In this document: positions 1 to 64,000 of the stretch, piece after piece
Position numbering within the stretch: the first letter of the stretch is position 1
Layout: every line of letters begins with the position of its first letter
NCBI GenBank assembly: GCA_022841345.1
Contig: JALHRR010000006.1
Coordinates: 1 to 64,000 of the forward strand
DNA length: 64,000 nt
Origin: Saprospiraceae bacterium
GTDB taxonomy: Bacteria; Bacteroidota; Bacteroidia; Chitinophagales; Saprospiraceae
Direction: 5' to 3'
Translations under genes and position numbers: made by a program
The notes under the pieces: generated by a model
What the model was told of the DNA's origin: nothing
Database searches by the model: none
The model's input: only the letters and a program-made list of their open reading frames with translations

Positions 1-112
1 ATTTTTCATATCCGCAATTGTGTTCAGTGAGTCTTTTCAAAGGATCCTGGGTGTGGCCTATGTAATATCGGTCTTTGGTAGGGGAGTATAGAATGTAGGT
101 GAAGTAAGGCAT
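1..112 (-). CDS. GIY-YIG domain protein, N-terminal fragment cut by window edge
   Basis: Translating the minus strand from an ATG at 110-112 gives 37 residues that run off the window. They begin MPYFTYILYSPTKDRYYIG and continue into HTQDPLKRLTEHN, which is the start of a stand-alone GIY-YIG nuclease-like domain: the YIL and YIG strands, then a conserved arginine in the first helix. Small proteins of this kind (about 80-100 residues, UvrC-N-like) are common in Bacteroidota, often in several copies, and their role is not established. The catalytic glutamate region lies outside the window. It sits just downstream of the tRNA-Ser terminator on the same strand. Confidence 0.8.
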   Translation of the reverse strand, partial: MPYFTYILYSPTKDRYYIGHTQDPLKRLTEHNCGYEK

Positions 113-124
113 AAATCCAAAAAT

Positions 125-154
125 AAAAAACCCTTTGCAAATGCAAAGGGTTTT
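125..154 (-). terminator. Rho-independent terminator after tRNA-Ser
   Basis: A perfect 12-bp inverted repeat (127-138 with 143-154, loop AAAT) lies just past the 3' end of the tRNA on the minus strand. In that direction it reads AAAACCCTTTGC-ATTT-GCAAAGGGTTTT and then a T-rich tract. This is the classic terminator form. Confidence 0.85.
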
Positions 155-157
155 ATG

Positions 158-245
158 CGGAGAGTTAGGGATTCGAACCCTAGAGACCCTTTTGGAGCCT
201 ACACACTTTCCAGGCGTGCGCCTTCGACCACTCGGCCAACTCTCC
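158..245 (-). tRNA. tRNA-Ser (anticodon GGA)
   Basis: The minus strand folds as a class II tRNA of 88 nt. The acceptor stem is GGAGAGT/ACTCTCC with discriminator G, the D stem is GCC/GGC, and the anticodon stem is CACGC/GTGTG around loop CTGGAAA, giving anticodon GGA. A long variable arm follows, then the T arm TAGGG-TTCGAAC-CCTA. The long variable arm and GGA anticodon identify serine (UCC/UCU codons). CCA is not encoded. Confidence 0.95.
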
Positions 246-334
246 AATTTTTCCAAATAATCTTCGTCAAGATTTATTTCGGAGTGCAAAAGTCGCTAAA
301 AAATTATTCAAAAAATAATACTTCTGCAAAAATT

Positions 335-1108
335 CTATTCCGCTCCATATAATCGCCTCGCATTCCGGGTTGTAATCTTCGCTACTTCTTCTTCTGACAT
401 TTCTTTTATCTCGGCTAATTTGCTGCCAATCAATGGGATGTAGCTGCTTTCATTCCGCTTTCCCCGATATGGGGTCGGAGGAAGATAAGGTGCATCCGTT
501 TCTAATACTATGTGTTCCAGTGAAATATTCCTGATTGCATCCGGCAAACTTGATTTTTTGTATGTTAATGGTCCACCTATTCCCAAAAGAAAACCCAATT
601 CGATGATTTCATTAGCCTGATCCTCAGTCCCACTAAAACAATGAAAAATTCCTCTGAATTCAGGCACTTTCAGTGCTTTCACTAAACCAATTAAAATATC
701 AATGGATTCCCTGGAATGAATCACAATGGGCAAATTTTTCTCAATCGCCCATGCTGATTGAATTTTGAATGCCTCTACCTGAATATCCAGTGTGCTTTTA
801 TCCCAGTATAGATCAATTCCGATTTCTCCAACTGCACAAAAATGCCTTTTATCCAGCCATTCTTTCACAATTTTTAGCTGATCTTTCCAGTCCTCAGGTT
901 GTACAGAGCAGGGATGCAGACCCATCATGGGAAATATATTATCAGGGAATTGTGCCTCCAGCGCCAGCATACCATCGATGGAATTCTTATCTACATTCGG
1001 TAAATACATCTCTCTGACCCCTGATTCCAGACTTCTCATTACCATTTCCGTCCTGTCCTCCTCAAATTCGGCACTATATAAATGCGCATGTGTGTCGACC
1101 CAATTCAT
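335..1108 (-). CDS. tatD: TatD family metal-dependent DNase
   Basis: The 257-residue protein has the complete TatD/YcfH amidohydrolase fold. Visible motifs are the N-terminal metal site DTHAHL (about residues 5-10), GEIGID, the HSRES segment, HCFSG and ETDAPYLPP near the C-terminus. These supply the divalent metal ligands of a TIM-barrel 3'-5' deoxyribonuclease. The family acts in the cytoplasm on DNA ends and in DNA-damage clean-up. Length matches the family (about 255-265). It stands alone, divergent from the next gene, with a 157-bp spacer. Confidence 0.93.
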   Translation of the reverse strand: MNWVDTHAHLYSAEFEEDRTEMVMRSLESGVREMYLPNVDKNSIDGMLALEAQFPDNIFPMMGLHPCSVQPEDWKDQLKIVKEWLDKRHFCAVGEIGIDLYWDKSTLDIQVEAFKIQSAWAIEKNLPIVIHSRESIDILIGLVKALKVPEFRGIFHCFSGTEDQANEIIELGFLLGIGGPLTYKKSSLPDAIRNISLEHIVLETDAPYLPPTPYRGKRNESSYIPLIGSKLAEIKEMSEEEVAKITTRNARRLYGAE

Positions 1109-1265
1109 ATTTTATTTCTTTAAAGCTTACAAAAGTACATGATTAATTCCCGCTACATGTATTGTATTATTTTTTGATTCTTCAGAGTGGCTTTTTTTAA
1201 AACTACCGTATATATTAACGGGCATTCCCAATGAATCACTATCTTACTGAATTATTATTCTCTCT

Positions 1266-2057
1266 ATGCAATCCAGACAAATAAAAAGGTGGAAGGTATA
1301 CAGCTCTTTATCCCTGCTGGCTACCATAATAGTTAATTTTTTGGCAAATTATTTACCCATAGCCGGCAAGACCACAGGTGAATTATCTGCACTCTACCCA
1401 AATCTATTTGTACCTGCTGGCATCACCTTTTCTATTTGGGGTTTGATTTATCTTTCCCTCATCATTCTTACGCTATATTTTTTGTTCAGAAGTAATAATG
1501 GGACAGTAGGCAGTGATTTGTTCTGGTCCAAAGTAGGCCCTTATTTCACAGTGGCTAATTTGCTGAACATTTGCTGGATCATGGCATGGCACTATCAAAT
1601 TGTATGGTTGTCTGTATTGATAATGATTTTGTTATTGAGTTCTCTCGTCGGAGTTTATACCAGATTGCATGGCATCCTGAGATCCAAACAACAATTTTCC
1701 AGAAATCTGCACCTCATCCCATTTAGTCTGTATCTGGGCTGGATTTGTGTCGCCCTCATTGCAAACATCGCGGCTTTTCTGGTTTCCATAAATTGGTCTG
1801 GATTTGGATTGAGCCCGGTAATATGGACTGTGATTGTAATAGCGATCGGTACTTTAATATCATTGAGGCTAATGCGCAGATATGGTGATGTGGTATTATC
1901 CGCGGTGACTATCTGGGCATTAGTAGGAATCATGTTGAAAAGGCAGGCCATGGTAGGAACGGAAGGCAACGCTATCATTCTGACATTGTGGATATGCATC
2001 GGCCTTTTGAGTATAGTGATTCTTTACACAATAGTCAAAAAGCCTGCAATACGGTAG
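1266..2057 (+). CDS. TspO/MBR-related multi-pass membrane protein
   Basis: The 263-residue protein is almost entirely hydrophobic, with about seven or eight predicted membrane spans. The segment LFVPAGITFSIWGLIYLSL (about residues 47-65) and the tryptophan-rich span around NICWIMAWHYQIVW resemble proteins annotated in Bacteroidota as tryptophan-rich sensory (TspO-like) proteins. It is longer than classical five-helix TspO (about 160 residues), so a porphyrin or lipid role is only an inference. It converges on dprA with a 5-bp gap. Confidence 0.5.
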   Translation: MQSRQIKRWKVYSSLSLLATIIVNFLANYLPIAGKTTGELSALYPNLFVPAGITFSIWGLIYLSLIILTLYFLFRSNNGTVGSDLFWSKVGPYFTVANLLNICWIMAWHYQIVWLSVLIMILLLSSLVGVYTRLHGILRSKQQFSRNLHLIPFSLYLGWICVALIANIAAFLVSINWSGFGLSPVIWTVIVIAIGTLISLRLMRRYGDVVLSAVTIWALVGIMLKRQAMVGTEGNAIILTLWICIGLLSIVILYTIVKKPAIR

Positions 2058-2062
2058 ATATC

Positions 2063-3160
2063 TCAATTTGCCAATACATATCTTTTTCCAGGTAAAGGCT
2101 TCACCACTCCTTTAAATTCAAGCTGTAATAATAAAGAAGCAACCTGACTGGGTGGAAATACAAGTGTGTTGATGATTTTATCAATCGAAATATCAACATC
2201 AGTAGACAGTAATGAAGCAATCTGCTTTTCCTCTTCATTCATTTCAATAAAAAGCGTCCGCTGAGGTCTTTCAGCTGTATCATGATGCCAGCCCATTGCG
2301 TCCGCAAGATCCTGAGCACTTTCCACCAAATGAGCTTTGTTGTTTTTGATAAGATAATTGCAGCCATTTGATGAAATATCAGTTGGTCTGCCAGGTACGG
2401 CAAATACATCTTTGTCATATCCGTTTGCAATTTCTGCGGAGATCATCGAACCACCTTTTAATGCGGATTCCACTACCAGAAGTGCATCACACATACCGGC
2501 AATGATTCTGTTTCGCATGGGAAAATTCATGGCATCCGGTTTGGTGGAAAATGGAAATTCACTTAGGAGGCCTCCGTTTTCATACATTTTTTCAACTGTC
2601 TTCTTATGCGCAGAGGGGTACACTATGTCCAGGCTGGAGCCCATCACTCCCACAGTTGGAATTTCAGACTGGACACAAGCTCTGTGAGCAGTAATATCAA
2701 CTCCATATGCCAGCCCACTGATCACCAATAATGAATGGTCTTTTAAATCCGTAATGATATTTTCTGTAATCTCACGGCCATGTGCACTGGGTCTTCTGGT
2801 GCCGACAACACCCAATATCTTGGAGGCATTGAGATCTGCATTCCCTTTGTAAAATAAGAGGACAGGAGCATCCTTTATGGGTTTCATCCTCCAGGGATAA
2901 TCATTGTCCAGGTAGAATAAAGTCTTGACTTTATGTTTATCAATCCTTTCCAGTTGTTGTTCAGCATCTTCAAAGCTGGATTTCTTTACAATTGCATCTG
3001 CAATGGCGAGGCCTATGCCCGGAATTTGCATAAGCTGCCTTTTTTTATTTTGAAACACAGCCTCCAGACTTCCACTGTAACTTACCAGATTGCGGGCAGA
3101 GATAGGACCTACATTAGGTAAAAGAGCCAGCGCTAATTGATAAAATTGCTTTTCTTCCAT
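2063..3160 (-). CDS. dprA: DNA-processing protein DprA
   Basis: DprA binds incoming single-stranded DNA and loads RecA during natural transformation. The 365-residue protein shows the N-terminal helix-hairpin-helix (GIGLAIADAIVKK, about residues 49-61), the Rossmann-like core with VVGTRRPSAHGRE and the SGLAYGVDITAHR signature, and a C-terminal winged-helix segment. These are the three usual parts in the usual order, and the length fits. It follows the TMTC-like gene on the same strand with a 6-bp gap, so the two are probably co-transcribed. Confidence 0.95.
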   Translation of the reverse strand: MEEKQFYQLALALLPNVGPISARNLVSYSGSLEAVFQNKKRQLMQIPGIGLAIADAIVKKSSFEDAEQQLERIDKHKVKTLFYLDNDYPWRMKPIKDAPVLLFYKGNADLNASKILGVVGTRRPSAHGREITENIITDLKDHSLLVISGLAYGVDITAHRACVQSEIPTVGVMGSSLDIVYPSAHKKTVEKMYENGGLLSEFPFSTKPDAMNFPMRNRIIAGMCDALLVVESALKGGSMISAEIANGYDKDVFAVPGRPTDISSNGCNYLIKNNKAHLVESAQDLADAMGWHHDTAERPQRTLFIEMNEEEKQIASLLSTDVDISIDKIINTLVFPPSQVASLLLQLEFKGVVKPLPGKRYVLAN

Positions 3161-3166
3161 ACCGAA

Positions 3167-5107
3167 TCAATAACTGTTGGCCTTCTCCTGATAAAATGAT
3201 GCTTTTTCAATATCTCCTAAAGAATGATAAACTTCAGCAAGTGCTGTGTATATCCGCCTGCTTTCCGGAACCATTTCAATTCCTTTCTCCATAATTAAAA
3301 TTCCAATGTCCGGTTTTTTCAACTTACCCACATAGTGTGTGTACCCAATATAATAAAAGAATTCCTCCAATTCCGTGCGGTACTGCCCGGTCGAACTAAG
3401 ATATTGAAGATACTCAAACATGAAAGGATGTCCGGGAACTTCCTCAGCTATTTCTGTGAAGGATTGCATTAAAGGCTTAATCTCTCTCTTATGTCTGAAA
3501 TATTCAGTGGCGACACCGAGTTTCATAGTAAACGCATCATTATATCTGGGATAGATTTGAAGTGATTTTTCAATCAAAGGAGCTGCCTGATCGAGCAATT
3601 GAAGCTGGATATCTCTGTCAGTTTCCAGCTTGTATTGATTGAAATATTGAGTCGCCATAAATACATTTGCTCTGGCAGAATTTCCTGATACCTGAATGGC
3701 AGCCTCATTTAAGGTCCGGTCATTTTCCCACGCAGGAACTCTATCAAGTGTTTTCCAGATGTATCCGCCCATGATAATTAATAGAATTGACAGCGGAACG
3801 GCATAAATACCCTTCATCGCGGGACCTAATTGAATGTTCTTGTTCAGCACTAAAATATACGCAAGCCACAAAGTGAATCCCAGTGATGAGACATAAATGA
3901 ATCTTTCATTCATAAATGTACCCACAGAAAAAACTACGTTGGAAACAATCGACAAGGTGGCCAGGAAGAATATAATGGAAAAAGCAGTGATGCTTTTTTG
4001 ACGCCAGGTCTTGAACAATATCACTGCCAGAAGCACATAAAAAAGCAAAGAAATGATTGTTCCGATATTTGTCCACTCCATGATCGGAATATGGTAAGGA
4101 TAATAATCATGCGTCAAGGGATGCGGGAAGATTAACAATTTGATATACAGTCCCAAAGTATACATAATGGTCGCTGACCTCTGGAGGCTGGTCATTTCAA
4201 GGAAAGGATCATTTATAAGGCTGGTAACAGGCTGCCCACTGTCCAGCAGGAATCCAATGACCTGATATCTGAGAATTATATAAGCTATTGTTACAGCAAG
4301 CAATGTGATACAAAGTGTCCAAAATTGTCTTGCATTAGGCTTACAGAAAAACCAAACAGCTATCGGAATAACAGCAAGAAATGTAATGGCATTTTCTTTG
4401 GCCAGCAATCCAAGTGCATATAATATTGCGGCTAGCATCAACCATTTATTTTTACCGGATCGGATGAAAAGAACTGAAGCACCCATAGCCGCCAGCGCTC
4501 CCATAAAAGTCAGAATTTCATCTCTGCCTTTAATGTTGGCCACCACTTCTGAATGAACCGGATGTGCCAAAAAGAGAAGACCGCAAATAAAAGGAATGCT
4601 CCAAAACCATTTTTTATCAGGCTTCAATGGGAATAGTAAATCCAGCACCCAAAGAATCAACACGCCTGTCAGAAAATAAAGGATGAGATTTACAAGATGT
4701 CCTATCATCGGATTTTGCCCAAAAAACTGATGTTCAATGGCAAATGTGACAATGGATAATGGTCTGTATCTTGACCCGGCTACAAGATTTTTCTGTTCAC
4801 CAAAATATCCCTGAAAGCTCTCTGTGCTAAAAATCTTACCGATCCCGCTTAAGCCTTCTTTCACATAATTATTGTCGACAATGACTATTTTGTCATCCAA
4901 AGTATAGGAGTATCCAATGCTTTGACCATATAAAAGACTGACTAGAATAAGATATATCAAGCATGCCCAGCCATATTTTTTAAAAAATGGTTTTCTCTGA
5001 ATAGATTGATCCGGAACAGGTGTGGCTTTTATAATGCCTGAACTTCCTTCCACTTGAGGTTTTCGTTTTGCAACTGAATTGCTTCTTTTTTTTCCGGGAT
5101 TGGCCAT
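3167..5107 (-). CDS. TMTC-like membrane protein with C-terminal TPR repeats
   Basis: The 646-residue protein has a cytoplasmic basic tail, about ten membrane spans (residues 45-440) and a soluble C-terminal part with tetratricopeptide helices (about 470-640). An acidic pair in the first extracytoplasmic loop (TLDDK, about residues 70-74) and the downstream SRYRPLSIVTFAIEH segment are the marks of GT-C type membrane glycosyltransferases related to TMTC proteins. A transfer of sugar from a lipid carrier to proteins is the likely reaction, but substrate and acceptor are unknown. It is probably in one transcript with dprA. Confidence 0.72.
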   Translation of the reverse strand: MANPGKKRSNSVAKRKPQVEGSSGIIKATPVPDQSIQRKPFFKKYGWACLIYLILVSLLYGQSIGYSYTLDDKIVIVDNNYVKEGLSGIGKIFSTESFQGYFGEQKNLVAGSRYRPLSIVTFAIEHQFFGQNPMIGHLVNLILYFLTGVLILWVLDLLFPLKPDKKWFWSIPFICGLLFLAHPVHSEVVANIKGRDEILTFMGALAAMGASVLFIRSGKNKWLMLAAILYALGLLAKENAITFLAVIPIAVWFFCKPNARQFWTLCITLLAVTIAYIILRYQVIGFLLDSGQPVTSLINDPFLEMTSLQRSATIMYTLGLYIKLLIFPHPLTHDYYPYHIPIMEWTNIGTIISLLFYVLLAVILFKTWRQKSITAFSIIFFLATLSIVSNVVFSVGTFMNERFIYVSSLGFTLWLAYILVLNKNIQLGPAMKGIYAVPLSILLIIMGGYIWKTLDRVPAWENDRTLNEAAIQVSGNSARANVFMATQYFNQYKLETDRDIQLQLLDQAAPLIEKSLQIYPRYNDAFTMKLGVATEYFRHKREIKPLMQSFTEIAEEVPGHPFMFEYLQYLSSTGQYRTELEEFFYYIGYTHYVGKLKKPDIGILIMEKGIEMVPESRRIYTALAEVYHSLGDIEKASFYQEKANSY

Positions 5108-5212
5108 TGATTTTCCTCAAATTGTTTTCAGGGAATGAAAATATATGTTTTTTATGAATATATAGTATTCGTAAGAAAAATCTTGACACCGCATATTGAG
5201 AAAATATGCAAA

Positions 5213-5246
5213 CAAAAAATCCCCGCCACAAAAATGTGACAGGGAT
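5213..5246 (-). terminator. Terminator downstream of sucA
   Basis: On the minus strand, about 40 bp after the sucA stop, ATCCCTGTCACA pairs with TGTGGCGGGGAT (5235-5246 with 5219-5230, loop TTTT) and is followed by TTTTTTG. Two positions are G-U pairs. Strong Rho-independent terminator. Confidence 0.8.
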
Positions 5247-5284
5247 GTATGATTTAAAGCAAGAATATTATTACCCGATCAGGT

Positions 5285-8026
5285 TTATTCAAAGGCACTT
5301 GCCAACAAATTGGCTTCCTGCTCGTCATGCACTTTCTTGAAGCCTGTTGCGGGAGAAGCACTCGCTTTTCTGGAAATCAACTTGTCAAAAAGTCCGGGGT
5401 AATTAACAGTCAGGTGCGACCAGGCACCCATGTTCATGGATTCTTCCTGAACCCAGAATTTTTCTGCGCCTTTATATTTATCCACTATCTTTTGAATCTG
5501 GGTTTCTGCCAAAGGATAAAGCTGTTCAATTCTTACGATAGCTACATCTTCCCTTTTGAGTTCTTCTTTTTTCTGAAGAAGTCCATAGTACACTTTACCG
5601 GAGCAGAAAAGAATTCTCCTGATATTTTTGGCTTGTTTGCCTGAAACACCTGCATCATCTATGACTTCCTGGAAACGTTTTCCTTTGTGGAAATCTTCTC
5701 TGGATGATACACACAGTGGATGTCTAAGTAAAGACTTTGGAGACATCACTATCAAAGGTTTTCTGAACTCCCATTCCAGCTGCCTTCTGAGCGCATGGAA
5801 CATATTAGCAGGTGTTGTAGGATTTATTACTACCAGGTTCAGATTGGCACACAATTGAAGGAATCTCTCCAATCTTGCACTGGAATGTTCAGGACCCTGG
5901 CCTTCATAACCGTGAGGTAATAGCATCACCAGGCCACTCATTCTTTGCCATTTGCTTTGACCGGCAGCAATATATTGATCCACGATCACCTGAGCACCAT
6001 TATAGAAATCTCCAAACTGAGCTTCCCAGATGACCAGGGAATTTGGACTTGCCATTGAGTATCCATACTCAAATCCCAGCACTGCAAATTCTGAAAGAAG
6101 GGAATTGTAAATTCTGAATTTGCCTTGCTTATCCGCTATTCCATCCAATCTGTTGAGCTCCCTGAAATCATTGCTGTCATAAAACACCGCATGTCTGTGT
6201 GAGAAAGTACCTCTCTTCACATCCTGACCACTGAATCTGACATCTTTTTCTTCCAGCAAAATTGAACCATAAGCCAGTAATTCTCCCAATTGCCAATCCA
6301 GCTTGTTGTCATCCAGCAATTTTTGCGAGCCTGACATTAATCTGTTGATCTTGCCCAGTGGAGAGAAATCTGCCGGAATGGTAGAAAGATGCTTAAGGAT
6401 TTTGTCCACTGATTCAGCAGCAATACCAGTATCCGGAGATTTTTCGAAATGTTTTTGAGTGGCATTTTTGGTCAGTGCTCTCCATGCTTTTTCCGGTTCC
6501 TGGTATTTATATGGAAGTGATTTTTCTTTTACATGATCCAGACGAGCCTGCAGATCATCCCAGAATGCCTTTTCCATATCGTTTGCCAGATTCTGTTCTA
6601 TGCTGCCTCTGGTAATAAGCGTATTGATATAGATTTCTCTTGGATCGGGGTGTTTATTAATGAGATTGTACATCTCAGGCTGGGTAAATTTGGGATCATC
6701 TCCTTCATTGTGACCATGTCTGCGATAGCAAACCATATCTATGAATACGTCTACATTGAATTTTTGTCTGAATTCAGTTGCCAGTTCGATAGCATACACT
6801 ACCGATTCCGGATCGTCTCCATTGACATGGAATACCGGAGCATTGATAGCGTTAGCAAGTCCTGTACAATATGTAGAAGAGCGCGCATCATCAAAATCAG
6901 TTGTAAATCCAATCTGGTTGTTGATCACAAAATGCAATGTTCCACCTGTATAATATCCTTTTAATTTGGACATTTGAATGACTTCATACACTACACCCTG
7001 ACCAGCCAGTGCAGCATCTCCATGAATCAATACCGGAAGTATTTTGTCAAAATCGCTGTTATATAATATATCGGCTTTTGCTCTTGAAAACCCTTCTACT
7101 ACCGGATTTACAGATTCAAGGTGAGAAGGATTGGGCGAAAGCTTCAGATGAACTGTTTTTCCCGTAGGAGTTTCAACCATGGATGAATATCCAAGGTGAT
7201 ACTTGACGTCGCCATCTCCATAGCTTAGGTCGGGGACTGCAGTTCCTTCGAATTCGTTGAAAATCTGCTCGTAGGTTTTTCCCATGATATTGGCCAGAAC
7301 ATTTAATCTGCCTCTGTGTGCCATACCGATGATGACTTCTTCTACACCCAGGTCCGCGCCTTTATTAATCGTAGCATCCAGAGCAGCTATTGTAGTCTCT
7401 CCACCTTCCAATGAAAATCTTTTTTGGCCTACATATTTGGTGTGCAGAAATTTTTCAAACATGGCCGCACCATTAAGCTTTGAAAGTATTCTTTTCTTTT
7501 TCTCCATATCAAAGCCATAGAATTCCTTTACTGCTGCTTTTTCCATCTGATCACGAAGCCAGTATCTTTGCTCCATATTTTCTATGTGCATAAACTCGAC
7601 ACCGATATTTCCACAGTAAACAAGCTTTAGGTGGCTTATTAATTCACTCAGCGTGACATTTTGAAGCCCTACAACCTGGGCAGCATGAAATACCTGATTC
7701 AGGTCTTCATCTGACAGCTGATAATCAGTCAGGTCAAGATGTGGTCTTCTGTCTTTTCTCTGGCGAATAGGATTGGTTGTAGAAAGTAAATGCCCGCGTG
7801 TTCTGAAAGCATAAATTAATTTCAATACTCCTAATTCTTTGACCAGGTTTCCGCTGGATCTGGCAGTTTCATAGCCATTGGAACTCCCATTTTTGGAGGC
7901 AAAATCAAAGCCTTCAAAAAATGTTCTCCAACCCTGGTCTATAGTTTCAGGAGAATCCTGATAAGATTTGTACAATGAGTCAATATAACTCGGGTGCGCA
8001 TTAAAAATATACGATAAATCGTTCAT
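5285..8026 (-). CDS. sucA: 2-oxoglutarate dehydrogenase E1 component
   Basis: This is the thiamine-diphosphate-dependent E1 subunit that decarboxylates 2-oxoglutarate in the TCA cycle and passes the succinyl group to the E2 lipoyl domain. The 913-residue protein has the N-terminal E2-binding segment (SYIFNAHPSYIDSLYKSYQ), the GMAHRGRLNVL motif, HGDAALAGQGVVYE, the thiamine-binding ICYRRHGHNEGDDP-like stretch (here VCYRRHGHNEGDDPKFTQP), and the C-terminal transketolase pyrimidine domain with FEYGYSMASP and LLPHGYEGQGPEHSSAR. The length fits the family. The E2 gene sucB is not adjacent. It is transcribed alone and has its own terminator. Confidence 0.97.
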   Translation of the reverse strand: MNDLSYIFNAHPSYIDSLYKSYQDSPETIDQGWRTFFEGFDFASKNGSSNGYETARSSGNLVKELGVLKLIYAFRTRGHLLSTTNPIRQRKDRRPHLDLTDYQLSDEDLNQVFHAAQVVGLQNVTLSELISHLKLVYCGNIGVEFMHIENMEQRYWLRDQMEKAAVKEFYGFDMEKKKRILSKLNGAAMFEKFLHTKYVGQKRFSLEGGETTIAALDATINKGADLGVEEVIIGMAHRGRLNVLANIMGKTYEQIFNEFEGTAVPDLSYGDGDVKYHLGYSSMVETPTGKTVHLKLSPNPSHLESVNPVVEGFSRAKADILYNSDFDKILPVLIHGDAALAGQGVVYEVIQMSKLKGYYTGGTLHFVINNQIGFTTDFDDARSSTYCTGLANAINAPVFHVNGDDPESVVYAIELATEFRQKFNVDVFIDMVCYRRHGHNEGDDPKFTQPEMYNLINKHPDPREIYINTLITRGSIEQNLANDMEKAFWDDLQARLDHVKEKSLPYKYQEPEKAWRALTKNATQKHFEKSPDTGIAAESVDKILKHLSTIPADFSPLGKINRLMSGSQKLLDDNKLDWQLGELLAYGSILLEEKDVRFSGQDVKRGTFSHRHAVFYDSNDFRELNRLDGIADKQGKFRIYNSLLSEFAVLGFEYGYSMASPNSLVIWEAQFGDFYNGAQVIVDQYIAAGQSKWQRMSGLVMLLPHGYEGQGPEHSSARLERFLQLCANLNLVVINPTTPANMFHALRRQLEWEFRKPLIVMSPKSLLRHPLCVSSREDFHKGKRFQEVIDDAGVSGKQAKNIRRILFCSGKVYYGLLQKKEELKREDVAIVRIEQLYPLAETQIQKIVDKYKGAEKFWVQEESMNMGAWSHLTVNYPGLFDKLISRKASASPATGFKKVHDEQEANLLASAFE

Positions 8027-8199
8027 CTGAATATGTTCATTTGATGGTATAGATACAGATCGCTAACAGTTTTTGCTGAAAATGGATGCAAAATTATTAA
8101 TTTTGAATCTTTATAGCGGAATAAATGCAAATACATTCGTTAAGAAAATAGATTTAACGTCTGCTTCGTTCATTCTGATCTGTTTTTAAAGACAAATAC

Positions 8200-8400
8200 A
8201 TGAAAAATACACCTTTGAAATGCGCATTATGGATAGCAATATTGTTGGTATCTTCATTATCATTTCCTTCATGTGCCGTTAAAAGTGGCTGCCCGGCTGA
8301 GGTTTCAAGGGAGCAGGCCATAAAAGCAAACAAGAAAAAGAAAAGAGATAAACCAACTGAGTTATTTTCGAAAGATGTTCGCAAAAAGATGAAAGGTTAG
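8200..8400 (+). CDS. Small predicted lipoprotein
   Basis: The 66-residue product has a lipoprotein signal peptide ending SFPSC, with the lipid-modified cysteine at residue 25. The mature part is about 42 residues, very basic, with a second cysteine (SGCP) and a KKKKRDK run. No known domain is visible; function unknown. Its last four bases overlap the end of the convergent permease gene. A 76-residue reading frame also exists on the other strand, but this one has the better start, signal peptide and codon pattern. Confidence 0.65.
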   Translation: MKNTPLKCALWIAILLVSSLSFPSCAVKSGCPAEVSREQAIKANKKKKRDKPTELFSKDVRKKMKG

Positions 8401-9599
8401 TACCATTTTAATCGTCTCCCTTTTGCACCGGCTTTATCCTGGAGCCAATTTCCAATTACATTCAGGCTAATCAAAATTCCTGCAATCATCAGTCCCGGAA
8501 ATACAACCAGCCACCAGGCCTCAGGATGTCTTCTGATTCCCCCTAATTGATTCCCCCAATTGACCTGCTCTATTGGCAGCCCAAGACTTAAAAATGAGAG
8601 TGTAGCATCCAGCATAATCACTCCTGAAAAACCAAATGCAAATACAGTAATCAGGGGAGTCCAGATATTAGGCAGTAAATCCCGAAGTAATAATTTCCAG
8701 AATGGGATTTCCTGATGCAAAGCTTGCTGCAGGTACGGCTGATATTTTCTGCGTAATACTTCAGACCGGACCAGCCGCGCAGTAAGTGGCCATGTCAGCA
8801 GACTGATCAAACCTATCATCGTCCAGACACTTTGTTGTTTGACTACAGCTGATAGAGCCAGAATGATCAGCAGTGCAGGAATTGCTGTCAGCCATTCAAT
8901 CATTCTTGAAATAGCGCTATCAAGCGGGAATTGTATCCAATTGGTCTCCAACTTTCTCTTTTTTTCGAGAAGATTAATGAAATAAAAAATGAGAACAAGA
9001 ATGAATAAGCTGCAGCAAAACATGAAAGCAAACGCCCCGGCGCCTAAAACAAACATTTGAAGTAAATCATACCCATGAATGATCACTATCAGGAATATGA
9101 AAAGTGCAATGGACCTGATCAATGCACCTGCAATGCTCCATTTTATGCCATGATCTCCATACCATCCTGCTGAAGCGCCCATTATGATTCCAATAAACAA
9201 GGATATGATCATCACTCCAAACCCAATTGTCAGGGCATACCAGATTCCACTAATTAATCCTGCCGCTACATCCCGCCCAAGATGGTCTGTACCGGCCAGA
9301 TGTCTGTTGGCATTTTCTCCCTGACCCGAAATACTCATAGGAGATAAGAGTCTCCTTTTCAAATCTATATTTTTTTCAGAGATGGCAATCAGTGGGCGAA
9401 GCTGCCAGCCGGAGTCCGGATGGATAGTTTTGGAAGATTGCTTAGGGAAGTAATATGTCTCATTACCGGTTTTCAAAATGACCGGACCATCGCCTTTAAG
9501 CAGAGGTGTCATGAAAGACAGTAGCATGAGACATAGCATAAATCCTATACTCAATTTGACTTTTACAGGTATTTGCCATTTCAGAAAATCCTTTCTCAT
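8397..9599 (-). CDS. Peptide ABC transporter permease, OppC/DppC type
   Basis: The 400-residue inner-membrane protein has the OppC layout: an N-terminal span, a periplasmic stretch with GTDHLGRDVAAGLISG (the DppC/OppC signature), and a C-terminal bundle of spans with the EAA-type ATPase-contact loop around ALHQEIPFWKLLLRDLLPN. A hydrophobic plus basic insert near residues 185-225 makes it longer than E. coli DppC (300). Its start overlaps the upstream permease by four bases (ATGA), so translation is probably coupled. The substrate is probably a di- or oligopeptide; nickel or another ligand cannot be excluded. Confidence 0.88.
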   Translation of the reverse strand: MRKDFLKWQIPVKVKLSIGFMLCLMLLSFMTPLLKGDGPVILKTGNETYYFPKQSSKTIHPDSGWQLRPLIAISEKNIDLKRRLLSPMSISGQGENANRHLAGTDHLGRDVAAGLISGIWYALTIGFGVMIISLFIGIIMGASAGWYGDHGIKWSIAGALIRSIALFIFLIVIIHGYDLLQMFVLGAGAFAFMFCCSLFILVLIFYFINLLEKKRKLETNWIQFPLDSAISRMIEWLTAIPALLIILALSAVVKQQSVWTMIGLISLLTWPLTARLVRSEVLRRKYQPYLQQALHQEIPFWKLLLRDLLPNIWTPLITVFAFGFSGVIMLDATLSFLSLGLPIEQVNWGNQLGGIRRHPEAWWLVVFPGLMIAGILISLNVIGNWLQDKAGAKGRRLKWY

Positions 9600-10984
9600 A
9601 TGACTGGAATTTTCTTTTTTTGCAAAATATTGGGATCTGTTTTATACATGACTACATCTGCCACCAGCAGCCCCAGAATAGAAAAACTGCCTCCCAGCAG
9701 AACTATCCCAAAAACTACCGGCCAGTCCCGGGATACAATTGATCCAATAAGCAGACTCCCCATTCCGGGTAAATTGAAAATAGACTCAATAACAATGGAT
9801 CCTGAAACAAGTGCAGGTATGAGTCTTCCCAAATAAACAGACAATATGCCCAATGCATTTTTCCATGCGTACTGATGAATCACCTTTCTGGCTGGAATTT
9901 TGCGAAGGATGGCAGCATTTACATATTCTTTCTGAAGTTCGGCTGACATTATATTATGAACTTGCCTTGACAAACCCGGTATCCCATACAATATAATCAC
10001 AATCAGCGGTAAGATCACAAATGGAATGATTCTAAAAAAATGGGTCAAAACTGAGTTCGCGGCTGAAATGGGATAAGCGCCCGGGGTTGGAAATATGCCC
10101 AGCGCACCAGACCCTGTCAAAACAAGCAAGGCTATGATGGCAATCAGGAAGACAGGAAGGGATGATATAAGGAATAAAACCGTATTGGTCAATCTGGTGA
10201 AAAATTGTTGAGGACGAGTGGATGTGTACTTGCCCCAGAACATTGATATAATGACTATCATAAAAATGGCCAATGAATTGATAGATACTGTCCACAGGAA
10301 TGCAGGCCAAATCTTTTGCCATACGGGTCGATTATCTCTGTTTGAATTTCCCCAATTACCACGGAGTATCTGACTCATCCAGCGGTGATATTGATTATTG
10401 CCTCCATTCCATTGTAATACAGGAACCATGCTTTTCCATGAATCTACCCCGCTATTCAGTTGCTGAATGGACTTATCAAGCCTGCCAACATTTTGTGAAG
10501 GTCTGAAATTTTCTGTTTCAGTTATTTCAGCAAAGACTTGCTGAATTTTTGATGGACTGGATGCTGTGTCCAGAGACTGGATTAAATGAGGCTGGATATT
10601 AGTAAGGTTCTCACTGAGAAAATCCTTTTTTGCATTCAGGTATTCATCCAAATCATTCTTGTTTCCGGTATGCGCCAAAATTTTTCTTGCAATCTTTTTT
10701 TCAGGCAAGTAAAGAATTTTTTCCAATTCACCGGCTCCGGCCATAGAGCTAATGCTTACATAGAACAAGGGCAAATGGTAGCCGTTTTTCGAAACAATCC
10801 TGACATATTGATTCTTAAAATCTTCAAATCTGTTTTGATTACCAGACAATTCTTCTATCGGTAATCCTAATTCTGTGAGCACCGGATCATCAGGAGTGAG
10901 TTTGCTGAGAATAAAGCACAGGAGTGACAGGACCAACAAAGAAGGAATAAAATATAGCACTTTTTTAAGCCAAAACTTACTCAT
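9596..10984 (-). CDS. Peptide ABC transporter permease, OppB/DppB type, with large insert
   Basis: The 462-residue protein begins with a first span and the usual SKLTPDDPVL element of OppB-like permeases, and ends with five spans containing the ATPase-contact loop (EYVNAAILRKIPARKVIHQYAWKN). Between them, about residues 45-200 form a hydrophilic periplasmic insertion that E. coli DppB (339 residues) lacks. The insert is helical and charged and carries no domain I recognise. It lies 17 bp after the binding-protein gene and overlaps the next permease by four bases. Confidence 0.88.
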   Translation of the reverse strand: MSKFWLKKVLYFIPSLLVLSLLCFILSKLTPDDPVLTELGLPIEELSGNQNRFEDFKNQYVRIVSKNGYHLPLFYVSISSMAGAGELEKILYLPEKKIARKILAHTGNKNDLDEYLNAKKDFLSENLTNIQPHLIQSLDTASSPSKIQQVFAEITETENFRPSQNVGRLDKSIQQLNSGVDSWKSMVPVLQWNGGNNQYHRWMSQILRGNWGNSNRDNRPVWQKIWPAFLWTVSINSLAIFMIVIISMFWGKYTSTRPQQFFTRLTNTVLFLISSLPVFLIAIIALLVLTGSGALGIFPTPGAYPISAANSVLTHFFRIIPFVILPLIVIILYGIPGLSRQVHNIMSAELQKEYVNAAILRKIPARKVIHQYAWKNALGILSVYLGRLIPALVSGSIVIESIFNLPGMGSLLIGSIVSRDWPVVFGIVLLGGSFSILGLLVADVVMYKTDPNILQKKKIPVI

Positions 10985-11001
10985 TGGATTAGAGTTGCTG
11001 C

Positions 11002-12789
11002 TTATTTAGGTCTTATTAGATTTTCGTAGTATCCGGGCCTTACAATACTGGTCTCAATGTTTAAATGTTTTCTTGCCGCAATTCTTTCGAGAGGTGCCAC
11101 CAGAAAAACCACTGGTTGTTGTTCGTAGATTAGCTTTTGAATTTCTAATAATGTGTTAGTCTGATCAGTGCCCTTTTGCTGAGTCCGCGCCAGCTGAATC
11201 AAACTATCCACCCGGGCATTTCTGAAATTCATAAAATTATTTCCTCCGGTTGCAGTGGCATCAGAATGCCAGGTGATATATAATTGTTCTGCATCAGATT
11301 GTACGGGAAATCTGCCGGCCAAATTAGCCATATCAAAATCTCTGTTGCGCACATTACTGATCAGTGTCGCATTATCTACAGCAGTAATATCAATTCTGAT
11401 ACCGGCTTCTTCCGCATTTTGCTGAAACAGAAGTGCCAAATCCTGCCCTAATTTTCTTTGACTGGTGAGCAGATCAAATTGTAATTCCTGTCTTTGTCCA
11501 TTGATGGTTTTATCAAGAATTCTGTTATTGTTACTATCCTTCCATCCATCATTCTGAAGAATTTTTTTCGCTTCTTCAATGCTAAAGGCTACAGGCTTCA
11601 AGTCTTTATTAAAATAGCTTTTCCGCGGATGAACCGGACTGGGAATCCTGGTAGCAAGACCTTCAAACAATGTGTCAATGATTAGCTCCATGTCAAACAC
11701 CATAGCAATAGCTCGCCTGACTTCCAGTGAAGAGAGTGCTGGATGATCATTATTTAATGCCATATAAAAATATTGCAGAACCTCGGGTTCGTAAAGCGCG
11801 ATATCTTTCAATACTGTGGTATCTTTTCTAAGCGCAGAGTATTGTTCTGGTGAAAAGTCGCCCATAATATCCAAAGCTCCTGCTTTCAATGCCGCGATGG
11901 CAGTTTGCTCATCAGGAATAATTTTGAATACAATCTCGTCCGGGTATGCAGTGAATGAATGACGTTTGCCCTGAAATTCTTCTGTCCAGTGATCCTTTTT
12001 TTTTCGAAGTATAATGAATTGACCGGTTTGCCAATCGATTAATTCATAAGTTCCTGAACCACTTATTTTCTCTCTTGAATAAATACTGCTGCTGAATGAC
12101 TCTGCAAAGGCAGCGAGCGTTTTATTTTGTTTATATAGACTTGCCAATTTATTCAGGTCAAGAAATTTACTAATCGGAAAGCCTTTAATAACTTCACTGC
12201 TGTCATAAATATGTGCAGGAATGATGGGCAAAGCTGTGATGAGTTGATGGTTGAGATCATCTGTTCGGGGATAATATATGCTAAAACTTTTACCCTCAAC
12301 TTTGTCAGTTTCCAATTGAATATTACTCAGATCCATTCCTGAAGCCCCTGAACCATACAAATCACAAATAAGTGTTGCTTTGATTGAAAAGAATACATCT
12401 TCCACAGTAACCGGCTCGCCATCATCCCACTTTGCCTCTTTAAGGATTTCGATGTCAAGACGCATCAGATTTGCAAATTTTCCGGTGTCAATTTGTACAG
12501 CAGGATTGATTTCTTTGGCAAGCAGGGGAGATTCTGTGAGTGAAATAGGATCCTGCTCATACAAGGATGAAAAAATCTTCTGTACGACCTGAACTGCCAG
12601 GCTACTCTGAACCAGAATCGGATTGAGCCCTTCAGGATCATCAGCTAATCTGGATACAACTACTATACTTTCACGCTTTTCACTTTCACAGGAAACCCAG
12701 AATCCTGTCAGAATTATCATTATAATGATCCATGTATACCTATGAATATTTTGAGCGGAAACACGCTTATTGTTGATTTTATATTTCAT
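11002..12789 (-). CDS. Peptide ABC transporter substrate-binding lipoprotein (SBP family 5)
   Basis: The product (595 residues) is a family 5 binding protein that captures peptides outside the inner membrane and delivers them to the two downstream permeases. Visible marks are DDPEGLNPI near the N-terminus, WDDGEPVTVEDVFFSIKA, LRKKKDHW and VRRAIAMVFDMELI. I place the start at the ATG at 12787-12789 rather than at the first in-frame start 41 codons upstream. From there a basic stretch, one hydrophobic span and a lipobox-like WVSC (cysteine 34) follow directly. It heads the operon; no ATPase genes are nearby. Confidence 0.88.
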   Translation of the reverse strand: MKYKINNKRVSAQNIHRYTWIIIMIILTGFWVSCESEKRESIVVVSRLADDPEGLNPILVQSSLAVQVVQKIFSSLYEQDPISLTESPLLAKEINPAVQIDTGKFANLMRLDIEILKEAKWDDGEPVTVEDVFFSIKATLICDLYGSGASGMDLSNIQLETDKVEGKSFSIYYPRTDDLNHQLITALPIIPAHIYDSSEVIKGFPISKFLDLNKLASLYKQNKTLAAFAESFSSSIYSREKISGSGTYELIDWQTGQFIILRKKKDHWTEEFQGKRHSFTAYPDEIVFKIIPDEQTAIAALKAGALDIMGDFSPEQYSALRKDTTVLKDIALYEPEVLQYFYMALNNDHPALSSLEVRRAIAMVFDMELIIDTLFEGLATRIPSPVHPRKSYFNKDLKPVAFSIEEAKKILQNDGWKDSNNNRILDKTINGQRQELQFDLLTSQRKLGQDLALLFQQNAEEAGIRIDITAVDNATLISNVRNRDFDMANLAGRFPVQSDAEQLYITWHSDATATGGNNFMNFRNARVDSLIQLARTQQKGTDQTNTLLEIQKLIYEQQPVVFLVAPLERIAARKHLNIETSIVRPGYYENLIRPK

Positions 12790-13073
12790 CGGTTGTATGA
12801 TTGTTGGGAATGTTAAATCAAACTTGTTGCGCTGAAAGTTACGGTACTTTTGCCTTATTTGTGCTATTCTGTTTTCTGTTGATCCATTATCTGTGGACTT
12901 GCTAAATAGCACACATGTACACTAAATGTAAATATGCAGGACTATTTTATGAATATTTTCTGATATATCAAGCTGGCAGGTTACTTAAAGAAAATGATTT
13001 TTCGTTTTAAACCGGCACCATTTTTTAACCTTGTGACAATATTCCTGTTGTTTGTAAAATAAGCAATTTCCTA

Positions 13074-13991
13074 ATGAAGAATATTTTGATAGTTGGCGGT
13101 ACCGGAATGGTTGGTGAGGCTCTTCAGAAACTTTTAAATGCAAAACATTACAGAGTGGGAATCCTGACCCGCTCAAGAAACTCACCCCGCGTAGGCATCA
13201 AATACTTTCAATGGAATCCCGGAGAAAACTATGTAGACCCTGAAGCCATCAAATTTGCAGATATAATTGTCAATCTTTCGGGCGAGAATGTTGCGGGGGG
13301 AAGATGGACTGAGAAACGAAAAAAAGCTATTTCGCAGAGCAGAGTTCAATCTAATGAAATCTTGATTGAAGCTTGCGCCACTGAAAAAAAATGGCCTGAA
13401 GTATATCTCTCTGCAGGCGGTATGAATTATTACGGAGATAGGGGAGATGAATTACTCAGTGAAAGCTCAGGAAAAGGAAAAACTGGATTCTTGCCTGATA
13501 GCTGTGCTTTATGGGAATCCGCAGTACGTCAATGGGAAGAATATGAAGTTCGAACTGCCCAATTTAGGATGGGCATTGTATTGTCCAATAAAGCCGGAGC
13601 TTTACCAAAATTAGCAATGAGCATTCCATGGGGAATTGCTCCATATTTCGGACATGGCAGACAATGGGTATCCTGGATTCATGTACAGGATATGGCCTCC
13701 ATATTTTTACATGCCATTCAAAATGGCCAGATTAGAGGCATTTATAATGCGGCAAGTCCGGATCCACGGACCAATAAAGAGTTTATGAAGATTCTCCTCA
13801 AAAAAATGAGCAGAAAGGCACTCATTTTGTCAGTGCCCTCATGGGCTCTGGAAATTATTTTGGGTGAAATGTCTGAAACTGTGCTTAGCAGTGTCAAACT
13901 TGACATCAGCAATATTCAAAACTCAGGATTTAAATTTAAATACCCGACGCTTCCCAGAGCATTAGATCAATTATTTGATGAAAAGCAATAG
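13074..13991 (+). CDS. yfcH: TIGR01777-type NAD-dependent epimerase (YfcH family)
   Basis: The 305-residue protein is an atypical short-chain dehydrogenase. GGTGMVGEAL (about residues 8-17) is the NAD(P)-binding loop, and NLSGENVAGGRWTEKRKK, SAGGMNYYGDRG and the FRMGIVLS / WVSWIHVQDM segments are hallmarks of the TIGR01777/SDR39U1 subfamily. The physiological substrate is unknown. Monocistronic, divergent from the peptide transporter operon across a 284-bp spacer in which I see no further gene. Confidence 0.9.
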   Translation: MKNILIVGGTGMVGEALQKLLNAKHYRVGILTRSRNSPRVGIKYFQWNPGENYVDPEAIKFADIIVNLSGENVAGGRWTEKRKKAISQSRVQSNEILIEACATEKKWPEVYLSAGGMNYYGDRGDELLSESSGKGKTGFLPDSCALWESAVRQWEEYEVRTAQFRMGIVLSNKAGALPKLAMSIPWGIAPYFGHGRQWVSWIHVQDMASIFLHAIQNGQIRGIYNAASPDPRTNKEFMKILLKKMSRKALILSVPSWALEIILGEMSETVLSSVKLDISNIQNSGFKFKYPTLPRALDQLFDEKQ

Positions 13992-14049
13992 ATAATTGAA
14001 TCCAAAAAAATAAAATGGAAAGCATTCACAGAATCCGGGCCATCCGGAT

Positions 14050-14481
14050 TTAAGGCTGGAACACTTCTATTTCATGTGAGCGCAGTACCATGTCTGTAAA
14101 TTTACCCTTGAATTGTGTAGCTCTCACGATATGATTATCAATCCAATGGTAATTTCCTCCACGGGGCTTACCCATTATCATACCATGATATTTGAATCCA
14201 TGTTCCGCAAGCCATTGCTCGGTAATTTGTCTGTGGGCCTCGGTACGGGATGTGAAGAAAAATATAATGTGACCTTCATCATACCATTTATTCACAAATT
14301 CAAGGGCATCCGGATATATTTCTGCTGTTCCCATTCTTTCGGGTTCTTCATTTGGAATATCATCACAGATAGTTCCATCTATATCAATCAGGAAATTTTT
14401 TATCTCCGCAGGTAAGACCGGACTTATGGTCTCTCCCTTTTCATTATAGATTGTCTGGAGAGGCTGATCTTTAAGATTCAT
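14050..14481 (-). CDS. HAD-superfamily small phosphatase
   Basis: The 143-residue protein carries the HAD nucleophile motif FLIDIDGTICDD (about residues 31-42), motif II as FFFTSRTEAH and a motif III/IV region around MGKPRGGNYHWIDN. There is almost no cap domain. Homologues in Bacteroidota are often labelled phosphoheptose isomerase or capsule phosphatase by neighbourhood, but only a phosphatase fold can be read from the sequence. A 7-bp inverted repeat (14032-14038 with 14044-14050) overlaps its stop codon and may separate it from the convergent epimerase. Confidence 0.75.
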   Translation of the reverse strand: MNLKDQPLQTIYNEKGETISPVLPAEIKNFLIDIDGTICDDIPNEEPERMGTAEIYPDALEFVNKWYDEGHIIFFFTSRTEAHRQITEQWLAEHGFKYHGMIMGKPRGGNYHWIDNHIVRATQFKGKFTDMVLRSHEIEVFQP

Positions 14482-14525
14482 GGATATTCTTATTGTAAAT
14501 TGGACACAAAGCTAAAACCTTTTTT

Positions 14526-15419
14526 TTAAAAACTAATATACTCTGTAGGATTTACAGGAGTTCCATTTTGCCAGAGTTCAAAATGTAAATGCGGTCCTGT
14601 ACTGAGTACACCTGTGTTCCCTATGATTGCAACAGCTTCACCGGCCTTTACATAAGTTCCAACTTTTTTAAGATTTATGGCATTATGCTTGTAAAATGAT
14701 ACCAGATTATTTTCATGTTGGATGCATACAGTGTTTCCGGTCTCCAGGGTCCAGTCAGAACTGATGACAAACCCTGAAAGCACGGCCTTTACAGGTGTAT
14801 CCTTAGGTGCCAGCAGGTCAATGCCATAATGTCTCTCTACCGGATTGAATGCATTTGATATTTCTCCCTTAAGTGGCGGAATTAAATATAATTGATATAA
14901 ATTTTTTGAGATACCACCATCCTGGGATGCTTTGATTTGGATAAAATCTTCCTGTTTGCCTTCTGCTTCCGGGGATGTGTCAGCGGGCGATACATCAGCT
15001 GGTTCTGTTGCAACAGGATTCGCCAATTCAACATTTGATGGAGATTCATTTAACAATTCCCCTTTCCCGAGTATGGTAGAATCCTCTCCCGTCAGAATTC
15101 GCCGAAAGTGATCCGTATATAACATTTGTTGTTCAAACGCCGCTTCTACATCAGTAATGCGTTTGTTCAGCTTGATAAATTCAGGATGCTTGTACACATC
15201 ATTGTATCCCGGCATGAATTTCTTAAGAGGAGTATAGGCAGTCAGCATCCAGAATAAAAAAAACAAAAGGACAGCCACAGAGCTTATAATGGTATATAAA
15301 CCCAATAAATGTATCCTGAATGAACCCACTTCCTGAAGCGTATCGTCATTCATTATTACCAGTCTGAAGTGGTTTTTAAGCCTTTCTTTCCAATTACTCC
15401 ATTTATTATCTACCGGCAT
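14526..15419 (-). CDS. M23 family (LytM-like) zinc peptidase, membrane anchored
   Basis: The 297-residue protein has a cytoplasmic N-terminus, one span (about residues 36-60), a coiled-coil-like and Pro/Ala/Glu-rich linker (about 85-165) and a C-terminal peptidase M23 domain. The zinc ligands are present: RHYGIDL (HxxxD) and GPHLHFEL (HxH). Such proteins cut or sense peptidoglycan cross-links outside the inner membrane. All metal ligands are intact, so it may be active rather than an EnvC-like activator. It is divergent from the sprE gene. Confidence 0.9.
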   Translation of the reverse strand: MPVDNKWSNWKERLKNHFRLVIMNDDTLQEVGSFRIHLLGLYTIISSVAVLLFFLFWMLTAYTPLKKFMPGYNDVYKHPEFIKLNKRITDVEAAFEQQMLYTDHFRRILTGEDSTILGKGELLNESPSNVELANPVATEPADVSPADTSPEAEGKQEDFIQIKASQDGGISKNLYQLYLIPPLKGEISNAFNPVERHYGIDLLAPKDTPVKAVLSGFVISSDWTLETGNTVCIQHENNLVSFYKHNAINLKKVGTYVKAGEAVAIIGNTGVLSTGPHLHFELWQNGTPVNPTEYISF

Positions 15420-15452
15420 TGATTAAAAATTGGTACAATTAAAATAATTTTG
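15419..15452 (+). promoter_or_regulatory. Candidate Bacteroidota-type promoter of the sprE/porW gene
   Basis: TAATTTTG at 15445-15452 fits the TAnnTTTG -7 box and TTG at 15419-15421 could be the -33 element, with a 23-bp spacer. Transcription would give an untranslated leader of about 80 nt. The boxes are short and A+T-rich sequence can match by chance. Confidence 0.35.
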
Positions 15453-15536
15453 TGCGTTTTTAGGTTATGATTGCGTCCAGATAAAAACTATTTGGATGCT
15501 ATTTTTTAAATATTTTCCAGACAGATCCATACCAGC

Positions 15537-18500
15537 ATGCGATATATTGTTTCTTTATTTTTTATTTCAATTACTCTTTTGATTTCCGGGTGTGCCACTA
15601 AAAAGAAAAGTGGCCCATCAGGACTTAAAAAAGCTTATCATAATACAACTGCATACTATAACGGTTATTTCAATGCAGATCTTTTAATTGATGAAAGTAT
15701 TCTGGCATTGGAAAGTCAGACCAAAGATAATTACAATAAAGTTCTGGATATCTATAAATATACTTCTGCAACAAACCCGCAGGCAGTGTATCCTCAACTG
15801 GACAAAGCTATACAGAAACTCACCGTTGCAGTCCACCTTCACCGGATAAGCCACTGGACGGACGATTGTTATCTGACTATCGGAAAATCCCAGTTTTTGA
15901 AGCAGGATTATGAATCTGCAGAAGAAACGCTTGAGTATTTCGTGCAGGAATTCAATACTGACGGTACTGCTAAGAAAAAACGGAATGTAAAAGATGATAA
16001 ACCTGCACCATCTAATAGTGCGTCCAAGCGAAAGGCCAGAGCCAATGCAGGAGGACCCGGGTCTGCTAGTCCCAAAGTTAGTAAGGAAGCTGAAAAAGAA
16101 AATAGAGATAAATTGAAAGAACGGGAGGCTCAGATAAAGGCCCGAAAAAAATCATCCGGGAAACCAAGTGCCAAAGATGCCGCGAAAATAAGAGATGCAC
16201 GCAGAGCTGCCGCTCTCGAAAGACAAAAAGCTGCAAACGGTGAAACAACTGTGGATTCTACTGATGTTGCGAAAACAGAAACTCCGGTAGAGCCGGAGAA
16301 ATCATCAGTGGCTGAAGAGAAACCAAAGCAAAGTGTAGATACAAAGTCAAAAGAAGACTCAGAATCAGCGGATAAGACCATATCAGGGGAAGAGTACAAT
16401 CCTGAAAATTATTTCATGAAGCACAAACCTTGCTATTATGAAGGTGTACTTTGGCTGGCTAAGACTTATGTCCACAGAGGAAACTATGACAATGCACGGA
16501 TGTACCTGAAGCAACTGGAGAATGACCCTAAAGCCGATAAAACTACCCGATCTCTTGTAGCCGCAGTGGAAGCACACTCTTATCTGATGCAGAAGAACTA
16601 CAATTTGGCTATCATTCCTTTGCGCAAAGCCATAGAACTGGCAGATAATAAAAAAGACAGAGCCAGATACAGTTTTATTTTGGGGCAGTTACTTGAGCGG
16701 GCGGGCTTGTATGAAGAAGCTGCAGTAGCTTATCAAAAAGTTGTATCACTACATCAGGATTATGAAATGGATTTTTATGCCAGATTAGGTGTGATACAGA
16801 ATAAGCAATTCTCGGGTAATGGTAGTAAGCAGGATTTGATTGCTGATCTTAAAAGCATGCTGAAAGAAAGAAAGTATTCAGAATTTAAAGATCAACTGCA
16901 TTTTAGTCTTGCCAAAATTTATCTGGCTGAGGGTGATGCTGATAATGCGGTTCTTGCATTGGAGGAAGCAATAAAAGCGAGTAGCGGCAATCAAAATAAC
17001 ACTGTGGAAATTAATTATACTATTGCCAGCCTTTATTTGAAGCAGGAGAAATACGCGAAAGCAAAGACATTTTATGATATCACATTGCCCCTGATGGCAA
17101 AAACTGACGAGAGATACCCGGAGGTTGAGCGTTACAGCAAAGACCTGACTGATATTGCTTCCAATCTGAATGAAATAGCCAGGCAGGATAGTTTACTTTT
17201 GATCGCTGCCATGACAGATGATGAAAAGAAGGAATTGGTTAAAAAACTTAAAGCTAAAAAGGAGAAGGAAAAACTTGAAAATGCAGCCCTGGATAATAAA
17301 CCTAAATCCACTGCCCCGAATACAACCGCAGCTTTTGTTTCTCAACAAGCTGGCGCCAGACCGGTATTTTTTGCATATGATACAAGAAATCAAAAGAAAT
17401 TTCAAAAGGATTTCGAGAAAAAGTGGGGCACGAGAGCTCTGGAAGATAATTGGAGGAGATCTCTTCGTGCTCAGCAGTTTGCAGGAGTTAATGCTGATAG
17501 TACTACCTCTGCAGAAGAAGTTTCAGCATTTGAAATTCAGGACTATCTGAAAGGGGTACCATCTAACCCTGCTGAATTTGCTGCAATTGATAATATACTG
17601 ATCGAGTCAATGGCTTCTTTGGGCAGATTATACAGGGAAAAGCTTGAAAGAGCTGATAAGAGTGCACAAATTCTGGAAGAATTACAAAGAAGATATGTAG
17701 GGAACAAGGCAGAACCAGATGCATTCTATCTTTTGTATCTTGATTATATCGATTTAAAGAATCCTGCCAAATCAAAATATTATGCTGATCAGATACTCGA
17801 AAAATATCCTGCTTCCTTATATGCAGACATCTTAAGAGATCCTGATTATTTTAAGAAGAAAAGAGAAGAAGCAAATAAGCTGAATACCTATTACGCCAGC
17901 ACATATGACCATTTTAGTTCAGGCAGAATAGAACAGGCGAAGGAAATGGTAGACCAGTCAACGAAATTGTTTGGTAACGACAATGTTCTAAGACCTAAAT
18001 TTGCCCTTTTGAATGCTATGTGCATTGGCAAATTAAAGGGAGCAGATGATTATATGCATGCATTGAGAGAGGTCGTGGCTAAATATCCAAATACTGAAGA
18101 ACAAACACGGGCAAGAGAAATATTGCGTTTGTTGGGCCAGCGTGTTCAGGGCGATACGGCTTCAACAGCACAGGATTCTATTCCTAATAAAATGGTAGAT
18201 GAATTTAAAGTGGATGATGCTGATTTACATTATGTGTTGATCATTATGCAGACAGATAAGATGTCACTTAATGATACTAAGATCAAGGCGTCCAATTTTA
18301 ACTCAAAGTATTTTCAGAATGACCAGCTAAACATTGGAAATATCGTGCTTGGGGATAATAGCAATGCTCAAATCCCTGTGATAGTAGTAAGGAGATTCAA
18401 CAATAAAGCAGCTGCTATGAAATATTTTGATGGCTTGAAAAGCAATCGTAAAGATTTTATAGAGGACTTAACCTGGTATGAAGTATTTGCTATATCACAA

Positions 18501-18581
18501 AGCAATTACCGTACCCTTGTTAAAAATAGAGCAATTGAGCCTTATCGCACGTTTTTCATGAATAACTATCTGAATAAGTAA
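15537..18581 (+). CDS. sprE: Type IX secretion system lipoprotein SprE/PorW-like, TPR rich
   Basis: The 1014-residue protein starts with a lipoprotein signal (LLISGC, cysteine 19) and the phrase KAYHNTTAYYNGYFNADLLI, characteristic of SprE/PorW. An Ala/Lys/Glu-rich charged linker fills about residues 145-285. TPR helices follow on both sides of a second charged region (about 565-600). PorW/SprE is a periplasmic lipoprotein needed for type IX secretion and gliding. It is longer than the Flavobacterium form mainly because of the linker. It is monocistronic and ends two bases from the convergent nitroreductase stop, within a 17-bp palindrome. Confidence 0.85.
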   Translation: MRYIVSLFFISITLLISGCATKKKSGPSGLKKAYHNTTAYYNGYFNADLLIDESILALESQTKDNYNKVLDIYKYTSATNPQAVYPQLDKAIQKLTVAVHLHRISHWTDDCYLTIGKSQFLKQDYESAEETLEYFVQEFNTDGTAKKKRNVKDDKPAPSNSASKRKARANAGGPGSASPKVSKEAEKENRDKLKEREAQIKARKKSSGKPSAKDAAKIRDARRAAALERQKAANGETTVDSTDVAKTETPVEPEKSSVAEEKPKQSVDTKSKEDSESADKTISGEEYNPENYFMKHKPCYYEGVLWLAKTYVHRGNYDNARMYLKQLENDPKADKTTRSLVAAVEAHSYLMQKNYNLAIIPLRKAIELADNKKDRARYSFILGQLLERAGLYEEAAVAYQKVVSLHQDYEMDFYARLGVIQNKQFSGNGSKQDLIADLKSMLKERKYSEFKDQLHFSLAKIYLAEGDADNAVLALEEAIKASSGNQNNTVEINYTIASLYLKQEKYAKAKTFYDITLPLMAKTDERYPEVERYSKDLTDIASNLNEIARQDSLLLIAAMTDDEKKELVKKLKAKKEKEKLENAALDNKPKSTAPNTTAAFVSQQAGARPVFFAYDTRNQKKFQKDFEKKWGTRALEDNWRRSLRAQQFAGVNADSTTSAEEVSAFEIQDYLKGVPSNPAEFAAIDNILIESMASLGRLYREKLERADKSAQILEELQRRYVGNKAEPDAFYLLYLDYIDLKNPAKSKYYADQILEKYPASLYADILRDPDYFKKKREEANKLNTYYASTYDHFSSGRIEQAKEMVDQSTKLFGNDNVLRPKFALLNAMCIGKLKGADDYMHALREVVAKYPNTEEQTRAREILRLLGQRVQGDTASTAQDSIPNKMVDEFKVDDADLHYVLIIMQTDKMSLNDTKIKASNFNSKYFQNDQLNIGNIVLGDNSNAQIPVIVVRRFNNKAAAMKYFDGLKSNRKDFIEDLTWYEVFAISQSNYRTLVKNRAIEPYRTFFMNNYLNK

Positions 18582-18582
18582 C

Positions 18583-19155
18583 TTATTCGATCCAGCTTGT
18601 AAATTCTTCTACCGGTTTTCTGGTTCCTTCCTGAAGTACTCCGCCTTCAGGAATACCCATGTAGAAAAGACCAATGCATTTTTGTTCAGGTTCCATTTCA
18701 ACAAGTGAACCCATACGCTGAATCACTCCCGGAGTGCTCCAGTAAGCCCCAATGCCCAAAGAAGAAGCTGTTAGCCACATATTTTGTACAGCACAGGCAG
18801 TAGCTGCATATTCCTCCCATTCCGGAAGTCCTGAGTCAGGATTAATATGTACAATGACTGCAATGACCACATTGGCCAGTAGCGGATTGGCACTAATTTG
18901 CTTTTGTCTTGCTTCAGAAAATGTAGCAGCTGTATTTTTATAATCTTCAGCCATGAAATCGCTGAGTTTCTGTCTTCCTTCACCTCTGAATACCACGAAT
19001 CTCCATGGTTCCATTCTTTTATGAGTGGGAGCCCACCTGGCAGCTTCCAGAATATCATGGACCTTTTCCAATTCTATCTCCTGTGTAGTATATGATTTGG
19101 GGAATATGGCCCTGCGGCCCCGGATTACTTTTGATACTATTGCAAAATCTGACAT
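18583..19155 (-). CDS. Nitroreductase family flavoprotein
   Basis: The 190-residue protein is an FMN-dependent nitroreductase-fold oxidoreductase. The RGRRAIFP start, the AARWAPTHKRMEPWRFVVF segment (FMN contacts) and the late ASSLGIGAYW and LFYMGIPEGG motifs are all present, and the length fits the YdjA-like branch. The physiological electron acceptor is unknown. It follows the AMP nucleosidase gene with a 3-bp gap and is probably co-transcribed with it. Confidence 0.9.
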   Translation of the reverse strand: MSDFAIVSKVIRGRRAIFPKSYTTQEIELEKVHDILEAARWAPTHKRMEPWRFVVFRGEGRQKLSDFMAEDYKNTAATFSEARQKQISANPLLANVVIAVIVHINPDSGLPEWEEYAATACAVQNMWLTASSLGIGAYWSTPGVIQRMGSLVEMEPEQKCIGLFYMGIPEGGVLQEGTRKPVEEFTSWIE

Positions 19156-19158
19156 AAA

Positions 19159-19932
19159 TTAAAACTTTAGATGTCTTACGGTTGATGAATTATTAATGAG
19201 CTGTTTAAGAGACTGGATGCCAATATTAAGGTGCAGTTCAGCATAGTTTTTGGTTACAACTTTATCATTTTCTTCTGTTTTAACACCTTCAGGCAGCATC
19301 GGTACATCTGACACCAGCAGTAATGCTCCTGCCGGTATTTTGTTTTTAAAAGCTACAGAAAAAATAGTTGCCGTCTCCATATCTATTGCCATGCATCTTA
19401 TGGATCTTAGATATTCCTTGAACTTAAGGTCATGCTCCCATACTCTTCTGTTGGTTGTGTAGCAGGTTCCGGTCCAGTAATCTTTTTCCATATCCCTTAT
19501 GGTAGTACTGATTGCTTTTTGCAAAGCAAAAGCCGGCAACGCAGGAACCTCAGGTGGAAAATAATCATTGGATGTTCCTTCTCCCCTGATAGCTGCAATA
19601 GGAAGTATCATGTCTCCGATGTGGGTTTTATCATGTCTCAATCCACCACATTTACCTAGAAATAGACAAGCCTTGGGCATAATGGCGGTTAATAAATCCA
19701 TAACTGTAGCAGCATTGGCACTTCCCATTCCGAAATTTATTATGGTAATTCCGTCTGCTGACGCTGAAGACATGGATCTATCTTTTCCTATGACCGGAAC
19801 ACCGTGAAAATCTGCAAATAGCTGCACGTAATTAGAAAAATTTACGAGAAGAATATATTCTCCAAAATCATTTAATTCTCTGCCAGTATATCTGGGTAAC
19901 CAATTCTCTACTATCTCTTGTTTTGATTCCAT
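19159..19932 (-). CDS. amn: AMP nucleosidase
   Basis: The 257-residue protein belongs to the PNP/UDP phosphorylase superfamily and resembles the short, C-terminal-domain-only AMP nucleosidases of Bacteroidota. It opens with KQEIVENWLPRYTG, carries NFGMGSANAATVMD and LFLGKCGGLR in the ribose/base site, and has the AIDMETATIFSVAFKN segment near the C-terminus. The reaction is AMP plus water to adenine and ribose 5-phosphate, which adjusts the adenylate pool. The E. coli enzyme has an extra N-terminal domain that is absent here. Confidence 0.88.
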   Translation of the reverse strand: MESKQEIVENWLPRYTGRELNDFGEYILLVNFSNYVQLFADFHGVPVIGKDRSMSSASADGITIINFGMGSANAATVMDLLTAIMPKACLFLGKCGGLRHDKTHIGDMILPIAAIRGEGTSNDYFPPEVPALPAFALQKAISTTIRDMEKDYWTGTCYTTNRRVWEHDLKFKEYLRSIRCMAIDMETATIFSVAFKNKIPAGALLLVSDVPMLPEGVKTEENDKVVTKNYAELHLNIGIQSLKQLINNSSTVRHLKF

Positions 19933-20096
19933 TGATTGTGTTGTTTATTAAATACTAAACTTCTTTTTGTATAATATGTTAAAATTGTCAAAAAATATCA
20001 GTTCAAGGTACACTTTGATAATTAATGAATAATTACCTTAGTGCCTTAAGAGTATTTTTCAGTTTTTTTTTAATTCATTTGCCAAATTTTTGCGAC

Positions 20097-20765
20097 ATGT
20101 ACAGTAAGATTGAAGAAAATTATTTGAAGGCAGTATATAAAATTGCCGAAAAACATGGTACTCCAGTCAGTACCAACCAAATTGCCAAGGAAGTCGATAC
20201 CAGTGCGGCTTCTGTTACAGACATGATGAAGCGTCTGTCTGAAAAGGGCGCCTTGACCTACGAAAGGTACAGGGGCGTTACTCTTACAGACGAAGGTTAT
20301 AAGCACACACGCAAAATAATCAGAAAACACCGTATTTGGGAAGTCTTTATGGTAGAAAAATTGAAGTACAGCGATAAAGATGAACTTAAGTCTCTTTTGA
20401 AGCAGCTCAATTACATCAAATCTGATGACATTGTAGACAGATTAGATGATTATTTAGGATACCCTAAAGCCAACCCTGAAGGACTTTCTATTCCTGACAA
20501 AGATGGAGAGTATGAGCACAGGTCTCAGTTTACTATCAGTGATATGGATGAAGGCGAAGAAGGTTTACTAGTTGGTATAGAGGACCTTTCTCCTTCTTTC
20601 TTCCAGTTCCTTGATAAACTTGGATTGAAACTAGGTTCAAAAATCAAAGTTACAGAACGATTTGACTTTGATGAATCTTTAAAAATCAGTGTGGAAGGAA
20701 GAGAAGCTCATGTAGTTTCTGCAAGAGTGGCTAATAGTTTATTGATGAAGAAAGCTCCCAAGTAG
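20097..20765 (+). CDS. DtxR/MntR family metal-dependent regulator
   Basis: The 222-residue protein has an N-terminal winged helix (YLKAVYKIAEKHGTPVSTNQIA, then SAASVTDMMKRLSEKG), a dimerisation/metal-binding helix pair (HRIWEVFMVEKL and a later EHR element) and a C-terminal FeoA/SH3-like domain. That is the DtxR/MntR/IdeR layout, which represses metal uptake when Mn2+ or Fe2+ is bound. I start at the ATG at 20097 (MYSKIEENYLKAVYK), where family similarity begins; an upstream in-frame ATG at 20025 would add 24 hydrophobic residues. It is followed after 8 bp by a metal-binding protein gene, its likely target. Confidence 0.9.
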   Translation: MYSKIEENYLKAVYKIAEKHGTPVSTNQIAKEVDTSAASVTDMMKRLSEKGALTYERYRGVTLTDEGYKHTRKIIRKHRIWEVFMVEKLKYSDKDELKSLLKQLNYIKSDDIVDRLDDYLGYPKANPEGLSIPDKDGEYEHRSQFTISDMDEGEEGLLVGIEDLSPSFFQFLDKLGLKLGSKIKVTERFDFDESLKISVEGREAHVVSARVANSLLMKKAPK

Positions 20766-20773
20766 TTTCATTA

Positions 20774-21787
20774 ATGAACAGAATGATTAGGGCTGCAGGT
20801 TTTTTGGTTATTACCATGACCTGCAGCCCTTTTTTATTTTCACAATCCAGGGTGGTTTGCACCAATTCTATTTTGGCCGATATAACGCGAAATATCGGAA
20901 GGGAGGAAGTTATGGTACATTCCCTTGTTCCGATTGGTAGTGATCCGCATATATACGAACCCGTTCCGGGTGATATTCAGGTCATTCGTGATGCTGATAT
21001 TATTGTTTTAAATGGATTACACCTTGAAAATTGGTTGAATAAGATTATTCTGAATTCAGGGTTTGATGGTATTTCCGTGATAGCAGCTGAAGGAATTGAA
21101 AATGTTATTTCCGCAGAAGAATTCAAAAGTTTTGATCCCCATGCATGGATGAATCCTATTAATGGAATACAGTATGCAAGAAATATCTGTGATGGCCTCA
21201 AACAACTGAAGCCGGATAAAGCAAAACTCTTTGAGAGAAATTTTGCCATTTACAAAAGAGAACTGGAGCTGCTGGATGAAGAAATTAAAAGCAAGTTTTC
21301 CTACCTGGCTGACTCCCAAAGAATACTCATCACCTCCCACGATGCATTCAGGTACTTTGGCAACAGGTATAATCTGGAAGTGGAACCACTGATGGGTATT
21401 TCTACAGAAGCTGATTTACAGGTAAGCGATATCAGACGGATTTCCGGTATTCTAACCAATTCTGAAATCAAGGCTATTTTTGTCGAGACCACTATAAATC
21501 CAAAACTCATGCAGCAGATATCTCTAGATTTTGGAGTGTTACTTGCGGCGCCACTTTTTGCTGATTCTTTAGGAGATGAGGATACTGATGCCGGAACCTA
21601 TATTGGCATGCTTACATATGATGCGAAAATAATCTCAGACGCATTATCCGGAATAGATACCCGAACTTCACAAAGCATGAATGCTTCCATTACTAGAAGC
21701 TCATTTTTTACTTCAATTGGTATCCTCATAGGATTCATGACAATTCTTTTTTTTGGAATGGTCCGCCTCCTGAATAAAGGCAATTGA
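20774..21787 (+). CDS. Zn/Mn ABC transporter substrate-binding protein (TroA/ZnuA family) with C-terminal anchor
   Basis: The 337-residue protein has a signal peptide (about 1-23), the cluster A-I signature VVCTNSILADITRNIG, SDPHIYEPVPGD (first histidine ligand), DPHAWMNP (second), ITSHDAFRYFG (third) and a late acidic ligand region around ADSLGDEDTDAG. These ligands bind Zn2+ or Mn2+. Unusually, residues 309-331 form a C-terminal membrane span, so the protein may be anchored at both maturation ends or by this tail. Codons 6-19 lie inside a terminator-like hairpin. The next gene is the ATPase; no permease gene follows. Confidence 0.88.
   Translation: MNRMIRAAGFLVITMTCSPFLFSQSRVVCTNSILADITRNIGREEVMVHSLVPIGSDPHIYEPVPGDIQVIRDADIIVLNGLHLENWLNKIILNSGFDGISVIAAEGIENVISAEEFKSFDPHAWMNPINGIQYARNICDGLKQLKPDKAKLFERNFAIYKRELELLDEEIKSKFSYLADSQRILITSHDAFRYFGNRYNLEVEPLMGISTEADLQVSDIRRISGILTNSEIKAIFVETTINPKLMQQISLDFGVLLAAPLFADSLGDEDTDAGTYIGMLTYDAKIISDALSGIDTRTSQSMNASITRSSFFTSIGILIGFMTILFFGMVRLLNKGN
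20789..20840 (+). terminator. Terminator-like hairpin inside the 5' end of the metal-binding protein gene
   Basis: AGGGCTGCAGGT (20789-20800) and ACCTGCAGCCCT (20819-20830) are a perfect 12-bp inverted repeat with an 18-nt loop, followed by TTTTTATTTT (20831-20840). It has every mark of a Rho-independent terminator, 24 bp after the regulator stop, but lies within the signal-peptide codons of the next gene. It may end the regulator transcript, act as an attenuator, or occlude initiation. Confidence 0.7.
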
Positions 21788-21902
21788 TTTAGGCGGGTAT
21801 TCTCTCAGTTCAGTAATCATTTGTTTTTTTCTATCCCCATCTTTTTTAAATGGACAATTTTCTTCAACTTTAAAGGTTAAAACTCCATAAATTGAGTCCT
21901 TC

Positions 21903-22640
21903 ATGATTACTATAGAAGACCTTTCTATTCACTATGGACGTAAGCGTGTCCTGAGTAACATATACCTCCAGATCAAGGCTGGTACGGTAATTGGCGTTAT
22001 GGGGCCTAATGGGGCCGGTAAATCCACTCTCTTTAAAGCAATCCTTGGACTTACTGAGATAAGTTCAGGAAAAATCAGTTTTGATCAGCAAGATATAAAA
22101 AAATGGAGATCAAAAATTGCCTATGTTCCACAAAAAGATTTAATTGACTGGACCTTCCCGGCAACTGTTGAAGACATAGTCATGATGGGACGATATGCAG
22201 GAAAAAAAGTGTTTCAATGGCTCAATAAAACGGACAGGCAATTGACAATGGAAGCCATGGAAGAGATGGATATCCTGCATCTTAGGAACAGACAAATAGG
22301 TGAACTCTCCGGTGGACAACAGCAAAGGGTATTCATCGCAAGAGCTCTGGCTCAGGAAGCGGATTTTATTTTTCTGGACGAACCATTTGTTGGTGTAGAC
22401 ATCATAACTGAAGAAAAAACAGTTCAAACGCTAAAAAAGCTTGCAGCACAGGGGAAGTTGCTGATGGTTGTTCACCATGATTTATCCACTGTCGAAAGTT
22501 ACTTTGATGAAGTCCTTCTAATCAATCAAAGACTCATTGCATACGGACCTGTGAAAGAAACGTTTACACCTGATAATATTGCAAAAGCTTTTGGTGGTCA
22601 ATTGACCATATTGCAAAAAGCCGGATTAGCTCATCGTTGA
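21903..22640 (+). CDS. Metal ABC transporter ATP-binding protein (MntB/ZnuC type)
   Basis: The 245-residue protein is a complete ABC ATPase: Walker A GPNGAGKST (about residues 34-42), Q-loop VPQKDLIDWTFP, signature LSGGQQQR, Walker B FIFLDEPFVGVD and H-loop VVHHDLS. The DWTFP element after the Q-loop is typical of the manganese/zinc branch. A 115-bp spacer separates it from the binding protein. The partner permease is not encoded next to it; the following gene converges and overlaps it by ten bases. Confidence 0.92.
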   Translation: MITIEDLSIHYGRKRVLSNIYLQIKAGTVIGVMGPNGAGKSTLFKAILGLTEISSGKISFDQQDIKKWRSKIAYVPQKDLIDWTFPATVEDIVMMGRYAGKKVFQWLNKTDRQLTMEAMEEMDILHLRNRQIGELSGGQQQRVFIARALAQEADFIFLDEPFVGVDIITEEKTVQTLKKLAAQGKLLMVVHHDLSTVESYFDEVLLINQRLIAYGPVKETFTPDNIAKAFGGQLTILQKAGLAHR

Positions 22641-23872
22641 ATCATGAGTCTGCTGACTGCTGCCAGTGCATTATCTTGCCATAATTGAATAACATACCAG
22701 CCAGAACCGTAAGCTTGTGTATCAATTTCTAATTGTTGCAAATTGCTTGCTTGAATGGATGTGATTTTCTTTCCCAGTCCATCATATACCATAACAACTC
22801 CCTGGCCATTCAGGTTTGATTGAAGTATAGTATATTGATTAGCCGGATTGGGATATATCCTCAATTCAGCATTAGCCAAAATGAACGGATCTGTGGAAGT
22901 AACGCCAGGGTCACAAATGATGTTTCGGAACAGCAAATTGCCATTTTCCCGAAAAGTATTAACATAAGAAGTGTAAACAGCGCTGGAATATATATTGGTG
23001 TGACCACCCCCCGGAACACTAATAAAATAACTTTCTGTTCCTTCAGCTTGTGCTCTTTCATGGATTGTTGCTGATCCATAAAGGTAGATCAAATTCAATG
23101 CACCTTCAAAATCTTCACCATGGGGTACCACATCATCATTGTCGCCATGCATCATAAGTATCTGAGGGTCATTTTCATCTACCCAATCCAAATTGAATAA
23201 TGCACCTGAAAGCCCAATAACTCCGGCTACTTCAGAATTGTATGAAAGATTGACAGAGTCACCTGTAGTTCCTTCGATACCTCCTCTTTCTGCCAGATAT
23301 GCAGCGAATACATCTGTCTGAGGATCATCTTTGTCGAGTATAGCTGTATGCAAAGCCATGATAGCACCTGCAGACAGACCGCCCACAAATATTTTATCCG
23401 GATCGATATTAAAAGTATTTTCGTTATCTGCATTGGCCTTAAAATACCTGACAGCAGCTCTCATATCACTGATAGCATTGAATGCTACATCGACAAACTT
23501 TGTAGAATCCGGAAGTCCTAAAAGCAAATTATATTTTCTGTAATCAATAGTTGCTGTGACGTATCCCATACTTGCATACAATTCACATAGTGCACGCATG
23601 TCCTGTTTGCTGCCAAAAATGAAGGATCCTCCGTGTGCAAAGATGATCAGGGGTCTGTTGGTGATCATATCGTCAGCCATAGTATATACATCCATACTCA
23701 GGGTAACCAATTCATTTACATATCCTCTGGCAGTGGCATAAACTACCGTTGATTTTTGAATGGAACTGGACATAGGCTGAGTATACCTCGCCTGATCTTC
23801 ACAATTTTGAGCAACAGCTGTGAATACGCTGATGAAAAAGAAGAAGAACATTAAGTGTTTGACGGTTTTCAT
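22631..23872 (-). CDS. Secreted carboxylesterase-like alpha/beta hydrolase with type IX (type A) sorting domain
   Basis: The 413-residue protein has a signal peptide ending AVAQ, an alpha/beta hydrolase domain with an HGG oxyanion-hole motif (FAHGGSFIFGS, about residues 79-89), the nucleophile elbow GGLSAGA, an acid region near MHGDNDDVVPHGE, and a histidine in PGGGHTNIY. The last ~75 residues (RIYPNPANQ through the basic end) are a type A C-terminal sorting domain, so it should cross the outer membrane by the type IX system. The substrate is unknown; an ester of a polymer or lipid is plausible. Confidence 0.87.
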   Translation of the reverse strand: MKTVKHLMFFFFFISVFTAVAQNCEDQARYTQPMSSSIQKSTVVYATARGYVNELVTLSMDVYTMADDMITNRPLIIFAHGGSFIFGSKQDMRALCELYASMGYVTATIDYRKYNLLLGLPDSTKFVDVAFNAISDMRAAVRYFKANADNENTFNIDPDKIFVGGLSAGAIMALHTAILDKDDPQTDVFAAYLAERGGIEGTTGDSVNLSYNSEVAGVIGLSGALFNLDWVDENDPQILMMHGDNDDVVPHGEDFEGALNLIYLYGSATIHERAQAEGTESYFISVPGGGHTNIYSSAVYTSYVNTFRENGNLLFRNIICDPGVTSTDPFILANAELRIYPNPANQYTILQSNLNGQGVVMVYDGLGKKITSIQASNLQQLEIDTQAYGSGWYVIQLWQDNALAAVSRLMIQR

Positions 23873-23894
23873 ATACTTTATTATGAGTTGCAGG

Positions 23895-25301
23895 CTAAGG
23901 TAAATAAAATTCTTCCCCGAATGATGGAATTTCGATGTTATTAAATCCTTTTTCTAAAAGGAAATCTTTAAAGACAAGCTGGCTATCTAGTTGACCGTGT
24001 ACAAGATAAACAGATTTACAGGATGCTTGTTGATTTTGTATAAAATCATACAGTTCCTTCTGATCAGCATGAGCTGAGAAGGAATCCATTACCTCGATGG
24101 TTGCCCTCACCAGCTTCCGCTCTCCAAAAAGTAATACATCTTCAATCCCTTGTTTTAATATGGCTCCCAGTGTGCCCGGAGCGCAATAACCCACAATCAG
24201 GATAGTGTTGTTATGATTATCAATACTATTAAAAATATGATGGCGAATCCTCCCCGCATTTGCCATACCAGAAGCACTAATGATGATACATGGAACATTA
24301 ATGTCGTTCAGCAATTTTGAGTCTTCCGTATCCGTGACATACTTCAGACCATTGAACCCATAAGGATCAGGATCAAATTGGATATATTCACGCAATTCTT
24401 CATCATAACATTCCGGGTGAAGTCTGAATATTCTGGTCGCATTTACGCTCAGAGGACTATCCACATATACAGGAATTTTCGGAAGGAGTTTTGAATTGTG
24501 CATCCTGTCCAGCATATACACTATCTCCTGAGTCCGGCCCAGGGAGAAAGCTGGAATGATTAATTTTCCTCTTTGTTCGACACAGGTTTGCTTGATGATA
24601 CTCAGCAGCTTTTCATACTCATTGGGCAATGATTCATGGAGGCGGGATCCATATGTAGATTCACAAAGCAAATAATCTACAGGTTCCATCTGTTGCGGAT
24701 CTCTTAAAATAGGTCTCGATGGCCTTCCGATATCCGCCGTAAATCCCAGTGTTTTTGTTTTACCCTCTTCAGTGACTTCAAGATAAACACTGGCACTACC
24801 CAGTATATGTCCTGCATCTCTGAATTGTAAAACTATATTTTCATTGATTCTGTATTTTCTTTCATAGGGCACTGTTATGAATTGGCTCAGAGCAGTATAT
24901 ACATCTTCTGCATTGTATAAAGGCTCTACCTCTATGTGCATTTTCTTTTTCTTCAGTATCAGTTTTTCCTCATATTTGGCATCAGATTCCTGTATTTTTG
25001 CACTATCCAAAAGCATTATTAAGGCCAAATCACGGGTTGCAGGCGTACTAATAATATTACCAATAAATCCTTCTTTGACCAGTTTTGGAATCCTTCCACA
25101 ATGATCTATGTGAGCATGGGATAGTATGAGACAGTCTATTTTTTCAGGATCAAATGGAAATGTTTCATTAGAAATCTTGCTTTCTTTTTCATTTCCCTGA
25201 AACATACCGCAATCCAATAAGATGGTATATCCGCTATCTAAAGTGATCAAATGAGCACTTCCGGTAACCTCCCTTGCTGCGCCGCAAAATTTTATTTTCA
25301 T
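23895..25301 (-). CDS. Metallo-beta-lactamase/beta-CASP RNase-like hydrolase
   Basis: The 468-residue protein has the metallo-beta-lactamase core (LSHAHIDHCGRIPKL, about residues 58-72, and FRDAGHILGSAS), a beta-CASP insertion with the CESTYGSRLH and FSLGRTQE segments, and the RNA-specificity tail (VMDSFSAHADQKEL and YLVHGQ). This is the CPSF73/TTHA0252-type architecture, which acts on RNA as an endo- or exonuclease with two zinc ions. All metal ligands are present. It sits 22 bp upstream of the secreted esterase on the same strand. Confidence 0.93.
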   Translation of the reverse strand: MKIKFCGAAREVTGSAHLITLDSGYTILLDCGMFQGNEKESKISNETFPFDPEKIDCLILSHAHIDHCGRIPKLVKEGFIGNIISTPATRDLALIMLLDSAKIQESDAKYEEKLILKKKKMHIEVEPLYNAEDVYTALSQFITVPYERKYRINENIVLQFRDAGHILGSASVYLEVTEEGKTKTLGFTADIGRPSRPILRDPQQMEPVDYLLCESTYGSRLHESLPNEYEKLLSIIKQTCVEQRGKLIIPAFSLGRTQEIVYMLDRMHNSKLLPKIPVYVDSPLSVNATRIFRLHPECYDEELREYIQFDPDPYGFNGLKYVTDTEDSKLLNDINVPCIIISASGMANAGRIRHHIFNSIDNHNNTILIVGYCAPGTLGAILKQGIEDVLLFGERKLVRATIEVMDSFSAHADQKELYDFIQNQQASCKSVYLVHGQLDSQLVFKDFLLEKGFNNIEIPSFGEEFYLP

Positions 25302-25466
25302 ATGTCTAATTTATACTTAAAGATTTCAGAAAGTATACTGAAATCTGATGTGCAATGTAAGATTGTAATTTCATTCCACCCTATAATGAAAGCCTGAAAT
25401 TAAGAATAAATACAAGGTAATTTTATTTTCAGGATTGAACAACTCAATTGTTGCACTTTGGGACAG

Positions 25467-26612
25467 TTACTGCACTTTGATCCAGTTGGAAAGGATATTC
25501 AAGACTTCAGCGGAAATGCCGGCTTCCAGTTTCGAGTATTCTTCAATGGTTCCAATTTTGCATTTTTGAAATAAGTGATTGTGGTCAGCCATCTCTTTTA
25601 TTATTATTCTGTCATTGCCACTTTCATTTGCAAATGATCGCAGCTTTTCGATGTTAGGTTTGAGCGGGGTTTCATGATCTTTTTCAGCAAACAAGGCTAG
25701 CAATGGAATATTACATTCTTTTAAATTTCTTAATGGATTGAAAGTTAGATAAGACCTCAGCCAGGGACTTGTCATCTGAGTTGCCAAAGCCATTAGTTCG
25801 GGCTTGCTGAGGGGCAATAAAGTTTTTTCATATGAAGAGAAAACTATGGATTGATTCTGAATGGAATGATTGATCTGATCCAATGCAAGGTTATTATCTT
25901 TTTCAAACCGGATAATTTGGCTGAATATATGCACGAGGTCTACAAATTTATTGACGGTACTGTCCTGAATTCCTGTCGCAATAAGCAATTTCTTATTCTG
26001 CTCCAGGAGCGCTTTATCCCCCCTTAATGCTGAGCCCCCCATCCAAATCATGAAATCAGGATTAGTACCCAACTTACAAGTTAATGAGGCAACATATGTG
26101 CCCTCGCCATGTCCCAAAATACCGATACGATTGCTTTGAGAGCCCAACCTCTTTTTCAGCCAAAGAAATGCTGCATTCGCGTCATTTCCAAAGTCTTGTA
26201 ATGTAGCATCATCAAAACTCCCGGTCGACGTACCAACCCCTCTTTTATCATACCGAAGCACTGCAATTCCATTTTTTCCAAAAAAATCAGAGAGGATATC
26301 GAATATTGCAATGCCATGAAGGTCTCCATTCCTTTCCTGTGGCCCGTTGTCACTAAGCAATAATACTGCCGGAAACTGTTTTTTGTTCTTTGGAATTGTC
26401 AGTGAACCATGTAATACAAGATCTGCTCCCTGATGTGAAATTTCTACGAGCTCGGTGGTATAAAAATCATTGGGAGGAACACCTTTATCCCGGGACTCTT
26501 TTTGTTCAAAGTAATCCGTTGAAGTAACTGCAGATTCACCATTCTTTGCATGCAAAGAATACATAAATGTAAGCTGAGCACAAATAAAGATGAATGTAAG
26601 AAGTCCTTTCAA
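25467..26612 (-). CDS. Exported alpha/beta hydrolase
   Basis: The 381-residue protein has a signal peptide, an HGSLTIP strand, LLLSDNGPQERNG where HG-type oxyanion residues lie, a YDKRGVGTSTG loop and the nucleophile elbow GHGEGTYVA (GxGxGx with glutamate rather than serine at the usual position). A late LFAEKDHETP and DHNHLF supply acid and histidine. The missing nucleophile serine (SxGH-type elbow is GHGEG) makes classical esterase activity doubtful, though the same elbow occurs in relatives annotated as hydrolases. The start is TTG; no in-frame ATG gives a full signal peptide. Confidence 0.72.
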   Translation of the reverse strand: MKGLLTFIFICAQLTFMYSLHAKNGESAVTSTDYFEQKESRDKGVPPNDFYTTELVEISHQGADLVLHGSLTIPKNKKQFPAVLLLSDNGPQERNGDLHGIAIFDILSDFFGKNGIAVLRYDKRGVGTSTGSFDDATLQDFGNDANAAFLWLKKRLGSQSNRIGILGHGEGTYVASLTCKLGTNPDFMIWMGGSALRGDKALLEQNKKLLIATGIQDSTVNKFVDLVHIFSQIIRFEKDNNLALDQINHSIQNQSIVFSSYEKTLLPLSKPELMALATQMTSPWLRSYLTFNPLRNLKECNIPLLALFAEKDHETPLKPNIEKLRSFANESGNDRIIIKEMADHNHLFQKCKIGTIEEYSKLEAGISAEVLNILSNWIKVQ

Positions 26613-26655
26613 AGCGATTGAAATATAGTTAAATGATTAGTTAATCTTAAAAATC

Positions 26656-28692
26656 TCAATCTTGTTTTTCTTTGACGGGAGAATTTGGTGCTCTTTCTGA
26701 GTATTCTACTTTTACGTTCTCTTTCATTCTGATGATTCTTACTTCTGTCCTGCGATTATGCTGGTGTTCTTCCTCAGAGCACTCTACATCATCAAAGCAA
26801 TGATTTCTGATTTGAGATTCACCATATCCCAATGCTGTTATTCTGCTGGAGGAAATGCCTTGCCTGACAAGGAATTCTTTGGCACTTAATGCTCTTTGGA
26901 GAGATAGTCTTTGGTTGTACAGCCAGTCTCCCCTGGAATCTGTATGAGCAATTAGCTCTATTTCCATGGTTTTATAGGTCTTCATCACTGCTGCAAGTTC
27001 TTCCAGTTCACGGGTAGCGTCCAGTCTGATATTCGATCTGTTATAATCGTAATAGATATTATTCAGATTAATAGAAGATCCTTCCTGTAATGTTTCAGAA
27101 CTGAATATTTTTTTATTAGGCTGCAGCGTGTATGTTTTCTCTTCATATTCGTTACCAAAAAATTCCGGAACATTTAAAATATCTACATTCTGGTCATATC
27201 CCGGATGCTGGATGATCAATTTATACGAGAATCCTCCTTCCAGGCAAATATCATAATAGATATCATTATTCCTTTCAAGTGTATTGATATGGCCTGTGCT
27301 TGTATTGGTAATTTCTATTTTGGCACGCATTAGAAACTCAGAAGTTTTCTCATCCTGAATTCTAAATCTCATTTTAGCACACTGTTGATCTGAAGCTTTT
27401 TTGAAAAGTACTCTGACTTCTTTCACTGTCCCGTCTACAACCGAAAAAACTCTGTCAAACCCTTTTCTATCAGAAACCAGAAGATATTTTTTATGCTTGT
27501 ACAAAGGAACAGTCACTACTCCGTTTCGATCAGAAGTTAAATTTGTAGATTCCAGCTCCACTTTATTTTTTTGCTGAAATGCAAGATTGTCATTGACAGG
27601 ATCGATATAACTGTAGAATGGGCTGCTGGCTGCCAATGACCCATCTGCAGATAATTCATACATTCTGAGTTCGGCCTCATCCAATCTGCGCATATTTTCT
27701 GAATTCAGAAAAACAACCTGGGCATTGAGGTAGGGAAGGTCATCCTTGAGCGATATTGAAAAGTGGTAAATGTCATCTTTACCGCTTCCACCAGATCTGT
27801 TCGATGAAAAGAATCCTTCGGCGCCATATGGATCAATACATATTCCAAGATCATCAGCCTTGGAATTAATGGGGGCTCCGACGTTGACAGGGTTGCTCCA
27901 TTTATTGTCAGCAGCCTGTCTTGTAAAGAACAAGTCCATTCCTCCCAGTCCTTTGTGTCCATTGGAAGCAAAGTATAAATCGCCATTTACATGAACAAAA
28001 GGGTATCCATCATTGACGGGAGTGTTGATTTCAGGGCCTAAATTAATAGGAGCTGACCACCCTTCTCCGGCTCTTTCTACATAATATAAATCTAATCCAC
28101 CATATCCTCCGGGCATGTCACTTGCAAAATATAATCGTTGATTATCCGGAGAAATGGCCGGATGCATCGTGGTGTATAAGTCAGAATTAAATGGCAAGTG
28201 ACGAATATTTACCCAGTCGCTGCCGCCTTTTGAAGCTTCATATAATCTTTGAACTTTAGAGTTGACGTTTGATTCAGCTCCGGCTACAGTAGAATCTGAG
28301 CGGCTGAAATACATAAGATCCCTCGCATACGAAATAGAAACCGGACCCTCATGCCTCACTGAATTGATAGCCTCTGATTCCATACGTGCATTATTTGGCA
28401 TCCTGTCTTTATCGAAGGCAGCAAAATAAATATCATGGGTGGGCTCATTATGCCTCTTGTCTCTCAGTGCGTCAGGCCTTTTCCTTGAAGAAACGAACAT
28501 AATACCTTCATTGAAATACACGGGAGCATATTCGTTTTCTTTGGTATTAATTTTTTTTGCAGATGTGATTTTGATATTAAATGCATCTCTGTTGGCAACT
28601 TTGGCAGCAAGACTTTGATCCTGTGCAGAAAGTTCGGATGCAGAAATACATATTATCAGACCAAACAGATATCTTATATAATTGCTAGACAT
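26656..28692 (-). CDS. OmpA-family protein with PD40 beta-propeller (SprD/PorE-like)
   Basis: The 678-residue protein has a signal peptide, a WD40-like PD40 propeller (about residues 60-310; repeats such as MHPAISPDNQRLYFASD and GGYGGLDLYYV), a carboxypeptidase-regulatory-like region (about 420-510), and a C-terminal OmpA domain (about 545-655) with the IELIAHTDSRG and LGYGES motifs that bind peptidoglycan. Proteins of this plan accompany type IX secretion and SprB-type adhesins. It is the last gene of a three-gene cluster, 14 bp after the SprF-like gene. Confidence 0.87.
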   Translation of the reverse strand: MSSNYIRYLFGLIICISASELSAQDQSLAAKVANRDAFNIKITSAKKINTKENEYAPVYFNEGIMFVSSRKRPDALRDKRHNEPTHDIYFAAFDKDRMPNNARMESEAINSVRHEGPVSISYARDLMYFSRSDSTVAGAESNVNSKVQRLYEASKGGSDWVNIRHLPFNSDLYTTMHPAISPDNQRLYFASDMPGGYGGLDLYYVERAGEGWSAPINLGPEINTPVNDGYPFVHVNGDLYFASNGHKGLGGMDLFFTRQAADNKWSNPVNVGAPINSKADDLGICIDPYGAEGFFSSNRSGGSGKDDIYHFSISLKDDLPYLNAQVVFLNSENMRRLDEAELRMYELSADGSLAASSPFYSYIDPVNDNLAFQQKNKVELESTNLTSDRNGVVTVPLYKHKKYLLVSDRKGFDRVFSVVDGTVKEVRVLFKKASDQQCAKMRFRIQDEKTSEFLMRAKIEITNTSTGHINTLERNNDIYYDICLEGGFSYKLIIQHPGYDQNVDILNVPEFFGNEYEEKTYTLQPNKKIFSSETLQEGSSINLNNIYYDYNRSNIRLDATRELEELAAVMKTYKTMEIELIAHTDSRGDWLYNQRLSLQRALSAKEFLVRQGISSSRITALGYGESQIRNHCFDDVECSEEEHQHNRRTEVRIIRMKENVKVEYSERAPNSPVKEKQD

Positions 28693-28706
28693 ATGAGTAC
28701 GTAAAT

Positions 28707-29684
28707 TTAAAAATAGCGTGGATTGATCATTCGTTGAGAATCTTCTGATTCCCTGATTAGTTGATATCTAATTACGGCTTCGATACTACCACTACTATAC
28801 TGACGAATCTCCGAGAGTAAAATATCATAGGAGAAGCCAATAAATAATGGATTTGTGATTTGGAACCCAAAAAGAACATCAATTGATTCACCAAATTGAT
28901 TACTGGCACCCCCTGAACGATATGACAATCCAAACATATAACGTTTGGCAATCATCAAATTGGTATTGATTTCATAACTCAGGGGAGCATTATTTACATA
29001 CTTCAGCAGCGCCTGAGGAGTCAACTCAAGGTCTTGGTTCAATTTGACAGATCCACCGACCATCAGATAGGCATGTCTGCTCTCCCGGGACAGAGGGACT
29101 TCTTTATCATTGAAATCCAGATTGCTCGTTAATAATCTTGGAATGGAAATACCTGTAAAGAATGTCTTCGTTGAAAAATATAGTCCAAAACCAAAATTTG
29201 GGATATAACTATTCACATCTTCTCCCGGGATAGCCCCATCCATTCCAATATCTTGTGATCCTCTAAGTCTGGGATCCAAAAAATTCACACCATAATATCT
29301 CATTGAAGCCTGCAATCCTGCACTGAGTCTTGCTTCCGGACCTAATTGGATCTTATAGGCATATTGTGCGTCAATTGTCCAGGTATCATAAATGCTGATA
29401 TTATGCCGGAAAATATTCAGGCCCAATCCAATTTTCTTAGACTTAAGTGCCCCATCTACGCTAAGGCCCATGGCAGTAGGTGCTCCTTCAAAACCCATCC
29501 ATTGATTCCTGTATATTCCTGTAAATGTCAAATCACCAAGTGCTCCGACAAATCCCGGATTTATGACCCCTTTGTTAAACATGAATTGCGTGTATTGCTG
29601 TTCATGCTGCGCAGATAAGGATGCAGAGAACAATAGTAAGGTCAAACCTATGAAGAGGGGTAAAGTATTTATTCTCATTTTCAT
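28707..29684 (-). CDS. PorP/SprF family type IX secretion outer membrane protein
   Basis: The 325-residue protein has a signal peptide ending LSAQ, then HEQQYTQFMFNKGVINPGFVGA, the diagnostic start of PorP/SprF proteins, and alternating amphipathic strands of a beta-barrel to the C-terminus. SprF-like proteins are needed to export or anchor specific partner proteins bearing type B sorting domains. Its ATG shares one base with the stop of the giant adhesin gene, which argues for a dedicated pair. Confidence 0.93.
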   Translation of the reverse strand: MKMRINTLPLFIGLTLLLFSASLSAQHEQQYTQFMFNKGVINPGFVGALGDLTFTGIYRNQWMGFEGAPTAMGLSVDGALKSKKIGLGLNIFRHNISIYDTWTIDAQYAYKIQLGPEARLSAGLQASMRYYGVNFLDPRLRGSQDIGMDGAIPGEDVNSYIPNFGFGLYFSTKTFFTGISIPRLLTSNLDFNDKEVPLSRESRHAYLMVGGSVKLNQDLELTPQALLKYVNNAPLSYEINTNLMIAKRYMFGLSYRSGGASNQFGESIDVLFGFQITNPLFIGFSYDILLSEIRQYSSGSIEAVIRYQLIRESEDSQRMINPRYF

Positions 29685-32600
29685 TATCTTTTAATAATTA
29701 CAAATCCGGTTTTTGGAGTAGATCCATCTGCAAAATCAACAACAAAGAAGTAAGTGCCGACAGGCAAATCTTCTCCACGATATGTTCCTTTCCAATTGTT
29801 TAGGTAAGGAGATTCTTCAAATACAGATGAGCCCTGCTCATTGAATATTGTGACCTTATTGTTCGGGAACAAATTAGAGGACAAGCAAGGAATAAAGAAT
29901 ACATCATTTGTCCCATCATCATTAGGTGTTATGATGGTTGGAATGGCACAATCTGAATCATCGCCAATTCTGATATCTACCCTTGCTTCTGAACAGAGAT
30001 TGGGACAGCCAACTGCACAAATTCTATAGGTGTAGAAGTCATTTCCAACATAATTAGCATAGGCTCTGTAGTCAAAATTTTCGTCAATCCGCGGTATTAA
30101 ATTACCAAATTCAGGCGCCCGAATAATATCTATAGTATATGTCTCAGGAGTATCATCATTATTTACCATATTAATCGTGACCACACCTGCATAACTAACT
30201 AAAGCCTGATCATTTCTGGCAATTGGAGGAATTTGATAAAAAATATTAACTGTATCCCGCGAGAAATTGACACAAGCCCCCTGACTGAGACTCCATTGCA
30301 CTCTGTTGAGACCTGGTCTTAAACCAAATACCGAGGTGGAGATAGCATTGGGCATTTCTATGGTCAAAAACGGATCGACAATTGCCCAGGAACCCACTCC
30401 TAAAGTTGGAGTAATTGCAGAAATGAAGACTTCATCTGCATTGCAAGAGACTACATCCGGTCCACCAAATGCGGATGTAGCGGGTACATAATCAATATTT
30501 ATATTGAGTGGTATGGAGCTATTGGAGGTACATCCATCTATATTGGCTATGACATAGAATGTGTTTAATCCGGCATTAAATCTTGATAAATCGGCCAGTT
30601 GAATACATCTGGAGTTGGAAGCCGGAGAAACAATTTCATCATTCTCAGTCCAATACCATGTGTATAATCCACCAGTTACTACATCTGCTTCATTGATACA
30701 GAGTTCCAGCATTGCTCCCGGAGCATTTCCACAGACAGATGCATTGACAGCGTTCAAACCCGGTGCTACGGGTTTTGGTCTTACAGTTACCTGGAATGGA
30801 GTGGAAGGTGGGGATTTACAACCATTAATTACAATCTCTAATTGATAATTTCCACTATTGGCAATAGAAACCGGAAATAAGGTTGGGTTCTGATCAGATG
30901 AGCTAAACCCTGCCGGACCATTCCATATGTAGTCAGCTCCCGGTGTAAAATTGGTACTTAACTTAAGAGTATCACCTTCGCAAATCACCATTGTGCCTGA
31001 TATTTGAGGCCTGGAAGGGGAAGCTCTTAGCTGTAAATTGAAAGGCATGGATCCATCTGATACACAACCATCTTTTTCCACCCGGATTTGGTAGGTTCCA
31101 TTGTGGATGGCTCCGTTACCTGAATCAATCTTTAACTCGGGCACATTTGTATTAAATGTTCCGAAGGGTGTCTGCCAAATGTAGATTGCATTCATTCCAT
31201 AATTGGAAGTGCTGATGATGATTTCCTGTCCTTCACAATAAAATGGTTCTGCGTTGATAATCGGCCTGGCAGGAATATCTTTTACATTCAATATGACTGA
31301 GGCTGAGGTAGAGACGCAACCAAAACTATTAGTCACAACAAGCGTATATACTCCATTCATTGCAGAAGTCACATTGTTTCTGCATGGAGACGGAAGATTG
31401 GATTCATACCCGCCCGGCCCTGACCAAAAATAAGTATTTCCCGCTCCACCCGGAAAGACAGTTGCAGCAAAACAAACAGGAGTTGTTCCAGTTACACAAT
31501 CAGGCGCATCAAAACTGATCGCAGTAATGTTGGGCCTTTGAATTACTTCCACATTTGTTAATCCTTCATAGTCACAACCCTTGGTGCTGATCATTTTTAC
31601 TCTGTATGTACCTGCAACCGGGACAACTTTCAAAGTAGCCCCTTCCCCGACCCTCATATTGTCGGGCCTGAACCATTCATAGGTAGCGCCTGCAACATCT
31701 GTTGCAAATAATGTTACTGTATCTCCGCTACAAACAGGACCATTGTTGCTTACAGTGAAATTATAGCTTACTTCTACATCCACGATCAGATTGTTGGATG
31801 TCAATGAGCGACAGCCATCCAGTGTGGCAAATACAGTCCAGATTCCATTAAGAGCAGAAGTGATATTATTTAAAACTAATTCGCTTTCTGGGGTAGGAAT
31901 GGTAGATCCATCCGGATGATTCCATGTAAATTGATCTGCTTCATTAATATTGTTAACGCTTAAAATCAGGTTTTCTCCGGGACATACTGCAGTATTACTG
32001 GTGAGTATCGGAGTGTCAGGTCTTGGTTTTACAATTACTTCTACAACTCCCGGATTGGAAGCACATCCATTTTCAAATATAAATAGTGTGTATGCTCCGG
32101 AATTGAATAATGACGCAGTTTGTGTAATGACCGGATTTTGAACTGTATCCTGGAATGAAAAAGGTCCGGTCCACGAATAAGTAATATTAGGTCCAACAGT
32201 AGGAGTTCCTATGGTTAGCAATTGACCCTGACATACTTCAACAAATGCTGCAGTGACTGCTGCGTCCTTCTTAGCCAATACTGTAATTTCTTTTGAAATG
32301 GATGGCGGGCTGATACATGTCCGTGTCTCCACCTGAACGTAAAAGCTGTAAGTGCCCGGCGGCAGCGTAAGGTTGTATCCGGGTGCGAGCGTAGAATCGA
32401 GGAATGTTCCTCCAGGGGCAAGACCCCTGTACCATTTATAAACGGCTCCGTCTCCCACCTCCTGAGTGCTCAATTGAATTAAAGCACCCTGACAAACCGT
32501 GTCCCTGGCTGCAAAAAGATCAGGAACTCCTGGTTGTGTTGGAATCTGAACTGTAACTGTCCCAGTCGATATACATCCACCTATTCCAAGTACTGTAAGA

Positions 32601-35600
32601 GTATAGGTCCCCGAATAATCAGATGATACATTGGCAATTACCGGATTTTCCTGATTCGAACTAAAATTATTGGGGCCTATCCAGGCATAAGTGTATGCAT
32701 TTCCACTGGGAGAGACGGGGACATTGGCAAATAATTGGAGAGAGTCATTTTCACAAATATCAATTGTATAAAGCGGATTAAGAACTGTAGTTTCTATTCT
32801 CACTATTGTCTGACAACTGCTGCTATTTCCTGCAGCGTCTGTCACAGTTAATGCAACAACAATCTCCTGACCTGCCTGACTACAGGTAAATTTATCGGGA
32901 CTGACTTCATAAAGTACAATTCCACAATTATCGTTGCTACCCGCATCTATCATATTTGGCAAAAGAGTGGTAGTGTCCAGTCCGGATGGATGGATGAATA
33001 CAATGGTGCTTTGACAAGCTGCAATGGGTGGTTCATCATCAATGATATTTATATCGAAGCTGCAGGAGCCACTATTTCCTGAATTATCATAGACTGTGTA
33101 TTCGACAGTGGAAAGGCCTGAATTAAAATCTACATGGGGTCTTCTGTCGGATCCTGATAGTGTGGTAAAGGGAACAACTGTTGATCCACTCACCGAATAA
33201 GCAACATCAAATGCACCAAAAGTTAAAGTCATATACATGTAACTGGAACTGTCAACCTGACCACTCATGGTTACATTTTGCCTGATGCATGGATTGATCC
33301 CTACTTCGAGACCACCCGGAGGAATTCCAAATTCTACGTTTGAAACAGCTCTGAATGCCACCGATCCTGTGGATGCCCACCTGTTAAAGTCCAGAATTGG
33401 TAAATCAAATGTAATGATGGATTCATTATCACAATCACCATTGGTCACATTCGGCTGTCCCATTTCTGTAGTACCCAGCAGAAAATCATCAGGATCATAT
33501 ATTGAAAAATAAGCACCTTCTTCATCTGTATTTGCTTTTAGAGCAATGCTAAGTCTGACAAATTCTGAATCTGCGGTATTGAATAGTCCGTTAAAAGTTA
33601 TTGTTTTGTCCCTTGCCAGATAATCATTGAGGTCAGGATCAAAATCAAATATCAAATAGGCATCAGAGAGTGCGCCGGGTCTTGTCTCATTGAACTGAAC
33701 TGGAAGTCCGCAATTATCCTCAAAATCAAAAGGCAGGTTCAGGGTAAGTCCAAGCATACATGAATCACCCGGTAGTGCAAATACCATATCATCAGGGCAG
33801 CTAATTTCAGGAGCCTGGTCATCAATTATATCTATTTGTTGGAGGCAGGAGGCCACATTACCAAAGCAATCTGCAATATCATATCTCACAGAATATGAGC
33901 CAACTGTAAGATCATCAGACCAGCCATTTGCCGGATCCAGCGGATTAGCAGGGCCGCCATTGATGGAGTAAGTGAATACAGCATCTTCTGCCTTAGCCAC
34001 AGTATATATCAAATCTGTATCAACAAAACTACCACCGCAAATATCATTGACAGAAAATCTTCCGGGTTGTCCTGTTACTATATTTGGTTCCATCCTGAAA
34101 GTGATTTTACCATCCTGGATCCATTTGTTCATTTGGGCTGAAGTGAAATCAGAGAACTGTGTGCTTCCATTTCCACATTGCAGATTAACTGGCTGAGTGA
34201 TGCCAATCAATTCTCCATCCTCATCAAATACATTAAAATATTCTGTAGCCGCTTCAGCATCTGTATTATTTAGGGAGATGATCAAAGTGACCGGAAGTGT
34301 CAAAGCTTCAGCGGATGCAAGATTAACAGTAAATTCAAGCAATACCGGCTCAACCGGAACATCAATATTACCTGATTGGAGAGAAAATATAGGTGCCACA
34401 TAGTTACTTGTATCTGTAGTTATTGTGCCCAAACACAGGTCGGTTATAAGTGGGGGAGCTACACTAATGAAGGCTTCGCAGGTTCCATCGGCCACCACTA
34501 CATTAATATCTTCAGGACAATATTCAATTTGTGGAGGAACATCGTCTATTACCAGAAGATTGGCTTGAACAGATTGTGCATTTCCGCATCCATCAAAAAT
34601 AACAAAATCAACTGTTTTTTGGAGGACCGCTTCTCCATCGCAGGAAGGATTGCCTGGATTAGCCGGTGAGCTTCCCGGGAAAGTACTTGTATCCTCAATG
34701 TCATAAGATCCGGGCTCGGCTGCAAAGATCTGCGCATTGCCACAAGCATCTGAGAATGTTGCCCCGGCAAAACCACTGAGCCAATTCTGATAATCAGTCA
34801 ATACTTCTCCCAGGTCTTCACAAGTCAATAATAAGTCTTGCGGGGAATTTATGAAAACCGGGTCAGTATTATCAGTGACAAAAATTTGTTGTGTGAGCGC
34901 AGAACTGTTTCCACAAACATCCGTTGCAGTCCATTGTCTTTCAATCCTGTAAGATCCCGGGCAATTTCCGGGGAATTCAAATTCCACCAAAACATAGCTT
35001 ACCGGTGATCCACAAGCATCCATTATTGAATCAAGGGGCTCGGCGGGAGGTGAATCATTATCACCACAATTCAAATTGATATTTTCATCCAGATTGATCA
35101 CAGGTCCTGTTTCATCCTGAATGAATATCTGCTGAGTTTGTACTGCCGAATTTCCGCAGGCATCAGTCACAGTCCATTTCCTGGAAAGTGTATACGTATA
35201 AGAGGAACAATCAGCCGGGTCAGTACCTTTGGTATCCGTTTCTGTAAGTACAAAGCTTAAATTGAAGCGGCAATTGTCCTCAACTTGAGGCTCTGTTGCC
35301 TCTGGAATTTCGCTACAATCGACAGTAACATCAGCCGGAAAATTAACAAATATAGGTGAGTCATTATCTTCTACCGTCAAAACTGCGGAAGGCAAAGTAA
35401 TCTCATTGCCGCACTCATCTGACACCGTAAGCGTAACTGTGACAGACCAGTCACAATTGTCCGCGGATGGGAATGGGTAAGTTTCCGGATCTGAAGGATC
35501 GCCTGTTCCGCTTTGTGCATTGCTGTCGGTCCAGGTAAAATTTACCAAAACTATAGCGCCACATTCATCAGTTATTTCTGCACCTAAAAAATCATTTAAT

Positions 35601-37213
35601 TGTGCATCGATAACTGCAGCCAGCGTTTCAGAACAATCAATTGTCACATCTGCCGGAGGGCTTATCATGACAGGAAGCAGGGTATCAATAACTGTAAATG
35701 TTGCAATTGTTGGAGTTGACAACTCATTTCCACAACCATCTCTAAGGAAAAACGAGACAGTAACGTTTCCAGAGTTTCCACAACTGGCATTTTGTGAACT
35801 ATTGAGCAAGGCAATTGCACCTGAAAGAGGAGGATCTGCTCTAAAGCTGGTAAAACCACAATCGTCAGTTCCCTGAGCCCCGGCACTAGAATTGACCCAA
35901 TCTGTCAGAACTGCCACAATTCCAGCGGCACTGCTGCATTGGATGGTGGTATCCTGAGCAGGATTGGTAAGCAAAGGTGCAGCATTATCAATCACAGCAA
36001 AGGTGGCAGGCGCTTCTACTGATTGATCACAGAAGTCACTATACACAAAAGTAACTGCAATTCGTCCCAGTACAGAATCAAATGATTCTCCATTGATATC
36101 AACATTGTCTTCACATGGGGCATTAATTGAAACTTGAAGCAAACTGTCCAATTGATCCAGGGTAACTGCTGCATCATTTATCTTATAGGATATAAGAAGT
36201 TCTCCAATTCCCAGACAGTTATCTGAGGTCTGTACATTTGCTCCGCTCAATAACCATTCTCTGTATACCCCAAATACATCTGAACCATCACAAACATAAG
36301 CTGTATCCCTGGGTAACACATCAATTGTAGGGCCGGTATTATCATTAAATTGAAATGTAGCTAAGGTGGTTGCAGAATTACCACAAGCATCTGAAGCCAC
36401 AAAGCTTACCTGCAATGGAGTGTTACAGGCTCCCACCAGTGTTGGGTTTTCTGGAATAGTGGTCCAGGTGATTTCTGAACAGCCATCTGTGGCTGCTGCT
36501 CCGCCATGTGTGTCCAGCCAGGTTTCAAATGCAGACAATAAGGATCCATTACTACAATTATGTGTAAGATTTTCCGCGGGTTTAATAATTTCAGGAACTG
36601 TGACATCCGGAATACCTGTAATTTCTTGTTCAAAGAAGCCTTCATTTCCTGCCTCATCAACAGCCCTCCAGGTTCTGGTGAAACTCATTTCAGTACAAAA
36701 ACTGAGGGTATCAGAATCTGTGAAAGTTATTTGAATGAGCTCATTCGGAGAGCAATTATCTGTGACAGCGTTAGGAGGCAGCGTCACTTCATCTGTGCAG
36801 GTTATACTGACCTGGTCCGGAATCATAGATGTATTAAAGACCGGAGGACTTTGATCCACAAAAGCAATGCTGAATTCAAAATCCGTTGAATCTCCCATAT
36901 TGTCAAAGACCCTGTAGATCACAGAAACTGTAACACCTGCAGGAACAAAACCATCAATCATATAATCATCAGATATAATAATCTGAATGCTATCAATCAT
37001 GAACGGGTCCAGTGGAGTGATAATGGGATTATTCATGGTGTCCCAATTCAGAATTCCTTCGCAGCCATTTCCTACTGCAACAGTATCGGGACCCAGGTAT
37101 TCAAATATGAATTTATCTTCCTGAGCATGTGCTCCTATTGTATTGATAATCAATAGGGAAAATAAAAAAATCGCCTTTTTCGCAAAGTCAATTACGGTAG
37201 AGTATTTTATCAT
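29684..37213 (-). CDS. Giant cell-surface adhesin with HYR/Ig-like repeats and type B sorting domain (SprB-like)
   Basis: The protein has 2509 residues from the ATG at 37211-37213 (a TTG two codons upstream is less likely). After a signal peptide ending AHAQ, about nine hyalin-repeat-like modules run to roughly residue 1390, each opening with phrases such as DNTGPTI, DNAAPLL or DDQAPEI. About eight Ig/PKD-like modules follow (to about 2200), each with a VCQG or ICEG cysteine motif and a YxW core. A cadherin-like module and a gliding-type C-terminal domain (PTIITPNDDGTNDVF to GFVIIKR) end it. The many cysteines suggest disulphide-bonded modules outside the cell. Adhesion or gliding are inferred roles. 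Confidence 0.9.
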   Translation of the reverse strand: MIKYSTVIDFAKKAIFLFSLLIINTIGAHAQEDKFIFEYLGPDTVAVGNGCEGILNWDTMNNPIITPLDPFMIDSIQIIISDDYMIDGFVPAGVTVSVIYRVFDNMGDSTDFEFSIAFVDQSPPVFNTSMIPDQVSITCTDEVTLPPNAVTDNCSPNELIQITFTDSDTLSFCTEMSFTRTWRAVDEAGNEGFFEQEITGIPDVTVPEIIKPAENLTHNCSNGSLLSAFETWLDTHGGAAATDGCSEITWTTIPENPTLVGACNTPLQVSFVASDACGNSATTLATFQFNDNTGPTIDVLPRDTAYVCDGSDVFGVYREWLLSGANVQTSDNCLGIGELLISYKINDAAVTLDQLDSLLQVSINAPCEDNVDINGESFDSVLGRIAVTFVYSDFCDQSVEAPATFAVIDNAAPLLTNPAQDTTIQCSSAAGIVAVLTDWVNSSAGAQGTDDCGFTSFRADPPLSGAIALLNSSQNASCGNSGNVTVSFFLRDGCGNELSTPTIATFTVIDTLLPVMISPPADVTIDCSETLAAVIDAQLNDFLGAEITDECGAIVLVNFTWTDSNAQSGTGDPSDPETYPFPSADNCDWSVTVTLTVSDECGNEITLPSAVLTVEDNDSPIFVNFPADVTVDCSEIPEATEPQVEDNCRFNLSFVLTETDTKGTDPADCSSYTYTLSRKWTVTDACGNSAVQTQQIFIQDETGPVINLDENINLNCGDNDSPPAEPLDSIMDACGSPVSYVLVEFEFPGNCPGSYRIERQWTATDVCGNSSALTQQIFVTDNTDPVFINSPQDLLLTCEDLGEVLTDYQNWLSGFAGATFSDACGNAQIFAAEPGSYDIEDTSTFPGSSPANPGNPSCDGEAVLQKTVDFVIFDGCGNAQSVQANLLVIDDVPPQIEYCPEDINVVVADGTCEAFISVAPPLITDLCLGTITTDTSNYVAPIFSLQSGNIDVPVEPVLLEFTVNLASAEALTLPVTLIISLNNTDAEAATEYFNVFDEDGELIGITQPVNLQCGNGSTQFSDFTSAQMNKWIQDGKITFRMEPNIVTGQPGRFSVNDICGGSFVDTDLIYTVAKAEDAVFTYSINGGPANPLDPANGWSDDLTVGSYSVRYDIADCFGNVASCLQQIDIIDDQAPEISCPDDMVFALPGDSCMLGLTLNLPFDFEDNCGLPVQFNETRPGALSDAYLIFDFDPDLNDYLARDKTITFNGLFNTADSEFVRLSIALKANTDEEGAYFSIYDPDDFLLGTTEMGQPNVTNGDCDNESIITFDLPILDFNRWASTGSVAFRAVSNVEFGIPPGGLEVGINPCIRQNVTMSGQVDSSSYMYMTLTFGAFDVAYSVSGSTVVPFTTLSGSDRRPHVDFNSGLSTVEYTVYDNSGNSGSCSFDINIIDDEPPIAACQSTIVFIHPSGLDTTTLLPNMIDAGSNDNCGIVLYEVSPDKFTCSQAGQEIVVALTVTDAAGNSSSCQTIVRIETTVLNPLYTIDICENDSLQLFANVPVSPSGNAYTYAWIGPNNFSSNQENPVIANVSSDYSGTYTLTVLGIGGCISTGTVTVQIPTQPGVPDLFAARDTVCQGALIQLSTQEVGDGAVYKWYRGLAPGGTFLDSTLAPGYNLTLPPGTYSFYVQVETRTCISPPSISKEITVLAKKDAAVTAAFVEVCQGQLLTIGTPTVGPNITYSWTGPFSFQDTVQNPVITQTASLFNSGAYTLFIFENGCASNPGVVEVIVKPRPDTPILTSNTAVCPGENLILSVNNINEADQFTWNHPDGSTIPTPESELVLNNITSALNGIWTVFATLDGCRSLTSNNLIVDVEVSYNFTVSNNGPVCSGDTVTLFATDVAGATYEWFRPDNMRVGEGATLKVVPVAGTYRVKMISTKGCDYEGLTNVEVIQRPNITAISFDAPDCVTGTTPVCFAATVFPGGAGNTYFWSGPGGYESNLPSPCRNNVTSAMNGVYTLVVTNSFGCVSTSASVILNVKDIPARPIINAEPFYCEGQEIIISTSNYGMNAIYIWQTPFGTFNTNVPELKIDSGNGAIHNGTYQIRVEKDGCVSDGSMPFNLQLRASPSRPQISGTMVICEGDTLKLSTNFTPGADYIWNGPAGFSSSDQNPTLFPVSIANSGNYQLEIVINGCKSPPSTPFQVTVRPKPVAPGLNAVNASVCGNAPGAMLELCINEADVVTGGLYTWYWTENDEIVSPASNSRCIQLADLSRFNAGLNTFYVIANIDGCTSNSSIPLNINIDYVPATSAFGGPDVVSCNADEVFISAITPTLGVGSWAIVDPFLTIEMPNAISTSVFGLRPGLNRVQWSLSQGACVNFSRDTVNIFYQIPPIARNDQALVSYAGVVTINMVNNDDTPETYTIDIIRAPEFGNLIPRIDENFDYRAYANYVGNDFYTYRICAVGCPNLCSEARVDIRIGDDSDCAIPTIITPNDDGTNDVFFIPCLSSNLFPNNKVTIFNEQGSSVFEESPYLNNWKGTYRGEDLPVGTYFFVVDFADGSTPKTGFVIIKR

Positions 37214-37381
37214 AAACAATTTCTTGAGCTGTTTTCAATCACCACAACCTGATGACAGCAATTTACACTGTGCAGTTGGGGATAGGTAACAAATTTAAGA
37301 CAATTGTAGTACCTGCCGCAATAAGTTTGAAACAAATCTAAAAAATGATAATAATATACCCTGAAGAATTAGCCTGAGAGT

Positions 37382-37579
37382 CTACTCTTCTTCCTGGTCC
37401 GAGGAATCATCCGGCTTTTCGTTCAGCTTTCGGTCCTCTACATGTTCGTTGAGGAAAGTATTGATTTTGTCAATTCCGAAAGTACTCTCGATTTGCCCGA
37501 ATTCATTGATCTGAATCTGGAATCCTTTGAGTTCCTGATGGGTTGCCGGCCTTTTGGATGTTCGTTTTCGTTTTGACAT
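37382..37579 (-). CDS. Small conserved hypothetical protein following gltX
   Basis: From the ATG at 37577-37579 it encodes 65 residues: a basic start (MSKRKRTSKRP), a central segment ELKGFQIQINEFGQIESTF, a helix DKINTFLNEHV and an acidic tail of glutamates. No catalytic motif is visible and no function is known. Its ATG is one base from the gltX stop, so translation is probably coupled. A longer start within gltX is possible but would encode ten unconserved residues. Confidence 0.7.
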   Translation of the reverse strand: MSKRKRTSKRPATHQELKGFQIQINEFGQIESTFGIDKINTFLNEHVEDRKLNEKPDDSSDQEEE

Positions 37580-37580
37580 T

Positions 37581-39116
37581 TTATGCTGGTAAAAGACTGC
37601 TTTCATCAATAAGTTTCTGAATTCTGGCCTTACATTTTTGCAGGCCTATCAGCATCATTGTCTGAAACAAATCAGGGCCTTTTAATGTTCCGGCAATTGC
37701 AATTCTTAACATAGGAAGCACCTGTCCCAGTCCCAGACCTGAGTTGGCTATATAATCCTTCACAGCATGCTCCAGATCTGTAGAATCATTTGTTTCCCAT
37801 TTCCCAATTAAATCAGCTAATCCCAGGATGGCATCCTTGTGCTCCGGATTCCATTTTTTCTTAAAAGTATCTGTATCTTTTGGAAAATCCTCAGTGAAAA
37901 AATACACTCCATCCCTCACTATATCAGGATATACGATAATTCTGTCTCTTAACAGGAAGCACACAGCAGCCAGATAATTTTCTGAAGGATTCCAGCCGGC
38001 CGATTTGATGGATGAAGCAACTTTTTCTGCAAGTTCTTCACCCGTTTGGTTTTTCAGGTATTGCTGATTAAACCATTTGATTTTATCAAAATCAAATCGC
38101 GCTCCGCTTTTGGAAACATGAGAAAGATCAAATGCCTGAATTAATTCATCCATACTAAAAATCTCCTGCTCTGTGCCCGGATTCCAGCCAAGAAATGCCA
38201 GAAAATTAATCAATGCATCCGGATCAAAACCCGCCTCCCGAAAACCTATGAAAGAATCTTCAGGATTTGGATCTTCCCAGGAAAGCGGAAATACCGGCAT
38301 GCCCAGTTTTACTCCATCTCGTTTGCTGAGTTTTCCTTTTCCATCCGGTTTCAATATCAAAGGTAAATGTGCAAATTGTGGCATGACTTGTTCCCATCCC
38401 AGAAATCTGTATAACAACACATGATGTGCCGTACTGGACAGCCATTCTTCGCCACGAATCACGTGAGATATTTTCATCAGATAGTCATCCACCACATTGG
38501 CAAGGTGGTATGTGGGCATTCCGTCACCTTTCAAAATAATTTTATCATCCAGTTCTGAAGTATTGAATGTCACTTCCCCTCTGATGATATCTGTAAATCT
38601 TACATCCTCACTTGCCGGCATTTTTAAGCGAACGGTATAAGATTCCGTTAAAAGCGCTTCATTCACTTCTGCCTCCGACATGGTAAGACTGTTTTTCATC
38701 TCCATCCGGGTGAGGGCATTGTAGGTGGCACTGTGATCAAACTTCAGTTTCCACTCTTCTCTCTTCTGCTCAAGTGACTCAGCGGTATCGAATGCATAAT
38801 AGGCATGGCCCTTTTGAATTAGTTGATCTGCAAACTGCGCATACATGTGTTTTCGTTCGGATTGTCTGTACGGACCATATGGTCCTCCCTGCATCGGACC
38901 CTCGTCAAAATGCAGTCCGCACCAGGCCAGTGCTTCGATGATATAGTCCTCAGCACCAGGCACAAAGCGGTTTTGATCGGTGTCTTCAATCCGTAAAATG
39001 AATGTTCCATTGTGCTTTTTTGCGAGCAGATAATTGAAAAGTGCGGTTCGTACGCCTCCAATATGAAGGGCCCCTGTCGGACTGGGTGCAAACCGAACTC
39101 TGATAGTTTGATGCAT
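37581..39116 (-). CDS. gltX: Glutamyl-tRNA synthetase
   Basis: Charges tRNA-Glu with glutamate in the cytoplasm. From the ATG at 39114-39116 the product has 511 residues and starts directly with the class I core: VRFAPSPTGALHIGG contains the HIGH-type motif (HIGG) and KGKLSKRDG is the KMSKS-type loop. GEEWLSSTAHHVLLYRFLGW lies between them. The C-terminal anticodon-binding helices follow. An upstream in-frame start at 39176 would add 20 residues with no family counterpart. Confidence 0.97.
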   Translation of the reverse strand: MHQTIRVRFAPSPTGALHIGGVRTALFNYLLAKKHNGTFILRIEDTDQNRFVPGAEDYIIEALAWCGLHFDEGPMQGGPYGPYRQSERKHMYAQFADQLIQKGHAYYAFDTAESLEQKREEWKLKFDHSATYNALTRMEMKNSLTMSEAEVNEALLTESYTVRLKMPASEDVRFTDIIRGEVTFNTSELDDKIILKGDGMPTYHLANVVDDYLMKISHVIRGEEWLSSTAHHVLLYRFLGWEQVMPQFAHLPLILKPDGKGKLSKRDGVKLGMPVFPLSWEDPNPEDSFIGFREAGFDPDALINFLAFLGWNPGTEQEIFSMDELIQAFDLSHVSKSGARFDFDKIKWFNQQYLKNQTGEELAEKVASSIKSAGWNPSENYLAAVCFLLRDRIIVYPDIVRDGVYFFTEDFPKDTDTFKKKWNPEHKDAILGLADLIGKWETNDSTDLEHAVKDYIANSGLGLGQVLPMLRIAIAGTLKGPDLFQTMMLIGLQKCKARIQKLIDESSLLPA

Positions 39117-39248
39117 GATTTGTATTTGCGGTAAAGTTAGTTGAATTTTTTTTTCTATATAATGCAATGTGAGCAAACCAAATGCGAAAAAATTGCGTTC
39201 TTTATGCTGAGTTTATATCCCAACATTGACGAACATATCTAAGCAATC

Positions 39249-39905
39249 ATGTACCTGATCAAAACACCCGGTTTTGTGCAGAGTCTATTTCCGAACTTTA
39301 TCTGGAAAGGACCTTCTCAGCACAACAACATTTACCTCACATTTGATGATGGCCCTGTCCCTGAAGTTACCCCCTGGGTACTTGATCTATTGGCGCAATT
39401 CGATGCCAAAGCCACCTTTTTCTGTGTAGGCGAAAATGCACAAAGATATCCTGAACTGGTAGAGCGCATACGCAAGGAAGGCCACAGTCTGGGTAATCAT
39501 ACCCATAATCATTTGTCCGGCTGGAATTCAGAAAACATGGATTACTTCCATAATATCAGAAAATGCGCTCAACTTGTGCAGTCAGATTTATTCAGACCTC
39601 CATATGGCAAAATGAAACCTAAGCAGGCTCAGTTCCTGCAGAGACATTACCGTATCGTGATGTGGGATGTATTAAGCGGAGATTTTGACGAAGATATGAG
39701 TGGATCTCAGGTTGCTGATAATGTGATCCGCAATGCCAAGGAAGGTTCCATTGTTGTATTCCACGACAGTATTAAATCAATGAAGACATTGAAAGAAGCT
39801 TTGCCTGTGGTGATGCAACATTTCCATGAAGCAGGATATGCATTCAAGGCTATCGGAGATCAATTGGCATGGGATGGAAGACCTGCAGTGCTGGCTCACG
39901 CTTAG
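39249..39905 (+). CDS. Polysaccharide deacetylase family protein (NodB domain)
   Basis: The 218-residue protein is a carbohydrate esterase family 4 domain. TFDDGPVPE carries the catalytic base and the metal-binding aspartate (about residues 32-40), GNHTHNH the metal histidines, RPPYGKM the arginine/proline motif and VVFHDS the late histidine. It would remove acetyl groups from N-acetylglucosamine in a cell-wall or surface polymer. No clear signal peptide is seen. Monocistronic, with a terminator 36 bp after the stop. Confidence 0.9.
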   Translation: MYLIKTPGFVQSLFPNFIWKGPSQHNNIYLTFDDGPVPEVTPWVLDLLAQFDAKATFFCVGENAQRYPELVERIRKEGHSLGNHTHNHLSGWNSENMDYFHNIRKCAQLVQSDLFRPPYGKMKPKQAQFLQRHYRIVMWDVLSGDFDEDMSGSQVADNVIRNAKEGSIVVFHDSIKSMKTLKEALPVVMQHFHEAGYAFKAIGDQLAWDGRPAVLAHA

Positions 39906-39941
39906 GTAATATTAGGATATAATATAAAGTCTTAGAAATAT

Positions 39942-39977
39942 AAAAAGGCATTCCGGAGAGATTCGGGATGCCTTTTT
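39942..39977 (+). terminator. Terminator after the deacetylase gene
   Basis: AAAAAGGCATTCCG (39942-39955) pairs with CGGGATGCCTTTTT (39964-39977), loop GAGAGATT, one wobble pair, followed by T-rich sequence. The A and T flanks could make it work in both directions, also for the minus-strand lipoprotein fragment. Confidence 0.85.
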
Positions 39978-40005
39978 TGAATTATAGACTACACTTATTC
40001 ATTTT

Positions 40006-40657
40006 CTATTCCTTCAACTCATAGACATAATCTGCAAACATGACCATGACATGATTATTGGGTCTGACTTCGAATGATTCAATGACGAAATCTAATAACT
40101 GATCTTTACTCAGAATGCCTAAAAAGTAATCTATCGAAAGTGGTGAGGTGGGATAAACAGGATTTTGATAATCAGTATATTGGTACACACAGGTGTAAAT
40201 ATGCAATGTTTTATCTGCGGAATTATGATAAATCTGCAATGTACTGCCAAGACTATCTGCTAAGACATTTATTGTATCAGATGTAGCATTAAGCGCATAG
40301 ACGAAAGAAAAGGAGTCAATCTGCCCACCCCCCCACAATTCCATTTAAATCTAATTCGGTCGCACTTTTTATTGAGATAGATGTAGCTAACCTTAGAGAA
40401 TCCTCCAGTATATTAATTATATCATTATATAGATAATCCTCAATTCCAAAACGAGTAAAGAAGGAGTCCAATGGCATTTCGGCTGGATTTCCCATATTAT
40501 CCAGCGTGTAACTGCTTGCGGAGATATCTACTTTTTGCAGCTCATAATTGGCCGGAATAGGGAAGGTGTTTTGAGTAGAAGGTTCATCTTTTGTGCAGCT
40601 TGCAGCAAGAATAAGAGCTAAGAAGGTTAACAGAGTTGAGAGTATGCTGAATTTCAT
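40006..40657 (-). pseudogene. Lipoprotein gene broken by a frameshift at a G7 run
   Basis: Two overlapping minus-strand frames encode the two halves of one protein. The front half (40316-40657) has a lipoprotein signal (ILAASC, cysteine 21); the back half (40006-40344) ends with VMVMFADYVYELK. Together they match the intact 215-residue paralogue at 40894-41541 along its length. The frame is lost at a run of seven G on the coding strand (C7 at 40328-40334); six G would join the halves as NGIVGGGQIDSF. It may be a true pseudogene, a phase-variable gene or a sequencing error. Function unknown. Confidence 0.8.
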
Positions 40658-40893
40658 GTTTTATTGTTTTGAATAAAAGTACACGAAGATATCATTTTAA
40701 TCAGCAGAATTGTAATTAAAAGTGGCAGTATTTCAAATATAATGGAAAATACACAAATTGAAATTACTTGTTAGTAATATCTGAAGAATGTTCGATATGT
40801 CAGGAATAAAGAGTGAGATGAATTGTTAAATGATAAGGCACAACCAAAGTTGTTACCTGGATTTTAGATGATTTGATATTTTGATTTTGCTTA

Positions 40894-41541
40894 TTACTTC
40901 AGCTCGTATACGTAGTCTGCAAACATCACCATGACATAGTTTTCAGGTTTGACATTATGATGGTCGATGACATAGGATAGCAGGCTTTCTCTGGAATTAA
41001 TTTTTGGTATATACACCATGGATAATGCTGAAGGAGTCAGTGTATTGCTGACTTTAGAAGTGTATTGATACATGCAAATGTACATGTGAAGCGTCTTGTT
41101 AATTTTATCTTCATGTACGACCAAGGCAAGTGCTGCAGTGTCGGAGGTCAGGAACAAGCTGTCACCGCTATATTGATAATTTAATCTGATCGAGTCTTCA
41201 TCAATTCCGAGAGAAATTCCTCTGAGAGAGAGTTTGCTTTTCGACTCAATGTGAATGGTAGTTGCAAACCGGAGCGAATCTCTAAGCAGGCTTATTAATG
41301 CTGCATGCATGTATTCCGGGGAAGCAAACTGACCAAAAAATGAATCGTGAGGAATTTGTTCTGGATTCCCATTTGCATTCAGGAGATAGGATCCATCTGT
41401 GATTTCTACTGATTTCAATTCGTAGGTGGAAGGGGAGGGGAATTCAATTTCAGGTGTGATATCCGATTTTCTGCAGGCAGAAATGACTAGAAATGAAGAG
41501 AGGGTAGCAATGAGTAATAGTTGGTGGTTGAGTTTTAGCAC
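40894..41541 (-). CDS. Hypothetical lipoprotein, intact paralogue of the neighbouring broken gene
   Basis: The 215-residue product has a lipoprotein signal (LVISAC, cysteine 23) and no domain that I recognise. Conserved with the neighbour are an early YELKSVEITDGSYLL-like stretch, a PxDSFF motif, the central DSLR-ATxIxI segment, a KTLHMYICMYQYT strand and the closing YVMVMFADYVYELK. The alternating pattern suggests a beta-sandwich or lipocalin-like fold (inference). The start is GTG: no in-frame ATG would keep the signal peptide. It faces a 236-bp spacer before the broken copy. Confidence 0.72.
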   Translation of the reverse strand: MLKLNHQLLLIATLSSFLVISACRKSDITPEIEFPSPSTYELKSVEITDGSYLLNANGNPEQIPHDSFFGQFASPEYMHAALISLLRDSLRFATTIHIESKSKLSLRGISLGIDEDSIRLNYQYSGDSLFLTSDTAALALVVHEDKINKTLHMYICMYQYTSKVSNTLTPSALSMVYIPKINSRESLLSYVIDHHNVKPENYVMVMFADYVYELK

Positions 41542-41626
41542 GAATTTTTTATTAATTTTTGAAAATAATAAATTTCTGCCATGTTAATGAGCCGGATCGG
41601 GGTGATATTGTGTGGCTGTTTAAAGT

Positions 41627-42712
41627 TTAACGTTTCTCAAGAGGGATAGGATTCATCCGCTGGATGATTCCGGAATCTCCGGCCTTATAAGCATCAAATT
41701 CTTCCTTTGTGATATACCACATTTTGTCTTTTTCTTTATCCCATACTACGCTTGTATTGCGGAGGTCGCCGGGGAGTTTGCCGACTTCTGTCATTGTCTT
41801 TCCGGTATTTTTAAGAATAGTACCATTTTGTGTGAACAGATATTGTTTGCCTTTGACGGTCACAGTTGTGAACGGGCCTATGTCGTCTGTGGCAGGAATA
41901 CTGAAGTTTTCTTGCCAGGTATTGACATCCGGATTATTTGTAGGTTTTTTCTGCTGTAAATAAATCAATTCTCCTCTAAGATAAACGAATGCATGAGTTC
42001 TGCCTTTTTTATCGATGTGGAAGTCATACCAGGATTCTTTTAAAAGTGCTTCGGCACCGATAGAATCATTAGTTAAGGTGACTTTGGAGTTGTTTAATGA
42101 ATCTCCATTTTGTCTATTTTGAAATGCACGCGATAAGAAACCATGCCTGCTAGAAAAATTTTCCGGTTTTGATTTTGTAACTGTATCCAAAACTTTTGAA
42201 TGTAAATAGTCTATGCTTTTTATTGATCCTGTAGAATATCCATTTTGAAGTATTTGGTTGTAAGTAATCGAATTTCCAGCGTGATAAACAAGACTATTCT
42301 TATATATATCAAACTGAAAGTGCCCACCTCTTTGCCACACGCTGCGACCATATAAGTATGAAATTCTATGTATATAAGTTGAATCCTCTGAGCGTACTAT
42401 CACACTACCATACATATCTTTTCGAATACTCAAATCAAATGATTTATTCCAATTGTAGTATATTTTATTTTTTGTCAATATTAATCTTGGAGTATACTTG
42501 GTTAGATGAGATTTGGAATTTGCTTCCTCTCCTCCATATGGAATAAAAATATATTTATCTGATGTATCCCTGGAATCTGAAGGAACTGTATCAATTGAGA
42601 TGCCGGTTGAAGCCTCCTGTTCTGAAATAAAATCATAATCTAGACTTGCTGCAACCAGGGCTTCATGTTGTAGCACACTCATGATGCTTATTAGTATGAA
42701 TTTAATTCTCAT
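41627..42712 (-). CDS. Hypothetical protein, tandem paralogue 2
   Basis: The 361-residue protein has a weak signal-like N-terminus and no family that I recognise. The C-terminal ~125 residues (KGRTHAFVYLRGELIYLQQKK, then the GPFTTVT, LFTQNGTIL and DKEKDKMWYITKEEF segments) are nearly the same as in the preceding gene, while the front half is much more divergent. The strand-rich pattern with recurring aromatic residues may be a beta-propeller. Its ATG overlaps the TGA of the upstream paralogue by four bases (ATGA). Confidence 0.6.
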   Translation of the reverse strand: MRIKFILISIMSVLQHEALVAASLDYDFISEQEASTGISIDTVPSDSRDTSDKYIFIPYGGEEANSKSHLTKYTPRLILTKNKIYYNWNKSFDLSIRKDMYGSVIVRSEDSTYIHRISYLYGRSVWQRGGHFQFDIYKNSLVYHAGNSITYNQILQNGYSTGSIKSIDYLHSKVLDTVTKSKPENFSSRHGFLSRAFQNRQNGDSLNNSKVTLTNDSIGAEALLKESWYDFHIDKKGRTHAFVYLRGELIYLQQKKPTNNPDVNTWQENFSIPATDDIGPFTTVTVKGKQYLFTQNGTILKNTGKTMTEVGKLPGDLRNTSVVWDKEKDKMWYITKEEFDAYKAGDSGIIQRMNPIPLEKR

Positions 42713-43812
42713 TTAATTGATTTTGGAGATTTTCTGGTCAGTTGGATTTTGTTTAACTGGGATAAAATCTCTGCATCTCCGGCTTTATACGCCTCAAATT
42801 CCTCCTTTGTGATATACCACATTTTGTCTTTTTCTTTATCCCATACGACACTTGTATTGCGGAGATCACCGGGAAGTTTACCGACTTCTACCATAGTCTT
42901 TCCATTGTTTTTAAGAATGGTGCCATTTTGGGTGAATAGATATTGTTTGCCTTTGAAGGTCACGGAAGTGAAGGGTCCAATTTCGTCAGTGGCGGGGATG
43001 CTGAAGATTTCTTTCCAGGTATTGACATTAGACTTATGTGATGCTTTTTTCTGTTGCAAGTAAATCAATTCTCCTCTGATGTAAACGAATGCATGTGTTT
43101 TCCCTTTTTTATCTATGTGGAAGTCATACCAGCAATCATAAAGTAAATTAGTTGCGATTATAGAGTCCTTAGTGTAGGTCAAAAACTTTCCGGGCTGAGC
43201 ATATTTATTTTGTCTATTTTGGAAGACTTTTGTTAAGTATCCGCTCCTATTTGATACCTTTTTCAAATTTTTTTCAATCAAAAAAATCTTAGCCGGGTCA
43301 ATCAAAATTTGGCTGGTTGATAAGGAATCAACACTTTTTATTGGCCCTCCATATTCATTTATATAAGTAATAAAATTCCACTTGTGATAGACCCATTTAT
43401 TTTTGTAAACATCAAATATAAAATGACGGCTTTTGTTCCTTCCTTCAAATTTATATAAATAAGTAAGATATTTTAATTGCCCTTCTGAACTTGAATATAA
43501 TAGACCGTAAGCTGATCTGCCATCATTAATGTAACGATTGTTCAAATTGTAAAATATTTGATTTCCCGCTTTGATCATTCTTGGAGTATATTTCGTAGAA
43601 TCAAATTCAAGTTGGCCCCATCTATAAGGAACTTCTACCTTTGTTGAATCTTGTTTTGTTGGAATTGTATCTAGCTCATTAATGATTTTTTCTGAAGTGA
43701 GAATATCAGTTTCTAATGAATTGAACGTAAAAGTTCCGGTTGTTATATTGTAAATGATTATATAACAAAACATTGAAAGGAATCCTAAATCAAAATGTTT
43801 TTGATTTTCCAT
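42709..43812 (-). CDS. Hypothetical protein, tandem paralogue 1
   Basis: The 367-residue protein has a hydrophobic segment near the N-terminus (about residues 9-25), then a strand-rich body. It shares with the next gene the front motifs KYTPRMI and YNLNNRY-like strands and the almost identical last ~125 residues. No known domain is visible. The pair forms a translationally coupled two-gene unit. At DNA level the 3' parts are far more alike than the 5' parts, which suggests gene conversion or differential selection. Confidence 0.6.
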   Translation of the reverse strand: MENQKHFDLGFLSMFCYIIIYNITTGTFTFNSLETDILTSEKIINELDTIPTKQDSTKVEVPYRWGQLEFDSTKYTPRMIKAGNQIFYNLNNRYINDGRSAYGLLYSSSEGQLKYLTYLYKFEGRNKSRHFIFDVYKNKWVYHKWNFITYINEYGGPIKSVDSLSTSQILIDPAKIFLIEKNLKKVSNRSGYLTKVFQNRQNKYAQPGKFLTYTKDSIIATNLLYDCWYDFHIDKKGKTHAFVYIRGELIYLQQKKASHKSNVNTWKEIFSIPATDEIGPFTSVTFKGKQYLFTQNGTILKNNGKTMVEVGKLPGDLRNTSVVWDKEKDKMWYITKEEFEAYKAGDAEILSQLNKIQLTRKSPKSIK

Positions 43813-43938
43813 GGAAAGTCATTCTGAAAGTATTATCATCTAACCTGAATGGAATTCCTTTTATTATAACAGAATGATTTCTCCAGTAATTTCCCCATTT
43901 GTATTTTAAAAAAAATCTGCCTTTGATCCTCGTCTGAT

Positions 43939-45369
43939 TCAAGCAAACAGATCATTCATCGTAATAGAATTTTGAACCAGTCTTCTGGCATATTCATTGT
44001 CGCTCATTCCAAATGTAGTGATGAAGGTGATGAAAATGGATTTATTGGTTTTTGTCTGATTTCTGAATACCGCAGTTTTATTTTCAAGTTCAGAGGCATA
44101 GGCTTTGTCGAGAACAAATTTTGATTCTGAAAATTTCATTTCACAAAGATTGATGATGAAATCCTTGCGATCCAAAACGAGGTCCACCTGCGCTCCCTGT
44201 TCTTTTTTGGAACTATATCGCCATTGTGCCTCCTCAGTGTAAATGCCTGAAATGCCCAATGCCTTTTTTATCTGCGGGATATGCTTGAGACAAATACGCT
44301 CAAATGCCACCGCGCTCCAGCTCTTCCAGGATGAACCTGAGGATATTATTTGCCAGCTGCCTTCGCCTGCTCTGCGATTGCGCTCCATATATTTGTAGTA
44401 AAAGTGCGTAAACTCATCTGCCAGCTTGAATAAGGTATCTTTCGTTTTTCGATCGTAAGAAGGCTGCATGGTCACAAAACCGGATTCTGTTAATTCGTCC
44501 AGCAGACCGGTGACAGTTCCACCTGAACTCAGTTTGATTTTGTCTATAATTTCTTTTCGGGTCAGTCCTGACTGATTTCCTGCCAATGCTTTTACAATGG
44601 CTATGTGTCGGGTAGGATCATCAAACAATGAATAATAGAGATTTTTAAATTCAGTGGAAAGCAGGCCATCCTTAGTAAAACAAATCCTCTCCACTGCCTG
44701 TGCTGCACTTTCCCCTTTGCGGACTTCCTTCAGATAATGTGGAATACCGCCCATGATCATGTAAAGCTGGAGAATTTGAAATCGGTCCAGGCCGATGCTG
44801 CGTGATTTCAGGTACTGTTCTGTTTCTTTCAGATTAAAGGGCAGTAGTCTTATTTTTCTGGTAATACGGTTATGCAATCCGGCTTTGTTGTTTACTATAT
44901 TTTGAATCATCCAGGAAGCTGAGGAGCCACAGATCACAACTACCAGATTTTTTTGCTGATTTCCCCATGAGTTCCACCAATGATCAAAGGCGGCCAAAAA
45001 ACCTGATTTGTGTGTGTTCAACCACGGGAATTCATCCAGGAATATGACGGACCTTGACTGAAGTAATTTGGGACTTAGAAAATATGTGAGTTGCTCAAAA
45101 GCTTCCGGCCAATTACCGGGTACCCGGTAGATTTTTTTGCTCCCTGTAGCAAGATCAAGTGCTCTGTTGAAATTTTTTAGTTGGGTGGATAATCTGGCAC
45201 CTCTGCTTCCCACGTATTCAAACACAATTTCTTTGGCCAGAAAATTCCTGATTAGAAAAGTCTTTCCTACTCTGCGTCTCCCATAAACTGCAATCAGTTC
45301 CGGTGATCCGGAGCCCAGAACTTCTTTTAATATGGTTTTTTCTGTGTCTCTACCTATCACATTTTCCAT
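43939..45369 (-). CDS. AAA/STAND-like ATPase fused to a PD-(D/E)XK nuclease domain (DUF234-type)
   Basis: The 476-residue protein has an N-terminal P-loop ATPase of the archaeal-ATPase (PF01637-like) group: Walker A GRRRVGKT (residues 30-37), Walker B VIFLDEF (D112, E113) and an ICGSS sensor strand. A winged-helix segment follows (LTRKEIIDKI to LLDELTESGFV). The C-terminal domain reads QVDLVLDR and LCEMKF, giving the D396, E410-x-K412 arrangement of PD-(D/E)XK nucleases. Family members are scattered, multi-copy and functionally obscure. The start lies ten bases from a remarkable four-unit inverted repeat array. Role in defence, mobility or DNA processing is unproven. Confidence 0.85.
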   Translation of the reverse strand: MENVIGRDTEKTILKEVLGSGSPELIAVYGRRRVGKTFLIRNFLAKEIVFEYVGSRGARLSTQLKNFNRALDLATGSKKIYRVPGNWPEAFEQLTYFLSPKLLQSRSVIFLDEFPWLNTHKSGFLAAFDHWWNSWGNQQKNLVVVICGSSASWMIQNIVNNKAGLHNRITRKIRLLPFNLKETEQYLKSRSIGLDRFQILQLYMIMGGIPHYLKEVRKGESAAQAVERICFTKDGLLSTEFKNLYYSLFDDPTRHIAIVKALAGNQSGLTRKEIIDKIKLSSGGTVTGLLDELTESGFVTMQPSYDRKTKDTLFKLADEFTHFYYKYMERNRRAGEGSWQIISSGSSWKSWSAVAFERICLKHIPQIKKALGISGIYTEEAQWRYSSKKEQGAQVDLVLDRKDFIINLCEMKFSESKFVLDKAYASELENKTAVFRNQTKTNKSIFITFITTFGMSDNEYARRLVQNSITMNDLFA

Positions 45370-45378
45370 GACTTATGC

Positions 45379-45587
45379 TTATTGACAGCCAAAATTAATA
45401 AAATATTTGAGTTTTGGCTACGAATATATACTTTTATTGCCAGCCAGAAATGACTTTTATAAATAAGATTTGGCTGTTGATATTAGTGTTTATTGCCAGC
45501 CAGAAATCAATGAAATGAAATAGTTTTGGCTGAGAATAAATTACTTATTGCCAGCTAAAAATGATAGTATTTGTAAAGAATTGGCTG
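45379..45587. repeat. Four-unit array of 55-56 bp inverted-repeat units upstream of the ATPase-nuclease gene
   Basis: The motif TTATTGCCAGCCAGAAA (first copy TTATTGACAGCCAAAA) starts at 45379, 45434, 45490 and 45545, steps of 55, 56 and 55 bp. Each copy is followed by an inverted half TTTTGGCTG (around 45412, 45468, 45523 and 45579). So every unit is an inverted repeat CAGCCAAAA...TTTTGGCTG with a spacer of about 17-20 bp, and the intervening sequence differs. It directly precedes the ATPase start codon. Candidate operator array, RNA hairpins, or self-recognition sites of the nuclease. Confidence 0.85.
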
Positions 45588-45871
45588 TAGGTAATATTTG
45601 TGTACTTAAAATTTAAAGACTCAGGCATGTTTCTCATAGAAATATTTGTCAGGGGTGCAGCCTTTTTTTCATCCTGGTCGTATTATCCACATCTGTCCGA
45701 AATTGTGAATCCAGGGAGTTAGGAATTTTTTCATTCGGGCGGATACATCAGACACTTTGAGGGCCGGTAAGCGCTTTGTGAATATTATTCACTGGTCATC
45801 CTTGTGTCTGTCTTTTTTAAAAGCGAAGGATGTAGCGTGTTGAAATTGATTATAATTTAAAATTGAATCGT

Positions 45872-47908
45872 ATGAAAACGCTGTTAGCAAAATATGTACT
45901 GATTGCCTCATTGTTTTTGATGGGAGCAAATCAAACTACCGAAGAGTTCGGCAGATTGGAAGGTAAAGTCCGGGATGCTGAAACCAATGAGCCTTTAATT
46001 TTTGCACCTGTAACATTATTCAGAAATGATGAACAAGTTGCTGTGGTACAGACTGATGAAAAAGGAAACTATTTGGTACAAAATCTAACTCCGGGCAAAT
46101 ATATAGTGGAAGTAAGTTATGTCGGATATCAAACTGAAAACATAGAAAAAGTTCTTATTTCAGCCAGGAAAACAACAAAGCTCGATTTTAAACTTAAAGC
46201 CGGAGTATTATTGGAAGGGGTGTCGATTGTAGCCTATAAGATGCCTCTTATGGAGCAAGATAATACCACACAGGGTAGAACCATTACCAGTGAAGATATT
46301 CGTTCATTACCACTCAAGGATATCAACAAAATTGCATCGTCAAGCACAGGTATTTCAGAAGACCAAACAGGTGTTTCAGTAATGGGGGCTCGTTCGAATG
46401 CTACCGATTATTACATTGATGGTGTAAGGGTAAGACCTGGAATGGTTCCACAGTTTTCTCAGGAATTGAACGATGAATCGTACAGTAGTATCAGAGAGAA
46501 TATTTTCTACCGGGCTTCTGAAGAACCTTTGTCCACATTTTCCCTGGATGTAGACAGAGCTGCGTATAGCAATGTCCGTCGCTTTATCAATGGCGGAGAT
46601 CTTCCTCCACCTGATGCAGTGAGAATTGAAGAAATGCTCAACTATTTCCAGTATGACTATCCTGCCCCTAAAAACGAGGATGTGCTCGCAGTCACCACTC
46701 AGCTCACTGATTGTCCATGGAATCCTGAGCTTCGATTATTGCATATAGGTGTGCAATCTGAAAAAGTTGATTTTAAGGATTTACCTGCTTCCAATCTTGT
46801 GTTTCTGATTGATGTTTCAGGAAGTATGGATAGTGACGACAAACTTCCACTGCTTATAACTTCATTCAAATTGTTATTGAATCAACTAAGTCCGGATGAT
46901 AAGGTAGCTATTGTGACCTATGCAGGATATGCCGGGGTAGCGCTTCCCTCTACGCCTGTTTCAAATAAGCAGAAAATAATTGAAAGTCTGGATGAATTAT
47001 CAGCAGGCGGTTCTACAGCAGGCGCACAGGGAATTATAACTGCTTATGAGATTGCCAAAGAAAATTTCATTGAAAATGGCAATAACAGAGTCATTCTGGC
47101 CACTGACGGTGATTTTAATGTGGGTATTAGCGACAATAGGAGTTTGGAAAAGCTGATTGAAGAAAAGAGGGAAAGCGGAATCTTTCTTTCTGTTTTGGGA
47201 TATGGAATGGGGAATTATAAAGATGATAAAATGCAAATTCTGGCCAATAAAGGCAATGGGAATCATGCATACATAGATGATTTGCAGGAAGCGAGAAAAG
47301 TGCTGGTTAGCGAATTTGGAGGCACAATTCATACGCTGGCTAAGGATGTAAAGTTCCAGCTAGAATTTAATCCGGCATTAGTGGATCATTACAGATTGGT
47401 AGGCTATGAAAACAGATTGCTTGCCAAAGAGGATTTTAACAATGATGTAAAAGATGCCGGTGAATTGGGAATGGGACATCAGATGACTGCTATTTATGAG
47501 ATTGCCCTACATGGATCAGAAGTGCCGGGACAGGTCGATCCTCTGAAGTATAAGAAAAAATCAGGCAATGCTTCAAAAAATGAATTTATGAATGAGCTTG
47601 CAACTATCAAGTTCAGGTACAAAGAGCCTAAAGGCTTGAAGAGCAGGAAATGGGAACAAGTCGTAAAGAATGATCAGATATCACTCGCTGAAGCAGGTGA
47701 TGACATCAGATTCTCTGTTGCTGTTGCTTATGCCGGTATGCTTCTGCGGGACATGTCAACGCTTCTGGAAAAAGACTATAAACCTATGATTGAGCTGGCG
47801 AGCGGGTCAAAAGGAACAGATAAAGATGGATACAGGGCTGAGTTTGTCCGATTAATGGAGACAGCAAATGAGCTTCGTGAAAGTAAACTGACTGAAAATA
47901 GTCATTGA
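45872..47908 (+). CDS. von Willebrand factor type A protein (YfbK-like) with carboxypeptidase-regulatory and TonB-plug-like front
   Basis: The 678-residue protein starts at the ATG at 45872. After a signal peptide it has a carboxypeptidase-regulatory-like beta-sandwich (about residues 27-110, with the GKYIVEVSYVGYQ strand), a TonB-receptor plug-like stretch (about 125-190, ITSEDIRSLPL to YYIDGVRV) with no barrel, an N-terminal vWF module (about 195-300), and a vWA domain (about 308-480) with an intact MIDAS motif DVSGS (residues 314-318). A DUF3520-like tail ends it. The vWA binds a divalent ion and mediates protein contacts outside the cell; the partner is unknown. Confidence 0.88.
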   Translation: MKTLLAKYVLIASLFLMGANQTTEEFGRLEGKVRDAETNEPLIFAPVTLFRNDEQVAVVQTDEKGNYLVQNLTPGKYIVEVSYVGYQTENIEKVLISARKTTKLDFKLKAGVLLEGVSIVAYKMPLMEQDNTTQGRTITSEDIRSLPLKDINKIASSSTGISEDQTGVSVMGARSNATDYYIDGVRVRPGMVPQFSQELNDESYSSIRENIFYRASEEPLSTFSLDVDRAAYSNVRRFINGGDLPPPDAVRIEEMLNYFQYDYPAPKNEDVLAVTTQLTDCPWNPELRLLHIGVQSEKVDFKDLPASNLVFLIDVSGSMDSDDKLPLLITSFKLLLNQLSPDDKVAIVTYAGYAGVALPSTPVSNKQKIIESLDELSAGGSTAGAQGIITAYEIAKENFIENGNNRVILATDGDFNVGISDNRSLEKLIEEKRESGIFLSVLGYGMGNYKDDKMQILANKGNGNHAYIDDLQEARKVLVSEFGGTIHTLAKDVKFQLEFNPALVDHYRLVGYENRLLAKEDFNNDVKDAGELGMGHQMTAIYEIALHGSEVPGQVDPLKYKKKSGNASKNEFMNELATIKFRYKEPKGLKSRKWEQVVKNDQISLAEAGDDIRFSVAVAYAGMLLRDMSTLLEKDYKPMIELASGSKGTDKDGYRAEFVRLMETANELRESKLTENSH

Positions 47909-48092
47909 AGATATTTTATGTGTATTGGGGAATACAGAATCTGACGGAATAAAAAGTTTGTTTCGTAGTGTATTGAAAGTGTGTTTGATATCAGGGTCAG
48001 TAGTCTTCAGCTGAAATGGGTGCCGGCGAGGGCGCTGATCCTGATTTTTAGATTTCAGTTTTCAGATGTCAGTTTTCAGTCCCCGCGACTCT

Positions 48093-48227
48093 AAGCGTTG
48101 CCATGCGATACGAAATAACACTGCGGGGCCTGAAAATTAGAATTTAGAAGGCAGAATTTAGAATTTTTAAATCATTGAATATTAACGTTCTGCAAAAGTG
48201 TTATATAGGAGATTTGGAACAGCCAAA
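48093..48227 (+). repeat. Dispersed intergenic repeat, copy A
   Basis: Two blocks recur at 55925-56130. Block 1 (48093-48134) starts AAGCGTTGCCAT and ends CCTGAA; block 2 (48164-48227) contains AAATCATTG and CTGCAAAAGTG. Runs of the type TTCAGATTTCAG lie around both copies. No open reading frame. The whole spacer 47909-48343 holds this repeat and nothing else recognisable; a weaker echo of block 2 (TGTAAATCAG-TGTCTG) lies near 48288-48304. Confidence 0.65.
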
Positions 48228-48343
48228 CGGCAGGGATTTATTTCAGGAATTTGAGTGAGATTAGTTTTTTAAATTTTATAAAATATTGTAAATCAGCTGT
48301 CTGGAGAGGTGTTGAATATGAGGCTATGAATTATAAAAAAAAA

Positions 48344-48535
48344 TCAAAACCAGTTTCGTACTAGCTCTACACCTCCGTAGAAGATAGCAAGCCAGACTAA
48401 GCCCTTGATCAGGAAGAACAGGAATAGAAGGATAGCTACTTTCCAACCTGCTTTTCTCAACAAGCCTCTCCAGCCTTCTTCTTTGAGGACTTTTTTGTAG
48501 GTTTTTAGGCTGAAGCGGGAGCTAGTCTCTGACAT
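48344..48535 (-). CDS. Small single-span membrane protein
   Basis: The 63-residue product has a charged front (LKEEGWRGLLRKAGWK, about residues 17-32) followed by one hydrophobic span (about 34-58) and a short basic end. No known domain. Short proteins with this amphipathic-then-membrane layout are found in Bacteroidota, but I cannot assign a function. It is isolated between two long spacers, with an inverted repeat 53 bp upstream of its start. Confidence 0.55.
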   Translation of the reverse strand: MSETSSRFSLKTYKKVLKEEGWRGLLRKAGWKVAILLFLFFLIKGLVWLAIFYGGVELVRNWF

Positions 48536-48587
48536 TTTTTATCAATTGATTTCTAAATAGGTTCTTTTGAAAAAGTTATTTATCCTT

Positions 48588-48631
48588 TTTGTACCAATTT
48601 GACACATCATTTTTAATAAAATTGGTACAAA
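48588..48631. promoter_or_regulatory. 13-bp perfect inverted repeat upstream of the small membrane protein gene
   Basis: TTTGTACCAATTT (48588-48600) and AAATTGGTACAAA (48619-48631) are perfect inverted copies with an 18-nt spacer. It lies upstream of the minus-strand start at 48535 and has no T tract of terminator form on either side long enough to be convincing. An operator is the simplest reading. Confidence 0.5.
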
Positions 48632-48709
48632 GTTTTCGATATATCGTATCCAAATAGTTTGCACTTATATGGCAATTATACTACTTAAAATCATAAAAGG
48701 GGGTTTTGA

Positions 48710-49150
48710 TCTTCTAATATAATTATTCGAATTGGTTACTTCTAATTCACCTCAAGCCGGTTAGGCTTTTACTTTTTGAGATGGCAAAAAGTAAACAAAA
48801 ACCATTTCCGCTGTTGAGCCTAATCCTAAAAATGCGTTTTCGTTTCGCTAAGCCCGCTAAACTCGCCCTGGTATTTCTTGTTCCTGCTTATTGTTCACAG
48901 GTCATTTCCTTATCTGCCAGGCTTTGGCGAGGGCTCACACAGTACCGGTCTTGGTCGCTTCACTCAAAACCATTTTTTACGGATTATTCTCAAAGGCGGA
49001 ACTATTCGACTCCAATCCCGCTTTAGTTTTCCCAGTGAGAGTGTAACAACAAATCTTAAATAAAATACAACCTGCTTTCGAACTGGTAAACCACTCGTCG
49101 GGCTTTTTCATGATTATTTCAAAACTTATTATTTAGCAACTCTGAACCCC
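48710..49150. other. Long spacer with degenerate ORF-like sequence, no supported gene
   Basis: This stretch has a higher G+C than the flanking spacers and carries two overlapping plus-strand frames (from 48781 and 48878) rich in basic and aromatic residues (for example RFRFAKPAKLA and LPGFGEG). Neither has a plausible start, fold or homologue that I know, and they overlap in different frames. It looks like a dispersed non-coding repeat or a decayed insertion. I see no RNA gene here. Confidence 0.4.
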
Positions 49151-49200
49151 ACATGTCTGTTCAGCCAGAGCCAGAAGCAAGTAGCCAGCTATTCAATCTG

Positions 49201-49418
49201 CCTCAATCTTTTCAATCTTCTCACACTCACCACAAAACACCCAAACTCAACACCTCAATCCTATCAATCTTACCCAACACTTTCACCCAGCACCCTCCAC
49301 TCACACCATCAATCTTCCCATACTCACCACAAAACCCCCAAACTCAACACCTCAATCCTATCAATCTTCCCACACTCACAACCCACACCATCCACTCACA
49401 CTTCAATCTTCACATTTT
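49201..49418. repeat. Strand-asymmetric low-complexity tract with a 47-bp direct repeat
   Basis: The plus strand of this 218-nt stretch contains only one G (49290). Inside it, 49225-49271 and 49322-49368 are 47-bp direct repeats with a single mismatch, 97 bp apart, built from ACTCACCAC, CTCAACACC and CAATCCTATCAATCTT. The last codons of the minus-strand Rrf2 gene lie within it. Shorter CAATCTT units recur throughout. Confidence 0.85.
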
Positions 49419-49878
49419 GTGTGATTTCATCTAACATGGATTGCAATCTTTGTGTTGCATTTTTTTCAGTTCCCATAAGGTCCGCAATGCTGATGCTTTC
49501 AAGGATTTGATTAACGGAAGCTTGCACCATTCGCCATAATGAACGCACAGAGCAGTCGATTGAATTGGTACAAAATTTTCGTTCGCCGGAGTGAGAGCTG
49601 CAAAAGCTTGGATCGTAAAGTGCTCCACCAAGGGCAGACAATGCTTCATTGATATTGATTTGGTCAGCAGGTCTGGCCAGCACATAACCACCCTTATGGC
49701 CACGCGTGCTATTGATCAGATTATGAGCCCTGAGGGTACGGGTGATTTTCGCAACGTAAGGAATAGACAATCCTTCCTGATCGCTGATCTGAGAAATACT
49801 CAGTCCTTCATCGCCTTCTGATTTGGCGATTCTGATCAGAATTCTGAGGCCGTATTCATCGATAGCATTAATCTTCAT
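49396..49878 (-). CDS. Rrf2 family transcriptional regulator (IscR/SufR-like), last gene of the suf operon
   Basis: The 160-residue protein has the Rrf2 winged helix: MKINAIDEYGLRILIRIA, SISQISDQEGLSIPYVAKI (recognition helix) and GGYVLARPADQI (wing). After it three cysteines (FCSSH, FCTN, DCSV; about residues 93-110) are placed like the Fe-S ligands of IscR. It probably senses Fe-S status and controls this operon. The last codons run into the low-complexity tract, so its C-terminal few residues may differ from relatives. It is 33 bp past the MIP18-like gene. Confidence 0.92.
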   Translation of the reverse strand: MKINAIDEYGLRILIRIAKSEGDEGLSISQISDQEGLSIPYVAKITRTLRAHNLINSTRGHKGGYVLARPADQININEALSALGGALYDPSFCSSHSGERKFCTNSIDCSVRSLWRMVQASVNQILESISIADLMGTEKNATQRLQSMLDEITQNVKIEV

Positions 49879-49910
49879 AAACAGTTATTTATAATCAAGT
49901 TCAACATTTA

Positions 49911-50219
49911 TCAAAACATATCCAATGCGAATCTTGCTTCTTCACTCATTTTATCCTTTGTCCAGGGTGGGCTAAAAACCACTCTTAAATCCACATCGCT
50001 GATCCCTTCCACCTGCATGATTTTTTCCTGTACTTCCATCGGCAATGATTCAGCCACCGGGCAAGCAGGAGAGGTCAGGGTCATTTTTACATGAACTTTA
50101 TTTTCCTCATCTATATCTACACTATATATCAGTCCCAGTTCCCAGATATTCACAGGGATTTCCGGATCGTAGACTGTTTTAATTGCGTCCATTACCTGAT
50201 CATATAGTTCCTCAGACAT
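49911..50219 (-). CDS. MIP18/DUF59 family Fe-S maturation protein (SufT-like)
   Basis: The ~102-residue protein is a DUF59 domain: an IKTVYDPEIPVNIWELGLIYSVDI front, then TSPACPVAESLP with the conserved cysteine, and a C-terminal strand ending VVFSPPWTKDKMS. Such proteins assist late steps of Fe-S cluster insertion (SufT, CIAO2/MIP18 relatives). I use the ATG at 50217-50219; a GTG two codons upstream is possible. It overlaps the sufE stop by a few bases. Confidence 0.9.
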   Translation of the reverse strand: MSEELYDQVMDAIKTVYDPEIPVNIWELGLIYSVDIDEENKVHVKMTLTSPACPVAESLPMEVQEKIMQVEGISDVDLRVVFSPPWTKDKMSEEARFALDMF

Positions 50220-50652
50220 TTTCACTTTTTATTTTTCCATCAAATACGTATCCATACATCTTCATTTGCTTCACCATACTTGCCAATCCGTTGGAGCGAT
50301 TGGGAGACAAATGTTCTTTCAGGCCGATTTTATCAATGAAATACAAATTTGCATTTACAATTTCTGACGCCGGCTGACCTGATAAAACTCTTACCAGTAA
50401 GCCGATTATTCCTTTTGTAATTACTGCGTCACTGTCAGCAGTGAATTCCACCCTTTCACCATTCAATGCTGCATGTAACCATACTTTGCTTTGACAGCCT
50501 TTGATTTCGTGGTCTTCATCCTTGTATTCAGCAGCAATAGCAGGAAGCGATTTGCCCATATCTATGATGTACTCATACTTCTCCATCCATTCATCAAACA
50601 TGGAGAACTCTTCAATAATCTCATCCTGTATGGCATCAATTCCGGGTTTCAT
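50212..50652 (-). CDS. sufE: Sulfur acceptor protein SufE
   Basis: SufE takes persulfide sulfur from SufS and hands it to the SufBCD scaffold. The 146-residue protein shows the front helices, KGCQSKVWLHAAL with the acceptor cysteine, FTADSDAVITKGIIGLLVRVLSGQ, and the end LSPNRSNGLASMVKQMK. Full length. It lies in the suf operon after a 207-bp spacer that holds a REP-like double hairpin. Confidence 0.95.
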   Translation of the reverse strand: MKPGIDAIQDEIIEEFSMFDEWMEKYEYIIDMGKSLPAIAAEYKDEDHEIKGCQSKVWLHAALNGERVEFTADSDAVITKGIIGLLVRVLSGQPASEIVNANLYFIDKIGLKEHLSPNRSNGLASMVKQMKMYGYVFDGKIKSENV

Positions 50653-50765
50653 TTACTTAGCTAATTTCACGAATTTGATATTAATGTACTTTGCATTGTT
50701 TTGTCATGATTATTGCCTGAAAGCGGCAATAATCCCGCCAAAACAGTTGACTTCATGTATTTGAA

Positions 50766-50814
50766 CCCCGGATTTTTATCCGGGGCTAATATTGGATAAC
50801 CCCCTTCAGGGGTT
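50766..50814. repeat. REP-like double hairpin between sufS and sufE
   Basis: CCCCGGAT (50766-50773) and ATCCGGGG (50778-50785) form a perfect stem with a four-base loop; 12 bp further AACCCC (50798-50803) pairs with GGGGTT (50809-50814). This is the two-stem layout of REP/BIME elements. It lies within the 207-bp spacer of an operon and could stabilise upstream mRNA or lower expression downstream. The reading frame 50667-50858 across it is not credible. Confidence 0.6.
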
Positions 50815-50859
50815 GTGAACTTATTGGATGCAATCATTAAATTGAGTTTACTTTCCATA

Positions 50860-52107
50860 TTACTTTAATAAATCAATTGCTTTTTTAACTCCATTCACAA
50901 GTGCATTTATTTCTTCAAAAGTATTGTAGAATGCCATGGAAGCCCGCACAGTCCCGGGAATTCCGAAACGATCCATCAAAGGCTGCGCGCAATGGTGCCC
51001 GGTTCTGACTGCGATTCCGAGTTTGTCTAAAATAGCACCAACATCGTAAGGGTGCAGGCCATCAATCAGGAAAGATACAACCGATGCTTTTTCAGCTGCA
51101 GTACCTATAAATCTGATCCCATCAATCTGTGACAATTGCTCTGTGGCATAGATCAATAATTGATGCTCATAATCTCTTACTGCCTCCATATCGATGCCCT
51201 GCAAGTATTCTATTGCTGCACCTAATCCTATTACTCCGGCGATATCAGGCGTTCCGGCTTCAAATTTGAATGGCAATTCATTATAAGTAGTCTTTTCAAA
51301 ACTGACACGGGAGATCATCTCGCCTCCACCCTGATAAGGAGGCATTTCATTTAACCATTTTTCTTTTCCATACAGAATACCGATTCCGGTAGGACCAAAG
51401 ACTTTGTGACCTGAGAAAACATAGAAATCAGCGTCCAATGCTTGTACATCCACTTCCATATGAGGAGTTGCCTGAGCCCCGTCTATCAAAACCGGAATCC
51501 CATGCTCATGGGCCATTCCGATTATTTTTTCGACAGGATTGATAGTCCCGAGTGCATTCGAAATATGATTGACAGCTACGATCTGTACTTTTTCATTCAG
51601 CAATTGAGCATATACATTCATGTCCAGTTCTCCATTATCCAGAACCGGGATGACTTTCAGAACAGCTCCTTTTCTTTCACAAAGCATCAGCCAGGGAACG
51701 ATGTTGGAGTGATGTTCCAGTCCTGAAACTATAATTTCATCTCCCTTGCGGACAAATTTATCACCATAAGAGGAGGCAACAAGGTTGATTCCTTCTGTGG
51801 TACCTCTAACAAATATAATTTCGTGATCATGCTCAGCATTTAAAAAATGCTGGACTGTTCTTCGTGATTGCTCAAACTGATCCGTTGCTTTTTGGCTTAG
51901 TTGATATACACCCCTATGCACGTTTGCATGTCCCGTTTTGTAATATTCATCCATTGCATCTATTACAGCCAGCGGTTTTTGCGAAGAGGCAGCACTATCC
52001 AGGAAAACGAGTGGCTTTCCATTCATGGTGGTATTCAGTATAGGGAAATCCGTACGGATTTGTCTGATATCAAATGCTCTTTTCACTATTTCTGCCGGTT
52101 CAATCAT
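50860..52107 (-). CDS. sufS: Cysteine desulfurase SufS
   Basis: A class V, pyridoxal-phosphate-dependent enzyme that turns cysteine into alanine and an enzyme persulfide. The 415-residue protein has YLDSAASSQKP-like FLDSAASSQKP, HANVHRGVYQLSQ, the cofactor aspartate region DGAQATPHM, the lysine loop FSGHKVFGPTGIGILYG and the active-site cysteine in RTGHHCAQPLM. It overlaps the upstream sufD stop by four bases, so translation is coupled. Confidence 0.97.
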   Translation of the reverse strand: MIEPAEIVKRAFDIRQIRTDFPILNTTMNGKPLVFLDSAASSQKPLAVIDAMDEYYKTGHANVHRGVYQLSQKATDQFEQSRRTVQHFLNAEHDHEIIFVRGTTEGINLVASSYGDKFVRKGDEIIVSGLEHHSNIVPWLMLCERKGAVLKVIPVLDNGELDMNVYAQLLNEKVQIVAVNHISNALGTINPVEKIIGMAHEHGIPVLIDGAQATPHMEVDVQALDADFYVFSGHKVFGPTGIGILYGKEKWLNEMPPYQGGGEMISRVSFEKTTYNELPFKFEAGTPDIAGVIGLGAAIEYLQGIDMEAVRDYEHQLLIYATEQLSQIDGIRFIGTAAEKASVVSFLIDGLHPYDVGAILDKLGIAVRTGHHCAQPLMDRFGIPGTVRASMAFYNTFEEINALVNGVKKAIDLLK

Positions 52108-53459
52108 AATGTACCTGATTGATTAAAATGATCATGAATAGATTTTGCAATTTCTTGCTCAAACTCAGGAAATGAAAGATGATCCAATACTTCTGCCACG
52201 AACGCAAATTGCAATAAGGACGCAGCTTCCTTATGGCTCAATCCGCGACTCATCAGATAGAAAAGCGATTCCTTGTCCAGCTGACCGATAGTAGCCCCGT
52301 GACTGCATTTTACATCATCCGCAAAAATTTCCAGCTGAGGTTTGGTGTCCATTCTGGCTTTTGGCGAAATGAGCAAAGTATTATTTTGTTGAAATGCATT
52401 TGTTTTTTGAGCATCCGGTCTTACCATTACTTTACCGGTAAATACTCCACGGGACTGATCTGCCAAGACAGCTTTGTACATTTCCCTGCTTTCACATCTT
52501 GGCTGAGCATGGTCAATGAAGCTTAAATTGTCTGTATGCTGATCTTTTGTTCCGACTGTAATGCCATACAATTGAGTATAAGTATTAGAGGCTTTCAAAT
52601 GCGCTGACACTTCATTGCGTGCAATTCGCGCACCCAGATCAGCAGTAAATGCCATGAAACGGCTATCTCTTTTCTGGTCAGTATCCAATTGATGAATGAT
52701 GAAGCAATCCGGGTTGATATCCTGCACTTTGAAATGATCTACACATGCATTTTCATTCAGCACAATCCTTGTCAAAGCATTTATAAAAACCGGCTGAGTA
52801 GCATCCGTTCCTACAGTTTCATAAGTTTCAATAAAACGTGATGAAGAACCTCTTTCAGCGATAATCAAGGTCTGGGGAGAAACCATTAATGCTTCATCAG
52901 TCGCAGAAGTCATGTGAACAATGTGAATGGGTTTTTCCATATGAACACCGGATGGTACATAGATAAAAATATTATCCTTGCTGAAGGATGTACTTAAATG
53001 CAGGAAAATCTGATCTTGACGGCCTACCCACTGATGGTGGTGTTTATCAATGAGATCTCTGGAAATGGCATCATTCATTGCCTCATCAAATGTACAAACT
53101 GTAAGTCCTGATATTAATGGCAAATCAGAAGACAAATCCTTCCGGAAATAGCCATTGTAAAATACCAGTTTGTAAGTATCCAGATTGCTTCCAAAATGTG
53201 GAACTAAATCAGCCGCAAGACTATTTTCTCTGGATGGCAAGACATATTTATTGTTCAATATTCTGGCGACAGCTGTGTATTTCCAGTCTTCATCTCTTAA
53301 AGTTGGAAATGACATTTCTTCCATAATTTTCATGGAGGACTGTCGCATCCCATGCATGGGAGTGAATTTGTGACCATTCAGACTTTGCTCAAAGGAGTTG
53401 AACAGTATGTTCCACCTTTGTTTCAGTTCGAGGTCTTTATCTATTAATTGAGTAGACAT
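52104..53459 (-). CDS. sufD: Fe-S assembly scaffold protein SufD
   Basis: The 451-residue protein is a SufD beta-helix partner of SufB. Late conserved parts include SREMYKAVLADQSRGVFTGK, KCSHGATIGQLD with the histidine that lines the SufB-SufD interface, and the LSHKEAASLLQFAFVAEV end. N-terminal sequence (MRQSSMKIMEEMSFPTLRDEDWKYT) matches the SufD family. SufBC2D builds the cluster from SufE-delivered sulfur. Confidence 0.94.
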   Translation of the reverse strand: MSTQLIDKDLELKQRWNILFNSFEQSLNGHKFTPMHGMRQSSMKIMEEMSFPTLRDEDWKYTAVARILNNKYVLPSRENSLAADLVPHFGSNLDTYKLVFYNGYFRKDLSSDLPLISGLTVCTFDEAMNDAISRDLIDKHHHQWVGRQDQIFLHLSTSFSKDNIFIYVPSGVHMEKPIHIVHMTSATDEALMVSPQTLIIAERGSSSRFIETYETVGTDATQPVFINALTRIVLNENACVDHFKVQDINPDCFIIHQLDTDQKRDSRFMAFTADLGARIARNEVSAHLKASNTYTQLYGITVGTKDQHTDNLSFIDHAQPRCESREMYKAVLADQSRGVFTGKVMVRPDAQKTNAFQQNNTLLISPKARMDTKPQLEIFADDVKCSHGATIGQLDKESLFYLMSRGLSHKEAASLLQFAFVAEVLDHLSFPEFEQEIAKSIHDHFNQSGTL

Positions 53460-53502
53460 ATTGATAGTCAGATTTCTATTTGTTCAAATGATAATGATGC
53501 TC

Positions 53503-54264
53503 TTAGGCGGAGACACCATCAGCTTCTTCCTTAATCCAGTCATATCCTTTTGCTTCCAGTTCCACTGCAAGGTGACGATCGCCGGTTTTCACAATTCGGC
53601 CTTTATACAATACATGCACGAAGTCAGGTACTATATAATTGAGTAATCTCTGATAATGTGTGACCACGATGAATGATCTTTCCAGATTTCGGAGTTGATT
53701 GACTCCATCAGCTACCGTTTTAAGTGCATCAATATCAAGGCCTGAATCTGTTTCATCCAGAATAGCAAGTGATGGTTCCAGAACTGCCATTTGCAGCACT
53801 TCGTTGCGCTTTTTCTCTCCTCCGGAAAATCCTTCATTGAGTGAGCGTTTTAGCATGCTTTCGTCCATTCCGACTGACTTTACTTTTTCTCGAAGGAACT
53901 TGAGCATTTGCATGGCATCCAATTCTTCGAGACCTTTATGTTTTCTCCCGGCATTGATGATATGCTTCATGAAATTGGAAGTAGACACCCCGGGGATTTC
54001 GACAGGATACTGAAAGCTGAGGAAAATACCTTCCAGAGCTCTTTCATTGATATCCATTGCACTGAGATCTTCGCCTTTGTAGGTCATGGTACCTGCAGTG
54101 ATTTCATATTCTTCTCTTCCTGCAATAACATTTGCAAGCGTACTCTTACCTGAGCCGTTTGGGCCCATGATTGCATGTACTTCTCCCGGTTTTACCTCCA
54201 GGTTGATTCCATTCAGAATAGATTGATTATCTATGGAAACATGCAGATTCTTGATACTTAACAT
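53503..54264 (-). CDS. sufC: Fe-S assembly ATPase SufC
   Basis: A 253-residue ABC-type ATPase that drives conformational change in SufBCD; it is cytoplasmic and not a transporter. Walker A GPNGSGKST (residues 35-43), the Q-loop LSFQYPVEIPGVS, the signature NEGFSGGEKKRNE and Walker B LAILDETDSGLD are all present, and the SGGEKKRNE signature is specific to SufC. The gene is 45 bp after sufB. Confidence 0.97.
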   Translation of the reverse strand: MLSIKNLHVSIDNQSILNGINLEVKPGEVHAIMGPNGSGKSTLANVIAGREEYEITAGTMTYKGEDLSAMDINERALEGIFLSFQYPVEIPGVSTSNFMKHIINAGRKHKGLEELDAMQMLKFLREKVKSVGMDESMLKRSLNEGFSGGEKKRNEVLQMAVLEPSLAILDETDSGLDIDALKTVADGVNQLRNLERSFIVVTHYQRLLNYIVPDFVHVLYKGRIVKTGDRHLAVELEAKGYDWIKEEADGVSA

Positions 54265-54309
54265 ATGAACAGACTATAATTTGTATTAGATGAATTTTAA
54301 AAAGAACAA

Positions 54310-55755
54310 TTAGCCGACACTTCCTTCCAGACTGATGGCAAGTAGTTTTTGTGCTTCTACGGCAAATTCCATAGGAAGCTCATTGAATACTTCTTTGCAA
54401 TAGCCATTGACGATCATGTTTACAGCATCCTCTTCGGTGAGTCCTCTTTGGAGGCAGTAGAACATTTGATCTTCACCGATTTTGGAAGTGGTGGCTTCGT
54501 GTTCGATTTGCGCACTTTGATTTTCAACTTCAATGTATGGAAATGTATGAGCGCCGCATTTGTCCCCCATCAGCAGTGAGTCACATTGAGAGAAATTACG
54601 TGCATTTTCAGCTTTACGGCCTATTTTAACCAAGCCTCTGTAAGAGTTTTGGCTTTTTCCGGCTGAGATTCCTTTTGAAATGATGGTGCTCTTTGTGTTT
54701 TTGCCGAGATGAATCATCTTGGTTCCGGTATCGGCCTGCTGATAATTATTGGTCACAGCAATTGAATAAAATTCTCCGGTGGAGTTGTCTCCTTTTAGGA
54801 TGACACTTGGATATTTCCAGGTAATGGCTGAGCCGGTTTCCACCTGAGTCCAGCTGATTTTGGAGTTGTAGCCTGCACAAAGTCCGCGTTTGGTAACGAA
54901 ATTATAAATCCCACCGACGCCATTTTTATCACCGGGGTACCAGTTTTGTACCGTGCTGTATTTTACAAAAGCATTATCCATTGCCACGATTTCGACAACG
55001 GCTGCGTGGAGCTGATTTTCATCACGCATAGGAGCTGTACATCCTTCGAGATAGCTGACTTGTGAGCTTTCTTCAGCAACAATTAATGTGCGTTCGAATT
55101 GACCCGTATTAGCAGCATTGATACGGAAGTAAGTGGATAACTCCATTGGGCAATGAACTCCTTTTGGAATATAACAGAATGAACCGTCGCTGAATACAGC
55201 TGAATTCAATGCTGCAAAATAGTTGTCTGTATGAGGGACCACTGAGCCCAGATATTTTTTAATCAGCTCCGGATGTTCCTGTACAGCTTCACTGAAACTA
55301 CAGAAGATAATTCCGAGCTCAGAAAGAGTTTCTTTATAAGTAGTAGTAACTGAAACACTGTCTATAACTGCATCCACTGCTACACCTGCGAGAATTTTCT
55401 GTTCATCCAGAGGTACTCCCAGTTTTTTGAAAGTCTCCAAAAGCTCGGGATCGACTTCATCGAGGCTATTGAGCAATTTCTTGGCTTTGGGGGCGGCATA
55501 AAAGATAATATCCTGATAATTGATTTCAGGGTAGTGAACGTTAGGCCATTTGGGTTCCTTCAGCGTCAGCCAGTATTTATATGCTTCCAGTCTCCATGCC
55601 AGGAGCCATTCTGGTTCATTTTTTTTGGCAGAGATGATTCTTACAACATCTTCGCTGAGGCCTTTGGGGATAGTTTCAGTTTCAAAATCACTGGACCATC
55701 CGTATTTATAATCGCTTCGGGTATGTTCCTCCAGCGTCTGCATCGAATCACTCAT
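54310..55755 (-). CDS. sufB: Fe-S assembly scaffold protein SufB
   Basis: First gene of the operon and the main scaffold of SufBC2D. From the ATG at 55753-55755 the product has 481 residues, the usual size; the in-frame start at 55839 would lie within the operator. Conserved segments include [11 protein letters not shown], the [12 protein letters not shown] core, [41 protein letters not shown] and [15 protein letters not shown] beta-helix protein in the cytoplasm. Confidence 0.97.
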
Positions 55756-55782
55756 CCTTCTCGGTTTTTGCTTATTTAAACG

Positions 55783-55849
55783 CAAAATTAACACAGTGGT
55801 TCGTTTATTGTACAAAAAAGTACAAATTAATCTGTACAAAAAAGTATAA
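55783..55849 (-). promoter_or_regulatory. suf promoter with two tandem 18-bp palindromes (candidate Rrf2 operator)
   Basis: TTGTACAAAAAAGTACAA (55808-55825) is a perfect 6-bp-arm palindrome; CTGTACAAAAAAGTATAA (55832-55849) is a near copy 24 bp away. On the minus strand a TAATTTTG -7 box (55783-55790) lies 22 bp downstream of a TTTG -33 box (55813-55816), which sits inside the first palindrome. A regulator bound there would block the promoter. The operon encodes an Rrf2 protein. Confidence 0.7.
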
Positions 55850-55924
55850 TAAGGAATTGTAATATATAAATATGCCCTGATCTGATAGCAAATTGCAATT
55901 TATGTTTAGGCTTAATTTAACGCC

Positions 55925-56130
55925 AAGCGTTGCCATTCGGGGAGAAACTACACGGTGGGGACCTGAAGATTTCAGAATTCAGATTTCAGAAATCAGATTT
56001 CAGGTTGAACAGCCAAAAAGATGTGTTACTTATATTTGACATGTGCAGAGAAGGAGGAATTTATATTTATTTAAATCATTGTAAATCAGATGTCTGCAAA
56101 AGTGATATATAGTGATTTGAAATAGCCAGA
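55925..56130 (+). repeat. Dispersed intergenic repeat, copy B
   Basis: Block 1 (55925-55967) and block 2 (56069-56130) match copy A at 48093-48227 in the same order and orientation, with a longer middle full of TTCAGATTTCAG-type units. Endings are shared (ACCTGAA, AAATCATTG, CTGCAAAAGTG). Non-coding; it fills most of the spacer 55850-56147. Confidence 0.65.
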
Positions 56131-56147
56131 TAATTTTAAATATAAAT

Positions 56148-56783
56148 TTATTTTTTCCTGGCCATCATCAATCCATCTCTCAGATACAGCATAAAATTCT
56201 CCACTCTTTCATCTGCCTGGACCATATCATTGAATGACTTTAATGCGAGGGTGTTTTTATCCTGATCATCTCCTAATACTTTTCCTGACCAAAGCACATT
56301 GTCTGCAATAATTAATCCACCCTGGCGCATTTTGGGCAGAAGGATTTCATAATAATTACTGTAATTTTTCTTGTCAGCATCAATGAATGCCAGATCTATG
56401 CCGTCGTCTAAAGTCGGTAAAGTTTCCAGAGCATCACCATATTTTACATCAATAATGCCATCAAGACCAGATTTTGGGATGTATTTTTCATGAAAATGTT
56501 TCAATTCATCATCCACTTCGAGGCTGATTAATTTACCACTGCCATTCATTCCTGAAGCCATACAAATTGCTGAATATCCGGTAAAAGTGCCCACCTCTAC
56601 AATATATTTTGCATTCATAATGCTAGCTATCATTTTCAGGAAATTTCCCTGCAAGCTACCGGACAACATTCTGGGCATTGTAGTTTTAAGATGTGTCTCT
56701 CTTTCAAGTTCAGCCAGGACATCACCTAAGTCTGAACTGTGGCTCACACAATATTTTTCTAGTTCGGGATCAAATTCCAGCAT
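56148..56783 (-). CDS. O-methyltransferase, SAM-dependent (caffeoyl-CoA OMT type)
   Basis: The 211-residue protein is a class I methyltransferase of the PF01596 group. The SAM site is IVEVGTFTGYSAICMASGM (residues 61-79) followed by SLEVDDELKHFHEKY; the metal-binding aspartates lie in LAFIDADKKNYSNYYE and LIIADNVLWSGKV. It methylates a hydroxyl, typically a catechol, with a divalent ion. Natural substrate unknown. Three bases separate it from the EamA transporter gene, upstream on the same strand, so the two may be co-transcribed. Confidence 0.92.
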   Translation of the reverse strand: MLEFDPELEKYCVSHSSDLGDVLAELERETHLKTTMPRMLSGSLQGNFLKMIASIMNAKYIVEVGTFTGYSAICMASGMNGSGKLISLEVDDELKHFHEKYIPKSGLDGIIDVKYGDALETLPTLDDGIDLAFIDADKKNYSNYYEILLPKMRQGGLIIADNVLWSGKVLGDDQDKNTLALKSFNDMVQADERVENFMLYLRDGLMMARKK

Positions 56784-56786
56784 AGT

Positions 56787-57671
56787 TCAAAATTTTGCAA
56801 ATCTTCTTTTCAATATTGGATAGGAAAAAACTGTTAGAAAAATTAAAAGAACCCCAACATAGAACCCCGGGCTTAATTGTTCATGTTCTTTCAAGATTAA
56901 AACTGCCATTATAATGCCATAGATCGGTTCAAGGTTGACAATCAATGTGGTATTAAATGCTGTTAAATATTTCAATGACTGCAATGATAATATAAACGCA
57001 AGTGTGGTGCAAAGTAAGGCCAGAACAATTAAATAAATCAAATCCATCAGCGAAGGTAAAAAAACTGTGTCCGGCTGTGTATAGAACAGGAACGGCAGAA
57101 ACAAAGTAAGAAACATCCAGCCCCCACCCAGTTCAATTAATGTGATATCAAATGAGTGGGCTCTATCTACAAATTTCTTGTTGATGGCTGCAAATAATGC
57201 AGAAAGCAAAGCTGCTGCTATTCCCACAAAGACGCCCCAAATCATGCTGACTTCTAAATTACTCACGACCAGAGCCATTCCGGGAATGACGCAGAGGCCC
57301 AAAATTATTTCGAGTTTATTGATCTTTGTCTTAAAAAGTAATGGTTCAATAATAGCGGCAAACAAGGCTCCCGATGCCAGACAAACCAAAGCGACAGATG
57401 CGTTTGCCAATTTGATGGATGCATAAAAACAAAGCCAATGTAAGGCGATAATCGCCCCATTCATCAGTAACCTCAAAAGCAATTTACGATCTATGGTCTT
57501 GATCATTCTGGACCATTTTGCCAGAAAAAACAAGCTGATCGTCGTAAATAACATCCTCCACCAAACTAAAGTCAGAGCATTTAATTCAATTAGATCGCCC
57601 AAAATGGCTGTGAATCCAAAAAGGACCACAGCAATATGCATTTTAACATAAGCTTTTTGAACAGCCTGCAT
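56787..57671 (-). CDS. EamA/DMT superfamily transporter
   Basis: The 294-residue protein has ten predicted membrane spans in two EamA halves, with the HIAVVLFGFTAILGD start and a WWRMLFTTISLF second helix typical of the family. It may export metabolites or amino acids; the substrate cannot be inferred. I start at the ATG at 57669-57671, since the longer frame would begin at a TTG inside an inverted repeat. Confidence 0.85.
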   Translation of the reverse strand: MQAVQKAYVKMHIAVVLFGFTAILGDLIELNALTLVWWRMLFTTISLFFLAKWSRMIKTIDRKLLLRLLMNGAIIALHWLCFYASIKLANASVALVCLASGALFAAIIEPLLFKTKINKLEIILGLCVIPGMALVVSNLEVSMIWGVFVGIAAALLSALFAAINKKFVDRAHSFDITLIELGGGWMFLTLFLPFLFYTQPDTVFLPSLMDLIYLIVLALLCTTLAFILSLQSLKYLTAFNTTLIVNLEPIYGIIMAVLILKEHEQLSPGFYVGVLLIFLTVFSYPILKRRFAKF

Positions 57672-57694
57672 GGCTTTGTGTTTGTTTGATTGAC

Positions 57695-57722
57695 AAGCCA
57701 AAATTAGATTTTACTTTGGCTT
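57695..57722. promoter_or_regulatory. 8-bp inverted repeat between the transporter and peroxiredoxin genes
   Basis: AAGCCAAA (57695-57702) and TTTGGCTT (57715-57722) are perfect inverted copies with a 12-bp spacer, located between two divergent genes. The half AGCCAAAATTA is the same as in the first unit of the array at 45379. An operator is possible; a chance match in A+T-rich DNA cannot be ruled out. Confidence 0.4.
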
Positions 57723-57762
57723 CATGTATATTATCAAATAATCAATCAAAAATTAATCTGAG

Positions 57763-58233
57763 ATGGCTTTACAAACCGGCGAAAAGGCTCCAGTATTTTC
57801 ATTATACAACACAGATAAAGAACTTGTCTCCCTGGCAGATTATCAGGGAAAGAATGTTTTGATTCTATTTTTCCCTCTTGCATTCACAAATGTATGTACA
57901 GCTGAATTGTGCAGTATTCGGGATGGATTGGCTGAATATCAGGGTCTCAATACAGAAATACTGGCCATTTCTGTAGACTCTCCTCAGACATTAAAACAAT
58001 ATAAAATAAGCCAGGAATACAATTTTTCACTACTTTCTGACTTTAATAAAGAAGTATCCACTGCCTATGGATCGATTTATGAGTTATTTTCGTTAGGCAT
58101 GAGAGGTGTGTCCAAAAGATCCGCCTTCTTAATAGATCAGGATGGAGTAATTCAATACGCAGAAGTATTGGAAAATGCTGGAGAAGTACCTAATTTTGCA
58201 GCCATCAAAGAGATCTTGTCAAATTTAAATTAG
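57763..58233 (+). CDS. Peroxiredoxin, BCP/AhpC-TSA family
   Basis: The 156-residue protein reduces hydroperoxides through a reactive cysteine. FPLAFTNVCTAELC places the peroxidatic cysteine at residue 45 and a second one at 50, as in the E. coli BCP atypical two-cysteine enzyme. The conserved tail SVDSPQTLKQY, LLSDFNKEVSTAYG and RSAFLIDQDGVIQY follow. Cytoplasmic. The clpS start is 5 bp after its stop, so the two may be on one transcript. Confidence 0.94.
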   Translation: MALQTGEKAPVFSLYNTDKELVSLADYQGKNVLILFFPLAFTNVCTAELCSIRDGLAEYQGLNTEILAISVDSPQTLKQYKISQEYNFSLLSDFNKEVSTAYGSIYELFSLGMRGVSKRSAFLIDQDGVIQYAEVLENAGEVPNFAAIKEILSNLN

Positions 58234-58238
58234 TAAAA

Positions 58239-58526
58239 ATGTCGATTAATCCTTTCAAAGAACAGGAAGCCGAACTGGAAGTAATGGATTATGATCTTGC
58301 CAATCACGCTTCCATCATTGTATATAATGATGACGTGAATACGTTTGATTGGGTAATTTCTTCATTTGTTGAAGTTCTTTACCATACAAGTGAGCAGGCA
58401 GAACAATTATCCATGCTGATCCACTACAAAGGGAAAGCCAATGTCAAAGTGGGGCCAAAACCCGAATTAAGACCTCTCAAAGAAGCTCTGGTTGACAGGG
58501 GCCTTTCAGCAGTAATTGAAGAATAA
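58239..58526 (+). CDS. clpS: ATP-dependent Clp protease adaptor ClpS
   Basis: ClpS brings proteins with destabilising N-terminal residues to ClpAP. The 95-residue product has the conserved YNDDVNTFDWVI core with the NTF motif, the HTSEQAEQ segment and IHYKGKANVKVG. The usual length is 85-110. It lies just before aat, the enzyme that makes such N-termini, across a hairpin. Confidence 0.94.
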   Translation: MSINPFKEQEAELEVMDYDLANHASIIVYNDDVNTFDWVISSFVEVLYHTSEQAEQLSMLIHYKGKANVKVGPKPELRPLKEALVDRGLSAVIEE

Positions 58527-58552
58527 ATAAAATTGTAATTTCAGTAAGAATT

Positions 58553-58578
58553 AAAGATGGCCTTCGGGCCATTTTTTG
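58553..58578 (+). terminator. Terminator-like UUCG hairpin between clpS and aat
   Basis: ATGGCC (58557-58562) pairs with GGCCAT (58567-58572) around the stable loop TTCG, extended by A-T pairs with one mismatch, and a T run follows. It lies between the clpS stop and the aat start (58588) and may end or attenuate the clpS transcript. Confidence 0.75.
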
Positions 58579-58587
58579 TTGAAAGTC

Positions 58588-59304
58588 ATGAGAATAACAG
58601 ATTTCCCTTTTAAGCATTCCTGGGTTTTTCCGCATCCTGCCAAGGAAAGGGATGGCGAATTCTCATTGATTTCAGGTGGAAATCTCATTCCGGAAAGGCT
58701 TTTGGCAGCATATGCCTGGGGGATTTTTCCCTGGTATTCAGAAGGATATCCTGTTTCATGGTATTCACTGATTCCCCGATGTGTGATCATTCCTCCTGAA
58801 GCAGTAATAGAAAAGAATCTGCGTCCGCTCCTTCGCAAGAATTTATACCGGGTTACTTTTGATACAGCTTTTGATCAGGTCATAGATCAATGTGCAATGG
58901 TTCGGAGGACAGGGCAGAGGGGAACCTGGATTACAGATGATCTCAAAAATGCATTTATCCGTTTACATAAAATGCATTGGGCACATTCAGTAGAAGTTTG
59001 GGATGATGAGGAGCTGGTAGGTGGCTTATATGGCATGGCAATAGGAAAAGTGTTTTTTGGTGAATCCATGTTTCATTTGAGAAGCAACGCTTCCAAAATT
59101 GCATTTGCACACTTGATTTTCCTGCTTCAAAATCTGAATTACAGCTTAATTGATTGTCAGATGGAAAGTCCACTGGTCAGGCGATTTGGCTCCTTTCTTG
59201 CTGAAGGTGATTTCTTTTATTCTGTGTTGAAACAAAATCTCTTTCAGGACTCAGATAATTATTCCTGGCAAGATTTTAAAACGCACTCGCCGCTGATTAA
59301 TTAA
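58588..59304 (+). CDS. aat: Leucyl/phenylalanyl-tRNA-protein transferase
   Basis: Transfers leucine or phenylalanine from tRNA to proteins with N-terminal arginine or lysine, which marks them for ClpS/ClpAP. From the ATG at 58588 the product has 238 residues. AYAWGIFPWYSEG, WYSLIPRCVI, SVEVWDDEELVGGLYGMAIG and FFGESMFH form the tRNA and peptide site and are all conserved. A TTG four codons upstream would fall in the hairpin tail and is less likely. Confidence 0.95.
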   Translation: MRITDFPFKHSWVFPHPAKERDGEFSLISGGNLIPERLLAAYAWGIFPWYSEGYPVSWYSLIPRCVIIPPEAVIEKNLRPLLRKNLYRVTFDTAFDQVIDQCAMVRRTGQRGTWITDDLKNAFIRLHKMHWAHSVEVWDDEELVGGLYGMAIGKVFFGESMFHLRSNASKIAFAHLIFLLQNLNYSLIDCQMESPLVRRFGSFLAEGDFFYSVLKQNLFQDSDNYSWQDFKTHSPLIN

Positions 59305-59315
59305 ACAAATTATCT

Positions 59316-59738
59316 ATGAAAGAATATTTTGTAAATAAACCTGAAGAATGGTCAATGTTAATACCTTTGATTATCGAGCTGCTAGGAGATGGCCGCATCT
59401 TTACCATTGAAGGTCCAATGGGAAGCGGGAAAACAACTTTTACCTCCATTATGATGAATTATCTTGGGACACAGGACGAAGTGAGCAGCCCTACCTATGG
59501 AATAGTACAGGAATATCATACTGCAAATCAAAAGTTTCCAGTTGTTTACCATATGGATTTATACCGGTTAAATACTCTGGAGGAGGCCATTGCACTGCCC
59601 ATTGAAGACTATTTATACAGTGAAAATCTGTGCATTATTGAGTGGCCGGAGTTAATAGAATCCATTCTTCCTGAAGATATACTTAGGATGCAAATCTCTA
59701 TTGAGGCGGATGCAGCCAGAAAAGTTGTATTTTTGTAG
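59316..59738 (+). CDS. tsaE: tRNA threonylcarbamoyladenosine biosynthesis ATPase TsaE
   Basis: The 140-residue protein supplies the ATPase that recycles the TsaBD complex during t6A tRNA modification. Walker A is EGPMGSGKTTF (about residues 28-38); SSPTYGIVQEY and HMDLYRLNTLEEA with the family aspartate, and IIEWPELIE with the late acidic residue, complete the set. Full length. It is 11 bp after aat and 14 bp before ald on one strand. Confidence 0.95.
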   Translation: MKEYFVNKPEEWSMLIPLIIELLGDGRIFTIEGPMGSGKTTFTSIMMNYLGTQDEVSSPTYGIVQEYHTANQKFPVVYHMDLYRLNTLEEAIALPIEDYLYSENLCIIEWPELIESILPEDILRMQISIEADAARKVVFL

Positions 59739-59752
59739 CTTATTCACAAAAC

Positions 59753-60982
59753 ATGGAAAATTCAGGTCGCAAGCCGGGCTTCTCGGAAATCATTGCACAA
59801 TCTGCCATTGAGACTCAGGAACAGGTCATGATCCCTACAAAACGATCAGGTCAACTGTACATTGGAATCCCAAAAGAAATGAGTCCTTACGAAAATCGCA
59901 TTGCATTATCTCCTGATTCTGTACAACTACTTGTCAGTCATGGACACAGAGTTATCATTGAATCGACAGCAGGGGAGCGATCCAATTTTTCAGATAATGA
60001 ATATTCTGAAGCAGGCGCTGAAGTAGCCTATAGTCGCAAGGAAGTATTCAAATCCAATATTCTGATAAAAGTGGCTCCGCCCACGATGGACGAAATCAGC
60101 GAATTACATCCGGACCAGGTCTTGATTTGCCCATTGCATTTACCATTGATTACACAGGAATTTCTGGCAGCTTTGAAAAAGAGCAAAGTCATAGCGCTCG
60201 CAATGGAATATTTGCAGGATGACGATGGTTCCTATCCGCTTGTACGGATGATGAGTGAATTGGCGGGTCTGAGTGCTGTCCTTACAGCTGCAGACCTTCT
60301 TGCCCGGTCCAACGAAGGCAAAGGTGTCTTGCTTGGTGGAATTTCCGGTGTTCCCAATGCAAAGGTTGTTATTCTGGGGGCCGGAGTAGTCGGCGAATTT
60401 GCTACCAGAGCAGCTTTGGGACTGGGAGCAGAAGTGAGAATCTTTGACAATAATATATACAAACTGATGCGCCTCAAGTCCCGACTGGGGCAATCACTAT
60501 ATACATCTTCCATCAATCTGCACTATCTGAAAGCCCAGTTGCTGGATGCCGACGTGGTAATAGGTGCTATCCATTCCAAGATAGGCAGGACGCCAATGAT
60601 TGTTACAGAGGAAATGGTCATGAGTATGAAACAGGGGTCAGTCATTATAGATGTAAGTATCGATCAGGGCGGATGTTTTGAAACCTCTCAGGTCACCAAC
60701 TTAGAAAAACCTACTTTTATTAAGCACGGTGTTGTCCATTTTTGCGTACCCAATATTGCCTCCAAAGTACCGCGTACTGCTTCGCTGGCAATGAGTAATG
60801 TGCTCACACCTATCCTGCTGAAAGCTGGACAATCCGGAAGCATCAATGACTTGTTTTATTTATTGACAGGTCTGAGGAAGGGCATTTATATATACAAAGG
60901 ATGCCTGACTAACAGATATTTGAGTGATCGCTTTGCACTGAAGTATACGGATATTGATTTATTATTTACTTCCCGACTATAA
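59753..60982 (+). CDS. ald: Alanine dehydrogenase
   Basis: NAD-dependent enzyme interconverting alanine with pyruvate and ammonia. The 409-residue protein has GIPKEMSPYENRIALSPD (pyruvate site), KVAPPT, the VLLGGISGVP loop, the NAD motif ILGAGVVGEFATRAALGLGAEV (about residues 207-228), and the C-terminal VDVSIDQGG-like IDVSIDQGG with HVHFCVPN-like VVHFCVPNIASKVPRTAS. It carries about 35 extra residues at the N-terminus. It could alternatively be a transhydrogenase alpha-related form. Spacer 60983-61223 after it shows no further feature. Confidence 0.93.
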   Translation: MENSGRKPGFSEIIAQSAIETQEQVMIPTKRSGQLYIGIPKEMSPYENRIALSPDSVQLLVSHGHRVIIESTAGERSNFSDNEYSEAGAEVAYSRKEVFKSNILIKVAPPTMDEISELHPDQVLICPLHLPLITQEFLAALKKSKVIALAMEYLQDDDGSYPLVRMMSELAGLSAVLTAADLLARSNEGKGVLLGGISGVPNAKVVILGAGVVGEFATRAALGLGAEVRIFDNNIYKLMRLKSRLGQSLYTSSINLHYLKAQLLDADVVIGAIHSKIGRTPMIVTEEMVMSMKQGSVIIDVSIDQGGCFETSQVTNLEKPTFIKHGVVHFCVPNIASKVPRTASLAMSNVLTPILLKAGQSGSINDLFYLLTGLRKGIYIYKGCLTNRYLSDRFALKYTDIDLLFTSRL

Positions 60983-61223
60983 TTTTTATTTAGCCTGTCA
61001 TTGTTTTTACAGTCATTCCCCTCAACAAATTAGCTATTTATCCAAGTATAAAGTGCTAACTGATAAATAAATAGGAGTCTTCAGCTTGAATTCTATTTAT
61101 AAAGTCTGCAATTCACAAGTATTTTGACGTTAAATAATCCTTCTTTACAATAAAAAATGTTAAAAACCCATGCAACCATTATGCAGGGTGTAGCATCTTA
61201 TTATCAGAAAACAAAACGATTGA

Positions 61224-61799
61224 ATGCTTTTTACCCTAAATAAACCAATGGACGATGAGACACTGATAAGGAAGTGTCTCAGGCAGGATCCAAAGGCACA
61301 ACGTCTGCTTTACGAGCGATTTGCTCCAAAGATGATGTCAGTGTGCAGAAGATACCTGAACCGCAACGAAGAAGCGGAGGAAGCTTTATCAAATGGATTT
61401 ATCAAAGTCTACAGCAATTTGGAAAGCTTTAGCTTCAAAGGATCCTTCGAAGGATGGATCAGAATGATTGTAGTAAGGGAATGCCTGATGTATCTGAGAG
61501 GAAAAAAACTAGTAGTAGATTATACCGATCAGATGGAAAAGCTGGACAAAGCTTCAGATTTTCAGACAGATATGAGGCTGGAAACTGAAGATTTGATGGC
61601 ACTGGTGCAGGATTTGCCTGATGGTTACAGAACAGTTTTTAACATGTATGTAATCGAAGGCTACAAACACCAGGAAATTGCTGAAATGACCGGAATTACC
61701 GAAAGTACTTCCAAGACCCAGCTGCTAAGAGCAAGAAATATGCTGCAGCAAAAGATTAAAAATTTAGAGAATTCACTCGTAGAAATAAATGGATTATGA
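61224..61799 (+). CDS. ECF RNA polymerase sigma factor
   Basis: The 191-residue protein has sigma region 2 (QRLLYERFAPKMMSVCRRYL then EAEEALSNGFIKVYSNL and FEGWIRMIVVREC) and region 4 (LPDGYRTVFNMYVIEGYKHQEIAEMTGI, a helix-turn-helix). A second ATG at 61248 (MDDETLIRKC) fits the family start better. The stop overlaps the next gene start by four bases (ATGA), as is usual for a sigma with its anti-sigma gene. Confidence 0.93.
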   Translation: MLFTLNKPMDDETLIRKCLRQDPKAQRLLYERFAPKMMSVCRRYLNRNEEAEEALSNGFIKVYSNLESFSFKGSFEGWIRMIVVRECLMYLRGKKLVVDYTDQMEKLDKASDFQTDMRLETEDLMALVQDLPDGYRTVFNMYVIEGYKHQEIAEMTGITESTSKTQLLRARNMLQQKIKNLENSLVEINGL

Positions 61800-62611
61800 G
61801 CAACAATAGATTAGATGATATTTTCAAAGACGGGCTGAAAGACGCAAAAGTCACTCCTCCGGATCACGTTTGGGCCAGAATTCAGGCTTCAGGAGTTGTG
61901 CAGCCAACTCAAAGTCGTGGTATAATCATCATGACAACGATCAGATGGGCAGCAGCAGCGGTGATAGCTGTACTAATGACAGTGGGAGGATTTTGGTTGT
62001 TCCAAAAAGAATCAGTGTCTTCAGGCAACATGCCAATAGCAGAAGAGAACATAGTACCTGTCGATCAGGAAAATATTCAGGATCAAAATGCTAAAGAGTC
62101 AACATCACTCAAAGAAGCTACGTCAGAATATGCCCTGGAAGCGGATAATACAGATGATAATCCTGCTCTAAAAGAAGATGTAAGTCCTTCCCACAAGCAG
62201 GTTTCACAAAGAAAGGATAAATCTAAATATAGAAAAGAAGTTCCACAAAAGAACTTCATACCAGAACACATCCCTTTACATCAAAAGGAAGATATCCAGA
62301 TTGCTGAAATAGAACTGATCATACCTACTCAGAAACTGGAGACCACAGGACCTCAATTTGTTAAATCCCAAAATGCAATAAGCAACTCAGAATTGGCCAT
62401 CGCAGATGCCCTTGCAAATAAGGATGTAGCTCTTAAATTTTCTGTAGATCCCAACGCATTAATTTACGCTGCTGATCAATTAGGCCGCGAACGTACAATG
62501 AGAGAGAGACTATTCGATAAAGCAGGCGAGAAAATGACCGAGCTCGCCGAGGCTGCCGGATTACCGGTTCGCAAATGGTCAAAAATCAAAGAAGTAGAAA
62601 TATTATATTAA
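61796..62611 (+). CDS. Putative anti-sigma factor with one membrane span
   Basis: The 271-residue protein has a short cytoplasmic front (LDDIFKDGLKDAKVTPPDHVWARI, sigma-binding type in Bacteroidota), a membrane span (about 46-67: RWAAAAVIAVLMTVGGFWLF), and a long periplasmic tail rich in Glu, Lys and Gln (about 75-190). The overlap with the sigma gene supports the role; no ZAS metal motif is present. The anti-sigma role is an inference. Confidence 0.7.
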   Translation: MSNNRLDDIFKDGLKDAKVTPPDHVWARIQASGVVQPTQSRGIIIMTTIRWAAAAVIAVLMTVGGFWLFQKESVSSGNMPIAEENIVPVDQENIQDQNAKESTSLKEATSEYALEADNTDDNPALKEDVSPSHKQVSQRKDKSKYRKEVPQKNFIPEHIPLHQKEDIQIAEIELIIPTQKLETTGPQFVKSQNAISNSELAIADALANKDVALKFSVDPNALIYAADQLGRERTMRERLFDKAGEKMTELAEAAGLPVRKWSKIKEVEILY

Positions 62612-62632
62612 TAATCCCACAAATTAAATCAA

Positions 62633-63769
62633 ATGAGACAGTTACGAATAAGTATGATAATTGTTCTTGCCATTGTATTCAGTGCAGGAGCAGGATGGGC
62701 ACAAACGGAGCCTAAAAAAGACAGAGAAGTCACGGTAAAAGTAGATACCTCTGAGGATGGAATTGAAATTGAAATCGAAAACGATGACGATCTTACAGCT
62801 GAAGAAGCAAAAATGATTCGCAAAGAATCACAGGCAATTATCAAAGCAAAAACAAAGGAGCTAAAGATTGCGATCGAGAAGATCAGAGCAGATTTTGATG
62901 CCGGTAAAATTACTGAGGAAGAAATGGGCGAACGAATTTCTGAGAGGGCTGAAGCTATGAGTAAAGAAATTGAAGCTGAAGCACTCAGGCTGGCAGCAGC
63001 GGTTCGCAGCGAAGTCGCAGCCAGAGTAGGTGAAGAGCCTGAAGCGCCGGAGTCCCCTGAATCACCGGATGCTCCTAATGAGCCAAGAGTATCAGTTGAT
63101 GATGATGGAGATGAAAGAAAAATCAGAATCAATACGAAAGTTAAGCCAAGGAAAAAACGTCGCACATATACAGGAATTGCTTTTTCTGTGGGTTGGCACA
63201 CTATGTTGAATGATGTAAATGCAGCTGAAACAACATATCCGGAAATGGATTTCTGGAAAGGTGGATTTACTCAGATTGATTTCATGATGAACACAAGAAT
63301 AGGAGGTAACAGAAGCCCGATTTGGTTGAATTATGGTATAGGGTTATTATATCAAAAAGCAGACATAGCCGGCAATAATATCCTTTCTCATACCACCGAG
63401 CCTCTTTTTGTTCAGGCTCCTGGTGCGATCACCTCCAATAAATTGCGTAACCATTACGTGACCGGTACATTAGGGTTGAAAATAGCACCTAAAGGCAATG
63501 ATGGTTTTTATGTAGAGATGAATGGTTTTGCAGGTGCAAGATTCAGAACAAAACAAAACTTTGAATATACTTCAGCAGATGGGGAAGCAGTGGTAGAAAA
63601 ACGCACTGCAAGATATGGAGTTAATAAGTTTAATTACGGTGCTTCTGCAGCTATCGGTTATAAAATGGTCTCAGTATATGCACGTTACGATATGTCAAGC
63701 TTGTTCGAGAATACAAGCAGATACGATTATCATCCATTGTCAGTAGGAGTGAAGTTTAATTTATTCTAA
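62633..63769 (+). CDS. Outer membrane beta-barrel protein with coiled-coil front
   Basis: The 378-residue protein has a signal peptide (ending GAGWAQ), a highly charged helical stretch (about residues 45-140, with AEEAKMIRKESQ and EEEMGERISERAEAMSKEIEAEALRLAAAV), a short Pro/Glu/Ser run, and a C-terminal barrel (about 180-378) that ends in aromatic strand SVGVKFNLF. The barrel resembles Bacteroidota porin-family proteins. It is the last gene of the sigma operon and probably under its control. Confidence 0.78.
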   Translation: MRQLRISMIIVLAIVFSAGAGWAQTEPKKDREVTVKVDTSEDGIEIEIENDDDLTAEEAKMIRKESQAIIKAKTKELKIAIEKIRADFDAGKITEEEMGERISERAEAMSKEIEAEALRLAAAVRSEVAARVGEEPEAPESPESPDAPNEPRVSVDDDGDERKIRINTKVKPRKKRRTYTGIAFSVGWHTMLNDVNAAETTYPEMDFWKGGFTQIDFMMNTRIGGNRSPIWLNYGIGLLYQKADIAGNNILSHTTEPLFVQAPGAITSNKLRNHYVTGTLGLKIAPKGNDGFYVEMNGFAGARFRTKQNFEYTSADGEAVVEKRTARYGVNKFNYGASAAIGYKMVSVYARYDMSSLFENTSRYDYHPLSVGVKFNLF

Positions 63770-63798
63770 GCGATATATGGACTCGTTAGATGGTGATG

Positions 63799-63830
63799 AA
63801 CCGGATGGAGAATGCTTCATCCGGTTTTTT
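63799..63830 (+). terminator. Terminator after the sigma/barrel operon
   Basis: AACCGGATG (63799-63807) pairs with CATCCGGTT (63818-63826), followed by TTTTCG. A strong Rho-independent hairpin 30 bp after the barrel gene stop. Confidence 0.88.
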
Positions 63831-63840
63831 CGTGTAAAGC

Positions 63841-64000
63841 GAATGCGGAGATTGAAGGAATGTGATTGTGAGCGTGTGTTTGAGGTGAGAGTTTGGTGTG
63901 TGGTTCGTTGAAGCGTTGAGAGGTTGAGACGTTTAATCGTTAACAGCCGGGAAAAAGCTTCAATTCTCAAGCAACAAGCTGCAAGATAACAGCTGGGAGG
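63841..64000 (+). repeat. G-rich low-complexity spacer at the window end
   Basis: The plus strand is rich in GTTGAG, GTGTGTTTGAGG and AAGCTGCAAG-type units and poor in C. It resembles the reverse complement of the low-complexity tract at 49201-49418. No gene seen; the window ends inside it. Confidence 0.5.

Follow-up and report, generated by a model that had tools for sequence, protein, structure and literature searches.

A predicted STAND-type ATPase-nuclease gene preceded by an array of palindromes that its own product very probably recognizes

Why should a solitary gene coding for a predicted ATPase-nuclease be preceded by a regular row of inverted repeats, and which protein, if any, reads them? 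This question was raised by a 64,000-nucleotide stretch of a Saprospiraceae bacterium genome (GCA_022841345.1, contig JALHRR010000006.1, positions 1 to 64,000), hereafter the window. The original prediction, made from the sequence alone, described a gene fusing a P-loop ATPase, a winged helix and a PD-(D/E)XK nuclease, headed by a four-unit array of a 17-bp motif with inverted halves and a 55-56 bp step, and proposed self-recognition, autoregulation or an origin-like function. The array itself was confirmed: the 17-mer was exact at 45434 and 45490, with two mismatches at 45545 and three at 45379, the steps were 55, 56 and 55 bp, the inverted halves were present, and 10 bases separated the proximal unit from the ATG. 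Four matches with up to three mismatches were found in the window, against a mean of 0.38 in 100 shuffles, none of which reached four. The features are listed in the table below.

Features of the window considered in this study (position 1 is the first letter of the window)
Coordinates	Strand	Feature	Remarks
43939-45369	-	476-aa protein, ATG start	STAND/ATPase_2 P-loop ATPase (Walker A G30-T37, Walker B D112/E113), winged helix (recognition helix 283-295, wing about 303-312), C-terminal PD-(D/E)XK nuclease (D396, E410, K412)
45380-45426		Palindromic unit 1 (gene-proximal)	Gene-side arm region contains TAATTTTG, a match to the Bacteroidota -7 box TAnnTTTG
45435-45482		Palindromic unit 2	
45491-45538		Palindromic unit 3	Best-scoring unit, used for the window in the covariation tests
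45546-45593		Palindromic unit 4	Outermost, lowest-scoring
41627-42712 and 42709-43812		Tandem pair of paralogous proteins directly downstream of the ATPase gene	52% identity over 347 aligned columns; no Pfam match at E<=1e-4
29684-37219		2511-aa protein	HYR and Ig-like domains and a CHU_C type IX secretion signal

The protein was first placed by profile and structure comparisons. It matched ATPase_2 above the Pfam cut-off (56.6 bits against 33.2), and was a full-length match to the PADLOC phage defence candidate PDC-S27 (PDLC04984; 653.6 bits, E=4.4e-197, residues 1-475 against 1-473/474 of the profile). This candidate was counted as 3503 archaeal and 4562 bacterial systems in PMC12988326, where neither a validated function nor an upstream array was encountered. 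DUF234, the C-terminal domain of ATPase_2-DUF234 proteins, gave no hit in the window protein, although 29 of the 72 aligned members hit it at E<=0.01, which leaves its presence here undecided. An AlphaFold2 model built on an alignment of these 72 sequences (pLDDT 92.3, pTM 0.90) gave a P-loop ATPase, a winged helix and a C-terminal nuclease domain. The closest solved folds were the ATPase_2 proteins PABY2304 (2qen) and SSO1545 (2fna), with Z of 20.4 and 20.1 and 302 and 298 aligned residues spanning the ATPase and the winged helix; these proteins are about 350 residues long, and the match stopped at residue 326-327 of the model, before the nuclease. STAND/NLR proteins (CED-4, resistosomes) matched over residues 1 to about 330-390 (Z about 14.5-16.6), but in the window protein the winged helix appears to read DNA and the effector is a nuclease. 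The nuclease domain modelled alone (pLDDT 93.2) resembled restriction-endonuclease-like folds, among them nucleases such as Card1, Cdn1 and EndoMS, only weakly, the single hit at E<=0.001 being AF1548, of unknown function; nevertheless, the D...ExK motif was present, and the residues named in the original prediction were conserved in 202 non-redundant homologues (K36 202, T37 200 with 2 S, D112 202, E113 202, D396 200, E410 202, K412 202), the catalytic ones being also kept in 59-60 of 60 homologues of a later held-out set.

The original prediction would have failed if the motif had been absent upstream of orthologues or had proved to be a common genome-wide repeat, and both conditions were examined. 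In the whole genome, the 17-mer had 44 matches with up to three mismatches (29 forward, 15 reverse; 1 and 4 for a reversed-pattern control), but the four in the array were the only ones within 200 bp of each other, the best outside being two single sites with two mismatches on other contigs, and its reading as a genome repeat was rejected. A remote ATPase_2 paralogue of the same genome (locus L002, C1:84816, 24% identity; L numbers designate the collected loci) showed no palindrome array within 300 bp of its first ATG. To examine the orthologues, 212 loci were collected, of which L079 and L036 were dropped for their short frames and 202 of the remaining 210 were kept at <90% identity (median pairwise protein identity 46%). 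Inverted repeats of score >=10 were found within 140 bp of the start in 151 of 201 loci (L185, with only 60 bp upstream, being left out), against 6 of 402 shuffles, 13 of 195 windows further upstream and 4 of 201 in-gene windows. Similarly, a paired-arm model found a site of score >=8 upstream of 188 of 202 loci and in 0 of 202 in-gene stretches. The matrix of this model was trained on homologue sites, making the latter count partly circular; however, the matrix-free count above and a held-out set, comprising 60 of 75 full-length among 76 new loci (68 from a search of the class and 8 from a viral scan), served as checks, and in the held-out set 51 of 60 loci had the array against 0 of 120 controls (60 in-gene and 60 shuffled upstream). 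In multi-copy genomes only the best 4 or 5 candidates were scored by the search. Neither of the conditions that would have refuted it held, and the proposed interpretation was thus supported, with one expectation changed: the 17-bp sequence itself is not conserved, whereas palindromy, spacing and a TATA...GC...AAA frame are.

The array was not universal in the sample, since 14 of 202 and 9 of 60 homologues scored below 8. Among the 14 were haloarchaeal, Malaciobacter and Desulfosarcina relatives; two haloarchaeal, one Malaciobacter and one Desulfosarcina relative had no array of this type, and the Wolbachia phage copy had different repeats, but some of the 14 (L092, L130) do have a palindrome that was missed by the geometry imposed. 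Outside Bacteroidota, records with a site included, by their titles or taxonomy, Planctomycetes, Verrucomicrobia, Kiritimatiellae and Butyrivibrio, most of them metagenome bins whose labels were not checked. The layout was described in the 183 loci with score >=12, of which 64 had one unit, 91 two, 20 three, 4 four and 4 five, with up to 9 half-sites per locus. Arms within a unit started 33 or 34 bp apart in 240 of 247 listed pairs, and units were repeated every 50-56 bp in 129 of 159 gaps, about five helical turns, the step in the window (55-56) being a little longer than the usual 51-54 of the family. The end of the proximal unit was placed at a median of 11 bp before the ATG.

The half-site letters varied between loci but mostly agreed between arms, and this variation was used to ask which residues go with them. 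Covariation over the 186 loci with site score >=10 revealed residue 282 for positions 12 and 13 (Z 41.8 and 24.7), 310 for position 14 (28.7), and 285 and 288 for position 9 (20.7 and 12.4). The resulting code was simple: S or T at 282 went with CA in 84 of 86 loci, D mostly with GG or TG, N with T first and then mostly A or T, and E mostly with GA, while K310 went with A in 102 of 112, R310 with T in 39 of 53 and R288 with G in 43 of 48. In the predicted structure, residues 282-288 lie at the start of the recognition helix and 310 between the wing strands, so that the order along the half-site is coherent, with the wing inside, the recognition helix in the middle and a loop of the ATPase domain (residues 120/121, a weaker association) at the outer TATA. 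In the 51 held-out loci with a site, residue 282 ranked first of 427 for positions 12 and 13, 310 first for 14, 285 first for 8 and 9, 288 second for 9, 121 first for 4 and 120 second for 5, but the pair 16-315 did not replicate. Residues outside the winged helix were also coupled to the site, both in the first set (W383 14.6, R56 12.4, F128 10.6, L25 10.4 and others) and in the held-out set (I367 7.3, F404 6.6 and others), indicating that relatedness or indirect effects contribute to the signal, and the permutation Z values do not correct for phylogeny.

Since relatedness can mimic covariation, additional tests were performed, which together with the held-out covariation address this point in part. 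At matched protein identity (0.38-0.52), the probability of the same base at position 12 was 0.87 when residue 282 agreed and 0.21 when it did not. Prediction from relatives <55% identical reached 0.70 at position 9, against 0.24 for the majority base and 0.32 for the nearest homologue, and 0.87 at position 12, against 0.50 and 0.62. In the held-out set, the corresponding values were 0.745, 0.235 and 0.578 at position 9, 0.902, 0.529 and 0.765 at position 12, 0.843, 0.765 and 0.784 at position 13, and 0.902, 0.775 and 0.853 at position 14. Prediction at position 5 (0.598) was below the majority base (0.627), and position 4 gained little (0.824 against 0.784), so the ATPase-loop contact is tentative; position 16 also gained little (0.588 against 0.539). 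Moreover, among paralogues of 26 genomes the own array was ranked first in 76 of 88 cases (26 expected by chance) and preferred in 225 of 242 pairwise comparisons. Avoidance of cross-talk between paralogues was not detected, the site similarity being 3.91 of 8 within genomes (121 pairs) and 3.84 between genomes (5874 pairs; permutation P(null<=obs)=0.72). The code, trained on distant relatives, was also applied to the window: for its best unit, residues T285/G288, S282, K310, H120, K121, T285 and K315 predicted A at 9, CA at 12-13, A at 14, T at 5, T at 4, C at 8 and A at 16, and all matched in both arms except position 14 in one arm.

Could these units act as RNA instead, as small RNAs, type III antitoxin-like elements or processing signals? 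Each unit could fold as a stem-loop, and the arrays lie in front of a putative toxic gene. However, mismatches between arms showed no excess of G.U-type over A.C-type (156 against 176, P=0.30), and in multi-unit loci the arms agreed as well across units (left-left 0.842, right-right 0.851, left-right 0.803) as within one (0.813). No Rfam family matched 43500-46000, and the letters follow DNA-recognition residues. The RNA reading was therefore rejected and is considered very unlikely.

The position of the array gave moderate, though only indirect, support to autoregulation. The -7 box motif was found in the gene-facing arm of the proximal unit in 61 of 183 loci and in the opposite arm in 16 of 183, and in the second unit in 20 of 119 and 6 of 119, respectively, whereas sigma-70-type promoter matches near the gene were at chance level (8 against 6.6, sd 2.8). 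It is proposed, with moderate confidence, that a single-gene, NLR-like (STAND) ATPase-nuclease binds, through its own winged helix, an array of palindromes lying over its promoter region. What the analysis supports directly, by covariation and in the absence of any binding, repression or phage assay, is that residues 282, 285, 288 and 310 go with the half-site letters, so that the protein very probably binds its own array as DNA. The remainder is inferred: a dimer would sit on each palindrome, units about five helical turns apart would let neighbouring dimers contact each other, and occupancy would repress transcription and hold a dangerous ATPase-nuclease in a low, inactive, tethered state. 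A trigger, perhaps phage attack, would change the nucleotide state, release and oligomerize the protein and activate the nuclease against invading or host DNA; neither the trigger nor the nuclease target is known. Autoregulation through inverted repeats is also found in AbiE-type systems (PMC7319586), but there a separate antitoxin binds, whereas here regulator and putative effector are one polypeptide. As for defence, it rests on the PADLOC candidate label only; among 128 nearest neighbours of the usable members of 80 fetched loci no conserved partner and few defence families were found, the commonest being PDC-S01 with 4 (AbiEi, 2).

An alternative is that the array serves chiefly as a tether, decoy or nucleation platform, origin- or centromere-like, or as an off-switch that is lost with the gene, and not as a promoter operator. 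In its favour are the number of half-sites, the units found 3′ of the gene in a subset of loci, and the fold resemblance to archaeal Cdc6/Orc1 bound to origin DNA (2qby), an AAA+ plus winged helix protein in which both parts contact DNA at inverted repeats; a similar two-part reading is inferred here. There is no nuclease in Cdc6/Orc1, and here the array abuts a solo gene. An origin role was not tested and nothing observed points to it. Furthermore, the proximal unit usually sits just before the ATG with its gene-facing arm enriched for a -7 box, the array is confined to one place in the genome of the window, and no replication or partition partner recurred among the neighbours, making this alternative unlikely.

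A more serious rival, although still doubtful, is that the palindromes are the ends of a one-gene mobile element, whose ATPase-nuclease recognizes its own units and cuts or moves the cassette, as TnsA/TnsC-type machines do, with autoregulation as a by-product. In 26 of the 99 loci (of the 183) with at least 110 bp downstream, a full unit of the same address overlapped or began within about 12 bp of the stop codon, which is not needed for simple autorepression; at the same threshold of 12, the own profile gave 0 of 95 at +200..310 and profiles of other loci gave 14 of 297 at the same place. Many of these loci had one unit 5′ and one 3′ instead of two 5′, and in several (L064, L066, L067, L110 and others carry such a unit) the TTATAA of the half-site overlapped the stop codon. 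Most loci showed no unit after the stop, the window locus included, which was not among the best 70 of the 99 ranked for a 3′ unit and thus has its units at the 5′ end only. In seven locus pairs (four groups) with at least 79% DNA identity and no flank homology, the shared block started at -108 to -123, about the outer edge of a two-unit array, and ended at -26 to +16 from the stop. On the other hand, L155 with L108 and L146 (one pair in effect; 84%) shared all 85 bp available after the stop, pairs at one locus (L089/L080, L075/L069, L074/L071) ran on through the flanks, and in L060 and L190 more units lay outside the shared block. Array plus ORF may also be shared simply because only that block is under selection.

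The distribution of the gene also bears on mobility. Copies were patchy and multi-copy, being found in 53 of 298 genomes of the order at E<=1e-60 and in 48 of 395 genomes of the class at a stricter cut-off, and the only PDB sequence hits of the family profile at E<=0.01 were two TnsC sequences. A tRNA gene lay on the opposite strand 55-305 bp downstream of the stop in 6 of 107 loci with at least 400 bp of downstream sequence (L043, L101, L015, L025, L022, L017), but tRNAs were also found upstream, in 6 loci at 201-1644 bp. In Wolbachia phage WO (L120, MN180249.1), the homologue lies between capsid genes; none of seven other WO stretches compared aligned over the gene, and the four inspected at sequence level held a single ACCGCC...GGCGGT-type palindrome at the place, which is suggestive. 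The reading as a mainly viral gene was rejected: 9 relatives were found in one viral scan and 8 phage records matched, while 137 plasmid records matched, 68 of them over at least 80% of the query. No target duplication was noticed by eye, no evidence of strand transfer was found, and flank searches in Bacteroidota gave no clean empty site: the L024 flank hit a region matched in 55 of 59 genomes of the genus, the L017 flank was a multi-copy sequence with 6 places in its own genome, and the L022 flank was matched in 79 of 79 genomes of the genus but mostly only from about the tRNA outward, nothing of L022 before that flank matching the 29 fetched loci compared. These observations, with the WO comparison, leave the existence of filled and empty sites undecided, and recent bursts are not visible, as paralogues in one genome have unrelated sites (0 of 121 pairs identical).

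No paper describing such arrays was found, judging from titles and the start of abstracts, in the literature on PDC-S27, DUF234, COG1672, PF01637, SSO1545-type proteins, DUF4143 and inverted repeats (including PMC12988326, PMC1913061 and PMC5760070), in a search that left out preprints and most subscription papers and so does not show absence from print. A bolder reading, which is not excluded but is held only tentatively, is that PDC-S27 genes are self-addressed DNA machines, in which array and gene form one mobile unit, an NLR-like ATPase-nuclease is held on, and acts through, its own palindromes, and each copy carries a private address evolving by paired changes in a readable residue-to-base code. 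For the branch studied here, a defence-candidate family counted about 8,000 times in one survey (PMC12988326) gains a cis site, a predicted DNA-binding surface and a residue-to-base code that can be tested with single substitutions, and the natural set of diverged protein-operator pairs is also a large data set for winged-helix DNA recognition. Such a system would join an NLR-type ATPase, its effector nuclease and its own regulator in one polypeptide.
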